Assembly: GCA_946415785.1 (NCBI GenBank)
Contig: CAMKTV010000004.1
Coordinates: 1-49,663, forward strand
DNA: 49,663 bases
Reading direction: 5' to 3'
Source of the DNA: an uncultured Solobacterium sp.
Lineage (GTDB): Bacteria > Bacillota_I > Bacilli_A > Erysipelotrichales > Erysipelotrichaceae
Made by a program: the position numbers and the translations under genes
Shown here: piece by piece, positions 1-49,663 of the stretch
Layout: every line of letters begins with the position of its first letter
Position numbering within the stretch: the stretch's first letter is position 1
Notes under the pieces: generated by a model
Told to the model about the DNA's origin: nothing
The model's database searches: none
What the model saw: only the letters and a program-made list of their open reading frames with translations

Positions 1-248
<248 letters not shown>

Positions 249-289
249 AAGTTCAGTAAAATAGCGGTTTTAAAGAGTTTTGTGGCAAT

Positions 290-311
290 CTTACCACCAA
301 CTTACCACCAA
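290..311. repeat. tandem 11-bp direct repeat, possible integrase arm sites
   Basis: CTTACCACCAA occurs twice back to back (290-300 and 301-311). Related inverted copies lie on either side (TGTGGCAATC at 281-290, AGGTGGCAAC at 323-332). Short direct repeats of this kind near an element end are typical of arm-binding sites for tyrosine integrases of the Tn916/ICE type. No integrase gene is visible, so the role is inference. The position at the lysS/island border fits an element end. Confidence 0.35.
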
Positions 312-346
312 TTTTAAAAAACAGGTGGCAACGAGTACAGAAAACT

Positions 347-381
347 GAGATGCTAAATTCGAAATAGCATCTCTTTTTTTA
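347..381 (+). terminator. rho-independent terminator after lysS
   Basis: A perfect 9-bp stem (GAGATGCTA at 347-355, TAGCATCTC at 365-373) with a 9-nt loop is followed by seven Ts. It lies about 100 bp after the lysS stop and may be the lysS terminator or one brought in with the island. Confidence 0.85.
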
Positions 382-407
382 TGAAGTTAAATTATGTAGA
401 CTTTTAA

Positions 408-545
408 CCTATACTTGGTTTTCCTGAACAGGATAAACCTATCTAGGAAAAACCTAAGCAGGAAAATCCGAGACAATAAAATACTAATCTAATCCTATCC
501 TTTCCTATCCTAAATCCTTTCCTTCCATCACGGATTGATGGATGA
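408..545 (+). pseudogene. relic of a RepA_N/DnaD-type replication-initiator linker
   Basis: No intact gene is present. In the frame starting at 408 the translation is GFPEQDKPI, stop, EKPKQENPRQ, stop, NTNLILSFPILNPF..., ending at TGA 543-545. The pattern of short charged, Pro-rich blocks ending in ENPRQ-x-NTN is what I know from the low-complexity linker of RepA_N and DnaD-like initiators of Firmicute plasmids and integrative elements. Two in-frame stops and the missing domains on both sides make this a dead fragment. The call rests on recalled family style, not on alignment. The rest of 249-607 shows nothing else beyond the repeats and terminator already listed. Confidence 0.4.
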
Positions 546-607
546 TATTGCCATGGCATATTAATATAAATTAATTCAAGATTAATATACTAGCAGTGAT
601 CATAGCT

Positions 608-994
608 CTATTCATTACCAAATATAAAGTTTACAATTCTGTCACATGCAATATCTGTTGCTTCCTTGATATCATCTTTAGTCCAATATGGTTTTGGATT
701 GTTTTTGTATTTTGAAACCAAATAATTTGCAATTGGATATTTGCTATTAATATAACCCGTTTTATCTTTTAAAGTCGTAGACACTTTTGTTCTAAACCAT
801 TCATTTCCGATTAATCTATTTATCTTATCTTCAAGTAAAATTTTGTTTCCTAGTTTATTTACTATCCCTTTAAATTCTTCTTCCGATTCGATACCAGCAT
901 CTTTTCTGATTATCTGAATATTATTGCCGCTATACGGCATTATATGTTCAATATCATATTTATCACTTAGATCAATACATTTTAAGTGCCAAAT
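608..994 (-). pseudogene. truncated DUF1524 (GmrSD-type HNH nuclease) C-terminal fragment
   Basis: The fragment reads leftward from 994, just after an in-frame TAA at 995-997, to its own stop at 608. It starts with KYDIEHIMPYSG, the HNH signature (I-E-H-I-x-P) of the DUF1524 domain at the C-terminus of GmrSD/DUF262 type IV restriction enzymes. Downstream follow the expected NKLGNKILLEDKIN and GNEWFRTK blocks of that domain. The ATG at 940 lies inside the HNH motif, so it is not a true start. The whole DUF262 half, about 400 residues in intact proteins, is missing. It lies directly behind a cut ArdA gene, which suggests one deletion joined the two. Confidence 0.65.
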
Positions 995-999
995 TTATA

Positions 1000-1266
1000 T
1001 TACAAATATCTATTTGCAATAGAATTTAATTCTTCAATCATAGGAAATTCACCCAAAGTATTTGCATCAATATCATCGACATATATATCATAGTCGCTAA
1101 TAAACCAATCGTTGATATCTTTAACATTAATCCTATTAAAGACATGTTTTAAAGTTTCTTTGTTTACAGGAAATTTTACCCATTCGCCTAATAATGAACC
1201 AGCATTATATGAGTTTAAATTCGTTATAAATGCTTCAAAAGGGCAATCGTGATTATATTTGAACAT
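1000..1266 (-). pseudogene. ArdA-like antirestriction protein, N-terminal half only
   Basis: The 88-residue product opens like ArdA antirestriction proteins: FEAFITNLNSYNAGSLLGEW, followed by DWFISDYDIYVDD. ArdA mimics B-form DNA and inhibits type I restriction enzymes; complete members are about 160-180 residues, so about half is missing. The start is well supported: a perfect AGGAGG lies about 9 nt upstream of the ATG at 1264-1266. The product stays acidic, as expected. Whether an 88-residue form is made or works is unknown. The frame stops a few bases before the DUF1524 fragment begins in another frame, as expected for a deletion junction. Confidence 0.6.
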
Positions 1267-1356
1267 ATAAAAAGAATCCTCCTACTATCTTTATTACCGA
1301 AAAATAGAAGAATTCCTTAAAAAATTTGTAATTTCACTAAAAAATATAAAAAGAGA

Positions 1357-1548
1357 TTAATCTGTATATTCCCACACCAGCTCAAGCAATTCCTTTGGTG
1401 TAGTTACCACATCGATAGTGTTTCCATCAGAATCAACAAATTCTACTTCACAATATTCTTTGTCGTAATCCAAAACAATTGCACCTTCTGTACCAGCAGG
1501 AATATTTTCAAAATCTTTAATTAATTTAACAACATCTAATTCCTTCAT
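1357..1548 (-). CDS. DUF4926 family small protein, probable immunity partner
   Basis: This 63-residue acidic protein opens with ELDVVKLIKDFENIPAGTEG and contains YCEVEFVDSDG, the pattern of DUF4926. These small SH3-like proteins are often found next to toxin domains. Its ATG (1546-1548) follows the TAA of the upstream gene (1549-1551) with no gap, so translation is coupled, and AAGGAGAATT in that gene's end serves as ribosome binding site. Position and size suggest it neutralises the DUF6883-like protein made just before it. That role is inferred from gene order and has not been shown here. Confidence 0.6.
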   Translation of the reverse strand: MKELDVVKLIKDFENIPAGTEGAIVLDYDKEYCEVEFVDSDGNTIDVVTTPKELLELVWEYTD

Positions 1549-1971
1549 TTAATTCTCCTTTTCTCCGGGATGTACTGTCACTATTTTATATGTTCTTCTT
1601 CCATTGTCTTTTTGAACAACTACAACAACATTTGCTTTAACAGATTTGCCACCTTTTCCAATTAGTTTAACATCATACTGATGTTTTAAACCGAATTTGG
1701 TTTCCGTAGTTTTAGTCGGTTTTTTCCCTATTATTGCGGAAACAATATTCTTATGAAAAAGTTTAGAATCTGTTTTATCATATCCAAGAACTTCTTTCAT
1801 GAATTTTGCTTTTGATCCACCTTTGGGATGATCTAAATTTAGAAGATATCCTTCGGTTTTCTTTTTGCTATATCTAAGATCGCCAGCTTTTTTAATAGGA
1901 GCATTATCAACGGAGTGTTGCTTCGCTCCCTTAGTGCCTTTAAATAATCCGCTACTCGATTTCATTCCCAT
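1549..1971 (-). CDS. DUF6883-like toxin-domain protein
   Basis: The protein has 140 residues from the ATG at 1969-1971. I prefer this start to one at 2019 because the MGMKSSSGLF segment is where family-like sequence begins and a GGAG lies a few bases upstream. It carries TEGYLLNLDHPKGGSKAKFM, the signature I associate with DUF6883, a domain found at the C-terminus of polymorphic or phage-borne toxins. The protein is Lys-rich. Its first 20 nt overlap the end of the DUF4417 gene, and its stop abuts the DUF4926 start, so the three genes form a coupled operon. The biochemical activity is unknown. Confidence 0.55.
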   Translation of the reverse strand: MGMKSSSGLFKGTKGAKQHSVDNAPIKKAGDLRYSKKKTEGYLLNLDHPKGGSKAKFMKEVLGYDKTDSKLFHKNIVSAIIGKKPTKTTETKFGLKHQYDVKLIGKGGKSVKANVVVVVQKDNGRRTYKIVTVHPGEKEN

Positions 1972-2683
1972 GGCGATATTTCTCCATAGCAATTGCAGTA
2001 TCAGATTTGAACACCACATATTTTTGCTTATATAATTCTAAAATTTGTTTTGATGAATCAGGCAATGAGCCATATATAATAATAGCCTTTGGCTTAACTC
2101 TATTAATTAGTTCAATTAAACCTTCATTGAATAATTGAACATCTTCTAACGCTCTAGAGCAGCCATGAGTACCAACAGAAACAATCGATCCTTCCGCAAT
2201 ACCGGTGAAACAGAATTCATAGCTAGATTCATCTGACCAACGAGCATTAATAATTACCTTATAGCCAAGATCTTGCAGTGCATGCCCAACAACGCGACTG
2301 CGGTATGTGTTCCAAGATTGCCAATCAATTGGCATGTCAGCATTAAGCGAATAATCAGGAACAATAATATAATCAAAGCCTTCTAGTTTGTCTAAATTGA
2401 AACCTCTTCTGAATTCTACACCACGAATCAAAGAGTTCCATACCCCGTACTCTCCATCAAAACAGTAATCATGTAGGTAAAAATGTAGAGCTGTTCCTCT
2501 AGGAATGTCCAATTTCTTTTTGCCTACTCTTTGATAAGAGAATAGCAATTTCGGTAATTCATCAATATTAGAACTAACTATCGGCATATCATGTTTTCCT
2601 TGAGTAAATTCAGCATTTTCAACAAGGAAAGCACCAAAAACATCTTTTTTATCAGATGGCTTCTTAAGAATAGACTTTTTCAT
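1952..2683 (-). CDS. DUF4417 family protein
   Basis: The protein has 243 residues. Features matching DUF4417 are a central FDYIIVPDYSLNADMP stretch, YRSRVVGHALQDLGYKVI, then GTHGC and RVKPKAIIIYGSLP near the end. Members are common in phages and integrative elements of Firmicutes; no activity is established that I can name. The start at 2681-2683 has a perfect AGGAGG 8 nt upstream. Upstream lie a 12-codon open frame and a 7-bp hairpin ending right at the ribosome site, suggesting leader-level control. The 3' end overlaps the toxin-like gene by 20 nt. Confidence 0.6.
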   Translation of the reverse strand: MKKSILKKPSDKKDVFGAFLVENAEFTQGKHDMPIVSSNIDELPKLLFSYQRVGKKKLDIPRGTALHFYLHDYCFDGEYGVWNSLIRGVEFRRGFNLDKLEGFDYIIVPDYSLNADMPIDWQSWNTYRSRVVGHALQDLGYKVIINARWSDESSYEFCFTGIAEGSIVSVGTHGCSRALEDVQLFNEGLIELINRVKPKAIIIYGSLPDSSKQILELYKQKYVVFKSDTAIAMEKYRHGNEIE

Positions 2684-2698
2684 TTATCTATCCTCCTG

Positions 2699-2718
2699 AA
2701 GACTAACTTAATAGTCTT
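2699..2718 (-). promoter_or_regulatory. hairpin at the ribosome binding site of the DUF4417 gene
   Basis: AAGACTA (2699-2705) and TAGTCTT (2712-2718) form a perfect 7-bp stem with a 6-nt loop. On the minus-strand transcript the stem ends at the AGGAGG of the DUF4417 gene. It has no U tract, so translational control is more likely than termination. Confidence 0.45.
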
Positions 2719-2741
2719 ACATATTAAGCCAATCTAAAGAA

Positions 2742-2780
2742 TCATCTGATATCAATAGAATAATAAGTCTTTTTTAGCAT
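2742..2780 (-). CDS. possible 12-residue leader peptide
   Basis: An ATG at 2778-2780 opens a 12-codon frame, MLKKTYYSIDIR, closed by TGA at 2742-2744. It is preceded by a very strong GAGGAGGA ribosome site about 5 nt upstream. The frame lies 60 nt before the DUF4417 start, with the ribosome-site hairpin between them. The layout is that of a leader peptide, but no run of one codon shows what it would sense. It could also be the remains of a longer gene. Confidence 0.35.
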   Translation of the reverse strand: MLKKTYYSIDIR

Positions 2781-2837
2781 GACTTCCTCCTCTCTACCAT
2801 CAAAAAGATGGACTAATAAGATATCGTCATGCTAAAA
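2772..2837. repeat. 12-bp perfect inverted repeat
   Basis: TTTTAGCATGAC (2772-2783) is repeated in reverse complement as GTCATGCTAAAA (2826-2837), 42 bp apart. The left arm contains the start codon of the 12-residue frame, so pairing in RNA would hide that start. A smaller hairpin (CCATC, CAAAAA, GATGG) sits inside. Confidence 0.5.
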
Positions 2838-2872
2838 TAACAATGTTAGATGTTGTTCAAACAACATGACGT

Positions 2873-2907
2873 GCCAGCATTACTACAATAATGTTGGCGT
2901 TTTTTTA
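2873..2907 (+). terminator. rho-independent terminator facing right
   Basis: GCCAGCATTA (2873-2882) pairs with TAATGTTGGC (2889-2898) with one G-U pair, followed by GTTTTTTT. The T tract works only for plus-strand transcripts, yet all genes nearby run leftward. A second hairpin, ATGTTGTT/AACAACAT, lies just before it at about 2850-2867. A weak promoter (TGGACT at 2809, 17-nt spacer, TAAAAT at 2832) would give a short plus-strand RNA ending here. Confidence 0.6.
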
Positions 2908-2917
2908 TTACCCAGAA

Positions 2918-3508
2918 TCATTTGTTATGATTGCTGTTGTAATCAAATGCATCTAATATTCTAAATTCGTGATCAGAAAATTCTTCACCATGATAAGTCA
3001 ATCTATTATCTAATCTATCTAGAATCGTTTTCGCATATGTTTCTGTAATATCAAATTTAGACATTACTTCATGAACGGTTAGAATATTCTTTTTTATAAG
3101 AATAATGTGTGGAACATAGAGCTGCCTTGCAAAATCATTAGCAAATTCCTCCATCTCATATGTCAATTCTTTTTCGAAGACATGACCATATTCGACATGT
3201 CCAAGCTCGTGTGGGATTGTGAATTTGTATCTAAGCCTTGGTGAAATATTGTTGTTATAGTATATTTCGCATTTTTTAGTTTTAGGATTGTACCAAGAGA
3301 ATCCATCTTTATCTAGTTTCAACAATAGATCGGGACGGTTTTCTTTTAATTCTTCTGAAAACGAATCATAAGGAAGAACAAGATGACCCATATCTTTACA
3401 TAATTGAATTGGATCAAACCCATATTCTCCTATCTTGTGATCCTCATAAATATCAGCTACCATTTCTAAAACTAAATCATCAGGCTTATAACTAATCATT
3501 CTAATCAC
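2918..3508 (-). CDS. ImmA/IrrE-type metallopeptidase
   Basis: The protein has 196 residues. It has the gluzincin motif HELGH at residues 100-104 and the third-ligand region EEFANDFARQLYVP from about 120. This pattern defines the ImmA/IrrE family. In mobile elements such proteases cut the partner XRE repressor after a damage or quorum signal and so switch the element on. The gene overlaps the end of the XRE gene by 8 nt, which fits a repressor/anti-repressor pair. With the genes it may have controlled now decayed, the pair may be an orphan switch. Confidence 0.85.
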   Translation of the reverse strand: MIRMISYKPDDLVLEMVADIYEDHKIGEYGFDPIQLCKDMGHLVLPYDSFSEELKENRPDLLLKLDKDGFSWYNPKTKKCEIYYNNNISPRLRYKFTIPHELGHVEYGHVFEKELTYEMEEFANDFARQLYVPHIILIKKNILTVHEVMSKFDITETYAKTILDRLDNRLTYHGEEFSDHEFRILDAFDYNSNHNK

Positions 3509-3815
3509 CCAAAATTAAATTAATTAATTCCTTCTTTTCTTCATCAGACAATTTATTGCCGCTTCTAGCCAATAATGCTGATTTACAAATCTCAAATGTT
3601 GATCCTTCTTCCTCCTTGCCTAATAATGTGTAAAGCGAGACATTAAGAGCATCTGATATTTTTATTAATATCTCTGTACGTGGTGTCTTTTCGCCAGAAA
3701 GGTATTTAGACATAGCTGCCTTTTTAATACCAGTTACATCGCAAAGATCCATTTGTGTTTTTCCTTCTTTTTTCAGAATCTCTTTAACAATATCTCCTAC
3801 TTTATTCATCTCCAT
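3501..3815 (-). CDS. XRE-family helix-turn-helix repressor
   Basis: The protein has 104 residues. A Cro/C1-type helix-turn-helix covers about residues 8-62 (KTQMDLCDVTGIKKAAMSKY, then a GEKTPR turn). A short charged C-terminus may be the part recognised by the adjacent ImmA protease. The start at 3813-3815 has AAGGAGG 6 nt upstream; a second in-frame ATG two codons in is less well placed. A sigma-A promoter lies just upstream, leaving a short leader. It most likely represses its own operon and perhaps lost neighbours. Confidence 0.85.
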   Translation of the reverse strand: MEMNKVGDIVKEILKKEGKTQMDLCDVTGIKKAAMSKYLSGEKTPRTEILIKISDALNVSLYTLLGKEEEGSTFEICKSALLARSGNKLSDEEKKELINLILGD

Positions 3816-3836
3816 AGACCTCCTTAACTATTTGTA

Positions 3837-3865
3837 TTATTACACAATTAAGAAACCTTTGTCAA
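3837..3865 (-). promoter_or_regulatory. sigma-A promoter of the XRE-ImmA operon
   Basis: On the minus strand TTGACA (3860-3865) is separated by 17 nt from TAATAA (3837-3842). The -35 box is perfect. The start codon lies about 22 bp beyond the -10 box. Confidence 0.75.
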
Positions 3866-3897
3866 CAATATGGAAACTTTCAGCTAAAAAATAACCA

Positions 3898-4580
3898 ATC
3901 CGCACGTATAACGTGCGGTTTTTAGGCCACCCTATAAGGGCCTTTACCTCACGGCGACCCTCAAGGGTCTTGTGAATTCTGCCAACCGTGTTGTCACACT
4001 ATGGCCTATCCCTTAAAGGGATCCTTATATTCCTTCTTACTTAAGTTGTCTTGCATCATATCTTCCTTTTCCTGATTTCTGATATATTCCTGTACTGTCT
4101 TGGCATTGAGCCCTACTGTAGATACATAGTAGCCTTTTGCCCAGAAGTTACGATTGCCATACTTATACTTCAAGTTGGCATGTTTTTCGAAGATCATCAG
4201 AGAAGATTTGCCTTTCAGATATCCCATAAAGCTTGATACTACCAGCTTGGGTGGTATCTTGACCAGCATATGAATATGGTCGGACATCGCATGTCCTTCA
4301 ATCAGTTCTACATTCTTGTAGACACAAAGCTGTTTGAGTATCCGTCCTATATCAGATCTTAGTTTTCCATATATTTCCTTGCGACGATATTTAGGTATAA
4401 ACACTATATGGTACTTACAGTTCCATCTAGTATGTGATAAACTACTATCGTCATTTGCCTTATTAGCCAATGATATTACCTTCTTATACTTTAAACACGG
4501 TTGACAGCCATGTTTATTATAAGGGGGTTTTTATACACAGCTTAAGCTCTTCTAGGCACATACGCATAGCGTATGGTTTT
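3898..4580 (-). mobile_element. IS200/IS605-family insertion sequence, tnpA only
   Basis: A single IS200-type transposase gene is flanked by two similar small hairpins with an ATA loop followed by GGTTTTT: CCGCACGT/ACGTGCGG at 3900-3918 and CATACGC/GCGTATG at 4559-4575. Subterminal hairpins are how IS200/IS605 transposases recognise ends, and these elements make no target duplication. An inverted pair (CTGCCAACCGTGTT at 3979-3992, AACACGGTTGACAG at 4494-4507, one mismatch) encloses the gene. The exact ends are estimates. No TnpB gene is present. Bases 4471-4669 hold the element's left end, another hairpin and the next gene's terminator, and no gene. Confidence 0.7.
4006..4470 (-). CDS. tnpA: IS200/IS605-family transposase (TnpA)
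   Basis: The protein has 154 residues, the normal length for IS200 Y1 transposases. The HUH motif is intact as HIHML (His65, His67), and the catalytic tyrosine is seen in VQEYIRNQ (Tyr129). The N-terminal TRWNCKYHIVFIPKYRRK block is typical. The enzyme cuts and joins single-stranded DNA at hairpin-marked ends. The gene looks intact and probably active. The ATG at 4468-4470 follows a poor ribosome site, which is normal for this tightly silenced family. Confidence 0.92.
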   Translation of the reverse strand: MANKANDDSSLSHTRWNCKYHIVFIPKYRRKEIYGKLRSDIGRILKQLCVYKNVELIEGHAMSDHIHMLVKIPPKLVVSSFMGYLKGKSSLMIFEKHANLKYKYGNRNFWAKGYYVSTVGLNAKTVQEYIRNQEKEDMMQDNLSKKEYKDPFKG

Positions 4581-4604
4581 TAATCAGGTTTACACCTGAT
4601 TAAT

Positions 4605-4643
4605 AAAACAATTCCTCATATTATTATTTAAAGGAATTGTTTT
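4605..4643 (-). terminator. terminator of the repeat-protein gene
   Basis: AAAACAATTCC (4605-4615) pairs perfectly with GGAATTGTTTT (4633-4643). On the minus strand the stem ends in UUUUAUU. It lies 27 bp after the stop of the 76-residue repeat protein. A further hairpin (TAATCAGGT/ACCTGATTA, 4581-4602) follows. Confidence 0.7.
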
Positions 4644-4669
4644 GATTCATCGTTATAGGCTTATGGTTT

Positions 4670-4900
4670 TTATCTCATTCTTCTATCGCCAATTTTGTAT
4701 ACTTCATTACCACTCCAATCAACTCTTTGACCATTAACTTTATATAGCTTATTTCCTGAATATTCTATTCTTGCGCCACCAACTTTGTATAATCGGCTTC
4801 CTGAATATTCAACTCTCATATCGCCAATCTTATAAAGTTTGTTGCCTGACCATTGTGGCTTCCCTCCAAAATATTTAACTAGAATTTCTTCATCTGACAT
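4670..4900 (-). CDS. small protein of four 15-residue repeats
   Basis: I place the start at the ATG 4898-4900 (76 residues, MSDEEILVKYFGG), because AAAGGAG lies about 9 nt upstream. The earlier ATG at 4918 overlaps that ribosome site. The body is four repeats of [W/Y]SG-x-x-[L/V]YK-[I/V]-G/N-x-x-R-[I/V/M]-x, a pattern expected for short beta-hairpins stacked in a four-fold structure. I do not know a function; beta-flower-like proteins are one structural guess. There is no signal peptide. The gene is divergent from a WYL regulator and shares its 117-bp upstream region, so the regulator may control it. Confidence 0.6.
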   Translation of the reverse strand: MSDEEILVKYFGGKPQWSGNKLYKIGDMRVEYSGSRLYKVGGARIEYSGNKLYKVNGQRVDWSGNEVYKIGDRRMR

Positions 4901-4978
4901 AAAAATCGCTCCTTTCATCTATGTTATTTAAGTCTATTTTATTTATTCATATGTACCAATTTTGGGACACTTGATAAA

Positions 4979-5019
4979 ATATTATTAGTAATAGGCCAAA
5001 GGAGCATCACTAATAATAT
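4979..5019. promoter_or_regulatory. 11-bp inverted repeat over the WYL gene ribosome site
   Basis: ATATTATTAGT (4979-4989) and ACTAATAATAT (5009-5019) are perfect inverted copies. They enclose the AAAGGAG ribosome site and run into the ATG at 5018. The site could be an operator for autorepression, or an RNA hairpin that hides the ribosome site. Confidence 0.55.
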
Positions 5020-5998
5020 GCCAAATTTTGAACCTAAAAAATTAGCCTTGTTGCGTATATTATCTATACTTAAATCTAATAGTAATTATAACCATCCTTT
5101 AACACACGAACAGATAATCAAATATTTAAATAAAGATTATGGGATTATTCTTGAAAGAAAAGCCGTAAGCCACAACATATCTTTATTAAAAGAAGCTGGA
5201 ATAAAAATTAAGAGTGATAAAAGAGGTTCATATTTTGATGATCAGTTATTAAATGATTCTGAATTGCATTTAATTATTGATTCAATTCTTGCTAGTACAC
5301 ATATATCACAAGCCCAGTCTAAGAGTTTAATAAATAGAGTTGCTTCTATTTCTAATAAATATTTTAAGAAACATATTAAAAATATTTATTCTTTAGAACA
5401 CAGGAATAAAACATTAAATGAACAATTATTTAAAAACATTGAGGTAATAGATGAAGCTATCGAAAAGAATAAACAAATTCAATATACATACAACAAATTT
5501 GCCTTAGATAAAAAGTTACATAAATCAGCTGTGCATAAAGTTAGCCCCTATCAGTTATTACTTCATAATCAAAAATATTATTTAATGGCTAGAGATGAAA
5601 GATGGAAGAATCTGGCGTATCACAGAGTAGATAAAATAACTGACATGGAAATTATTAATGAACCACTTGTTGATATAAGAACTATTCCGGGCTATAAAAA
5701 TGGTATTGATTATAAAGAATTAGCGACCCAAATGCCATATTTCAATTCAACTTTTAGACCAGAAATAATTGAATTCTATTGCGACGAAAGTATCGTTGAT
5801 CAAATAGTCGATTGGTTTGGTGAAGACGTTTGTTTTAGTGAAGAAAACAATAAAATTAAAGCTACAATAAAATCTAATCCTATTTCAACTACATATTGGT
5901 TACTTCAATATATTCAATATGTTGAGGTGATTGGACCAAAAAGCATTAAGAATAATATATGTAAAATATTAAAAGATGGCTATGAAAGGAATAAATGA
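5018..5998 (+). CDS. WYL-domain transcriptional regulator
   Basis: The protein has 326 residues. An N-terminal winged-helix region (about 8-75, with HEQIIKYLNKDYG and RKAVSHNISLLKEAG) is followed by a WYL domain (about 145-215, with SPYQLLLHNQKYYLMARD and LAYHRVDKI). A C-terminal WCX-like extension runs to the end. WYL proteins bind ligands, often nucleic acids or nucleotides, and usually repress or activate neighbouring defence or stress genes. Here the only divergent neighbour is the small repeat protein. A perfect inverted repeat over the ribosome site suggests autoregulation. Transcription ends at a strong bidirectional terminator. Confidence 0.85.
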   Translation: MPNFEPKKLALLRILSILKSNSNYNHPLTHEQIIKYLNKDYGIILERKAVSHNISLLKEAGIKIKSDKRGSYFDDQLLNDSELHLIIDSILASTHISQAQSKSLINRVASISNKYFKKHIKNIYSLEHRNKTLNEQLFKNIEVIDEAIEKNKQIQYTYNKFALDKKLHKSAVHKVSPYQLLLHNQKYYLMARDERWKNLAYHRVDKITDMEIINEPLVDIRTIPGYKNGIDYKELATQMPYFNSTFRPEIIEFYCDESIVDQIVDWFGEDVCFSEENNKIKATIKSNPISTTYWLLQYIQYVEVIGPKSIKNNICKILKDGYERNK

Positions 5999-6008
5999 TT
6001 GATTATTA

Positions 6009-6046
6009 AAAGACCTGATTCATATTGCAATCAGGTCTTTATTTCT
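6009..6046. terminator. bidirectional terminator
   Basis: AAAGACCTGATT (6009-6020) pairs perfectly with AATCAGGTCTTT (6029-6040), with A and T runs on both sides. It ends the rightward WYL gene and the leftward ABC-transporter operon. Confidence 0.9.
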
Positions 6047-6826
6047 TTATTTAACTGTTATATCTGTTCCGAAGAATTTAACTGACAAATCGGCGAGTTC
6101 TCCGTTTGATCTCGTTTCGTTTATGATTTTATTGATTTCTTTTTTGAAAGTATCATTATATTCACCTTTCACAAAAGGAATAGCGACATCTAATGGATCA
6201 ATTGTCATCACGACTTTAACTGGAGCATCTGGATGTTCCTTAATGTATAAGCCATAAGTATCAGCTGAATTAATTGAAGCATCCGCATAGCCATTAACGA
6301 TATTATTGATTGTATCAGCGAAAGTATCACCACCAACATTTGTTGCACCATAGCTTTCAGCTAGTGTTGCATAAGAAGAACCAAGTGAATTGCTGATCTT
6401 CTTACCATTTAAATCTTCTAAAGATTTAATATCTTCATTGTCGTTTTTTACAATTAAATAACTTGATGCATAGGCATAAGTAATAGAAAAATCATATTTT
6501 TCTTTTCTTTCTTCTGTTACATCAATACCATTGATTACTAAATCATATTGACCATTATCCAAGCCACTTAAGAAACCCGTAAAATCACCAGTCACAAATT
6601 CTGCTTCAACGCCTAATTTTTCAGCGATGATTTTTCCTACTTCAACATCATATCCTGTAAGATTACCATCTTCATCTACATATGTCCAAGGTTCCCACAT
6701 ACCTTCTGATGCTATTACAAGCTTCCCTTCTTCTTGAACTTTTTCAAGATGACTACCATATTCTTTAGTTTTTGTGCAAGCACACAACATAAACAAAGCC
6801 ATAATTAATACTAATAATTTTTTCAT
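6047..6826 (-). CDS. amino-acid ABC transporter substrate-binding lipoprotein
   Basis: The protein has 259 residues. A lipoprotein signal peptide with lipobox LCAC (Cys17) anchors it to the outer face of the membrane. The body is a family 3 extracellular solute-binding protein, with EPWTYVDEDGNLTGYDVEVG near the start of the mature protein and the usual YDLVINGIDVTEERK block. It delivers a polar amino acid to its permease. It is the last gene of the riboswitch-led operon, one base after its ATPase gene. The ligand cannot be read from the sequence; the operon's lysine riboswitch suggests lysine or another cationic amino acid. Confidence 0.9.
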   Translation of the reverse strand: MKKLLVLIMALFMLCACTKTKEYGSHLEKVQEEGKLVIASEGMWEPWTYVDEDGNLTGYDVEVGKIIAEKLGVEAEFVTGDFTGFLSGLDNGQYDLVINGIDVTEERKEKYDFSITYAYASSYLIVKNDNEDIKSLEDLNGKKISNSLGSSYATLAESYGATNVGGDTFADTINNIVNGYADASINSADTYGLYIKEHPDAPVKVVMTIDPLDVAIPFVKGEYNDTFKKEINKIINETRSNGELADLSVKFFGTDITVK

Positions 6827-6827
6827 G

Positions 6828-7562
6828 TTACCTCCTATATGACTCTAAAAATTCTTTAGTTCTTTTTTCTTTCGGATTATCAAATATATCTTCTGGACCT
6901 CCTTCTTCAACAATTAAACCATCTTCCATAAATATAACTTTAGTAGAGATGTTTTTCACAAAATGCATTTCATGAGAAACAATTATCATTGTTCTTTTTT
7001 CTAAAGCTAACTGTCTAATGACTTCTAATACTTCACCAATTAATTCTGGGTCTAATGCGCTGGTTGGTTCATCAAAATAAATGATTTCAGGATTTAAAGC
7101 CAAGGCTCTAGCAATAGCTATACGTTGTTGTTGGCCACCCGATAATTGTGAAGGATAATAATCTTTTCTATCTAATAAACCAACTTTATTCAACATTTCT
7201 TCACCTATTTTAATGGCTTCTTCTTTTGCCATCTTTCTAGCAATGATTAAACCTTCAGTTACATTTTGTAAAGCAGTTTTATTTAAAAATAGATTATAGT
7301 TTTGAAATACAAATCCAGTTTTCTTCCTTATTTCATTAATTTCTTTTTTATTGATGTTAGCCATATCATATGTTTCTTCATCAAATATTAATTGGCCTTG
7401 ATCAGAATCATTTAAAAAATTAAGGCATCTAAGTAAAGTTGTCTTACCACAACCTGATGGCCCAATGATTGAAATAATATCGCCTTTTTCTACTTTAAAA
7501 GAAATATCTTTTAAGACATAATCATTATCATATTTCTTTTTTAAGTTTTTTATTTCTAACAT
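6828..7562 (-). CDS. amino-acid ABC transporter ATP-binding protein
   Basis: The 244-residue ATPase belongs to the polar-amino-acid (GlnQ/ArtP) group. Visible motifs in order are Walker A GPSGCGKTTLL, Q-loop FVFQNYNLF, signature LSGGQQQR, Walker B IIYFDEPTSALD and H-loop IVSHEMHF. It powers uptake from the cytoplasmic side. Its start shares one base with the stop of the permease gene, and the binding-protein gene begins one base after its end, so the three form one transporter. It resembles the other ATPase of this operon in length and motifs but differs in sequence, so this is not a recent duplication. Confidence 0.93.
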   Translation of the reverse strand: MLEIKNLKKKYDNDYVLKDISFKVEKGDIISIIGPSGCGKTTLLRCLNFLNDSDQGQLIFDEETYDMANINKKEINEIRKKTGFVFQNYNLFLNKTALQNVTEGLIIARKMAKEEAIKIGEEMLNKVGLLDRKDYYPSQLSGGQQQRIAIARALALNPEIIYFDEPTSALDPELIGEVLEVIRQLALEKRTMIIVSHEMHFVKNISTKVIFMEDGLIVEEGGPEDIFDNPKEKRTKEFLESYRR

Positions 7563-8260
7563 TATTTACCTACCTGTGCATTTAATTTCTTTTCAATCAC
7601 TGTTTGTACCTTACTTAAAATACTAGAGAACAATAAATAAATCAGTGCTACTTCTAAATATAAAAGTAATGGTTCATAAGTTGTAGTAACAATTGTCCTT
7701 GTCACAAAAAACATTTCCGTTACGGTGATGTTGCTGGCAAGTGATGTATCTTTAACCATTCCAATTAGGCCATTCATTAATGAAGGGAAAGCTGCTCTTA
7801 AAGCTTGAGGTAAAACAATTCTCCACATTATTTGTAGATAAGACATGCCTACGCAATACCCTGCTTCTATCTGTCCTTCAGATACAGAATTCAAAGATCC
7901 TCTGATAGTTTCTGAAGCATATGCGCCTTCATTAAATGCGAAGACTAAGACAGCACAGATAAATGGGCTAGTCCAGGTTATACCAAGTTTTGGTAAGCCA
8001 TAGTAGGCAAAGAATAATTGCACCAACAATGGTGTGCCTCTAATAATCCAGACATAGAAACGACAGATGTCTTTTAATATCTTAATATTCGCAAAACGAA
8101 TAATCGCTACAACTACCGCAATTATCATTGCCAAAAAGAAAGCCACAATAGTTAAAGGTATTGTGACCAAAAGCCCTGGAATTAATATTCTAGTAAATGA
8201 ATTAAGGAATATTTCTAAAAGACGGCTGTCCATTGAAAACATTTTAAAACAATTTATCAT
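7562..8260 (-). CDS. amino-acid ABC transporter permease
   Basis: The 232-residue inner-membrane protein has several hydrophobic spans and the HisM/GlnP-type pattern: a first helix TRILIPGLLVTIPLTIVAFF, then RGTPLLVQLFF, and the EAA coupling loop EAGYCVGMSYLQIMWRIVLP. It forms the channel half of the second transporter in the operon, probably as a homodimer. The gene starts 19 bp after the upstream ATPase stop and overlaps the next ATPase by one base. The N-terminus (MINCFKMFSMDSRLLEIF) is ordinary for the family. Confidence 0.9.
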   Translation of the reverse strand: MINCFKMFSMDSRLLEIFLNSFTRILIPGLLVTIPLTIVAFFLAMIIAVVVAIIRFANIKILKDICRFYVWIIRGTPLLVQLFFAYYGLPKLGITWTSPFICAVLVFAFNEGAYASETIRGSLNSVSEGQIEAGYCVGMSYLQIMWRIVLPQALRAAFPSLMNGLIGMVKDTSLASNITVTEMFFVTRTIVTTTYEPLLLYLEVALIYLLFSSILSKVQTVIEKKLNAQVGK

Positions 8261-8279
8261 AATTTGTCCTTATATATGC

Positions 8280-9011
8280 CTAATTTCTGATAACTTTTCT
8301 TAAAAATACTTTTGTACGCTCATTTTTAGGATTAGTGAATATTTCTTTTGGACTGCCGCTTTCAGCTACTATTCCATCATCCATAAAGATGATTTTATCT
8401 GATATATCTCTTACAAAATCAATCTCGTGAGAAACAATTATCATTGTTAATCCTTTGTTAACTAAACTTCTAATGACATTTAATACTTCTTCAACCATTT
8501 CAGGATCTAAAGCGCTGGTTGGTTCATCAAATAATAATATTTCAGGATTCATTGAAATAGCTCTTGCGATAGCCACTCTTTGTTTCTGTCCACCTGATAA
8601 TGTATTCGGATAGGCATTAATGAATTTTTCCATTCCTACTTTTTGAAGATTTTCTAAGGCAATCTTTTTTGCTTCATCTTTATTTCTTTTTAAAGCTTTT
8701 GTTTGCGCAAAGATACAATTATTTAAAACATTCATGTTAGCGAATAAATTAAATTGTTGGAAAACCATTCCCACCTTTTGTCTAAAAGAATTCATATCTT
8801 TTATTTCTTTTAAATCTTCACCTATTACTTTAATGCTTCCTGAATCATAAGTTTCTAGACAATTTAAACATCTTAATAATGTTGATTTGCCTCCACCTGA
8901 TGGTCCTATAATTGATACCACTTCACCTTTTTCAACATTAAAGCTTACACCTTTTAATACTTCTAGATTATGGAAGTTTTTCTTTACATCTTTGATTTCA
9001 ATAATGCTCAT
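8280..9011 (-). CDS. amino-acid ABC transporter ATP-binding protein (lysine-type operon)
   Basis: The 243-residue ATPase has Walker A GPSGGGKSTLLR, Q-loop MVFQQFNLF, signature LSGGQKQR, Walker B ILLFDEPTSALD and H-loop IIVSHEIDF. It belongs to the GlnQ/ArtP group. Its first four bases overlap the end of the adjacent permease gene (ATGA-type coupling), and with that permease and the first binding protein it makes up the riboswitch-proximal transporter. The ligand is inferred as lysine from the upstream riboswitch. Confidence 0.93.
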   Translation of the reverse strand: MSIIEIKDVKKNFHNLEVLKGVSFNVEKGEVVSIIGPSGGGKSTLLRCLNCLETYDSGSIKVIGEDLKEIKDMNSFRQKVGMVFQQFNLFANMNVLNNCIFAQTKALKRNKDEAKKIALENLQKVGMEKFINAYPNTLSGGQKQRVAIARAISMNPEILLFDEPTSALDPEMVEEVLNVIRSLVNKGLTMIIVSHEIDFVRDISDKIIFMDDGIVAESGSPKEIFTNPKNERTKVFLRKVIRN

Positions 9012-9769
9012 GAGTTTTCCTCCTTGGCTAAAGATATGCTGGAAAAATTAGTATCTGATTGAGGCAAAGATGTTGTGGTGTGACTTAAAGATTTTTCTAT
9101 TTTATGTAAGATGAAACTTGCGATACTTGTCATTAATAAATAGATACAGGCAGTAACGAAATATGTTTCCGAAAAACGATAGGTTGTACCAGCGATTGAA
9201 TTTGACTGAAACATTAATTCAGTAATAGAAATTATCATTAATACTGAACTATCTTTTATATTTACAATGAATTCATTACCTATTGCAGGGAAAGCGTTCT
9301 TGATTGCTTGAGGCAATATCACATGTAACATCGTATCAATATTAGAGACGCCTAAAGCTCTACTAGCTTCTTTTTGTCCCACATCTACCGCTTGAATGCC
9401 TGATCTTACAATCTCTGACATATATGCGCCAGTATTTATTGAAATGACAAAGATGGCAGCTACTACCTTATCCCAAGGAATAATATTTGTATAGACAAGA
9501 TAATATATAAATACTGCTTGCACCATCATTGGTGTTCCTCTAAATATTTCAATATAAAGAGTTGATATTAAATTAAAAATCTTTTTTAAGAACTTCTTTA
9601 ATTTTGAAGAATTATCATCAACATTAATCGCTCTTAAACCACCTACTAATAAACCAATTAATAAACCAATAATTGTTCCAATTAGTGATACAAATAAAGT
9701 TGTTTTAATACCTAATAAAAAACTAGGCCAATATTTCAAAAATATTTCTAAGCATTTATTAAGTGACAT
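9008..9769 (-). CDS. amino-acid ABC transporter permease (lysine-type operon)
   Basis: The 253-residue permease has the family pattern: an N-terminal helix with SFLLGIKTTLFVSLIGTIIG, then FRGTPMMVQAVFIYYL, and the EAA loop EASRALGVSNIDTMLHVILP. The C-terminal 25 residues are polar and Ser-rich, a little longer than usual. It begins one base after the stop of the binding-protein gene and overlaps the ATPase by four bases. It acts in the cytoplasmic membrane as the transport channel of the riboswitch-proximal system. Confidence 0.9.
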   Translation of the reverse strand: MSLNKCLEIFLKYWPSFLLGIKTTLFVSLIGTIIGLLIGLLVGGLRAINVDDNSSKLKKFLKKIFNLISTLYIEIFRGTPMMVQAVFIYYLVYTNIIPWDKVVAAIFVISINTGAYMSEIVRSGIQAVDVGQKEASRALGVSNIDTMLHVILPQAIKNAFPAIGNEFIVNIKDSSVLMIISITELMFQSNSIAGTTYRFSETYFVTACIYLLMTSIASFILHKIEKSLSHTTTSLPQSDTNFSSISLAKEENS

Positions 9770-9770
9770 A

Positions 9771-10568
9771 TTATTCCTCTAATGCTGGTTGTCTTAAAGT
9801 TGCTTCTAACATAAGATTTAATCTTGTATCTGTATCAATCTTACTTAAAGCTGCTTCAACTTTGTTTAATAAGTCAGTGTTTTCTTTTTTAACAGCGATT
9901 GAAACAGATGTATCAACATCAAAACCTTTTCCTTCTTCAAAGCTTACAATTGTTAAATCAGGATTGGCAGCTACTACACCAGTCGCAACAGGCAGTTCTG
10001 CTGTAATTGCATCTACTTCATTGCTTTGTAAAGATAAAATCATACGTGGATATGTTGAAAGAGGTGTAACATGAATTACTCCATCTATCTGATCAATGAT
10101 TTCATCATAAGTTGTATTCTTTTGGCCTAATACTTTATAGCCACTTAATTCCTGAATATCACTGATATTCACAAGTTCACTGTCTTTTTTAACTATCACA
10201 ACCATATCTGATTCATAATATGGTGATGTAAAATTAACAGCTTCTCTTCTTGTAGGCGTATCAGTCATACCAGCGATAACTAAATCAATCTGATTGTTGT
10301 TAAGCGCAGGAATTAAAGCTTCCCATTCTGTCTTAACAATTTCTAATTCCATTCCTAATTCTTCTGCAATCATTCTAGCTATCATCACATCATAGCCATC
10401 ACAATAATCCACTTCAGAAATCTTAACTGCCGTTTCACTGTCTTCAATCTGCGTCCAGTTAAATGGTGCATAATTGCATTCCATTCCTACACGCAAAACA
10501 TTTTCTTTGCTTCCATTTGAACAGCCAAATAAAAATAAGACCATTAATAAACAAATTAATTTTTTCAT
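9771..10568 (-). CDS. amino-acid (probably lysine) ABC transporter substrate-binding lipoprotein
   Basis: The 265-residue protein has a lipoprotein signal with lipobox LFGC (Cys16) and a family 3 solute-binding body (LRVGMECNYAPFNWTQ at the mature N-terminus, then DLVIAGMTDTPTRREAVNFT). It is the first gene after the lysine riboswitch and its terminator, with AGGAG a few bases before the ATG. Riboswitch control by lysine normally marks lysine synthesis or uptake genes, so lysine is the most likely ligand. The TPTRREAVNFT block is the usual family signature. Confidence 0.9.
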   Translation of the reverse strand: MKKLICLLMVLFLFGCSNGSKENVLRVGMECNYAPFNWTQIEDSETAVKISEVDYCDGYDVMIARMIAEELGMELEIVKTEWEALIPALNNNQIDLVIAGMTDTPTRREAVNFTSPYYESDMVVIVKKDSELVNISDIQELSGYKVLGQKNTTYDEIIDQIDGVIHVTPLSTYPRMILSLQSNEVDAITAELPVATGVVAANPDLTIVSFEEGKGFDVDTSVSIAVKKENTDLLNKVEAALSKIDTDTRLNLMLEATLRQPALEE

Positions 10569-10584
10569 TTTTTCTCTCCTATTT

Positions 10585-10622
10585 CTCTAAAAATAAAATC
10601 GTATGCCATCACATACGATTTT
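10585..10622 (-). terminator. riboswitch expression-platform terminator
   Basis: On the minus strand AAAATCGTATG pairs perfectly with CATACGATTTT (arms at 10612-10622 and 10595-10605), followed by a U-rich run. It lies between the lysine aptamer and the first transporter gene and is the off-state stem. Confidence 0.9.
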
Positions 10623-10630
10623 TAGATCAT

Positions 10631-10790
10631 AGGTAATAGCGCCTCTTCATTTGAAGGAGTGTTATAAGTATTTCCTATAACCCCACAACTATCTTTCGCC
10701 AAAAATAATTGTTCGGCGGTGATTACCTTTCAGATATTTCATTGCCTGCCGGCTCCCTATCTTACTAATTTGCACCGCTACCTCTATAAC
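10631..10790 (-). promoter_or_regulatory. lysine riboswitch (L box)
   Basis: Read on the minus strand, the region shows the L-box landmarks in order: ATAGAGGTAGCG, AGTA, GCAATGAAAT, CTGAAAGG, CGCCGAA, TGGGG followed by a hairpin closing at ACACT, and finally GAGGCGCTAT. The same blocks occur, in this order, in the B. subtilis lysC leader. Lysine binding should favour the downstream terminator and shut the ABC operon. The 10569-10829 gap contains this element, its terminator and little else. Confidence 0.88.
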
Positions 10791-10829
10791 GATTTACAAT
10801 ATCAATTTTTAATTATTTTGAATAATAAG

Positions 10830-11495
10830 TCAAGATGATTGACCAAATTTTTTAATTATTTCTTTAATATCTTCACAATTATCTGCCAGATATTTAATAC
10901 CTGCATTAGATAGTTGTTCTCTAGAACGATATCCCCAAGTAACCCCAACAAAATTTACTTTCGCATTTATTGATGTTTTATAATCAGTTGGACTATCTCC
11001 TATATATAATATTTCTTCATTTTTTAAATTCATTTTATAAATTAAATCATTAATATTTTTAGGATCTGGTTTTGGTTTATCTCCAGCCTTAATTCCTTTG
11101 ACATATTCTTCATTTATATCAGGAAAATTTAATTCAATTAGATGTTTTGTATATTCTTCATTTTTATTGGAATTAACACCAACCAGATAATCGTTAGAAA
11201 TCAGATAATCAACTAATTCTTTAATACCCGTATATGGTTTAGTAGTTTTATAGTATTGTTTTCCATAACAGTTTAAAAATACTTTTAATGCTTCATCAAT
11301 AAATTTTTCATCTTCACAAGGAAAACATTTCTCAATAAAGTTTCTCATTCCATGTCCTACTTGTGACATCGTTAAAGATGTTGTATTCTTTCGATCTAAA
11401 TTAAAATATTTAAAAGTATCATTAATACTATTATTAAGGTCATCAATGGTATTTAATAAAGTTCCATCTAAATCAAAAATTATTCCTTTAAGCAT
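10830..11495 (-). CDS. HAD-family phosphatase, phosphoglycolate-phosphatase-like
   Basis: The protein has 221 residues. HAD motif I is IIFDLDGTLLNT (nucleophile Asp8, acid/base Asp10), motif II lies around GVNSNKNEEY, and motifs III/IV around AGDKPKPDP and LYIGDSPTDY. The helical cap domain (about 15-90) is the Gph/PGMB type. It removes phosphate from a small substrate that cannot be named. Its first 8 bases overlap the hexapeptide-transferase gene, so it belongs to that operon, where nucleotide-sugar work is likely. A weak hairpin (GTCAA/TTGAC) lies at the stop codon. Confidence 0.85.
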   Translation of the reverse strand: MLKGIIFDLDGTLLNTIDDLNNSINDTFKYFNLDRKNTTSLTMSQVGHGMRNFIEKCFPCEDEKFIDEALKVFLNCYGKQYYKTTKPYTGIKELVDYLISNDYLVGVNSNKNEEYTKHLIELNFPDINEEYVKGIKAGDKPKPDPKNINDLIYKMNLKNEEILYIGDSPTDYKTSINAKVNFVGVTWGYRSREQLSNAGIKYLADNCEDIKEIIKKFGQSS

Positions 11496-12150
11496 TTTTG
11501 TTCACTACATTGTCTTTATCTTTATAAATACTATTAGCTTTAATTTCTCCTCTAACTCTTGATAAAGGATAAATAATTGTGTTTCTACCAATTACTGAAC
11601 CAGGATTTAATACTGAATTACAGCCTACTTCTACATAATCACCTAAAATAGCACCAAATTTCTTTAATCCTGTTTCAATCTGTTCATCTTTATTTTTTAC
11701 CACAACTAATGTCTTATCTGATTTAACATTAGAAGTTATTGAACCAGCGCCCATATGCGATTTATATCCTAAGATAGAATCGCCTACATAGTTATAATGT
11801 GGAGTTTGAACATTATCAAATAAAATAACATTCTTTAATTCTACAGAATTACCGACAACGCAATTTTCACCCACAAGAGCACTGCCTCTTATAAATGCAC
11901 AATGTCTTACTTCACTATTTTTGCCAATAATACATGGTCCATTAATATATGCTGAAGGATAAACGTTGGCACTTTTTGCGATCCAGACATTTTCTTTTAC
12001 TTCTTCATATTCTTCTTTGTCTAAATTTTTACCGATTTCTAAAATAATGTCTTTGATATCTTTTAATGCTTGATAAGGATATTCGTATTTTTTAAGATAT
12101 TTCTTCGCTAAAGTGTGTTCTAAGTCTAATAATTCATTTGTTTTATACAT
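11488..12150 (-). CDS. left-handed beta-helix sugar-nucleotide/acetyltransferase-like protein
   Basis: The protein has 220 residues. After about 60 helical residues come hexapeptide repeats (NVYPSAYINGPCIIGKNSEV and so on) forming a left-handed beta helix. The segment HYNYVGDSILG...MGAGSITSN matches the C-terminal acyltransferase half of GlmU-like and archaeal dual nucleotidyl/acetyltransferases. No nucleotidyltransferase domain is present. It probably acetylates an amino sugar phosphate or is a structural relative. AGGAG precedes the ATG. It lies between a NUDIX hydrolase and a HAD phosphatase in one operon. Confidence 0.7.
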   Translation of the reverse strand: MYKTNELLDLEHTLAKKYLKKYEYPYQALKDIKDIILEIGKNLDKEEYEEVKENVWIAKSANVYPSAYINGPCIIGKNSEVRHCAFIRGSALVGENCVVGNSVELKNVILFDNVQTPHYNYVGDSILGYKSHMGAGSITSNVKSDKTLVVVKNKDEQIETGLKKFGAILGDYVEVGCNSVLNPGSVIGRNTIIYPLSRVRGEIKANSIYKDKDNVVNKNA

Positions 12151-12159
12151 AATTATCTC

Positions 12160-12615
12160 CTATCTGATAACTGATTTATATTCACCATCTTCTTTATAAT
12201 AAATCAATTCACTTAATTTGTCGCTTTCCATTATTTTAAGCATTCTATCTAAATCTAAAGACAGATTAGCTTTTTTAAAGTCTTTGCGATCTAGCCAATA
12301 GACTTTACCTTCATTTGAAGATTTGAGGCGACCTTTAAATTTATTACATTTATAGTAAAGAATAATGTGTCTATCTTCATTATTAAGTATCTTAAATTCT
12401 TCAATTCCACATAAAATTGGCTTTAATAATGTTAATCCTGTCTCTTCTTTTACTTCTCTTATTATTGAGTCATAAAAGTTCTCATTTTTCTCGACATGGC
12501 CGCCCGGAAACGTTAGACCTGGCCAATCGTTTTTTGTTCTTTCTTGAACAAGGATTTTATTGCCCTTATAAATAAGGCAAATGTTTGTAATAATGCATTT
12601 TTCTGGCTTTTTCAT
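12160..12615 (-). CDS. NUDIX hydrolase (8-oxo-dGTPase/MutT-like)
   Basis: The 151-residue protein has a perfect NUDIX box from Gly39 to Leu61 (G-x5-E-x7-REVKEETGL). The group hydrolyses nucleoside diphosphates linked to another moiety; the ERTKNDWPGLTFPGGH context is common in MutT/YtkD-like housecleaning enzymes. It is the first gene of a three-gene leftward operon at the edge of oriC. The ATG has no ribosome site; instead TATAAT (12622-12627) ends 6 nt before it, with a -35-like TTATCA 17 nt further up, so the mRNA is probably leaderless. Confidence 0.88.
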   Translation of the reverse strand: MKKPEKCIITNICLIYKGNKILVQERTKNDWPGLTFPGGHVEKNENFYDSIIREVKEETGLTLLKPILCGIEEFKILNNEDRHIILYYKCNKFKGRLKSSNEGKVYWLDRKDFKKANLSLDLDRMLKIMESDKLSELIYYKEDGEYKSVIR

Positions 12616-12621
12616 GCCTAT

Positions 12622-12650
12622 ATTATATATTTTCTATTAAAAAATGATAA
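12622..12650 (-). promoter_or_regulatory. promoter of the NUDIX operon, leaderless type
   Basis: Minus strand TTATCA (12645-12650), 17-nt spacer, TATAAT (12622-12627), then 6 nt to the ATG. Initiation 7 nt past the -10 box would fall on the start codon. Confidence 0.6.
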
Positions 12651-13042
12651 TATGTATAAAACTTAGATTAATTAAATATATTAGATGTTTATTATCATTT
12701 ATATTATCCACATCCACATTTTAGACTTATCCACATTATGTGAAAAAGTGTAAAAGTGATTTATGAGCGATAAAATAAGGCTTCTATTATTATAACGATG
12801 TTGAATTAAAGGTTAATAAGTATGGTTATCACCACTTATAAACTGTTGATAAAATTTACATATATTTATTAACATTTTATACCCAATTAAAAGTTGTGGA
12901 TAACTGTGGAAAACTCTATGATATCGCGTATTTATGGCTTATTATAAATTTTTACGTTGTGGATGTTGAAAACTTCTTAAAATTTTGTATTGAAATGTGG
13001 AAAACTCTTAACTATAATAGGTTTTACACTGGATAAATTATT
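12640..13042. other. oriC: oriC, DnaA-box cluster upstream of dnaA
   Basis: Perfect DnaA boxes TTATCCACA lie at 12704-12712 and 12727-12735 (plus) and 12895-12903 (minus). Close variants, all minus, lie at 12844-12852 (TTATCAACA), 12905-12913 and 12996-13004 (TTTTCCACA) and 12958-12966 (ACATCCACA). The 400 bp has no gene and is AT-rich between boxes. Together with the second cluster after dnaA this is a bipartite origin of the B. subtilis type. Gene orientation also changes here, leftward before and rightward after. Confidence 0.9.
12990..13018 (+). promoter_or_regulatory. dnaA promoter with a DnaA box in its spacer
   Basis: TTGAAA (12990-12995), 17 nt, TATAAT (13013-13018). The spacer contains TGTGGAAAA (12996-13004), a minus-strand DnaA-box variant, so DnaA bound there would block RNA polymerase. 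Autorepression of dnaA by this route is known in other bacteria. Confidence 0.8.
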
Positions 13043-14371
13043 ATGTCACAAATAAATTTTTATTATAACGATTTATGGTCTAGAGTATTAGATAAAGTAA
13101 GAGAAAGCGGTCAAATATCTGACGAAATCCTCGATTTATACTTCTGTGGATCTAAATTATCTAGCATTAGTGAAACAGGCGCCGAAGTAATAGTGCCTGA
13201 TTTTATGCATAGCATAATTATGACTGAACATGAAGATCTTATTGAATCATGTTTAGAAGAATGTTTAGGACAACATGTTTTATTACATTTAGTAATGGAA
13301 AAAGATGCTGAAAAGACTATTCAACCCCAAACTAGTGATTTCTTTGATTTAAAATTCGATGAAAATCAAAGATTTGATACTTTTGTTATAGGCAAATCTA
13401 ATAGCCAAGCTCATGCAGCTGCTCTAACTTGTGCTAATACTCCTGGCACTTTCTATAATCCGTTGTTTATTTATGGAAATTCTGGAATTGGTAAAACTCA
13501 TTTGTTAAACGCTATCGGTAATTATGTATTAAGTACTTATCCTAACAAAAAAGTAGGTTTTATAAGTGGTTTAGGCTTTATTGAAGAATTAAGCAAAGCT
13601 GTTAAAAATAATACCATTGATACTTTTAAAGAAAGTTTTTATGATTTAGATGTTTTATTAGTAGATGATATTCAATTTATTGCAGGTAAAGTTAAATCAC
13701 AGGAAGTATTCTTTACAATATTTAATTATTTAACCAACAATAAGAAACAGGTATGTATAACATCTGATCGTTCTCCAAATGAAATAAATGGTTTGGAAGA
13801 AAGAATCATTTCGCGTTTTAATCGTGGTCTAAATGTAAATATTGAATCTCCTGAATATGAGACAAGAATTGAAATATTAAAAAAGAAAATATCTGATCGT
13901 GCTTTAATTGATGATGAAGTTTTATCATATATAGCTAATATTTTTACTAAAGATGTTAGAGGATTAGAAGGCGCTATAAACCGTTTATTATTCTATTTTA
14001 TTAATTTTAATACTAATCATGATGACCATATAACTTTAAAATTAGCTTCAGAAGCTTTTAAAAACCAAGTTGAAGAAAATATTAATGAATTAGATATTAA
14101 AAAAATTAAAAGAATTGTAGCTGATTATTATAGTTTAAGTGTTAAACAGATTGTATCAGCCACAAGGACAAAAAATATTGCTATTCCTCGCCATATTGCT
14201 ATGTATTTATGTAGAACACTATTAGATGCCCCATATAAAGAAATTGGTAATGAATTTGGAAAAAGAGACCATTCTACAGTAATTAATGCCTGTGAAAAGG
14301 TTGAAGAACTGATTAAAAAAGATCCAAATTATCTAAGAGCGATAAATGAAATTAAATCACAAATAAAATAA
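13043..14371 (+). CDS. dnaA: chromosomal replication initiator DnaA
   Basis: The 442-residue protein has all four DnaA domains: N-terminal domain I (about 1-85), a short linker, the AAA+ domain with Walker A GNSGIGKT (145-152) and Walker B LLVDDI (205-210), and C-terminal domain IV with the DnaA-box reading signature ending GKRDHST (about 406-412). It unwinds the origin and loads helicase. The ATG at 13043 lacks a clear Shine-Dalgarno sequence; the leader from the promoter is about 18 nt. Length is normal for Firmicutes. Confidence 0.98.
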   Translation: MSQINFYYNDLWSRVLDKVRESGQISDEILDLYFCGSKLSSISETGAEVIVPDFMHSIIMTEHEDLIESCLEECLGQHVLLHLVMEKDAEKTIQPQTSDFFDLKFDENQRFDTFVIGKSNSQAHAAALTCANTPGTFYNPLFIYGNSGIGKTHLLNAIGNYVLSTYPNKKVGFISGLGFIEELSKAVKNNTIDTFKESFYDLDVLLVDDIQFIAGKVKSQEVFFTIFNYLTNNKKQVCITSDRSPNEINGLEERIISRFNRGLNVNIESPEYETRIEILKKKISDRALIDDEVLSYIANIFTKDVRGLEGAINRLLFYFINFNTNHDDHITLKLASEAFKNQVEENINELDIKKIKRIVADYYSLSVKQIVSATRTKNIAIPRHIAMYLCRTLLDAPYKEIGNEFGKRDHSTVINACEKVEELIKKDPNYLRAINEIKSQIK

Positions 14372-14386
14372 TCCCCAATAATTCAT

Positions 14387-14513
14387 ATTTTATCAAGATT
14401 AAAAATGATAAAATAATCTTATAAATAAAGGTTTTTAATGACTTATCAACAGTTATCAACACCTTAATAATAATAAAATTAATATATTTAAATAATAAAA
14501 AGGAGTTACACAA
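14387..14513. other. second oriC part: DnaA boxes and AT-rich unwinding region
   Basis: The dnaA-dnaN gap has a hairpin (ATTTTATCA/TGATAAAAT, 14387-14414), then two DnaA-box variants TTATCAACA at 14443-14451 and 14453-14461, 10 bp apart. After a CC they are followed by a run of TAA triplets and an almost GC-free stretch (14464-14501). A DnaA box followed by repeated triplets is the layout of the DnaA-trio unwinding system in B. subtilis, so this is the likely melting site. The dnaN ribosome site AAGGAG ends the region. Confidence 0.75.
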
Positions 14514-15665
14514 ATGAATTTCAAAATAAATAAAAAAGAATTATTAGATGCCTTAAATATTTCCAGCAAAGCTGTTTCAACTACAGTGCCTTTGCCAGCA
14601 TTTAGTGGAATTAAATTTATTATTAAAAAAGCAGATGAAGAATTTAAAAGTGATCATCTATCTTTAATATCTTCAGATTCTAATATTTCTATTTTTAATA
14701 CAATTTTAAAAGAAGAAAATGAAAATATCATTATTGAAGAAGAAGGTGAAATTGTTTTAGACGCTAAATACATTGTTGAAATTGTTAGGAAAATAGATGG
14801 TGATATTATCAGTTTTGAAACGTTAGATAGTAATTATATTAAGATATATGGCACTAATTCTGAATTTAAGATTAATGGTATAAGTGCTGATACATATCCA
14901 AATATTGCTTTTGATTTTAATGAAAACGCAAATAAGATAAGAATGAATGCCAGTGAATTATTTGACGCTGTAAGTCAGACAATCTTCGCTTGTTCAACAA
15001 GTGATGTTAAACCAGCTTTAACTGGTGTTAATTTTAAAGCACAAAATGGTATCTTAACTGTTAATGCGACCGATTCATATCGTTTAGCTATGAAAAAGAT
15101 TTCTTTAGCTGAAGAATATAAAAATATGGAATTTAATATTACTATTCCATCAAAATATCTAAATGATATTTATCATAGTATTCCTGCAACTAAAGATATT
15201 GATGTAATTATTGATAATCAAAAGATTGGTTTTAATTTTAACAACATTATTATCCAAACAAGATTATTGGATGATATTTTTCCTGATACATCCAAATTAA
15301 TAGCTAATTCTTATAATCAAAAATTATTAATTAATTCTAAAGATTTATTAAGTGCAATTGATAGAACTTCATTTATTAAATCAGAAGGCAAAAACATTAT
15401 TAAGATGGATATTAATAATGAAGCTATTCTTTTAACTTCAAATGACCAGATTTCTTCATCTTATGAAAAGATTCCTTTAATATCTTATGAAGGTGAAGCA
15501 TTTGAAATATCTTGTAGCGGTAAATATTTAACTGATGCTATTAAAGCTCTTGATTGTGAAAAGACGTGTCTATCATTTTCTGGCAGTTTAAAACCATTTA
15601 TAGCCACAAATGTTGAAGATGAATCAATCATTCAATTAATATCTCCTGTAAGAACATATAAATAA
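14514..15665 (+). CDS. dnaN: DNA polymerase III sliding clamp (beta subunit)
   Basis: The 383-residue protein has the three-domain clamp layout, with typical blocks LPAFSGIKFIIK near the start, FACSTSDVKPALTGVNFKA at the domain II start and the conserved end ATNVEDESIIQLISPVRTY. The clamp rings DNA and holds polymerase and other replication proteins. An AAAAGGAG ribosome site lies 9 nt before the ATG. The gene ends before a clear terminator, so it may be transcribed with dnaA and apart from recF. Confidence 0.97.
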   Translation: MNFKINKKELLDALNISSKAVSTTVPLPAFSGIKFIIKKADEEFKSDHLSLISSDSNISIFNTILKEENENIIIEEEGEIVLDAKYIVEIVRKIDGDIISFETLDSNYIKIYGTNSEFKINGISADTYPNIAFDFNENANKIRMNASELFDAVSQTIFACSTSDVKPALTGVNFKAQNGILTVNATDSYRLAMKKISLAEEYKNMEFNITIPSKYLNDIYHSIPATKDIDVIIDNQKIGFNFNNIIIQTRLLDDIFPDTSKLIANSYNQKLLINSKDLLSAIDRTSFIKSEGKNIIKMDINNEAILLTSNDQISSSYEKIPLISYEGEAFEISCSGKYLTDAIKALDCEKTCLSFSGSLKPFIATNVEDESIIQLISPVRTYK

Positions 15666-15695
15666 TAAAAAAAGTTAAAAATCTTATATAAGGTT

Positions 15696-15725
15696 AAAAA
15701 AGCCCAAAAATTTGGGTTTTTTTAT
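15696..15725 (+). terminator. terminator after dnaN
   Basis: CCCAAA (15703-15708) pairs with TTTGGG (15711-15716), extended by an A run before and a seven-T run after. Confidence 0.8.
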
Positions 15726-15788
15726 TTTTCTATATACATATATGGATTATTAAATATTTCCATTTGCGCAAAAAATAAGCCTAAAAAG

Positions 15789-15797
15789 TGGTATAAT
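15789..15797 (+). promoter_or_regulatory. extended -10 promoter of the S4/recF/gyr operon
   Basis: TGG-TATAAT with the extended -10 TG; no good -35 is seen. Initiation near 15804 gives a leader of only about 4 nt before the ATG at 15808. Confidence 0.65.
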
Positions 15798-15807
15798 ATG
15801 ATAGAAA

Positions 15808-16014
15808 ATGGAAAAAATATGTATTAGAGATGAATTTATAAAATTAAGCCAATTTTTGAAATATGTAGGTCTAGTTCAAAGTGGTGGAGAAGTTAAAACT
15901 TTTCTAGAAGAAAATAATATATTCATAAATAAAGAAAAAGATAATCGTAAAGGCAGAAAACTCTATAAAGGCGATGAAATAGAAATTTTAAATAAGCAAT
16001 ATTTAATATGTTAG
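15808..16014 (+). CDS. yaaA: S4-domain RNA-binding protein (YaaA/RlbA family)
   Basis: The 68-residue protein is one S4 domain: FIKLSQFLKYVGLVQSGGEV, then the loop with NRKGRKLYKGDEIEI. This small gene sits between dnaN and recF in most Firmicutes and is thought to act in ribosome assembly or RNA binding. It has no ribosome site; the start is set by family length, and the -10 box ends only 10 nt before the ATG, so the message is nearly leaderless. Its end overlaps the recF start by 7 nt. Confidence 0.88.
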   Translation: MEKICIRDEFIKLSQFLKYVGLVQSGGEVKTFLEENNIFINKEKDNRKGRKLYKGDEIEILNKQYLIC

Positions 16015-17039
16015 TAAAGAAGGTAAAACTGAATAATTTCCGTAATTATCAAAATGATGAATTCGAGTTTTTACCACACTTAAATATCCTGCTTGGTCCA
16101 AATGGCAAAGGAAAGACTAATATCTTAGAAAGTTTAATCTTTATATCTAATACAAAATCATTTAGAACATTAAATGATAAAGATCTTATTAAAAAAGATG
16201 AGGACTATTTAAGAATAATCTGTCAAAGTGACACAAATGAATATAAAGCTGTTGTGAATAAAGATGGTAAACATCTATATATAAATAATATTCCTATTAA
16301 AAAGACTTCAGAATTTATTGGCGAACTGAATTGTATATTATTTAAACCATCAGATGTTGAGCTGTTTAATCAAAGCCCAAAAGAAAGAAGAAGAATATTT
16401 GATATTGAGATTGGAAAGGTATCTAAAGAATACTTAAATGCAATACTTGAATATAATCTGTTATTAAAAGATAAGAATCGTTTATTAAAAGAAAATAATA
16501 TTGATGAAATATATTTAAATCTGATAAATGAAAGAATGATTCCTAATATTATTGAAATAATTAAAGGAAGAAAAGAATTTATTGAAGTTATTAATTATTA
16601 TATTAATGATTATTATTTAAAAATAAGTGGTGAAAATAGAAATATTAAAGTTATCTATAAGAAGTGTTGTGAAATAGATGATGTTGAAAACAGTTTAAAA
16701 AAGAATCAAGAAAAAGATATATATTACCATTACGCAAGCTTTGGACCACATCATGATGACTTTGAATTTATGATGGATGATTATGAACTTACTAGTATTG
16801 CATCTCAAGGCCAAAAAAGAATGACCTTAATTGCCTTTAAATTAGCGATTCTAAAATATGTCTATCACAAGACAAAACAGATGCCAATCTTATTATTAGA
16901 TGATATCTTATCAGAACTGGATGTTAAAAATAGAGAAAGATTATTAGATGTTATAAATGAAGATTTTCAGGTAATTATTACCAGTACAGATCTATTAGGA
17001 ATAGATGTAAAAAGAGAATATAACTTAATAAGGGTATAG
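16008..17039 (+). CDS. recF: DNA replication and repair protein RecF
   Basis: The 343-residue SMC-like ATPase has Walker A GPNGKGKTN (about residues 31-39), a typical KSFRTLNDKDLI block, PSDVELFNQSPKERRR, the signature region SIASQGQKRMT and Walker B LLLDDILSELD. RecF loads RecA at gaps together with RecO and RecR; recR is also in this window at 35242. It overlaps the S4 gene and is followed 8 nt later by gyrB, so recF and the gyrase genes are one operon. Slightly short (usual about 360-370) but complete. Confidence 0.95.
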   Translation: MLVKKVKLNNFRNYQNDEFEFLPHLNILLGPNGKGKTNILESLIFISNTKSFRTLNDKDLIKKDEDYLRIICQSDTNEYKAVVNKDGKHLYINNIPIKKTSEFIGELNCILFKPSDVELFNQSPKERRRIFDIEIGKVSKEYLNAILEYNLLLKDKNRLLKENNIDEIYLNLINERMIPNIIEIIKGRKEFIEVINYYINDYYLKISGENRNIKVIYKKCCEIDDVENSLKKNQEKDIYYHYASFGPHHDDFEFMMDDYELTSIASQGQKRMTLIAFKLAILKYVYHKTKQMPILLLDDILSELDVKNRERLLDVINEDFQVIITSTDLLGIDVKREYNLIRV

Positions 17040-17047
17040 GAGGATAT

Positions 17048-18988
17048 ATGACAGACACACAGATTAAACATGACAATTATACTTCAGAAGATATACAGGT
17101 ATTAGAAGGTCTAGAAGCTGTTAGAAAAAGACCAGGCATGTATATTGGTACTACATCAGAAGCTGGTCTACACCATCTAGTATGGGAAATTGTCGATAAT
17201 TCAGTTGATGAAGCTCTTGCAGGATATGCAACACACATTGAAATTACAGTTAATAAAGATGATGTGGTAACAGTTAAAGATGATGGAAGAGGAATGCCTA
17301 TTGAAAAACATAAGAAAACAGGTATTTCAACTGTTGAAACTATTTTTACTGTATTACACGCAGGTGGAAAATTTGGTGGTGGTGCTTATAAAGTAGCAGG
17401 TGGTCTACATGGTGTTGGTGCCAGTGTCGTAAATGCTCTATCAAAATGGTTAGAAGTTAATGTATGGCGTGATGGTAAAGAATATTATGTAAGATTTAAA
17501 GATGGTGGCAGTGTCGATAAATCATTAGAAGAAATTGGCGCAGTAGATAAAAGTATTACTGGTTCACAAGTAAGATTTAAAGCTGATGATTTAATCTTTA
17601 AAGAAGGAACAGTATATAACTATAAAGTTTTATATGACCGTATAAGACAAATGGCTTTCTTAAATAAAGGTATAAGATTCACATTTAATTGGGATAAAGA
17701 TGATGATAATAAAGGCACAACTACTTTCTGTTATGAAGGTGGTATTAAAGAATATGTTGAATTCTTAAATAAGAATGAAACAAAAATATTTGAAGATGTT
17801 CTATACTGTGATGGCTATGATGAAGCGACCAATATTTCAGTTGAAATAGCCCTACAATATAATTCATCATATGCGGAAAAAGTATATTCATTCTGTAATA
17901 ACATTTTTACACCAGAGGGTGGTATGCATCTAGATGGTTTTAGAAATACTTTAAGAAAATCTCTTTCAGTATACGCAAAAGATAAAAAGTTCCTTAAAGA
18001 TGATGAACCAGAATTTACTAATGAAGACGTTAAAGAAGGTCTAGCAGCTATTATTTCTGTTAAACATCCTGATCCTCAATACGAAGGACAGACAAAAGGA
18101 AAATTAGGAAATTCAGAAGTAAGAACAGTTGTGAATAAATTATTTAATGATTATATTAAAAGATATTTCTTAGAAAACCCAGATATCGCCAAAATAATTG
18201 TTGAAAAAGCAAAATCTGCAGCAGCCGCAAGATTGGCTGCTATAAGTGCTAGAGAATCCGCAAGAAGAAAGAATGATTTTGGAAGTTCTAATCTACCAAC
18301 AAAATTAAAAGATTGTGCAAGTAGAGATGCATCAATCTGTGAAATCTATATTGTCGAAGGTAATTCAGCTGGTGGTAGTGCAGAAGACGGCAGAGATTCA
18401 AATTTCCAAGCTGTTCTTCCATTAAGAGGAAAAGTATTAAATGTAGAAAAAGCTAGACAACATAAAATATTTGATAACGCAGAAATAAGAATGATGATTC
18501 AGGCGTTTGGTTGTGGTTTTGGAAACGAAATTGATATTTCAAAACTTAGATATCACAAAATTGTAATTATGACCGATGCGGATGTTGATGGTCAACACAT
18601 CTCAACATTAATGCTTACATTCTTATATCGTTATTTTAAACCTTTAATTGAAGAAGGCTATGTATATTTAGCTATGCCTCCTCTATATAAGATTTTTAAA
18701 GGTAAGATGGTTAGATACTGTTATAGTGATGAAGAATTAGAATTAGCTAAAAGAGATTTTGGAGACATCAAATATGATGTTCAAAGATATAAAGGTCTAG
18801 GTGAAATGGATGCTTCGCAATTATGGGAAACAACACTAGATCCTGAAAAGAGAACTTTAAAACGTGTAACAATCGCTGATGCAATTGAAGCTGATAGTGT
18901 GTTCTCAATGTTGATGGGCGATGAAGTTGAACCTAGAAAGAACTTTATCATTGAAAATGCTCACTTTGCGAAGAACTTAGACATTTAA
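17048..18988 (+). CDS. gyrB: DNA gyrase subunit B
   Basis: The 646-residue protein has the GHKL ATPase domain ([10 protein letters not shown]-type block [26 protein letters not shown]), the transducer, and the TOPRIM domain with EGNSAGGSA and DADVDGQHI. The end [16 protein letters not shown] and [15 protein letters not shown] is typical. It hydrolyses ATP to drive negative supercoiling with GyrA. A strong TAGGAGG lies 7 nt before the ATG. The next gene, gyrA, starts 11 nt after the stop. Confidence 0.98.
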
Positions 18989-18999
18989 GGAGGCTTTAT

Positions 19000-21480
19000 A
19001 TGAAAGAATTAGACAACAGATTTTTCAATCATGGAAATATGAAAGAAGTTGATATCTCTTCTGAAATGAGAGAAGACTTCTTATCATATTCAATGTCAGT
19101 AATTATTGATAGAGCCTTACCTGATGTAAAAGATGGAATGAAACCAGTACACCGTCGTGTAATCTGGGGTATGTATTCTGCAGGTTTTACACCTGATAAA
19201 CCACATGTAAAATCAGCGAACATCGTTGGTGAAGTTATGGGCAAATACCACCCTCATGGTGATTCAGCTATTTATGAAACAATGGTTCGTATGGCACAGC
19301 CATTCTCATATCGTTATCCATTAGTTGATGGACATGGAAACTTCGGTAATTTAAATGGTAATGAAGCAGCAGCTATGCGTTATACCGAAGCTCGTATGTC
19401 AAAGATATCTTTAGAATTAGTTCAAGATATTAGAAAAGAAACAATTGATTGGAAAGATAATTATGATGCAAGACTTAAAGAACCAGTTGCTTTACCATCA
19501 AGATTCCCTAATTTATTAGTAAATGGATCAATGGGCATTGCGGTAGGTATGGCCACAAACATGCCTACACATAATCTAGGTGAATCAATTGATGGAATTA
19601 TTGCCGTAATGGATAATCCTGATATTACTACTGCTGAATTAATGGAATATATACCTGGACCAGATTTTCCAACTGGTGCATATATTGTCGGCAGATCAGG
19701 AATAAGACAAGCTTATGAAACTGGTAAAGGCTCAATCATCATGAGAGCGAAGATTGATGTTGTAAACATGAGCCAAGGAAGAAATAAATTGGTCATTAGA
19801 GAAATTCCTTATGCCTTAAATAAACAATCAATGTTTGATAAGATTCATGAGCTTGTAAAAGATAAAGTGATTGAAGGCATTTCCGATATGCGTGACTTAT
19901 CAAATAATCGTAATGGTATCTTAATTGAAATAGAACTAAAAAAAGATGTTCAACCAGAATTAATAATCAATCAATTATATAAATTAACACCAGTTCAATC
20001 ATCATTTAATGTAAATAACAATGTCCTTGTGAATAACAAGCCTATGTTATTGCCATTAAAAGACATTATTAAATATTATATTGACCACCAAATTGATGTT
20101 GTAAGAAGAAGAGCGAAATTTGATTTAAATGAAGATTTAAAGAGAGCTCATGTCTTAGAAGGCATTAAGATCGCATTAGATAATATTGATAGAATCATTG
20201 AAATCATTAAAAACTCAAACGATGATAAAGAAGCATTAGAAAGCATGTCTAATGAATTCGGTATTGATGAGATTCAAGGTGAAGCAATCTTAAATATGCA
20301 GTTAAGAAGGTTAACTGGTCTATCTTATTCAAAAGTAGTTGAAGAATTAAATGAATTATATAAAGAGATTGAAGATTTAAAAGACATCTTAGCTAATCAT
20401 TCTAGAGTGCTTCAGATAATCAAAGAAGAACTGACAGTGATAAAAGAAAAATATGGTGATGACCGTCGTACAGAAATTATTGAAGGTGAAATCGATGTTG
20501 AAGACGAAGATTTGATTAAAGAAGAAAATATTATCATTTCATTATCATCTAATGGATATATGAAGAGATTACCTGTTAATACATACCGCACACAAAATAG
20601 AGGTGGCAGAGGTGTTAAAGGCATGACCTTAAATGAAGACGATATTATTGAACAAAATATCACAATGTCTACTCATGACTTCTTATTATTATTTACTAAT
20701 AAAGGAAAAGTATATCGCATCAAAGGTTTTAAAGTTCCAGAAGCTAGCAGAAACGCAAAAGGTGTTCCAGCTATCAATATCATAAATATTGAAAAAGGTG
20801 AAAGAATAAAAGCTCTGGTTCCAATCAATAAAGAAGCAGAAGTAAAAGGATATCTATTCTTTGTGACTAAAAATGGATTATGTAAACGTGTTGAAGCTAA
20901 AGAATTTGAATCAATAAGACAAACTGGTAAGATTGCGATTTCCTTGAAAGAAGATGATGAATTAGTAGCTGTTAAATTAACATTAGGTGAAGAAGAAATC
21001 ATCATTGGCGCATCAAATGGTAAAGCTGTAAGATTTGATGAAAGAGGTGTTAGAGCAATGGGCCGTACCGCATCTGGTGTAAGAGGCATGAATCTTGATG
21101 GTGGTGTAGTTGTAGGATGTTGCACAAGCACTGAAGGAAAGATGGTCCTTGTTGTATCAAAGAAAGGCTATGGTAAAAAGACAGCCATCAGCGAATATCG
21201 TGTTACAGCAAGAGGTGCTAAAGGCGTTAAGACAATCAACATTAACGAAAAGAATGGTGAATTAGTATCACTTAAAGCAGTTAATGGTGATGAAGATGTT
21301 CTGATTATGAGAAATGATGGTGTAATCATCAGAATTAATTTAGGCAATGTTGCAACACTTAGTCGAGCAACCCAAGGTGTAAGGTTAATTAAACCAGAAG
21401 AAAATACTTATGTTTCTGCTGTCACTGTAATGGATAAAGAAGAAACAGAAGAAAATGAAGAAATAAAAGATGAAGCGTAA
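19000..21480 (+). CDS. gyrA: DNA gyrase subunit A
   Basis: The 826-residue protein has the catalytic tyrosine in AAMRYTEAR (Tyr128) and the quinolone-contact region [10 protein letters not shown] with Ser89 and Glu93 as in unmutated enzymes. The C-terminal domain has the GyrA-box-like NRGGRGVKG (needed for wrapping DNA), which separates it from topoisomerase IV ParC. The last residues are acidic. AAGGAGG precedes the ATG. The transcription terminator stem begins inside the last codons and has the stop codon in its loop. Confidence 0.97.
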
Positions 21481-21494
21481 TGCTTCATTTTTTC
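21470..21494 (+). terminator. terminator overlapping the gyrA stop codon
   Basis: ATGAAGC (21470-21476) pairs with GCTTCAT (21482-21488), loop GTAAT with the TAA stop inside, followed by six Ts. Confidence 0.85.
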
Positions 21495-21514
21495 ATGTAA
21501 TGTATTAATTGATA

Positions 21515-22213
21515 TTATTCCATTTCAATTGAATTAATTAAATCAGTGCCTTTATATAATTCGATAGTTTTATTATCAAAATCTAAAACACCATAATATA
21601 AATAATCATTAACGTTTGGATAATTATCAATCAAATCATATTTATCATCATCTTCAAAAATTAAAATGTCATACATATATAATTCTGTTAAAACAGAAAT
21701 GACATATTCTTTTTTAAGAATTCTAAGGGCAATATCATCATCAACATTATCAATAAGAACGCCTGTATAATAGCCATAGTCATCTTCATCATAATAAAAA
21801 TCATATTTTAAATTTTCTTCATAATTTAATTTATAATTCTCATAACCATAGAGATTGTAATAACCAATATCATCTTTATTTTCAATTTCACCTATATATA
21901 AATAATCATAAGGTCTAACTAAATAATAAGCATCAGATTTATAATATGGTTCTTCATCTTCATTATTTTCATAAAGATTTAAATAAGCTCTGGCAAAGAA
22001 GGCGTTATTGAAATTATCAAGATATAACGCAAGACCATTATCGCCTTCATAATAATAGAAATCTAAAAATGTATCTTCACCTTCAACTAATTCAAGATAT
22101 TTTGTATAAGCATCAAGATTATCATAATCAGATAGTATTTCAATCTTCTCTTCTTTTGTGCAAGCACACAACAGTAATAAAACTGTAACCAATAAAACTT
22201 TTAATATTTTCAT
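21515..22213 (-). CDS. tyrosine-rich acidic lipoprotein of unknown function
   Basis: The 232-residue protein begins with a lipoprotein signal (hydrophobic 4-16, lipobox LCAC, Cys18). The mature part is strikingly rich in Tyr (about 37, one residue in six) and in Asp, Glu and Asn, with few basic residues. Clusters such as FYYYEGD, YYKSDAYY and FYYDEDDYGYY recur. I recognise no family. A Tyr/Asp surface could bind metal, carbohydrate or polymer, but nothing decides this. It follows mtnN by 9 bp and is probably cotranscribed. It ends near gyrA, tail to tail. Confidence 0.75.
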   Translation of the reverse strand: MKILKVLLVTVLLLLCACTKEEKIEILSDYDNLDAYTKYLELVEGEDTFLDFYYYEGDNGLALYLDNFNNAFFARAYLNLYENNEDEEPYYKSDAYYLVRPYDYLYIGEIENKDDIGYYNLYGYENYKLNYEENLKYDFYYDEDDYGYYTGVLIDNVDDDIALRILKKEYVISVLTELYMYDILIFEDDDKYDLIDNYPNVNDYLYYGVLDFDNKTIELYKGTDLINSIEME

Positions 22214-22222
22214 AAGGAACCT

Positions 22223-22915
22223 CTAATATTTTAAAATAATTCTAACAGCAATCTTGGCTGCATTATCACAGACTTTTGTAAGATTGAAATCAAAATTTTT
22301 ATAATCGTTTTGAACTAATGTTTCATCACTTATTGAACGAATAATACAGAAAGGTATTCCATGTGCATAACATGTGCCACCAATTGCACTGCCTTCCATT
22401 TCTCCAGCTAATGCGGATGGATAATATTTTTTAATAACTTTTAATTGGCTTCTTTTATAAATGAAGGTATCTGCGGAAACGATAGGACCTTTATTTATAT
22501 GAGCAGATTTTTTAATAAGTGATAAAGCTCTTTTATCAGCACTGTAAGATAATTTATCACTGGTGATAGATCTTTCCCAGCCAGGAATATCGAACTCCCA
22601 ATCAGCTACTCTTTCAGCAATGACAACGTCACCTACATGAACATCTTCATTTAATGAACCTGCACAACCTAGATTGATAATTAGTTCTGGTTTAAATTTT
22701 TCAATTAATTTAACACAAATAATAGACGCAAATACTTTACCGATACCAGATCTTACAAGCACCACGTCTTTACTACCTATCTTTCCTAAATAATATTCAT
22801 TATTAAGAATCTTGCCTTGATAAAAAAGTTTTTGTCCTTTCTTAACTTTAACATCTTTCATTAATTTTAATAAGGCATCTCTTTCTTCAGACATCGCACA
22901 TATTATACCTATCAT
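22223..22915 (-). CDS. mtnN: 5'-methylthioadenosine/S-adenosylhomocysteine nucleosidase
   Basis: The 230-residue protein opens with MIGIICAMSEERDALL and has SGIGKVFASI, NLGCAGSLN, the active-site EMEGSAIGGTCY and RSISDE, all typical of MtnN/Pfs. It releases adenine from MTA and SAH, clearing methylation by-products and feeding methionine salvage. The next salvage enzyme encoded here is mtnA at 48125. It lies between DUF3842 and the Tyr-rich lipoprotein gene in a short leftward operon, with an AAGGGG ribosome site. Confidence 0.95.
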   Translation of the reverse strand: MIGIICAMSEERDALLKLMKDVKVKKGQKLFYQGKILNNEYYLGKIGSKDVVLVRSGIGKVFASIICVKLIEKFKPELIINLGCAGSLNEDVHVGDVVIAERVADWEFDIPGWERSITSDKLSYSADKRALSLIKKSAHINKGPIVSADTFIYKRSQLKVIKKYYPSALAGEMEGSAIGGTCYAHGIPFCIIRSISDETLVQNDYKNFDFNLTKVCDNAAKIAVRIILKY

Positions 22916-22926
22916 ATTAAGCCCCT

Positions 22927-23337
22927 TTATTTATCTAAACATCTCTTCAATTCTTTAACAGCATTATCCATTAAACTATCCATAGAATCATCGCCAACGC
23001 CTGCAACATAAACATTACATTTACTATACGGAATCAAGATTTTACGTGCCTTACTAGAAGTGATAGCTAAAACCATTGGTGCACTGATTTCACCTAAATA
23101 TGAATTGACATTAATGATACCGATAGGACCAATAATAATATCAGCATCTTGAGCATTGACGATAACTGGATTTTCACCTGTCGCAGAATATTTAGCACCT
23201 GCTTTTATCATTGAAGCAGTAGCCATTGAATTTGTTCCAATAGCGTATAAATCTAAATTAGGAATTAATTCTAATGTTTTATGAATAATACTAGCTCCCA
23301 TTTTTCCACCTTGTCCATCAATTACTACCACTTTCAT
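22927..23337 (-). CDS. DUF3842 family protein
   Basis: The protein has 136 residues from the ATG 23335-23337; I prefer this to the GTG two codons upstream because AGAGG is then 7 nt away. It opens with a Rossmann-like VVVIDGQGGKMGASI and has VNAQDADIIIGPIGIINVNS and a final GVGDDSMDSLMDNAV block, the pattern of DUF3842. No function is known to me; the nucleotide-binding look suggests a small cytoplasmic enzyme or regulator. It is first in the mtnN operon and divergent from the ECF transporter gene. Confidence 0.7.
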   Translation of the reverse strand: MKVVVIDGQGGKMGASIIHKTLELIPNLDLYAIGTNSMATASMIKAGAKYSATGENPVIVNAQDADIIIGPIGIINVNSYLGEISAPMVLAITSSKARKILIPYSKCNVYVAGVGDDSMDSLMDNAVKELKRCLDK

Positions 23338-23349
23338 ATGCACACCTCT

Positions 23350-23378
23350 TTGACTTTTAATATTTAATATATTATTAT
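23350..23378 (+). promoter_or_regulatory. promoter of the ECF transporter gene
   Basis: TTGACT (23350-23355), 17 nt, TATTAT (23373-23378). It predicts a transcript start near 23385 and an 80-nt leader with two hairpins. Confidence 0.6.
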
Positions 23379-23384
23379 TTTAAC

Positions 23385-23454
23385 ATCAGCATGAAGCTGA
23401 TTGACCAAAAGTTAATAAGCCCGAAGGCTATATGCTTTTCGGGTTTTTATTTTA
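23385..23454 (+). promoter_or_regulatory. structured leader with terminator before the ECF gene
   Basis: The leader opens with ATCAGC-ATGAA-GCTGAT, then a 17-nt A-rich segment, then a terminator (CCCGAA ... TTCGGG followed by GTTTTTATTTTA) whose left arm can instead form AGCC-CGAA-GGCT. The two forms exclude each other. This is the design of an attenuator or small riboswitch, but I cannot match a known class. Confidence 0.5.
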
Positions 23455-23461
23455 TTGGAGA

Positions 23462-23979
23462 AAAAAATGAAATCAACAAGAAAATTAGTATTCGCTGCTT
23501 TATGTATCGCTATTGGTGTAGTATTACCACAAGCGTTCCACATGATTCCTAATGCAGGATCAGTTATTTTACCAATGCATATTCCGGTTCTTATCTGTGC
23601 ATTATTATGTGGCCCAGTTTATGGCGCAATATGTGGTGGGGCAACATGTTTATTATCACATTTAATTTTTGGTATGCCACCAGCACCAGTATTCCCTGGT
23701 ATGATTTGTGAATTAATCACTTATGGATTAGTTGCAGGGTTAATGGCTATGTTACTAAAGAATAAAAACATTGGCTTTATTTATGTTGAATTAGTTGTTG
23801 CTATGCTAGTAGGTAGATTAGTTGCAGGCGCATTAAATGCTTTAATCTTTAAAGCAGGTGCTTATAGTTTACAAATCTGGGTAACAAACTATTTTGTAAC
23901 AGGATTAATTGGCATCGCAATTCAAATAGCGATCATTCCAGCTGTTGTCTTATTACTTAAGAAACAAATTGAAAAATAA
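23462..23979 (+). CDS. ECF transporter S component
   Basis: I take the ATG at 23467-23469 region (MKSTRKLVF...), with TTGGAG upstream; the frame is also open slightly earlier, giving 172-174 residues. It has about six hydrophobic helices, the N-terminal TRKLVFAALCIAIGVVLP and MIPNAGSVILPMHIPVLICA of energy-coupling-factor substrate-binding components. It binds a vitamin-like substrate and works with shared EcfA/EcfT proteins that are not in this window. Substrate cannot be read; related proteins are often annotated in the folate or queuosine group. A leader terminator suggests ligand control. Confidence 0.8.
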
Positions 23980-24000
23980 TAATTAATCAAAGACCATTTA

Positions 24001-24034
24001 AAAAGGTTTAAGTATGAAACTTAAACCTTTTTTC
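24001..24034. terminator. bidirectional terminator
   Basis: AAAAGGTTTAAGT (24001-24013) pairs perfectly with ACTTAAACCTTTT (24019-24031), with A and T tracts outside. It serves the ECF gene and the leftward gpx gene. Confidence 0.9.
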
Positions 24035-24571
24035 TTATAGACACTCTTTAATTTTGGCTTCCAGATTTTTCATATCTGTTGGCTCAAATCTGCCAACAAT
24101 TTCACCTTTTCTATTTATTAAGAACTTAGTGAAATTCCATTTGATGTTGCCATTGTTTTTATAATCTTTATCCATGCCTTTTACAACACTTGACAACATT
24201 ATTCCTGCAGGACCTTTGAAACCTTCAAATTTGGTATTTGAAGTTAACCATTTATAAAGTGGTATAGCATCTTCCCCATTGACATCAATCTTGGCAAATT
24301 GAGGGAAAGTAATTCCAAATCTTCCAGTACAGAAAGTATGAATTTCTTCATCATCACCAGGCGCTTGATTAGCGAATTGGTTACAAGGAAAATCTAATAT
24401 TTCAAAACCGGTTTCCTTATATTTGTCATACAATGCTTGAAGTTCTTTATATTGAGGAGTAAATCCACAACCTGTTGCAGTATTTACTATCAATAATACT
24501 TTACCTTCATAATCTTTTAAAGAAACTTCTTCGCCTTTACGACCTTTTACCATAAAATCATAAATGCTCAT
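24035..24571 (-). CDS. gpx: glutathione-peroxidase-family thiol peroxidase
   Basis: The 178-residue protein has the peroxidatic cysteine in NTATGCGFTPQY (Cys35) with Cys, not selenocysteine. Other family marks are LDFPCNQFANQAPG (resolving region), the Trp-Asn pair in IKWNFTKFL, and a normal length. Bacterial members usually use thioredoxin to reduce hydroperoxides. AAGGAG precedes the ATG. It follows pyrG by 29 bp in the same direction and may be the tail of the glmS-glnN-pyrG transcript. Confidence 0.93.
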   Translation of the reverse strand: MSIYDFMVKGRKGEEVSLKDYEGKVLLIVNTATGCGFTPQYKELQALYDKYKETGFEILDFPCNQFANQAPGDDEEIHTFCTGRFGITFPQFAKIDVNGEDAIPLYKWLTSNTKFEGFKGPAGIMLSSVVKGMDKDYKNNGNIKWNFTKFLINRKGEIVGRFEPTDMKNLEAKIKECL

Positions 24572-24600
24572 AAAATTCTCCTTTAATTGCTTAAATAATA

Positions 24601-26193
24601 CTATTTATTTAGACAACTTTCAATAAATGAAGTGAACAATGGATGTGGTTTATTTGGACGTGATTTAAATTCAGGATGATATTGAACACCAATGAAGAAA
24701 GGATGATCTTTAATTTCAAATGCTTCTATATAATAATCATCTGGTGATACACCTGAGAAGATGGCGCCGTGTTTTTCAAATTCTTCACGATATTCATTTT
24801 GGAATTCATAACGATGACGATGTCTTTCTTTGATTAGATTCTCGCCATATACTTTTTCTAATTTACTTCCTTCTTTAATCTTACAATCATAAGCACCAAG
24901 TCTTAAAGTTCCACCAAGATTGATTTCCTGGTTTTGACCAGGCAAGAAATCAAAGACACCGTGAGTTGTCATCTCATTAAATTCTTTACTGTTGGCATCC
25001 TTGTATCCTAAAACATTTCTCGCAAATTCAATACCTGCAACCTGCATCCCTAAACATAAACCAAGATATGGAAGTTTTTTGTTTCTGGCATATTCAGCTG
25101 AAAGAATCATGCCTTCAACACCTCTATCCCCAAAACCGCCAGGAACAATTATGCCATCAACATCGCCCAATATTTCTTCGATATTATCAGGATTAATATC
25201 TTCAGCTTCAATCCATTTAATATCTAAAGAACTTTCATTACCATATGCACCATGTTTTAAGGCTTCCATTACACTCAAATAAGCATCATGTAATTCAACA
25301 TATTTACCAACTAATGCAACTCTGCAATTTCTTGTAGGATGATCTTGTTTATAAACCATTTCTTTCCAAAAAGCTAAATCAGGTTTAACAAGTGGAAGAT
25401 TTAATCTTTCTAAAACTATTCTTGATAAATCCTGTTTTTCTAGTTCTAATGGAAGTTCATAAAGATTTTTGACAGTTGGACTTTCAATGACACATTCTTC
25501 CTTTACATTACAGAATAAAGATATTTTCTTTTTGATGCTGACAGGTAAATGTCCATCACATCTGCCAACTAAGATATCAGGATTAATTCCTAATTCCTGA
25601 AGTAATTTTACTGAATGTTGCGTCGGCTTAGATTTATATTCATCAGATCCTGAAATACATGGAACTAAAGATACATGAACGAATAATGTATCTTCACGAT
25701 TGTTTTCTAATCTAATCTGTCTTATTGCTTCAAAGAAAGGTTGTGATTCTATGTCGCCTACAGTACCACCAATTTCTGTAATGATCACATCAGCTCTACT
25801 TTTTTCATATGCAGATTTAATATAAGATTTTATTTCATTAGTGATATGAGGAATTATCTGAACTGTTTCTCCTAAGTAGTCACCTTTTCTTTCTTTATTC
25901 AAAACATTCCAATAAACTTTTCCGGATGTAAGATTAGAATATTTATTCAATCTTGTATTAACGAATCTTTCGTAATGACCTAAATCTAAATCAGTTTCAG
26001 CGCCATCTTCAGTTACAAAAACTTCACCATGCTGATAAGGAGACATCGTTCCTGGATCAATATTTATATATGGATCTAATTTTTGCAATGATACTCTTAA
26101 ATTGCATTCTTTTAATAATCTGCCTAAAGAAGCAGCTATCATGCCTTTGCCTAAGCCAGAGACAACGCCGCCTGTTACAAATATATATTTCAT
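24601..26193 (-). CDS. pyrG: CTP synthase
   Basis: The 530-residue enzyme has the N-terminal synthase domain (YIFVTGGVVSGLGKG) and a C-terminal class I glutamine amidotransferase domain with the nucleophile in LGLCLGMQ (around residue 380) and the His-Glu pair in QYHPEF. It makes CTP from UTP, ATP and glutamine. It starts 8 bp after glnN, which makes the glutamine it uses, so the two are in one operon. Confidence 0.98.
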   Translation of the reverse strand: MKYIFVTGGVVSGLGKGMIAASLGRLLKECNLRVSLQKLDPYINIDPGTMSPYQHGEVFVTEDGAETDLDLGHYERFVNTRLNKYSNLTSGKVYWNVLNKERKGDYLGETVQIIPHITNEIKSYIKSAYEKSRADVIITEIGGTVGDIESQPFFEAIRQIRLENNREDTLFVHVSLVPCISGSDEYKSKPTQHSVKLLQELGINPDILVGRCDGHLPVSIKKKISLFCNVKEECVIESPTVKNLYELPLELEKQDLSRIVLERLNLPLVKPDLAFWKEMVYKQDHPTRNCRVALVGKYVELHDAYLSVMEALKHGAYGNESSLDIKWIEAEDINPDNIEEILGDVDGIIVPGGFGDRGVEGMILSAEYARNKKLPYLGLCLGMQVAGIEFARNVLGYKDANSKEFNEMTTHGVFDFLPGQNQEINLGGTLRLGAYDCKIKEGSKLEKVYGENLIKERHRHRYEFQNEYREEFEKHGAIFSGVSPDDYYIEAFEIKDHPFFIGVQYHPEFKSRPNKPHPLFTSFIESCLNK

Positions 26194-26201
26194 ATTTTCA
26201 C

Positions 26202-28256
26202 CTAGAATAAAATATCTGAATATGATGGAACTTTAAATATTTCTTTAGAAGATATTGCTTCGTATTCATCAACATCTTTTCTGATTTCTTCCATTGCTTT
26301 ACGAGCTACATCACTCATCTTTTTAGCTAATTCATATTCATCTTTTTCTTTTGAGATTGTTTGATATGCTTCTTCTAATTTATAAACTTTAACAGAAATA
26401 GAATCATATAGTTCACATAATTTTTCGTAATGTTTTTTAAACATACGACTATCACTATCTGTATATGTTGATACTTCTTTTGCGATTGATGGTAATACTT
26501 CACGTTTAGTCATATTTAATAATGTTTTGACTTCAACAGCGATTGTGTTTGTATATTGTTCAAACAATATTTTCTTACGTGCCTTTAATTCACTTTCAGT
26601 AAAGATGCCATAGTCTTCTAACAGTTCTGCATTTTTCTTATCATCATAATGACTGATTGCATCTACTGTTGAAACGATATTTGGTAAACCTCTTTTGCTT
26701 GCGAGATCAACCCAATCTTCACTATAGCCATCACCAGAGAAGATTACTTTTTGATGATTATTAAAATTATCTTTAATAATTTCAATAATCTTGTTTTCTA
26801 ATTCATCTTCTTTTACATCTTTTAATAATGTAATAGTTTCATCAATTGATTTTGCGACGATACTGTTTAATACAACATTAGGTAATGCTGCTGAACATGA
26901 TGAACCTAACATTCTAAATTCAAATTTATTACCAGTGAAGGCAACAGGAGAAGTTCTATTGCGATCTGAATTATCACTTGGTAAAGATTTAAATCCTTGA
27001 ATATTATAATCATGTATATTTTCTAATTCATAAGCATTTTTACCTTTAATAAATTCATCAATAATTGTTTCTAGATATTCACCTAGATAAACAGAGATGA
27101 TTGCTGGAGGAGCTTCATTAGCACCTAAACGATGTTCATTGCCTGGAGTTGCAACTGACATTCTTAATAATTCAGGATAAGTATCAACAGCTTTTACAAA
27201 ACAAGAAATGAATAATAAGAAACGAAGCTGTTCTTTATGATTCTTTCCTGGTGCAAATAAGTTAGTGCCATCATCACATATTAATGAATAGTTGTTATGT
27301 TTACCAGAACCATTGATACCAGCGAATGGTTTTTCATGCAATAGACATGCGAAGTCATGTTTATAGGCAACTCTTTTTAATACATCCATCATCATTTGGT
27401 TTTGATCAACTGCAATGTTGGCGTCATTAAAGATGGCAGCTAATTCAAATTGTCTTGGCGCAACTTCATTATGTTCAGTTTTCGCATAAACACCTAATTT
27501 CCACAACTCTTCATTTACATCTTTCATGAAGGCTGCAACTCTTGTAGGAATAGCACCAAAATAATAATCATCTAATTCTTGACCCTTTGGTGCACTATGG
27601 CCAAATAATGTACGGCCAGTTAAAATTAAATCTAATCTTTTCTTATATAATGGACGATCGATCAAAAAATATTCCTGTTCAAGTCCAACATAAGGTTTAA
27701 CACTTTGGATATCTTTATAACCAATAATGTGTAATAATTCACTTGCCTTATGATTTAATAATTCAATTGATTTTAATAACGGTCCTTTCTTATCTAAGAA
27801 TTCACCATTATAAGAAATAAATATTGAAGGAATACATAATGTATTACCTCTAATAAAAGTTGGCGAAGTTAAATCCCAATAAGTATAACCTCTAGCTTCA
27901 AAAGTGGCTCTTAGTCCTCCGTTAGGGAAACTTGAAGCATCTGGTTCACCTTTAATTAAAGATTTCCCAGAAAATTTTAAAAGTAGTTCACCATTGTTGT
28001 TTTCCACGAAAGCGTCATGTTTTTCAGCTGTAGAACCTGTTAGTGGTTGAAACCAGTGACAGAAATGTGTACAACCATTTTCGATAGCCCAGTCTTTCAT
28101 CATTTCAGCGATGACATCAGCTGTCTTATTGTCTAGTTCACCTTTTTTATCGCTCGCAATTTCAAAAGCTTCAAACACTTCTTTTGGAAGACGCGCTTTC
28201 ATTGTTTCTTTAAGAAGAACTAAAGACCCAAAATCTTTAAATACTGTTTCTTTCAT
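26202..28256 (-). CDS. glnN: glutamine synthetase, type III
   Basis: The 684-residue length and the N-terminal FGSLVLLKETMKARLP identify the large GlnN type, not the 440-residue GlnA. Catalytic-core blocks include THFCHWFQPLTGSTAEKHD, GLEQEYFLID, TEHNEVAPRQFE and GINGSGKHNNYS. It makes glutamine from glutamate, ammonia and ATP as a dodecamer. No GlnR-type gene is near. It follows glmS by 52 bp and precedes pyrG by 8 bp; both neighbours consume glutamine. Confidence 0.96.
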   Translation of the reverse strand: MKETVFKDFGSLVLLKETMKARLPKEVFEAFEIASDKKGELDNKTADVIAEMMKDWAIENGCTHFCHWFQPLTGSTAEKHDAFVENNNGELLLKFSGKSLIKGEPDASSFPNGGLRATFEARGYTYWDLTSPTFIRGNTLCIPSIFISYNGEFLDKKGPLLKSIELLNHKASELLHIIGYKDIQSVKPYVGLEQEYFLIDRPLYKKRLDLILTGRTLFGHSAPKGQELDDYYFGAIPTRVAAFMKDVNEELWKLGVYAKTEHNEVAPRQFELAAIFNDANIAVDQNQMMMDVLKRVAYKHDFACLLHEKPFAGINGSGKHNNYSLICDDGTNLFAPGKNHKEQLRFLLFISCFVKAVDTYPELLRMSVATPGNEHRLGANEAPPAIISVYLGEYLETIIDEFIKGKNAYELENIHDYNIQGFKSLPSDNSDRNRTSPVAFTGNKFEFRMLGSSCSAALPNVVLNSIVAKSIDETITLLKDVKEDELENKIIEIIKDNFNNHQKVIFSGDGYSEDWVDLASKRGLPNIVSTVDAISHYDDKKNAELLEDYGIFTESELKARKKILFEQYTNTIAVEVKTLLNMTKREVLPSIAKEVSTYTDSDSRMFKKHYEKLCELYDSISVKVYKLEEAYQTISKEKDEYELAKKMSDVARKAMEEIRKDVDEYEAISSKEIFKVPSYSDILF

Positions 28257-28308
28257 AAATAATACCTTTCATAATTGTTGCCTTGATGAGTGAACACTTT
28301 GCTATTCT

Positions 28309-30120
28309 TTATTCTACAGTAACTACTTTAGCTAGATTACGTGGTTTATCAACATCGTAACCTTTATCAATGGCGATGTAGTACGCCAATATCTGTAATA
28401 TCACTACTGCTACAAATACCACAAAATCATCAGCACAATTTTTAATCACAATTGTATCAATGTTTTGATTTAAATGTGGCAGCAGATTTTCTTTTATTAT
28501 AACTAAAACTTTAGCCCCTCTAGCTCTTGTCTCTTTAATATTTGATGATTCTTTTAAAATTAAATCATCCTGTGTTATTAAAGCCAGCACAGGCATTGAG
28601 TTTTCAATTAACGCAATTGGACCATGTTTCAGTTCGCCAGAAGCATAGGCTTCCGCATGTATATAAGTTATTTCTTTAATCTTTAAAGCACCCTCTAAAA
28701 GAGTTAAATAATCAAGTCCTCTACCAATTAAGAATAAATCTTTATGATCAAGATAATTCTTAGTTAATAGATGATATTCACTTCTTTTATCAATGGTCTG
28801 CTTCATAAGCTTAGGTAATTTTAATAATTCATCTGTTAGACTTCTAACTTTATTTTCGTCAATGACTTTTCTTTGTAAGCCACAAGAAAAAGCCAATAGA
28901 TATAATAGCGCAAGTTGGCAGGTATATGCTTTAGTTGAAGCGACCGCAATTTCTGGGCCAGCATCTGTATATAATGTATAATCACAGATTCTTGATAAAG
29001 ATGAATCTTTAACATTAATAATACCTAATGTTGGATAGCCTAAATTCTTAGCCCTTTCAATTGCTTCGATTGTATCGATTGTTTCGCCTGATTGTGAGAT
29101 ACCAATGAATAATGGTTTTCTTGAAAACACTTCAGGAGCATAGATAAACTCTGATGCTAATGAAACATTAGTTTTAACTAATGCATGTTTCTCAAACATT
29201 GCCTTACCAACTAAGCCCGCATGATATGAAGTTCCACACGCGATAATTTCAACACTATCAATATCTTTTAGAATTGATTCATCAAAATTATCATTTTTAA
29301 AATTAATCAGTCCATCAACAATTCTTTTATTAATTGTTTTATAGACAACATCTGGCTGTTCAACAATTTCTTTTTCCATAAAGAATGGAAAACCTTTTTT
29401 ATCAAATTGATCAGCCTTCCAATCGATAGTCTTTAATTCTGGTTCAATAATATTATTATTCAAATCAAATAAAACAGTTTTGTTTTTGTTGACAAATAAA
29501 ATACTTTCTTCAGGCAAGATAAAATATTTATCACTCATTAAAGACAAAGGCATTAAATCAGATGCTAATAATATTTCATCTTCTTTCTTACATACAACAA
29601 TTGGTGATACTTTTCTAAACGCAAAAAGACTTTCGGGAATATCTTTAAACATCACCACAAAACTGTATGTTCCTTCAATCTTTTCTATTACTTTTTTAAT
29701 TGCCTCAAAGGGGTCACCATCATAATAATAATCTAATAACGCTGCTGCAACTTCACTATCACAGGTCGTCTTTAAGACATCTTTTAAATTATATTCTTCA
29801 ATCAGATCTTTATAATTTTCAATGATGCCATTATGAGCTAATACAACCTTGCCAAAATCGTGAGGATGCGCATTTTTAAAAGATACACTTCCATGGGTTG
29901 CCCATCTGGTATGACCAAAGCCACAAGTAAAAGAAGGAATATTGCCTAGGCTATTTTCCAGATCTTCAACTTTACCAACACACTTATATATATCGACATT
30001 TTGACCACTATGAAAAGCGACACCAACGCTATCATATCCGCGGTACTGCAACATTTTCAAGCCGTCAAGAATTATTTTCGATGCATTATTATTACCTACA
30101 TAGCCAATAATTCCACACAT
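28309..30120 (-). CDS. glmS: glutamine-fructose-6-phosphate aminotransferase
   Basis: The 603-residue protein has the N-terminal glutaminase nucleophile Cys2 in MCGIIGYVG, HTRWATHG, and the two SIS isomerase domains (EIACGTSYHAG-like IIACGTSYHAG, SQSGETIDT, and ASGELKHGPIAL), ending in KPRNLAKVVTVE. It makes glucosamine-6-phosphate for the cell wall. Expression is controlled by the glmS ribozyme in its leader. It heads the leftward glutamine-linked gene run. Confidence 0.98.
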   Translation of the reverse strand: MCGIIGYVGNNNASKIILDGLKMLQYRGYDSVGVAFHSGQNVDIYKCVGKVEDLENSLGNIPSFTCGFGHTRWATHGSVSFKNAHPHDFGKVVLAHNGIIENYKDLIEEYNLKDVLKTTCDSEVAAALLDYYYDGDPFEAIKKVIEKIEGTYSFVVMFKDIPESLFAFRKVSPIVVCKKEDEILLASDLMPLSLMSDKYFILPEESILFVNKNKTVLFDLNNNIIEPELKTIDWKADQFDKKGFPFFMEKEIVEQPDVVYKTINKRIVDGLINFKNDNFDESILKDIDSVEIIACGTSYHAGLVGKAMFEKHALVKTNVSLASEFIYAPEVFSRKPLFIGISQSGETIDTIEAIERAKNLGYPTLGIINVKDSSLSRICDYTLYTDAGPEIAVASTKAYTCQLALLYLLAFSCGLQRKVIDENKVRSLTDELLKLPKLMKQTIDKRSEYHLLTKNYLDHKDLFLIGRGLDYLTLLEGALKIKEITYIHAEAYASGELKHGPIALIENSMPVLALITQDDLILKESSNIKETRARGAKVLVIIKENLLPHLNQNIDTIVIKNCADDFVVFVAVVILQILAYYIAIDKGYDVDKPRNLAKVVTVE

Positions 30121-30164
30121 AATTTCCTCAGCTTTCTCTATTATTATTTTTTAAATTAATTTTC

Positions 30165-30310
30165 TAAAGTACATCCATCATAGTATTTCTGTTTTGCGAT
30201 TACTCGCATATTTGCCACTATGTTCGCAGTGGATTCTGCGTAGGGGCACCCGCCGAATTTTCGAAAATCCCCTAACCTCGTTAACCTCTCTGTATAGGTG
30301 CTTGGCGCTA
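30165..30310 (-). ncRNA. glmS self-cleaving ribozyme
   Basis: On the minus strand the leader of glmS reads TCTAGCGCCAAGC, GAGGTT, ACGAGG, then GGGG ... TTCGGCGGGTGCCCC, the conserved glmS ribozyme core with its double pseudoknot, followed by the P3/P4 hairpins (CCACT..AGTGG, GCGA..TCGC). Cleavage is expected between A at 30309 and G at 30308. Glucosamine-6-phosphate binding triggers cutting and lowers glmS mRNA. The ribozyme ends about 45 nt before the glmS ATG. Confidence 0.93.
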
Positions 30311-30426
30311 GAAGAGAAAATTAGTATCCACGTCATCAATGTCAAAGAACAACAATATAATAATGATATAAGAAAAAATAAAATTACGCAATCATTATAA
30401 ATATAGCCTAGGAAATATAATAATGT

Positions 30427-30455
30427 TTTACTATTTGTTTTTTATTTGATATGAT
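30427..30455 (+). promoter_or_regulatory. promoter of serS
   Basis: TTTACT (30427-30432), 17 nt, TATGAT (30450-30455), with an extended TG before the -10 box. It starts the T-box leader. The 30311-30426 stretch shows no gene and should hold the divergent glmS promoter, which I could not fix. Confidence 0.6.
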
Positions 30456-30474
30456 GCTATTGTACTTAATAAGG

Positions 30475-30647
30475 AATATAGTAAGACAGCTATCTAAAGA
30501 GAGATAATGACTGGTGAGAATTATCGTTAGTGCTTACGAATCTACCTTACAGTTGATCTAACAAATCACGTAAAAACTGCGTTAAAGTTAAAGTGAAAAA
30601 TAAAGGTGGTACCGCGCACGAGCGCCCTTGGCTACCTTTTTTATTTT
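30475..30647 (+). promoter_or_regulatory. T-box leader of serS (Ser specifier UCU)
   Basis: The T-box core AAAGGTGGTACCGCG is at 30603-30616, followed by the rest of a terminator stem (GCTACC) and TTTTTT. Stem I is closed by GTAAG (30481-30485) and CTTAC (30546-30550); in the specifier position lies GAA-TCT-ACC with TCT at 30541-30543, a serine codon. Uncharged tRNA-Ser pairs there and at the T-box bulge and prevents termination, raising serS when serine is short. Confidence 0.92.
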
Positions 30648-30657
30648 AGGAGGGAAT

Positions 30658-31941
30658 ATGATTGACATTAAACTTATTAGAGAAAATCCAGAACTTGTAA
30701 AAGAAAATATTAAAAAGAAATTTCAGGATGAGAAGCTAGTGCTTGTTGATGAAGTTAAAAAATTGGATGAAGAATATCGAGGCTTAAGAAAGAAAGCTGA
30801 TGAATTAAGAGCGACCCGCAATAATATTTCCAAAGAAATAGGTAACTTAATGAAACAGGGACTTAAAGCAGAGGCTGAAGAAGCTAAAGCTAAAGTTGCG
30901 GATATTGCCAAAGAAATAATCGAATCAGAAGCTAGAGAAGTAGAACTAGAAGAAGACATCAGAAAAAGAATGTTAGTTATTCCTAATATTATTGATGCTT
31001 CTGTGCCAATTGGTAAAGATGATTCTGAAAATGTTGAAATTGAACAGTTTGGCAAGAAAAGAGAATTTGATTTTGAAATACCATACCACGTTGATATTAT
31101 GGAAAAATTAAATGGCATTGATTTAGATGCTGCCAGAAAAACATCAGGTAATGGTTTCTATTATTTAAAAGGAGATATTGCCAGACTTCATTCTTCTATT
31201 CTTTCTTATGCCAGAGATTTTATGATTAATAGAGGTTTTACTTATTGCATACCACCTTTCATGATCAGATCTGATGTTGTAACAGGTGTTATGTCTTTTG
31301 CGGAAATGGAAAACATGATGTATAAGATTGAAGGTGAAGATTTATATCTAATCGGTACCTCTGAACATTCAATGATTGGGAAATTCATTGATACTATCTT
31401 AAATGAAGAAGACTTGCCACAAACATTAACTTCTTATTCTCCTTGTTTCAGAAAAGAAGTTGGAGCACATGGAATTGAAGAAAGAGGTATTTATCGTATC
31501 CATCAATTTGAAAAACAGGAAATGATCGTTGTATGTAAGCCTGAAGATTCAATGAACTGGTATCACAAATTATGGAAGAATACCGTTGATTTCTTCTTAA
31601 GTTTAGATATTCCTGTCAGAACATTAGAATGCTGTTCAGGTGACTTAGCTGATTTAAAAGTCAAATCTTGTGATGTTGAAGCATGGTCTCCAAGACAAAA
31701 GAAATATTTTGAAGTTGGATCTTGTTCAAATTTAGGCGATGCTCAAGCAAGACGTCTAAAAATTAGAATCAAAGGCGAAGAAGGAAATTATTTCGCTCAT
31801 ACTTTAAATAATACCTGTGTTGCTCCACCTAGAATGTTGATAGCTTTCTTAGAAAACAACCTGAATGAAGACGGCTCTATTAATATTCCGGAAGCTTTAA
31901 GACCATATATGGGTGGTCAAGAAAAAATCGTGAAAAAATAA
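30658..31941 (+). CDS. serS: seryl-tRNA synthetase
   Basis: The protein has 427 residues from the ATG at 30658, chosen because AGGAGGG precedes it and earlier in-frame codons lie within the T-box terminator. MIDIKLIRENPELVKENI opens the long antiparallel coiled coil (to about 100) that holds tRNA-Ser. Class II motif 2 is SPCFRKEVGAHG and motif 3 lies at NNTCVAPPRMLIAFLENN. It charges tRNA-Ser. Controlled by a T-box. The stop is followed directly by a parS site. Confidence 0.97.
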   Translation: MIDIKLIRENPELVKENIKKKFQDEKLVLVDEVKKLDEEYRGLRKKADELRATRNNISKEIGNLMKQGLKAEAEEAKAKVADIAKEIIESEAREVELEEDIRKRMLVIPNIIDASVPIGKDDSENVEIEQFGKKREFDFEIPYHVDIMEKLNGIDLDAARKTSGNGFYYLKGDIARLHSSILSYARDFMINRGFTYCIPPFMIRSDVVTGVMSFAEMENMMYKIEGEDLYLIGTSEHSMIGKFIDTILNEEDLPQTLTSYSPCFRKEVGAHGIEERGIYRIHQFEKQEMIVVCKPEDSMNWYHKLWKNTVDFFLSLDIPVRTLECCSGDLADLKVKSCDVEAWSPRQKKYFEVGSCSNLGDAQARRLKIRIKGEEGNYFAHTLNNTCVAPPRMLIAFLENNLNEDGSINIPEALRPYMGGQEKIVKK

Positions 31942-31957
31942 TGTTTCACGTGAAACA
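31942..31957. other. parS: parS site 1 (ParB/Spo0J binding)
   Basis: TGTTTCACGTGAAACA, a perfect 16-bp palindrome equal to the B. subtilis parS consensus, directly after the serS stop. About 19 kb from oriC, the usual distance range. Confidence 0.95.
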
Positions 31958-31966
31958 TATATAATT

Positions 31967-32527
31967 ATGGAAGATTTTTACCAAGAAAATGCCATATTAG
32001 AGACTGAAAGATTGATTCTTCGTCCCCTAATTGAAGAAGACGCCCTGCCAATTTATCATAATATCAATCATGATAAAGAGGTTTTGAAGTATTATATTGC
32101 CAGATATATTGAAAAAGAAGAAGATGCATCGGTCACAAAAACTATTGAATGTTGTAAAGAAGACAAGCGATATGTATTTGCGATTGTTTTAAAAGAAACA
32201 AATGAAGTCATTGGAATGTTAAACCAATGTAATTCAATGAATATCTATTTCCACACTATTGAATTAGGATATGCGATCGGAAAGAAATATTGGAATAAAG
32301 GTTATATGAGCGAATGTGTTAAAGAAGTTATAAAATTCTTCTTTGACAAAGGTGTAAACAAAATATATTGCAGCGCCATCCCAGAAAATATTAATAGCGT
32401 AAAAGTAATGAAGAAATGCGGCTTGGTCTATGAAGGCAGAAGAATTGATGATTTCTATTATCATGATCGCTATTGGGATGTTGATTATTACTATATAACA
32501 AAAGAAATGTTTCACGTGAAACATTAA
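31967..32527 (+). CDS. GNAT-family N-acetyltransferase
   Basis: The 186-residue protein is of the RimJ/RimL type: ETERLILRPLIEEDALPIY at the start, then IELGYAIGKKYWNKGYMSEC (acetyl-CoA loop) and NINSVKVMKKCGLVYEG near the end. It likely acetylates a protein N-terminus or small amine. Its last six codons, MFHVKH, are encoded by the second parS site. There is no clear ribosome site; it lies 25 bp after serS and is probably cotranscribed. Confidence 0.85.
   Translation: MEDFYQENAILETERLILRPLIEEDALPIYHNINHDKEVLKYYIARYIEKEEDASVTKTIECCKEDKRYVFAIVLKETNEVIGMLNQCNSMNIYFHTIELGYAIGKKYWNKGYMSECVKEVIKFFFDKGVNKIYCSAIPENINSVKVMKKCGLVYEGRRIDDFYYHDRYWDVDYYYITKEMFHVKH
32508..32523. other. parS: parS site 2 inside the end of the GNAT gene
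   Basis: A second perfect TGTTTCACGTGAAACA, 566 bp from the first. It encodes the C-terminal residues FHVKH of the acetyltransferase. Confidence 0.95.
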
Positions 32528-32565
32528 AAGACTTTAAAGAATCAGAAATACTGATATAATAATAA

Positions 32566-32646
32566 TGCGCAACAGTTATGTACTAACTTGGTCAGGACAG
32601 GAATGTAGCAGCCATACGTACCTCCATCTGTGTGCGCACTTTTATT
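32566..32646 (+). ncRNA. ffs: signal recognition particle RNA (small bacterial type)
   Basis: The domain IV core GGTCAGGACAGGAATGTAGC is at about 32590-32609, in the middle of a hairpin closed by TGCGCA-ACAG (from 32566) and CTGT-G-TGCGCA (to 32639), then a T-rich end. An extended -10 box TGATATAAT (32552-32560) lies 5 bp upstream. It forms the SRP with Ffh. About 75-80 nt, the 4.5S-like size. Confidence 0.93.
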
Positions 32647-32664
32647 TTGTATTATAATTAGGAT

Positions 32665-33114
32665 ATGTATAGACAAGAATTGATGGACTTAGCAAAAAAA
32701 GAAGCATTAAAAGCTTATAAAGAAGATGAAGTTCCAATTGGATCAATAATTGTAAAGGATGGAAACATCATCGCTAAAGCTCATAACAAAAAAGAAAAGA
32801 AACAAGATGCCACAGCCCATAGCGAGATTGAATGTATTAAAAAAGCTAACAAGAAATTAAAAAGTTGGCATCTAGATGATTGTGAATTATATGTAACACT
32901 TGAGCCATGTATGATGTGCACGGGTGCTATTATAAATTCAAGAATTAAAAAAATATATTTCGCTGCCAAAGATCCTAAAGGTGGCTCATTAGACAGTAAC
33001 GTAAAAATTAAAGAAATCAAAGGAATCAATCACTATCCTGAATTTGAATTTGTTGAAGATAAAGAATATATTGATATATTAAAAAAATATTTTAAAGGAA
33101 AAAGAATTAAATGA
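32665..33114 (+). CDS. tadA: tRNA-specific adenosine deaminase
   Basis: The 149-residue protein has the zinc deaminase motifs: His52 and Glu54 in AHSEIE, Cys82 and Cys85 in EPCMMC. With EVPIGSIIV and HNKKEKKQDATAHSE it matches TadA, which makes inosine at position 34 of tRNA-Arg(ACG). No ribosome site; TATAAT (32653-32658) ends 6 nt before the ATG, pointing to a leaderless message. The usual TadA-SRP RNA-dnaX-recR neighbourhood of Firmicutes is conserved here. Confidence 0.93.
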   Translation: MYRQELMDLAKKEALKAYKEDEVPIGSIIVKDGNIIAKAHNKKEKKQDATAHSEIECIKKANKKLKSWHLDDCELYVTLEPCMMCTGAIINSRIKKIYFAAKDPKGGSLDSNVKIKEIKGINHYPEFEFVEDKEYIDILKKYFKGKRIK

Positions 33115-33572
33115 GAATTGCGGTTATTGGTTATTTGGAGAGTGGAGAAGTTGAATTAACGGATTATCTTGAAAAGAAATATTTTTGTTCAACATTATAT
33201 TTAGATGAAGTATTCAAAGATGTTGAAGATAGAGTTGATGTTAAAAAAGAAATGATAGATAAATTCATGAAGAAAAATATTTCCTGGGTAATTGAAGGTA
33301 CCTATGAAAATATTTTATTTAATGAAAGGATGAAAGTGGCAGATAAAATTGTGATCATGAAATTAAATCGCTTCGCCTGTCTTTTAAAATACATCAACAA
33401 ACAACACGCCAAAGGTGAAAAAATAGATAAACAAAAAGCTAAAGATATCATCTGGCATAAAAGAAAAAAAGAATATCGCAAAGTATTAAATAGCACAATG
33501 CGTAGATATAGTGATAAAGTCGTATTGATATTTAATAACGCACAAATTTTTATGTTCAGAGACATCATTTAA
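33111..33572 (+). CDS. FlaR/topology-modulation-like P-loop protein with degenerate Walker A
   Basis: The 153-residue protein has the length and layout of the small adenylate-kinase-like FlaR group: a first beta strand RIAVIGYLESG, a middle SWVIEGTYENI where the family has WV(I/V)DGNY, and a Lys/Arg-rich end with YRKVL. The P-loop, G-x4-GK[ST] in relatives, reads GYLESGEVEL, without the lysine and Ser/Thr. ATP binding in the usual way is unlikely. It overlaps tadA by 4 nt. It may be a structural or regulatory remnant that remains open. Confidence 0.55.
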   Translation: MRIAVIGYLESGEVELTDYLEKKYFCSTLYLDEVFKDVEDRVDVKKEMIDKFMKKNISWVIEGTYENILFNERMKVADKIVIMKLNRFACLLKYINKQHAKGEKIDKQKAKDIIWHKRKKEYRKVLNSTMRRYSDKVVLIFNNAQIFMFRDII

Positions 33573-33593
33573 TAAGCCGATAATAAAGCATTT

Positions 33594-33602
33594 TGATATA
33601 AT
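33594..33602 (+). promoter_or_regulatory. extended -10 promoter of dnaX, leaderless type
   Basis: TGA-TATAAT, then 6 nt to the ATG at 33609. No ribosome site in between. Confidence 0.65.
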
Positions 33603-33608
33603 AATTTT

Positions 33609-35240
33609 ATGAGCTATCAAGTTTTATATCGCACTTACAGACCTAGCAAATTCTCTGAAGTAGTTGGTCAAGAATACATTATTAAGATATTAAAAAATGC
33701 CATTAAATCTAATAAGATTGCCCACGCATATCTTTTTGCTGGACCTAGAGGAACCGGCAAAACTACTATCGCAAAATTATTTGCCAAGGCAATAAATTGT
33801 GATGATTTTAAAGAAGAAGCATGCGAAAAATGTAACAACTGTCTTGCCTTAAAAGAAAACAATCATCCAGATATAATTGAACTTGATGCTGCCAGTAACA
33901 ATGGTGTCGACAATATAAGAGAAATTGTTGAACAGGTAAATTACGCACCAATTTTAGGTAAATATAAAGTATATATAATTGATGAAGCACATATGTTATC
34001 AGACAGTGCTTTTAATGCGTTACTAAAAACATTAGAAGAACCTCCAAAACATGTCATCTTCATCTTAGCGACAACTGATCCAGAAAAGATAATTCCAACT
34101 GTTCAATCAAGATGCCAAAGATTTAATTTCTCAAAAATTAATAAATATCATATGAAGAAAAAGATGATTGAGATTTTAAAAAATGAAGGTCTTGAATATG
34201 ATGAAGAAGCAATTGAAGAAGTTGCTGTCATGGCAGAGGGTGGCATGAGAGACGCTTTATCAATTCTTGAACAGATGCTTTCTTATAATGAAAAAGGTGT
34301 CTATAAAGAAGATGTTTTAAAAGTATTTGGCTTATCTTCAATAGATGAAAAAATCAAGATTTTAAAGGAGATTCATCAAGGAAATATTGCCCAGGCTATT
34401 AATCATCTACGTGATATATACCAAAACGGCGGAGATTTAAAACATTTAACAATTGATCTGTTAGAAGTGATAAAAGAAGCTCTCATTTTTTCTGATGATG
34501 GACAAGAAAAATTATTAAATAAATTATCAAGCATACAGGCACAAGAACTGTTAAATATCGCTAATATTAAACAGCTATTAAATGATATTGATTGCCTAAA
34601 AGATGTTTTAGTTAATTCACGTTTCAATCAAAATTTCCTGTCATATTTAGAATTGGCATTTATTAAGATGGCTAATCAGACAGAAATAAAACAGGAAAAA
34701 GAAATCAAAACTACACAAAAAGAAACAGTTAAACAAACAAGCACAATTAAAGAAAAAGCTGAAGAAATAAAAAAAGAAGTTGTTCAAGAAGTTAAGGAAG
34801 ATTTAGATTATATTGCTTCATTATTATTAAGTGCTAAAAAGAGTGAAAAGGAACACGATGCGATAATTTATAATCGTTTGGAATTATATAAGAATGAAGT
34901 TGATAAAAGAAAACTTTATGAACTGTTAATCGACACTGAACTTTTCGCCAGCAATAAAGATGCTATCGTTGTCTTGGCTGATAAAGCACAAGCCAACATC
35001 ATTAATTCAAAAGATGTAAAAGACGAATTATATGATTTCTTAATTAAAGAATTTTCAATAAATAAAATTATTTATGCATTAGATAAAAATAAGAGAAAAG
35101 AAGTAATTGAAATCTATCACAAATTAGCGAATGAAAAAAAGGCCAGTTCACCAGTTGTTGAAAAACCAGAAATAAAAAAAGAAATGACTAATGAAGAAAA
35201 ATTAAAAGAACTATTTGGTGATAGTCTGAAGGTTGAATAA
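33609..35240 (+). CDS. dnaX: DNA polymerase III subunit gamma/tau
   Basis: The 543-residue clamp loader has Walker A GPRGTGKTT, a four-Cys zinc site CEKCNNC region after CDDFKEEAC, the AASNNGVDNIRE block, Walker B YIIDEAHML and sensor ATTDPEKI. The C-terminal third is charged, as in tau. I see no A-rich slippery heptamer that would make a short gamma form. The message is probably leaderless (see promoter). recR follows with a 1-bp gap. Confidence 0.96.
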   Translation: MSYQVLYRTYRPSKFSEVVGQEYIIKILKNAIKSNKIAHAYLFAGPRGTGKTTIAKLFAKAINCDDFKEEACEKCNNCLALKENNHPDIIELDAASNNGVDNIREIVEQVNYAPILGKYKVYIIDEAHMLSDSAFNALLKTLEEPPKHVIFILATTDPEKIIPTVQSRCQRFNFSKINKYHMKKKMIEILKNEGLEYDEEAIEEVAVMAEGGMRDALSILEQMLSYNEKGVYKEDVLKVFGLSSIDEKIKILKEIHQGNIAQAINHLRDIYQNGGDLKHLTIDLLEVIKEALIFSDDGQEKLLNKLSSIQAQELLNIANIKQLLNDIDCLKDVLVNSRFNQNFLSYLELAFIKMANQTEIKQEKEIKTTQKETVKQTSTIKEKAEEIKKEVVQEVKEDLDYIASLLLSAKKSEKEHDAIIYNRLELYKNEVDKRKLYELLIDTELFASNKDAIVVLADKAQANIINSKDVKDELYDFLIKEFSINKIIYALDKNKRKEVIEIYHKLANEKKASSPVVEKPEIKKEMTNEEKLKELFGDSLKVE

Positions 35241-35241
35241 A

Positions 35242-35841
35242 ATGTATCCAAATAAATTTGAAAGATTAATTGAAATATTTGAAAGATTACCAGGCGTTGG
35301 AAACAAGACAGCGCAAAGATATGCGTTTGGACTTTTAGATTATTCTAAAGATGAAATTGAAGATTATATAAATGCTTTAAAGGGCATTCAGGAAATTAAA
35401 AAATGTAAATGTTGTGGATTCTTAGCTGATGATGACCTTTGTCCAATCTGCAAAGATGAGAGTCGTGAAAAAGAAACAATCATGGTTGTTGCTTATCCCC
35501 AAGATTTAATGGCCATTGAAAAAACAGGAATCTTTAAAGGAACATATCATGTGTTAAATGGTTTATTATCTTCAACAAAAGGAATCTTTCCTGAAGATAT
35601 AGATATCGACAATCTTTTAAAAAGAATAGATGAAAATGTAAAAGAAATAATCATTGCGACTTCACCTACAATGGATGGTGAAATGACCGCATTATATTTA
35701 GATAAGATTTTAAAAAATAAAAACATCTTAATCACAAGATTAGCCCATGGCCTACCAATGGGAGCTAGCCTTGATTATGCGGATGATTTAACTCTAATTA
35801 AAGCGTTAGATAATCGTAGAGAAATAAAAGAAAATGACTAA
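35242..35841 (+). CDS. recR: recombination protein RecR
   Basis: The protein has 199 residues from the ATG at 35242; AAGG lies 9 nt upstream. A TTG at 35233 is possible but overlaps the dnaX stop. Domains in order: helix-hairpin-helix (LPGVGNKTAQRYAF), Cys4 zinc site (CKCCGFLADDDLCPIC), and Toprim (ETIMVVAYPQDLMAIE, then ATSPTMDGEMTALYL). RecR works with RecO and RecF to load RecA. Its end overlaps the CARF nuclease gene by 8 nt. Confidence 0.96.
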   Translation: MYPNKFERLIEIFERLPGVGNKTAQRYAFGLLDYSKDEIEDYINALKGIQEIKKCKCCGFLADDDLCPICKDESREKETIMVVAYPQDLMAIEKTGIFKGTYHVLNGLLSSTKGIFPEDIDIDNLLKRIDENVKEIIIATSPTMDGEMTALYLDKILKNKNILITRLAHGLPMGASLDYADDLTLIKALDNRREIKEND

Positions 35842-36961
35842 AAGACTTTTAAAAACATTTGAAGATGACAACAATCTCATCAATGTCTTAGTTCCTCTAA
35901 CTATTGATGTTGATGAAGTTTATTTTGTCTATCACCATGATGTGAAGTCGCAAGAAATCAAAAACTGTTCAAAGATTATTAATAAATATAAAAATATAAA
36001 AATATATTATAAAAGAGTTTCTGAAGAAGAAGTCAGCACACTAATAAATGAAGATACAATTGTTGATGTAAGTGCTGCTAAATATCTTTCAATTGTCTTA
36101 TATGAAGTAGCTTTAAAAAATAATCTGCAAGTCATCTATTATGATGAAGAAGAAAGAGTCATTAAACAGTATAAGGATCATAAAATTATTGCCAAGGCAA
36201 TATTTAAACTCACAATTGAAGATATTATTAAGCTTGGTGGAGGCAAGATTACTTCAAATCTGCATAAAGCACTTACAAATAGAGAAGATATTGAATTAAT
36301 ATATAAGACAGTAGATAGATCAAGAAATGAATATTCTCAATTCACATCTTTTGTCTCTCGCATCAATTCATATATCAGCGATTCCCCTTATTTAAATAAT
36401 ATCTGTCATTTAAATGAAAAGACAATTAAAAAAATTCTTTGTGATGAACAATATCAAAACTATAAAGATCTGGGTCTATTTGAAATTAAAGATAATGATT
36501 TAATCTTTTTTAATAAAAACATCAAAGATGCATTTGGTGTAAGTGGAACATTTTTGGAAAATTATATCTATCATAAATTATTGGATTCCAAATTATTTGA
36601 TGATGTTAAGATGTCTAATATCATTGAATTTAATGATGAACAACATAAATATCCAGTCAATTGTGAAATAGATGCTTTAGTACTTAAAAACAATGAATTA
36701 TTATTTGTATCAATTAAATCTAATAAAATAGAGAAAACAGATCTAAATGAAATAAAAGTTCACAACGTCATGTTTGGCAACAAACAATCTAAAGCCGTAG
36801 TTTGTATCAATAGTGATATATCAAATCAAAAACCAAGTGTTTATGCGAAAGCTGAAGAATTAGGCTTATATGTAATAGACAATACAGACTTTATTAATCA
36901 AAACTTAGCTAATAAATTCAATGATATTATTGAAGGAAATTATGTTTACGAAAGGATTTAA
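35834..36961 (+). CDS. CARF and PD-(D/E)XK nuclease protein, Card1/DUF1887-like
   Basis: The 375-residue protein has two parts. The N-terminal 115 residues look like a CARF (Rossmann-type) sensor: VDEVYFVYHHD, then IVDVSAAKYLSIVLYEVALK where CARF proteins carry the TGGTK-type loop, and LQVIYYDEEE. From about 236 a restriction-like fold follows: SGTFLENYIYHKLL, NCEIDALVLKNN (Asp280) and LFVSIKSNK (Lys295); the acidic residue two before the lysine is Ser293. The layout is that of DUF1887/Card1, nucleases switched on by cyclic oligoadenylate. No CRISPR array or Cas gene is visible here. It overlaps recR and lies 5 nt before the PUA-like gene. Confidence 0.65.
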   Translation: MTKRLLKTFEDDNNLINVLVPLTIDVDEVYFVYHHDVKSQEIKNCSKIINKYKNIKIYYKRVSEEEVSTLINEDTIVDVSAAKYLSIVLYEVALKNNLQVIYYDEEERVIKQYKDHKIIAKAIFKLTIEDIIKLGGGKITSNLHKALTNREDIELIYKTVDRSRNEYSQFTSFVSRINSYISDSPYLNNICHLNEKTIKKILCDEQYQNYKDLGLFEIKDNDLIFFNKNIKDAFGVSGTFLENYIYHKLLDSKLFDDVKMSNIIEFNDEQHKYPVNCEIDALVLKNNELLFVSIKSNKIEKTDLNEIKVHNVMFGNKQSKAVVCINSDISNQKPSVYAKAEELGLYVIDNTDFINQNLANKFNDIIEGNYVYERI

Positions 36962-36966
36962 AAATT

Positions 36967-37839
36967 ATGTCAGCCATTGCTTACATCACCGATTCTAAAC
37001 TGTTACAGCTGCATCGTTTAAATGCACATAAAACAATGAACTTTTGGCGATTATCCACAAAGACTACTTTTTCAAATTTTGGTAAAGATGATTTGGTTTT
37101 CTTTTTATCAAAAGATAAAGAATTAATGAAAGACAAAGAAAAAGGAATCGTCGGCTTTGGAAAACTTCAAGACATCTATTCTTATTCTCCAAAAACAATG
37201 TGGGAAAAATTTGGTCAAGAAAATGGCTATAACACATACGAGGAATTTAAAGAAGCAATTGAAAAAGTTGCGAAAGACCATCTTCTTCCAAAAAAGATTT
37301 CTTCATTTTATCTGACAAATATTGTCTTCTTTCAATCACCAATTTATTTAAGTGAATTAGATATCAATATATCAAATAAAGTTGAATCATACGTTTATAT
37401 TAAACCTGAAGAATCAGTGATTAAGTTACTTGAATATGGAAAAGAAGCTGTCGATATTTGGTCAGGTGATTTAGATATTCAAGATATAGTTGACGATGAA
37501 CAGTTAATATATGCGGTTAAATTGGCACATAAAGAAATTGGCGATTTTAAGATGGGTGATAAAAAACTTAAATCCGCAAACAGAATCATGAAAAGAATTA
37601 TCCAGAACAATCCTGGCTGTAAATTCATTGGAAAATCAAAATTGGATGTCTGCTTAATAAATAAAAAAGATATCCTGATTGTTTTGTTCAATAATGCAGA
37701 AACTGATAAACGTTTATTAATTGGACAGGCACAGTTATATAAAAAATATATTAAGAAATATTATCCAAATCCATATAAAATATATTTCAAGACTAGTGAT
37801 AATAATAAAGAATTAAATGATTTAATAAATAACGTATAA
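36967..37839 (+). CDS. PUA/EVE-like domain protein with a possible degenerate nuclease end
   Basis: The 290-residue protein shows in its first 150 residues the pattern of PUA-superfamily (EVE/ASCH-like) domains: MNFWRLSTKTTFSNFGKDDL, GIVGFGKLQDI, MWEKFGQENGY, NIVFFQSPIYL. Such domains read modified bases or RNA and often sit beside restriction nucleases. The end (about 215-275) has KSKLDVCLINKKDILIVL then LIGQAQLYKKYIKK, resembling a PD-(D/E)XK core (Asp227, and the Q-x3-Y helix) that lacks the E-x-K pair. It follows the CARF nuclease gene by 5 nt, so both act together in all likelihood. Function unknown. Confidence 0.5.
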   Translation: MSAIAYITDSKLLQLHRLNAHKTMNFWRLSTKTTFSNFGKDDLVFFLSKDKELMKDKEKGIVGFGKLQDIYSYSPKTMWEKFGQENGYNTYEEFKEAIEKVAKDHLLPKKISSFYLTNIVFFQSPIYLSELDINISNKVESYVYIKPEESVIKLLEYGKEAVDIWSGDLDIQDIVDDEQLIYAVKLAHKEIGDFKMGDKKLKSANRIMKRIIQNNPGCKFIGKSKLDVCLINKKDILIVLFNNAETDKRLLIGQAQLYKKYIKKYYPNPYKIYFKTSDNNKELNDLINNV

Positions 37840-37840
37840 T
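37835..37840 (+). promoter_or_regulatory. -10 box 8 nt before the HPt-like gene
   Basis: TATAAT overlaps the stop of the PUA-like gene; no ribosome site follows before the ATG at 37849. A second, near-leaderless transcript from here is likely. Confidence 0.45.
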
Positions 37841-37848
37841 ATATAAGC

Positions 37849-38184
37849 ATGAAAGATAAATATCAAAAAGTTGGTTTAAATTATGATTTAATATCAAACA
37901 AATTCGTTGATATTAATGAATACGAAGAGATCGTGAATACATATTTAAGCGATCCTTTTTTTGAAGAAATAAAAAGCTATCTAGAAGATGAAGATTATGC
38001 CCTAGCTAAAGATGCGGTAAAAGGTTTATTTATTTTAGCTCAAGAATTACAGTTATTTCCTTTATATATAGCATTATTAGAAATTTATGAAGATATTGAC
38101 GCCGAGTTTTATCAAGATGTAATGAAGCATTATGATGAAATGATTGTTGTATATAATCGCATCAAAGGAGTTTTTAATGTTTGA
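37849..38184 (+). CDS. HPt-like four-helix protein lacking the phospho-histidine
   Basis: The 111-residue acidic, helical protein resembles histidine phosphotransfer domains: YLSDPFFEEIKSYLEDEDY, then AKDAVKGLFILAQELQLFPL and LLEIYEDI, the spacing of AH-x-LKG and the later L-E helix. The histidine position reads Asp55. It therefore cannot take phosphate on His; a scaffold or binding role is possible. Its last 8 nt overlap the mnmG start, whose ribosome site AAAGGAG lies in its final codons. The family call is by pattern only. Confidence 0.45.
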   Translation: MKDKYQKVGLNYDLISNKFVDINEYEEIVNTYLSDPFFEEIKSYLEDEDYALAKDAVKGLFILAQELQLFPLYIALLEIYEDIDAEFYQDVMKHYDEMIVVYNRIKGVFNV

Positions 38185-40042
38185 TGCTATTGTAGTTGGC
38201 GCAGGACATGCGGGCTTAGAAGCGGCTTTCAGTTTAGCTCATGCGGGCAAAAAGACAGCTTTAGTAACGATATCCTATAAGACAATCGCTAATATGCCAT
38301 GTAACCCATCAATTGGTGGACCTGCAAAAGGTATTGTCGTAAGAGAGATTGACGCTTTAGGTGGAGTAATGCCTAAGGTAGCAGATAAAACAGCACTACA
38401 ATTTAAAATGTTGAACACTACCAAAGGCCCAGGTGTCTGGAGTATGCGTGTTCAATCTGATAAAGAAGCATATGGAAAGATGATGAGCGATCTTTGTTTT
38501 CATACTGAAAATCTATACATGTATGAAGATATTGTTGAAGAAATAATCTGTGACAACAAAACATTCAAAGCCATCAGACTTTCTAAACAAGGAATCTTAG
38601 AAGCAAAAGTCTGTGTCCTTACAACAGGAACATATATGGATTCATGCACAATGATATCTGATGAAGTAACACCTGAAGGTCCAGATCATGAGCCAACAAC
38701 TAAAAATTTAAGTGAATCATTAAGAAAACTAGGCATTGAATTATTTAGATTAAAAACTGGAACTCCTCAAAGAGTTAAAACATCAACAATTGATTTTACT
38801 AAGACCAAACTGGAACTTGGCATAGATGAATTCATTAGATTTTCTGAAGAAACAAAAGAAGAAGATGTTTTAGAATACGATAAACAGTTACCATGTTATC
38901 TAACTTATACAACTGAACAGACAAAACAAATTGTGAAGGAAAACCTGAATAAATCAAGCATGTATTCAGGAGTTGTAAGGGGTGTAGGACCTAGATATTG
39001 TCCGTCTTTTGAAGATAAAGTTGTAAGATTTTCTGATAAAGAAAGACATCAGTTATTTTTAGAACCACTCACAAAAGATAGAGAACTTACATATGTTCAA
39101 GGTTTCTCAACTTCAATGCCTCGTGATGTTCAAGAAAAAATGTTGCATTCAGTAATTGGTTTAGAGAATGCGGAAATTGTTAAATATGCCTATGCAATAG
39201 AATATGATGCGATAAATCCATTACAAGTTAAAGCCAATTTAGAATTAAAAGAAATAGATGGATTATTTATTGGTGGACAAATTCTTGGAACTTCTGGATA
39301 TGAAGAAGCAGCAGGCCTGGGTATAATGGCTGGCATTAATGCGAGAAGAAAAATAGACAACGAAGAACCACTAATATTAAAAAGAGATGAAGCATATATT
39401 GGTGTAATGATTGATGATTTAGTCACAAAAGGCACCAAAGAACCATATCGTCTTTTAACAAGCAGAGCTGAATATCGTCTATTAATGAGACATGATAATG
39501 CAGAGAGCAGATTATTAAAATATGGATACGAGAATCATTTGATCAGTGAAGAAAGATATCAAAGATATCTTAATAAACAAAAAGAAATTCAAAGATTGAA
39601 AGAATATTTAATAAACACAAAAGTGTCTTATCAAACTGGTATCAATGAATATTTAAACAATCTTGATTATGATGAAGATGACAACTCGTCACATAATGCA
39701 TATGATTTAGCGAAAAGGCCTAATGTTGAAATTAAAGATATTTTAGAATATTTAGATAGTGATGAATATTCTAAAGATGTCATTAATGAGGTACAGATAG
39801 AAATTAAATATGAAGGCTATATTTTAAAAGCACGAAAAGAAGCAGATCGCATGCTTAAGATGGATAAGCTAAAACTTCCTCAAGATATTGATTATACAAA
39901 GGTTGATAATCTAAGACTTGAAGCAAGACAAAAACTAAATCAAATAAAGCCATTCACTTTGGGACAGGCAAGTAGAATATCAGGAATTAATCCTGCTGAT
40001 ATTCAGGTTTTAGCTGTATATATTAAGCAGAATAAATTATAA
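38177..40042 (+). CDS. mnmG: tRNA uridine-5-carboxymethylaminomethyl modification enzyme MnmG
   Basis: The protein has 621 residues from the ATG at 38177, where AAAGGAG is 7 nt upstream; earlier in-frame ATG (38144) would add unlike residues. FAD-binding motif FDAIVVGAGHAGLEAA, then CNPSIGGPAKG, GTGY-type motif GTYMDSCTM and the redox cysteine region YCPSFEDK. With MnmE it modifies wobble U34. mnmE, rsmG and parAB, its usual neighbours, are not in this window. Confidence 0.96.
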   Translation: MFDAIVVGAGHAGLEAAFSLAHAGKKTALVTISYKTIANMPCNPSIGGPAKGIVVREIDALGGVMPKVADKTALQFKMLNTTKGPGVWSMRVQSDKEAYGKMMSDLCFHTENLYMYEDIVEEIICDNKTFKAIRLSKQGILEAKVCVLTTGTYMDSCTMISDEVTPEGPDHEPTTKNLSESLRKLGIELFRLKTGTPQRVKTSTIDFTKTKLELGIDEFIRFSEETKEEDVLEYDKQLPCYLTYTTEQTKQIVKENLNKSSMYSGVVRGVGPRYCPSFEDKVVRFSDKERHQLFLEPLTKDRELTYVQGFSTSMPRDVQEKMLHSVIGLENAEIVKYAYAIEYDAINPLQVKANLELKEIDGLFIGGQILGTSGYEEAAGLGIMAGINARRKIDNEEPLILKRDEAYIGVMIDDLVTKGTKEPYRLLTSRAEYRLLMRHDNAESRLLKYGYENHLISEERYQRYLNKQKEIQRLKEYLINTKVSYQTGINEYLNNLDYDEDDNSSHNAYDLAKRPNVEIKDILEYLDSDEYSKDVINEVQIEIKYEGYILKARKEADRMLKMDKLKLPQDIDYTKVDNLRLEARQKLNQIKPFTLGQASRISGINPADIQVLAVYIKQNKL

Positions 40043-40062
40043 AGATAATTAAAACAGTCTTT

Positions 40063-40437
40063 TTATTCCAAATGATTGTTAATCCAATTTAATAAATCAT
40101 CATAATTTGCTTGATGTTTTGCGATTTTTAAAAAAATATTCGCAATATCATCATCTTCAAAAACTAAGATAAAATTGTTATATTCTAGAAAAATGTTCAT
40201 AGAAACAGCACCAGTTCTTTTGTTTCCATCAATAAAGGCGTGGTTACACGCTATGCCATAGCCAAGCCTCGCAGCTTTTTCAATAATGGTAGGATACAAA
40301 TCCTTGCCATCAAAGGTAATAAAAGGAGCTGCTAACGCAGACTCCAACATTCCTTCATCTATTATCCCTTGTATGCCACCAGTTTCGTTTATTATTGTTT
40401 CGTGTAATTCAATAATTTTATCTTTTAATGTAATCAA
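40063..40437 (-). CDS. doc: Doc/Fic-family toxin (death-on-curing)
   Basis: The 124-residue protein has the Doc motif HAFIDGNKRTG with His66 and Asn72/Lys73/Arg74, at the same residue number as phage P1 Doc. Doc phosphorylates EF-Tu and stops translation when not bound by its antitoxin. It overlaps the antitoxin gene by 4 nt. The motif is complete, so the toxin is likely active. It lies tail to tail with mnmG. Confidence 0.93.
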   Translation of the reverse strand: MITLKDKIIELHETIINETGGIQGIIDEGMLESALAAPFITFDGKDLYPTIIEKAARLGYGIACNHAFIDGNKRTGAVSMNIFLEYNNFILVFEDDDIANIFLKIAKHQANYDDLLNWINNHLE

Positions 40438-40682
40438 TACTTAGCTAGTTTTTCTAAAGCCCCTCGATGTTCTGTTAAGATTTTGTTCGCAATTCTATCG
40501 AACTTTTCTTCATCTTCTATTTCTAAATCACAAGGACATGTTTTCAAATCCACAACTAAAAATCTTGGTTTATTGTTCTTAAAAATAATAACCTGGCCCA
40601 TTTCTTCAGTCATTTTAGCTACTTTTGAAAAATTTTGATTAGCTTCCGTCATAGAAACAATATTCTTTGTGTCAACCACCAT
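40434..40682 (-). CDS. phd: Phd/YefM-type antitoxin
   Basis: The 82-residue protein has the Phd N-terminal DNA-binding pattern: IVSMTEANQNFSKVAKMTEE, then VIIFKNNKPRFLVVDL. The C-terminal part, disordered when free, wraps the Doc toxin. A 10-bp perfect inverted repeat lies 32 bp upstream, a likely operator for the antitoxin or antitoxin-toxin complex. AAGAGGTA serves as ribosome site. Confidence 0.88.
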   Translation of the reverse strand: MVVDTKNIVSMTEANQNFSKVAKMTEEMGQVIIFKNNKPRFLVVDLKTCPCDLEIEDEEKFDRIANKILTEHRGALEKLAKY

Positions 40683-40714
40683 AGAACAAATACCTCTTTA
40701 TGTAATTATATTAC

Positions 40715-40740
40715 AATATAGGATGAATATATCCTATATT
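40715..40740. promoter_or_regulatory. operator-like palindrome of phd-doc
   Basis: AATATAGGAT (40715-40724) and ATCCTATATT (40731-40740) are perfect inverted copies, 6 bp apart, 32 bp upstream of the antitoxin start. Typical of a Phd operator. Confidence 0.65.
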
Positions 40741-40773
40741 TGAGATATCATTTGTCGATTGACTTATGATCCT

Positions 40774-40890
40774 CCTTTCTAGAAAGCCAAGACAAGCAGA
40801 TGAAGTATTTAAGGGATGACTTGCTCCTGTCCCTCTATTTCTTTATTGACATGAAAAGCTAAAAATTCCTCACATTTTTTAAAAAAATTT
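40774..40890. repeat. upstream cassette A of phd-doc
   Basis: The stretch starts with CCTTTCTAGAA inside a CTTTCTAGAAAG palindrome (40775-40786), and ends with AAAATTCCTCACATTTTTTA (40862-40881). The same two end motifs, about the same distance apart, flank the DinJ-YoeB pair. Further right, TATCGAGGA and TCCTCGATA (40934-40952) form a 9-bp palindrome. The 40741-40990 gap has no gene that I can see. Confidence 0.5.
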
Positions 40891-40990
40891 AAATATTTAT
40901 TTAATTAATAAATAAAATACCAAAGAAATCATATATCGAGGATTCCTCGATAGTTGAATTCAATGATTAGAATAAAAAAAGAGATAAATA

Positions 40991-41254
40991 TTATTTATCT
41001 CCGTAATGTGAACCACATTGAATAATTAGAATATTACCACCTTCTATTTTGTATATCAGACGGTTCTTTTCAACAATTCTTCTGCTCCAATAACCCGCAA
41101 AATTACCTTTTAGTGGCTCAGGATGCCCTATACCAGAATAACCATTTCGATCGATATCTTTAATTAGCTGCAAGATCTTAGTTAAAATTCGCTCGTCTTG
41201 ATCCATCCAGTATTCAAATTCTTCACACGATGCATCAGTCCATATTTTATCCAT
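40991..41254 (-). CDS. yoeB: YoeB-family mRNA-interferase toxin
   Basis: The 87-residue protein has the RelE/YoeB pattern with PEPLKG and YWSRRIVEKNRLIYKI. All catalytic residues of E. coli YoeB are present at the same numbers: Glu46, Arg65, His83 and Tyr84. It cuts ribosome-bound mRNA. It follows the antitoxin gene by 3 bp. Such a short tight fit and intact site suggest an active toxin. Confidence 0.93.
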   Translation of the reverse strand: MDKIWTDASCEEFEYWMDQDERILTKILQLIKDIDRNGYSGIGHPEPLKGNFAGYWSRRIVEKNRLIYKIEGGNILIIQCGSHYGDK

Positions 41255-41257
41255 TAA

Positions 41258-41506
41258 TTAGATAACATTATGTATAGTTCCGCCGGTTCTTTCCATTTCT
41301 TCCATACTTTTGCGAAGACGTTCTTGGTTTTCTTCACTATAAAATGGGTCTATTGCGACATCAAAAGGGATTCTTTGTTCCTTAACAACTTTAGTCGCAA
41401 ACATTGTATATGCGGCTGTTGCGGTCAAACCTAACTCTTTACAGGTTTTTTCCATGTCTTCTTTTAATTTTTCGTCCATTCTAAAATTCACAATTTTTGT
41501 TGCCAT
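41258..41506 (-). CDS. RelB/DinJ-type antitoxin
   Basis: The 82-residue protein has a ribbon-helix-helix start (TKIVNFRMDEKLKEDMEKTC) followed by GLTATAAYTMFATKVVKEQRIPF, typical of RelB/DinJ antitoxins, which bind toxin with their acidic C-terminus and repress their operon. Here a DinJ-type antitoxin is paired with a YoeB toxin instead of its usual YafQ; such swaps are known. TAGGAG precedes the ATG. Confidence 0.88.
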   Translation of the reverse strand: MATKIVNFRMDEKLKEDMEKTCKELGLTATAAYTMFATKVVKEQRIPFDVAIDPFYSEENQERLRKSMEEMERTGGTIHNVI

Positions 41507-41520
41507 AATAATCTCCTATA

Positions 41521-41569
41521 TTTACATAATATGAAATATGTAAAGATAATGTAATATAAAATTATATTA
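41521..41569. promoter_or_regulatory. two operator-like palindromes of the DinJ-YoeB operon
   Basis: TTTACATA/TATGTAAA (41521-41528 and 41537-41544) and TAATATAA/TTATATTA (41552-41559 and 41562-41569) lie just upstream of the antitoxin start. Paired short palindromes are usual for RHH-type antitoxin operators. Confidence 0.6.
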
Positions 41570-41581
41570 TAGCTATACATT

Positions 41582-41697
41582 CCTTTCTAGAAGGGGGTGA
41601 GAAATAAATGATTAGAAAATATTTATAGGAATAAGGAATCTTACCCCCTTCATTATTGTTATTACATTTAAAATTTAAAATTCCTTACATTTTTTAA
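41582..41697. repeat. upstream cassette B of the DinJ-YoeB pair
   Basis: Starts with CCTTTCTAGAA (41582-41592) and ends with AAAATTCCTTACATTTTTTA (41677-41696), the same ends as cassette A. Between them GAAGGGGGT (41590-41598) pairs with ACCCCCTTC (41643-41651) in a perfect 9-bp stem. No gene is seen in 41570-41787. Confidence 0.5.
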
Positions 41698-41768
41698 AAA
41701 TTTTTAAAAAAATTTACTTTTTTATTTAAAACTAACAGTTAATCATAATGAACGACAAATAATAAATA

Positions 41769-41777
41769 TGTTATTAT
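41769..41777 (+). promoter_or_regulatory. extended -10 of the rluD-like gene
   Basis: TGT-TATTAT, then 10 nt to the ATG at 41788, with no ribosome site. Near-leaderless, as for the S4 gene. Confidence 0.5.
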
Positions 41778-41787
41778 TCAATAGTAG

Positions 41788-42687
41788 ATGCAATACATAT
41801 TAGAAGACAGAATATTAAAGATAAGTGTCGAATCATTGTTTAATGAAACAATTCAATCTTTTTTTGATGAATTTATTCCCTCTAAAAAGATTCAACATTT
41901 ACTTATACAAAATAAATGGATAAGACTAGATGGTAATCCAGTAAAAAGAGAAGATTATATATCTGGTCTAAATCTGGAAATAAATATATATCCAAATGAA
42001 AATCATTATGCTTTAAAGACAAATAAAGTTGATGTTGTCTATGAAGATGAAATTATTGTGGTTGTGAATAAACCAAAAGACGTCCTTGTTCATAGTGATG
42101 GTGGACAGGAAGACTCGCTGACTGATTATCTGAAAAGCTATTATGTAGATAAGCCATATATTGATGTTCAGCCTATACATCGTTTAGATAAAGAAACAAG
42201 TGGCCTAGTCATCTTTTCTAAATCAATGATTTTTCAGCCTCTGTTAGATAAATTATTAAATGAAAAACAGATCAGAAGATATTATCTGGCTTTTGTAAAA
42301 GGTAAGGTTGAAAAAAACAGGAACTTCATAATTGATAAAGCGATTGGGAAAGATCGTCATAATCCTAATAAACAGGTCATCTATAAAAATGGTCAAAGCG
42401 CTCTTACAAAAGTTAAATCATTAGGATATAGTGCAAGTAAAAATTATTCTATTTTAAGATGCACATTAGAAAGTGGAAGAACTCACCAGATCAGAGTACA
42501 TCTATCAAGTGAAAATCTTCCAATCTTAAATGATTCGTTATATGGCCTAAAAAGTAATCTCTTAATAAGAATGGGATTAATCGCTGATATCGTTGAATTC
42601 TATCATCCTTTAAAACAGGAATTAATGACAATCGAAACAGAACTTCCAAATGATTTAAGCAAATTATATTTTGAGGTTGTAAGATGA
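41788..42687 (+). CDS. RluA-family pseudouridine synthase
   Basis: The 299-residue enzyme has the N-terminal S4-like part and the catalytic domain with HRLDKETSGLVIFSK, where the catalytic aspartate is the D in HRLD. Later blocks LESGRTHQIRVHLS and LNDSLYG are typical. It makes pseudouridine in 23S rRNA or tRNA; RluD is the closest guess but RluA/RluC types cannot be excluded. It overlaps ybaK by 4 nt. Confidence 0.88.
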   Translation: MQYILEDRILKISVESLFNETIQSFFDEFIPSKKIQHLLIQNKWIRLDGNPVKREDYISGLNLEINIYPNENHYALKTNKVDVVYEDEIIVVVNKPKDVLVHSDGGQEDSLTDYLKSYYVDKPYIDVQPIHRLDKETSGLVIFSKSMIFQPLLDKLLNEKQIRRYYLAFVKGKVEKNRNFIIDKAIGKDRHNPNKQVIYKNGQSALTKVKSLGYSASKNYSILRCTLESGRTHQIRVHLSSENLPILNDSLYGLKSNLLIRMGLIADIVEFYHPLKQELMTIETELPNDLSKLYFEVVR

Positions 42688-43154
42688 AAACCAACGCCAT
42701 GCGTCTATTAGATGCTGCCAAAATAAAATATGAAGTATTAACTTATGATTTACCAATTGAAGAATTTAATGGCAATAAAGTAAGTGAAATATTAGGCATT
42801 GATGAAAAACAATCATATAAGACATTGGCCTTAAAAAACAATCACGATTTATATATTTGTGTAATATCAGTAGATAAAGAAATTGATCTGAAAAAATGTG
42901 CCAAAGAATTAGGAGTAAAGAATCTAGAAATGGTACATGTAAAAGATCTTTTAAAAGAAGTTGGTTATACACGTGGTTCAGTAAGTCCAATCGGAGTCAA
43001 AAAGAATAAAGGTATCTATTTTGACTTAGAAGTTTTAAATCATGAAATAATTGAAATATCTGCAGGTGCTTATGGGATTGGTTTAATGATTAATAGAGAT
43101 GAATTATTAAATTATCTAAAAGCAGAGGTTAAAGATATCACTGTTGATAAATGA
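42684..43154 (+). CDS. ybaK: YbaK/EbsC-family aminoacyl-tRNA deacylase
   Basis: The 156-residue protein has the YbaK pattern: MRLLDAAKIKYEVLTYDLP, then YKTLALKNNHDLYICVI and the GYTRGSVSPIGVKK loop. YbaK removes Cys wrongly put on tRNA-Pro. The conserved lysine in the YKTL block is the catalytic one in the family. Translation is coupled to the preceding gene (4-nt overlap). Confidence 0.9.
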   Translation: MKTNAMRLLDAAKIKYEVLTYDLPIEEFNGNKVSEILGIDEKQSYKTLALKNNHDLYICVISVDKEIDLKKCAKELGVKNLEMVHVKDLLKEVGYTRGSVSPIGVKKNKGIYFDLEVLNHEIIEISAGAYGIGLMINRDELLNYLKAEVKDITVDK

Positions 43155-43160
43155 TAAAAT
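43152..43160 (+). promoter_or_regulatory. extended -10 of ispD, leaderless type
   Basis: TGA-TAAAAT ends 6 nt before the ATG at 43167; no ribosome site. It overlaps the ybaK stop codon. Confidence 0.5.
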
Positions 43161-43166
43161 AATAGT

Positions 43167-43787
43167 ATGAATTATGATGTAATTATTGTTGCCAGCGGCA
43201 AAGGAAAAAGAGCGGATTTAGGTTTTAATAAGATTCTTTTTGAAATGTGTAATGGCAAGAAAGTAATCGAAAATACTGCTGAAATATTTTTAAATGATGA
43301 AGATTGTAAAAAAGTCATCATTGTAAGTAATGATGAAATTAATATCAATGATGAAAAAGTGATAATTATAAATGGTGGAAAAGAAAGAAGTGACTCTGTA
43401 AGCAACGGTTTAAATGAAGTTGAAAGTGAATATGTTTTGATTCATGATGGAGCCAGACCATTTTTAAGAAAAGAAACTTTAGAAGAATTAAAGAATCAAT
43501 TATCAGAAAAAGATGCCGTTATTGTAGGCAAAAAAGCCAGTGATACGATAAAGATGATAAATGGAGATATGATATTAAGCACCATTGATCGTAGACACAT
43601 CTTTTTAGCTGAAACACCACAAGGATTTAAAACATCATTAATTAAGGAATGTTACAGAAAAAGAGAAAACAAAATATTTAGTGATGATGCAAGTTTAGTA
43701 GAAGTTTGTGGTTATCCAGTTTATATAGTTGATAATAAATTTGATAATAAAAAATTAACTAATAAGGAAGATTTTGAAAATATTTAA
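43167..43787 (+). CDS. ispD: 2-C-methyl-D-erythritol 4-phosphate cytidylyltransferase
   Basis: The 206-residue protein has the nucleotide loop VIIVASGKGKRADLGFNK, GGKERSDSVSNGL, VLIHDGARPF and AETPQGFK, all IspD marks. It makes CDP-ME in the MEP isoprenoid route, whose later enzyme IspE is encoded at 45106. A small GAA-type change in the glycine loop (SGKGKR for AGxGxR) is within the family. The rnmV start overlaps its stop by one base. Confidence 0.92.
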   Translation: MNYDVIIVASGKGKRADLGFNKILFEMCNGKKVIENTAEIFLNDEDCKKVIIVSNDEININDEKVIIINGGKERSDSVSNGLNEVESEYVLIHDGARPFLRKETLEELKNQLSEKDAVIVGKKASDTIKMINGDMILSTIDRRHIFLAETPQGFKTSLIKECYRKRENKIFSDDASLVEVCGYPVYIVDNKFDNKKLTNKEDFENI

Positions 43788-44320
43788 TGATTGAAGAAGT
43801 TATTGTGGTTGAAGGAAAAAATGATACAAAAAGATTAAAAACATTTTTTGATTGTGAAACAATTGAAACTCATGGCTTAGGATTAAATAAAGAAACAATT
43901 GAATTTATAAAACAGATGCAGGAAAAAAGAGGCATCATTTTATTTTTAGATCCTGATAGTCCAGGTGAAAAAATAAGAAACAGATTAAATAGTGAAATAC
44001 CGGATTTAAAGAATGCCTTTATATTAAAAGAAGATGGCAGGACAAAGAAAAAAGTAGGCATTGAACATGCTTCATATGAAGTATTAAAAGAAGCATTAGA
44101 TAATCTTGTTACCTATGGTGAATATGATAATAATCTAAATATGGCCGATTTAAATGAATTAGGATTAATGGGAGATGATAATTCAAAAGAAAAAAGATTA
44201 ATTATTTCAAAACATTTTCATATAGGTAAATGTAATGGAAAAACAATGCTTAAAAGATTAAATCTTTTGGGAATTAAAAAAGAAGATTTATATAATATAT
44301 TAAATGATAGCGAATATTAA
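43787..44320 (+). CDS. rnmV: ribonuclease M5
   Basis: The 177-residue protein has a TOPRIM domain: EVIVVEGKNDTKRLKTFF with the catalytic Glu, then IILFLDPDSPGEKIR, and a C-terminal half with GIEHASYEVL typical of RNase M5. It matures 5S rRNA in Firmicutes. It overlaps the rsmA start by 17 nt. The rnmV-rsmA pair is conserved in this group. Confidence 0.93.
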   Translation: MIEEVIVVEGKNDTKRLKTFFDCETIETHGLGLNKETIEFIKQMQEKRGIILFLDPDSPGEKIRNRLNSEIPDLKNAFILKEDGRTKKKVGIEHASYEVLKEALDNLVTYGEYDNNLNMADLNELGLMGDDNSKEKRLIISKHFHIGKCNGKTMLKRLNLLGIKKEDLYNILNDSEY

Positions 44321-45116
44321 CTATGTTAAAAAAGTATTAGGTGACAATAAAGCCAAAAAGAAATTTGGACAGAATTTTTTAATTGATGAAAACATTGTTG
44401 AAAAGATTGGAAAAAATGCCTGCGATAAAGAACTAAGGACTATTGAAATAGGTCCAGGATTAGGAGCTTTAAGTGAAATATTATTAAAATATTCAAAATG
44501 TGTTGATGCCTACGAAATAGATAAGGACATGATTGATATCTTAAATGAAACAATTAAAGATGAGAAATTTAATTTATTTTACGAAGATTTTTTAAAGACT
44601 GATTTAGATAAATATAAAAATGAAGAAATAAGAATTTGTGCTAATTTACCGTATTATGTGACTACACCAATATTATTTAAAATATTTAATTCAAATCTAA
44701 ATGTCAGTAAGATTACAGTCATGGTTCAAAAAGAAGTAGCTGAACGTTTTAATGCGAAAGTAAATACTAAAGATTATGCAGCCTTATCAATAATTGTTCA
44801 ATATCTATATGATGTCAAATATGAAATGACTGTTTCAAAAAATGTCTTCTATCCAAGCCCTCAGGTTGACAGCGCTGTCATATCATTCAGTCCAAAGATT
44901 AAAAGAAATTTTGAATATGAAAAAAGACTGTTTGAATTTATTGAGAACTGTTTTAGGAAAAGAAGAAAGACATTAAATAATAATCTAAAAGATTTTTTAG
45001 ATGATAAACAAATAAACAAAATATACGAAACATTAAATCTTTCTTTAAATATTAGAGCGCAGGAAATAGATTTGGAAACATTCATCAAAATGTATGAGGT
45101 GGTTCATGAAGGATAG
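44304..45116 (+). CDS. rsmA: 16S rRNA dimethyladenosine transferase
   Basis: The 270-residue enzyme has KKKFGQNFLIDENIVEKI, SAM motif I EIGPGLGALSE, and the target-adenine motif NLPYYVTTPIL. It dimethylates two adenosines near the 3' end of 16S rRNA. The C-terminal helical part (RKRRKTLNNNLKD) is typical. It overlaps both neighbours. Confidence 0.96.
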   Translation: MIANINYVKKVLGDNKAKKKFGQNFLIDENIVEKIGKNACDKELRTIEIGPGLGALSEILLKYSKCVDAYEIDKDMIDILNETIKDEKFNLFYEDFLKTDLDKYKNEEIRICANLPYYVTTPILFKIFNSNLNVSKITVMVQKEVAERFNAKVNTKDYAALSIIVQYLYDVKYEMTVSKNVFYPSPQVDSAVISFSPKIKRNFEYEKRLFEFIENCFRKRRKTLNNNLKDFLDDKQINKIYETLNLSLNIRAQEIDLETFIKMYEVVHEG

Positions 45117-45939
45117 AGCTTATTGCAAGATTAACCTAGCTTTAGATGTAGTTGGTAAAAGAAGTGATGGCTATCATGAATTAAGAACCATCATGGTTCC
45201 TTTAGCATTCTTTGACGAAATAGAAGTGCTTAAAAACGAAAAGATGGAATATGTGTCATTAAAACATCCTTTATATTTTGATGAAAACAATACCATAGTT
45301 AAAGCTGTTGAACTGATGAAGAAAGAATTTGAAATAAAAGATAATTTCAAGATTATTATTTCTAAGCATCTGCCAATAAAGGCTGGCTTAGCAGGTGGTT
45401 CAGCTGATGGTGCTGCGATTATTAGAATTATTAATAGAATGTATAATCTGAATTTAGATTTTAAAACTATTCAGGAATTATGTTTAAAAATAGGCAGCGA
45501 TGTTTTATTTAATTATTATAATAAACCAGCACTGGTAACAGGGACTGGTGATAAATTACAGTTTATTGATATTAAAAAGAATTATTATGTATTAATTGTA
45601 AAACCAAGGCTTGGTGTATCAACCAAAGAATGTTATGAAACATTAGACCTTAACACATGTGGTCATCCTGACATTGACCTAATTTTAGATAAATTAAAAA
45701 ATGGCGAAGATATCAAAGAATTTTTAGACAACAGTCTTCAAGAACCAGCTATCAGACTATGTCCAGATATCAAAAAAGCCTTAAAGGATCTAAAAGAAGC
45801 AGGCAGTGATTTCGCTTTAGTCTCAGGCAGTGGCTCAAGTGTCTTTACCATCGATGAAGATGAAAATAAGCTAAATGAGATTAAAAAAAGCTTATTAAAT
45901 AAAGGATATTTTTTAAGAAGTACTAAAATCTTAAAATAA
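45106..45939 (+). CDS. ispE: 4-diphosphocytidyl-2-C-methyl-D-erythritol kinase
   Basis: I place the start at the ATG 45106 (277 residues, MKDRAYCKINLALDVVGKR). The ATG at 45094 contains the AGGTGG ribosome site itself. GHMP motif 2 is LPIKAGLAGGSADGAA and the C-terminal glycine loop is LVSGSGSSVFTI. It phosphorylates CDP-ME in the MEP route. It overlaps the rsmA stop by 11 nt. Confidence 0.95.
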   Translation: MKDRAYCKINLALDVVGKRSDGYHELRTIMVPLAFFDEIEVLKNEKMEYVSLKHPLYFDENNTIVKAVELMKKEFEIKDNFKIIISKHLPIKAGLAGGSADGAAIIRIINRMYNLNLDFKTIQELCLKIGSDVLFNYYNKPALVTGTGDKLQFIDIKKNYYVLIVKPRLGVSTKECYETLDLNTCGHPDIDLILDKLKNGEDIKEFLDNSLQEPAIRLCPDIKKALKDLKEAGSDFALVSGSGSSVFTIDEDENKLNEIKKSLLNKGYFLRSTKILK

Positions 45940-45996
45940 GTTAAGTATTTATGAAAAATATAAATAAAAAATGCTAGAATTAGTTAGTAGGACAAT

Positions 45997-47103
45997 ATGC
46001 ATAGCGCTATTTTATACATCAAAGATCAAAAAGAAACTGAATTATTAAGAATAAAGATTTTTGATAAGTGCTTAATCTCCTACACAATAAGTGAATTAAA
46101 AAGACTGGATATCGAAAATATATATCTGGTAGGTGATAAAAATATTGATGGCTTAATACAAAGAGATAGTCTTGAGGATGTTTTTGAGGAACTTAAGAAC
46201 ACTGAAGGTAAATGTTTATTATTAAGTCCTTTTTATCCTTTATTAGAAAAAGAAGATTATGAAAGATTATTAATAGATGATGATAATAATACAGTATATA
46301 TAGATAATGAAAATAATATCTTACCTTTATTTGCGATAAATAATGCCTTATTAAATTCATATGACAAATTATCATATGATGGCGTTGTTATTGATGAGGG
46401 AAAGAAGAAACGTTTTGAAATAAAAGAAATATCTTATTTCTATGAAATAATCAAAAAAAGAACCATTAATAAATGGATTAATAAAGGAGTCATTATTTTA
46501 GACCCAAATACAACAATGATTGGTGTAGATGTTCGTATAGGACAAGGCACATATATTAATCCAAATACTTATATTGGTGGTAAGTCATTTATTGGCTATG
46601 ATAATGTGGTCAAAGAAAATTCAAGATTATTTAATGTGGCAATCGGTGATGGCAACACAATTGATAGTTCATTAATTAAAGATTCAATTATTTATAGTAA
46701 CTGTAAAATTGGGCCTAACGCCGTTATTGAAAACAGTGAACTACAAGAAGAAAGTGTTGTAGGAAGCTTTGTGAAACTCATTAATTCAAAAGTTGGAAAG
46801 AAGACAAATATAAATCATCTATCATATATTGGTGATGCCCAAATTGGTGATAGTGTATTGATTGGTTCTGGTGTTAATACCATCAATTATGATGGCAGAT
46901 CTAAACATCAAACAATCATTAAGGGACATAGTACCATTGGCAGCAATGTTAGCATTATCGCACCACTTACAATTGGTGAATATGCGACAGTGTCGGCAGG
47001 TTCAACAATTGATATGGATGTCAAAGATGGCGATTTAGCGATTGCCCGTATTTTCCAACAGAATAAAAAAGGCTATGGCTATAAATACAACAAGGAGGAC
47101 TAG
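45997..47103 (+). CDS. GlmU-like protein with degenerate uridylyltransferase half
   Basis: The protein has 368 residues against about 450 for GlmU. The C-terminal left-handed beta helix keeps the acetyltransferase site: INHLSYIGDAQIG with the catalytic His274, and TINYDGRSKH (Asn297-Gly300). The first 160 residues occupy the uridylyltransferase place, but the LAAGxGTRM loop is gone (ILYIKDQKETELLRIK) and the domain is about 70 residues short. It probably acetylates glucosamine-1-phosphate only, so another enzyme must make UDP-GlcNAc. An extended -10 (TGCTAGAAT, 45972-45980) lies upstream. prs follows by 5 nt, as in many Firmicutes. Confidence 0.75.
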   Translation: MHSAILYIKDQKETELLRIKIFDKCLISYTISELKRLDIENIYLVGDKNIDGLIQRDSLEDVFEELKNTEGKCLLLSPFYPLLEKEDYERLLIDDDNNTVYIDNENNILPLFAINNALLNSYDKLSYDGVVIDEGKKKRFEIKEISYFYEIIKKRTINKWINKGVIILDPNTTMIGVDVRIGQGTYINPNTYIGGKSFIGYDNVVKENSRLFNVAIGDGNTIDSSLIKDSIIYSNCKIGPNAVIENSELQEESVVGSFVKLINSKVGKKTNINHLSYIGDAQIGDSVLIGSGVNTINYDGRSKHQTIIKGHSTIGSNVSIIAPLTIGEYATVSAGSTIDMDVKDGDLAIARIFQQNKKGYGYKYNKED

Positions 47104-47108
47104 AAATT

Positions 47109-48092
47109 ATGGCGGATATTAAAGTTTTTTCTTTAACTGGAAACAGTGAACTTGTTGAAGAAATATGTGATTATTTAGGAGTTGAACCAGGCAAGATTAG
47201 CATTAAGCATTTTGCGGATGGTGAAACTTTAGTAGAACTTGGTGAAAGCGTAAGAGGCAAACAGGTTTATATTGTTCAAAGCACATATCAACCAGTTAAT
47301 GAAAGACTGATGGAATTATTAATTGCGATAGATACAGTTAAACGTTCTAGCGCAAGAGATATCGTCTGCATCATTCCATATTTTGGATATGCTCGCCAAG
47401 ACCGTAAAGCTCAACCAAGGCAACCAATTACCGCAAGACTCGTGGCTGATTTATTATCTGTTGCCGGAGCTAATAGAGTTGTTACTGTTGATTTACATGC
47501 ACCACAGATTCAGGGTTTCTTCGCCTTCCCAGTTGATGAAATGAAGAGTGTTCCAATGATGGGCCAATATTTCAAACATAAAGGCTTAGATTTAGAAAAT
47601 GTCGTTGTTGTTTCACCAGACCATGGTGGTGCAAATAGAGCCAGACAATTAGCTGAAATCCTTGGAACATCAATCGCCATTGTTGATAAAAGAAGACCAC
47701 GTCCAAACGCTGTTGAAGCACAAAGCGTTGTCGGTGATGTTGATGGGAAAGTTTGTATCGTCATTGATGATATCTGTGACACAGGTGGTTCATTATGTGC
47801 AGCATGTTCAATCTTAAAACAACATGGTGCTAAAGATGTTTATGTAGCATTAGCCCATGGTGTATTCTCAAAAGATGCTATTGATAGAATTGAACAGTCA
47901 GTAATAAAAGAATTAGTTGTATCAAATACAATCCCATTAACAGAAGAAAAGAAAGCTAAGACTAAAAAGATTACTGTCTTATCAGTAGGCAAGATGTTAG
48001 CGAAATTAATAAGCGCCATCTCTACTAATTCACCTGTTTCAGAAGTATATGATTTATATACAAGCAAGGGTGAACAAACTAAAATTATCTAA
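47109..48092 (+). CDS. prs: ribose-phosphate pyrophosphokinase
   Basis: The 327-residue enzyme has [18 protein letters not shown] at the start, the flexible loop [25 protein letters not shown], and the PRPP-binding loop [11 protein letters not shown]. It makes PRPP for nucleotides, histidine and tryptophan. AAGGAGG precedes the ATG. glmU-prs order is common in Firmicutes. A short hairpin (AAGGAC/GTCCTT, about 48091-48108) with Ts follows and may partly end transcription. Confidence 0.97.
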
Positions 48093-48124
48093 GGACTTTA
48101 CGGTCCTTTTTAAAAGGAGAAAAA

Positions 48125-49210
48125 ATGCTTGATTTAAAAAAGACAAAAAAAGAAATGGAAAGCATAGCCATTGTCGATAACGTAAAACTAAATGATGATG
48201 AAACTAAAATCATTATTTTAAATCAGGTATTACTACCAAATGCTATTGAATATAAAGAAATAGATAATTTAAAAGATGCTTATGATGCAATAAAGAAATT
48301 AGAAATAAGAGGTGCTCCAGCAATCGGTATCTTTGCGGGTTATGTAATGTATATCCTATCTTTAAAAGATAGAGATTTAGCTTTTGAAGAATTCTTTAAG
48401 AATTTTAAAAATAATAAAGAATATCTAAATTCATCTAGACCAACAGCTGTTAATTTATCCTGGGCACTTAACAGAATGGAAAAAGTAGTAACAGATAATA
48501 AAGATAAAGATGTTAAAGAAATAATTTCAAAATTAAAAGAAGAAGCAAAGAAAATACACAATGAAGATATTGAAATGTGTTTAAAGATATCAGAATATGG
48601 GCTATCTTTATTAAAAGATGGCGATGGTGTATTAACACATTGTAATGCAGGTCCTATTGCGACATCATATGGAACAGCTCAAGGGCCACTGTTATTATCT
48701 AAAGCCAGAGGAATGCATATAAAAGTATTCGCTGATGAAACTAGACCCTTACTACAAGGTGCACGACTGACTTCATTTGAAATGGAAAAAGCTGGTGTTG
48801 ATGTAACACTGATTTGTGATAATATTGCTTCTATTGTTATGCGTAACGGCTGGGTACAGGCTTGCTTTGTGGGGTGTGATAGAATTGCAGCAAATGGTGA
48901 TGTAGCCAATAAGATTGGTACATCAGGTGTTGCGATACTTGCGAAACATTATGGAATACCTGTATATTCTTTAGGACCTAGTTCTACTATTGATATGAAT
49001 TGTCCTGATGGCGACCATATAAAGATAGAATTAAGAGATCCAGAAGAAATAAAAAATATGTGGTATGAAAAACCAATGGCTTTAAAAGAAGTTAAATGTT
49101 ATAACCCATCATTTGATGTAACTGACCATGAATTATTAACAGGCATAGTTACTGAAAAAGGCATCATTTATCCGCCATTTGATATTAATCTAAAAAAGAT
49201 TTTTGAATAA
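48125..49210 (+). CDS. mtnA: S-methyl-5-thioribose-1-phosphate isomerase
   Basis: The 361-residue protein has [46 protein letters not shown] and [16 protein letters not shown], with the catalytic Cys and Asp in CNAGP and [11 protein letters not shown]. It acts in methionine salvage, two steps after MtnN (22223-22915). eIF2B-like relatives are excluded by the [13 protein letters not shown] block. Ribosome site AAAAGGAG. Confidence 0.94.
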
Positions 49211-49600
49211 TCACTTAATTATTTTAATTAGCAGTTTATAAATTAATCCTTCCTTAAAATCTAAAGTGACAATATCACTGACACTTATAATCCTGATAAT
49301 ATAAACAAGAATAAATAAAGATATAAATATATAATTGATGATTTTATAAATAAGTATATTTTTCTTTTTGATATAAAAATAATTAATTAAAAACAAAGGC
49401 GGTATTATCCATAAAGGATGAAAATGAAAAGCACTTGGAAAATCTAACTTCAATAAGCTTAAATAAGCTCTAGTCATCCCACAACCTGGACAAGACAAAC
49501 CAGTTAAAAACTTAATTGGGCAACCAACTATTGTATAAAAGGCGCCAATAAGAATCAGCGCCAAAAATAGTTTAATCAATTCTTTCTTATTTTGAAGCAT
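49211..49600 (-). CDS. DUF2752 membrane protein
   Basis: The 129-residue protein has three hydrophobic spans and the DUF2752 motif CPIKFLTGLSCPGCGMTRAY between the first two, followed by FHFHPLWI. The Cys-rich motif is the family's mark; its function is unknown. It ends tail to tail with mtnA, its stop abutting that of mtnA. The upstream leftward fragment at the window end is probably in the same transcript. Confidence 0.85.
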   Translation of the reverse strand: MLQNKKELIKLFLALILIGAFYTIVGCPIKFLTGLSCPGCGMTRAYLSLLKLDFPSAFHFHPLWIIPPLFLINYFYIKKKNILIYKIINYIFISLFILVYIIRIISVSDIVTLDFKEGLIYKLLIKIIK

Positions 49601-49606
49601 TAAAAA

Positions 49607-49663
49607 TTAATAATATCCGTTTTCTCTATTATAAGCATCACAAATTCTATTTGTGTTATTGAT
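49607..49663 (-). CDS. C-terminal fragment of an unidentified protein (partial)
   Basis: An open frame enters from the right edge and ends at TAA 49607-49609. The visible 18 residues are INNTNRICDAYNRENGYY. The family cannot be named from this; small membrane proteins of the TM2/CD225 kind often end in such a polar tail and often accompany DUF2752 genes, which is only a guess. Confidence 0.5.
   Translation of the reverse strand: MNNTNRICDAYNRENGYY

Follow-up and report, generated by a model that had tools for sequence, protein, structure and literature searches.

The described proteins closest to the nuclease studied here are Can2, Card1 and VC1899. Can2 and Card1 are activated by cA4; Can2 is an antiviral effector that contacts cA4 through S19, T42, K99 and Y118, and it has been superimposed, by its nuclease domain, on DNA-bound EndoMS (PMC7969007). 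Orphan members of the group, which have no type III CRISPR, have also been described before, VC1899 of Vibrio cholerae being an example. This protein has Asp, Asp, Arg and Val at the four contact positions, shows weak RNase activity only and is not regulated by cA4 (PMC7969007); since it is weakly active, some members of the family may have little activity. The target and trigger of such orphans have been a question since the release of the VC1899 structure in 2004. CARF homologues are abundant outside CRISPR-Cas (PMC12669027), and RNA ends with a 2',3'-cyclic phosphate have been proposed as the ligand for RtcR and for CARF proteins linked to CoCoNuT systems (PMC11090510). EVE domains, in turn, are specificity modules of modification-dependent restriction (PMC7641849). 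Our search of the open-access literature found no paper tying CARF to recR, dnaX or the EVE family described below.

The window, which is the whole stretch of 49,663 nucleotides that was analysed, contains a CARF nuclease gene in the order tadA, small unknown ORF, dnaX, recR, CARF nuclease, EVE-like gene, 111-residue unknown and mnmG. The genes of interest are as follows.

33609..35240, plus strand: dnaX (DNA polymerase III gamma/tau), matching Pfam DNA_pol3_delta2 (E 2e-52) and DNAX_ATPase_lid
35242..35841, plus strand: recR, matching TIGR00615 at 227 bits (cut-off 162.55)
35834..36961, plus strand: P0001, CARF plus PD-(D/E)XK nuclease, 375 residues, assigned from profiles, an AlphaFold2 model and fold alignment
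36967..37839, plus strand: P0002, 290 residues, with an N-terminal ASCH/EVE/YTH (PUA superfamily) domain, assigned from an AlphaFold2 model and fold alignment
37849..38184, plus strand: P0003, 111 residues, of no known family, without a match in Pfam, NCBIfam, PADLOC or PHROG

The ATG of P0001 at 35834 precedes the end of the recR stop codon at 35841, giving an overlap of 8 nt, and a gap of 5 nt separates the end of the P0001 stop at 36961 from the P0002 ATG at 36967. On re-reading the sequence, the coordinates, overlap and gap given in the original prediction proved exact. No prominent internal promoter or terminator was found in the operon, where promoter-like sites are fewer than in shuffled sequence. 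P0003 is kept between the EVE gene and mnmG in the close relatives of the window and in genus g70 (homologues L081, L102, L111-L113), and it is possibly a member of the operon outside the CARF-EVE pair proper. Many relatives have a YbaB/EbfC gene (Pfam YbaB_DNA_bd; e.g., L061 4220-4516) between dnaX and recR, which is absent there in the window (35240-35242) and in its close relatives L081, L082 and L102. Downstream of mnmG, the minus strand of the window (40063-41506) carries two toxin-antitoxin pairs, Fic/Doc with Phd/YefM and YoeB with RelB.

P0001 is a member of the Card1/Can2/DUF1887 fold family, with a CARF Rossmann domain (residues ~1-125), a linker (~126-149) and a C-terminal PD-(D/E)XK domain (~150-367) containing the E-x-D pair and the lysine. 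A CARF-like sensor and a PD-(D/E)XK-like core had been read by eye, and both are borne out by profiles and by the predicted structure. The PADLOC profile CARF4--CARF_PDDEXK covers residues 4-364 (E 1.8e-18), and a profile built from 11 family sequences matches the solved Can2 structure 7BDV (E 2.6e-5) as well as 8BAO (E 4.8e-4). With P0001 as the lone query, phmmer returned no solved relative; a profile was needed to find one. The AlphaFold2 model (mean pLDDT 89) aligns over its full length in VIA-align with VC1899 (Z 29.8), Can2 (27.4), Cdn1 (27.2) and Card1 (24.9), so that the comparison suggested at the outset, with Card1, Can2 and VC1899, gave a whole-length match to all three. The Pfam family PF09002 (Card1 endonuclease) reaches 20.6 bits on P0001, below its cut-off of 26.4, and is matched by 25 of 25 aligned homologues (best E 4.9e-8), with CARF_Card1 matched by 12.

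Across all 49 homologues, which come from 10 groups and range from close to distant, six residues of the nuclease domain do not vary: E242, E278, D280, S293, K295 and E306. E278 and D280 fall on the catalytic E276 and D278 of Can2 in the profile alignment (Can2 residues from PMC7969007). The Glu of the ExK motif is absent. The serine previously noticed in place of the usual acidic residue, Ser293, aligns with the Glu of the ECK motif in both Can2 and VC1899, and because it is invariant (49/49) it is a trait of the family and no sign of decay. Judged from sequence, the exchange of Glu for Ser could alter catalysis.

The second protein of the pair, P0002, was modelled with a pLDDT of 83. Residues 1 to ~165 adopt an ASCH/EVE/YTH-type PUA fold, with alignments to ZmASCH (Z 13.3), the McrB EVE domain (6N0S, 9.8), YTHDC1 (~8.5) and YqfB (8.3); the PUA-like beta-barrel behind the initial PUA/EVE-like call is thus recovered in the model. 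A C-terminal alpha/beta domain follows (~170-290), for whose fold no match was obtained, the VIA-align rows spanning about 1-178 only. P0002 matches no family above threshold in Pfam or NCBIfam, and 6 of 24 members of its family match Pfam EVE (PF01878; best E 0.0053), P0002 not being one of them. By analogy with related folds, the domain suggests recognition of a modified base or of RNA. The EVE family occurs in 203 of 316 genomes of the order, usually as a single copy, and the CARF family in 95. In most of the neighbourhoods read, EVE follows dnaX-recR, with fhs (formate-tetrahydrofolate ligase) or another gene intervening in several; recR is out of view near EVE in L062, L071 and L076. In genera without CARF, fhs can lie between recR and EVE. 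We take EVE to be the longer-standing neighbour of recR, present nearly throughout the family, and CARF to be an extra member between them.

The named loci belong to metagenome-assembled genomes of Erysipelotrichaceae from rumen and gut, of which two carry the label Solobacterium. The order dnaX-recR-CARF-EVE is present in 30 of the 36 genomes of the window's genus and in three further genera; the genera with CARF at dnaX-recR and EVE directly behind are g1 (the window's own), g18, g55 and g70. The survey of the recR-CARF-PUA order that the original prediction had called for therefore shows an arrangement recurring across four genera, which is more than chance would give. EVE lies immediately 3' of CARF in 44 of the 45 genomes whose contig allows the test (27 of 28 in g1, 4 in g18, 2 in g55, 9 in g70 and 2 in g76). 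In the sole exception, G017, another reading frame follows CARF, and EVE begins a separate contig. The g76 pair (L116 4803-8867, L117 4982-9046) lies away from recR and is divergent from a UmuC/DinB-type polymerase gene, and this locus is possibly a mobile or SOS-linked cassette. A short unidentified ORF follows the polymerase gene in g76. A distant CARF group, with members in g51, g20, g26, g56 and a single genome from another family, is scattered and shows no linkage to EVE; standalone nucleases of this distant kind (L118-L127) are common in g51, mostly without RAMPs. Among 395 sampled genomes of the wider class, one further weak match was found outside the family.

The nuclease gene could be a hitch-hiker that gains steady expression from its operon position and is functionally unconnected to both recR and EVE. 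The unrelated fhs, which in sister genera also stands between these two, would fit this explanation, as would the many genomes that have EVE and no CARF. However, such an arrangement would not account for EVE standing directly after CARF in nearly every testable genome, including those of g76 at a different locus, and we regard it as very unlikely.

The contact with recR itself is variable. The 8-nt overlap is found in 19 of 27 loci; fhs separates recR from CARF in g70, L084 and L106; CARF is missing from the recR-EVE order of G003 and G023; and in G019, where EVE and dnaX are present, no CARF was detected. The fhs gene lies at 4317-5975 in L084, 3343-5004 in L110 and 682-2343 in L106. Pairwise CARF distances in 33 genomes correlate with those of EVE (r 0.92), RecR (0.86) and DnaX (0.93), and in the tree each genus with at least two rows forms one group. 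The dN/dS values of near pairs, 0.06-0.14, resemble those of RecR and DnaX, dS being high there and the ratios accordingly rough. The P0001 gene is vertically inherited and under purifying selection. The view that it encodes a chromosomal nuclease of the dnaX-recR operon stands insofar as the gene is co-inherited and selected, with the correction that CARF is an additional member, sometimes missing or separated by fhs. An origin from a mobile element or phage was considered and rejected, the g76 homologue being absent from plasmids and phages and the family from viral contigs.

The overlap with recR, the co-inheritance with RecR and DnaX and the housekeeping-like dN/dS would all suit a constitutive DNA repair nuclease, in which a ligand-free CARF domain would serve dimerisation or DNA docking and which would work with RecR or EVE to nick or trim DNA where forks stall. 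The superposition of the Can2 nuclease domain on DNA-bound EndoMS (PMC7969007) points the same way. Yet a repair role does not follow from the operon neighbourhood alone. Against such a nuclease, related genera have EVE or fhs after recR, fhs precedes CARF in the loci given above, the g76 pair does not adjoin recR, and no CARF gene is seen in G003, G019 and G023. The CARF ligand pocket, moreover, is conserved, with Y102 and D104 invariant. On balance, we consider this explanation rather unlikely.

Vertical inheritance and slow evolution speak against the possibility of an anti-phage effector held at a safe chromosomal site. Here an oligonucleotide made during infection by an enzyme other than Cas10, cyclic or linear, would unleash indiscriminate cleavage and dormancy, and EVE would flag modified phage nucleic acid. 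Several precedents speak for it, namely the antiviral role of characterised relatives such as Can2 (PMC7969007), the EVE specificity modules of modification-dependent restriction (PMC7641849) and the Can1/Can2-like CARF nucleases of CoCoNuT operons outside CRISPR (PMC11090510), as does the UmuC-type polymerase gene adjoining the g76 pair. The gene is not mobile, however; neither plasmids and phages (for the g76 homologue) nor viral contigs (for the family) contain it, and no synthase gene adjoins the nuclease. Such a function appears quite unlikely.

No type III CRISPR had been seen beside the nuclease in the window, and this observation holds beyond it, for the window's own genome and for the genus. 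RAMPs were found in none of the 36 genus genomes; among the 61 other genomes with CARF, three have them, all from g51, and these carry both RAMPs and a CARF nuclease. No convincing Cas10 was detected in the genus: Cas10-palm matches occur in seven of its genomes, all below the curated cut-off, and an E. coli control gives weak matches as well, which suggests general cross-matches to nucleotide cyclases (GGDEF-like). A strong Cas10 palm match was obtained in 12 genomes, none of which has the nuclease at the threshold of P0001. Cas1 is present in 2 of the 36 genus genomes. Because the window's own genome is 88% complete, the argument is carried by the genus-wide count. The possibility of a type III CRISPR system elsewhere in the host was ruled out by the RAMP and Cas10 searches in the own genome and the genus. 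Since most host genomes are without type III CRISPR, the nuclease would either respond to some other signal or need none. Among other sources of signal, mCpol was found in 0 of the 36 genus genomes and a SMODS CD-NTase (CBASS-like) in 2 (G001 contig 7, G027 contig 125). A c-di-AMP cyclase domain is present in 31 of the 36, providing one cyclic adenylate.

The CARF pocket was compared with that of Can2 by sequence alignment. Can2 S19, T42, K99 and Y118 align to E10/D11, H34, K83 and Y102 of P0001, two of the four contacts being kept. Position 83 is Lys in 20, Arg in 12 and Thr in 1 of 33 sequences, Tyr102 is found in 33 of 33, and S19 and T42 are replaced in the family by Asp/Glu and His. As aligned, the pattern is mixed, with Lys and Tyr as in Can2, an acidic residue as in VC1899 and a new His. 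Conservation at the pocket positions exceeds that of the CARF domain on average (p 0.00045); these positions were picked by hand by analogy with Can2 and include some structural core residues. These features favour a putative living ligand site with changed specificity. It is conceivable that P0001 is left over from a type III system that has disappeared, the cA4 response having been kept and its source lost, given the common family with the cA4-activated Can2 and Card1 and the match of K83 and Y102 to K99 and Y118. The replacement of the other two contacts argues against this, as do the strong purifying selection and the active sites that stay invariant across four genera without type III CRISPR, and a relic seems extremely unlikely.

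We propose instead that P0001, like VC1899, is an orphan CARF nuclease that works independently of CRISPR, gated by a ligand other than Cas10-made cA4 and paired with the EVE/ASCH protein, and we consider this probable by a small measure. If the protein works as Can2 does, a pair of CARF domains would build one shared ligand pocket, and occupancy of this pocket would open the two PD-(D/E)XK domains, so that DNA, and/or RNA, could be nicked or cut. A nucleotide or the end of a nucleic acid, of host or infection origin, is a more probable ligand than cA4 from Cas10; candidates would be c-di-AMP, RNA ends with a 2',3'-cyclic phosphate or another oligonucleotide. The EVE/ASCH partner, whose contact with the nuclease may be physical or functional, could recognise or act on a modified base or RNA, thereby providing the target of the nuclease or helping to make the ligand. 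The pair may act in replication stress or in phage defence. More speculatively, replication or RNA damage in Erysipelotrichaceae might give rise to a nucleotide or oligonucleotide that would be new as a CARF ligand and that the EVE/ASCH protein of the recR operon makes or reads, with the CARF nuclease acting on it as a chromosomal checkpoint. We think such a housekeeping signalling pathway rather improbable; if it is true, CARF sensing works in core DNA metabolism too, apart from defence.

The genes described here form a large, vertically inherited and selected set whose partner gene stays the same and whose operon hardly varies; in the genomes that carry them the known cOA sources, Cas10 and mCpol, are absent and CD-NTases are rare. 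The set narrows the search for non-CRISPR CARF ligands, and the EVE/ASCH partner and recR offer a genetic handle.

Compared with known systems, P0002 shares an N-terminal PUA-type fold with ZmASCH, the McrB EVE domain and YqfB; it differs from ASCH/EVE/YTH proteins in its extra C-terminal domain, in falling below the Pfam EVE cut-off and in residing in a dnaX-recR operon. The 2xCARF D-ExK proteins associated with CoCoNuT are likewise Can1/Can2-type CARF nucleases outside CRISPR (PMC11090510), but they have two CARF domains and belong to McrBC restriction superoperons, whereas P0001 has one and lies in a housekeeping operon. With Can2 and Card1 (7BDV, 6XL1), P0001 shares the CARF plus PD-(D/E)XK architecture, the aligned Glu/Asp pair and, by alignment, the Lys and Tyr of the cA4 site. 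It differs in the lack of type III CRISPR in the genus, the Ser in place of the ExK Glu, the two changed cA4 contacts of four and the vertical inheritance. P0001 is of the DUF1887 family by fold and is not an ancillary effector of type III CRISPR. VC1899 (PDB 1XMX), an orphan DUF1887 protein, has the same full-length fold (Z 29.8, 349 residues), the ExD catalytic pair and an acidic residue near the position of Can2 Ser19; identity is 14%, and VC1899 has ECK for S-x-K and Val for Tyr102. We know of no recR-EVE operon that contains VC1899. In its fold and in having no type III CRISPR partner, P0001 belongs with the VC1899-like orphan class (orphan status of VC1899: PMC7969007).
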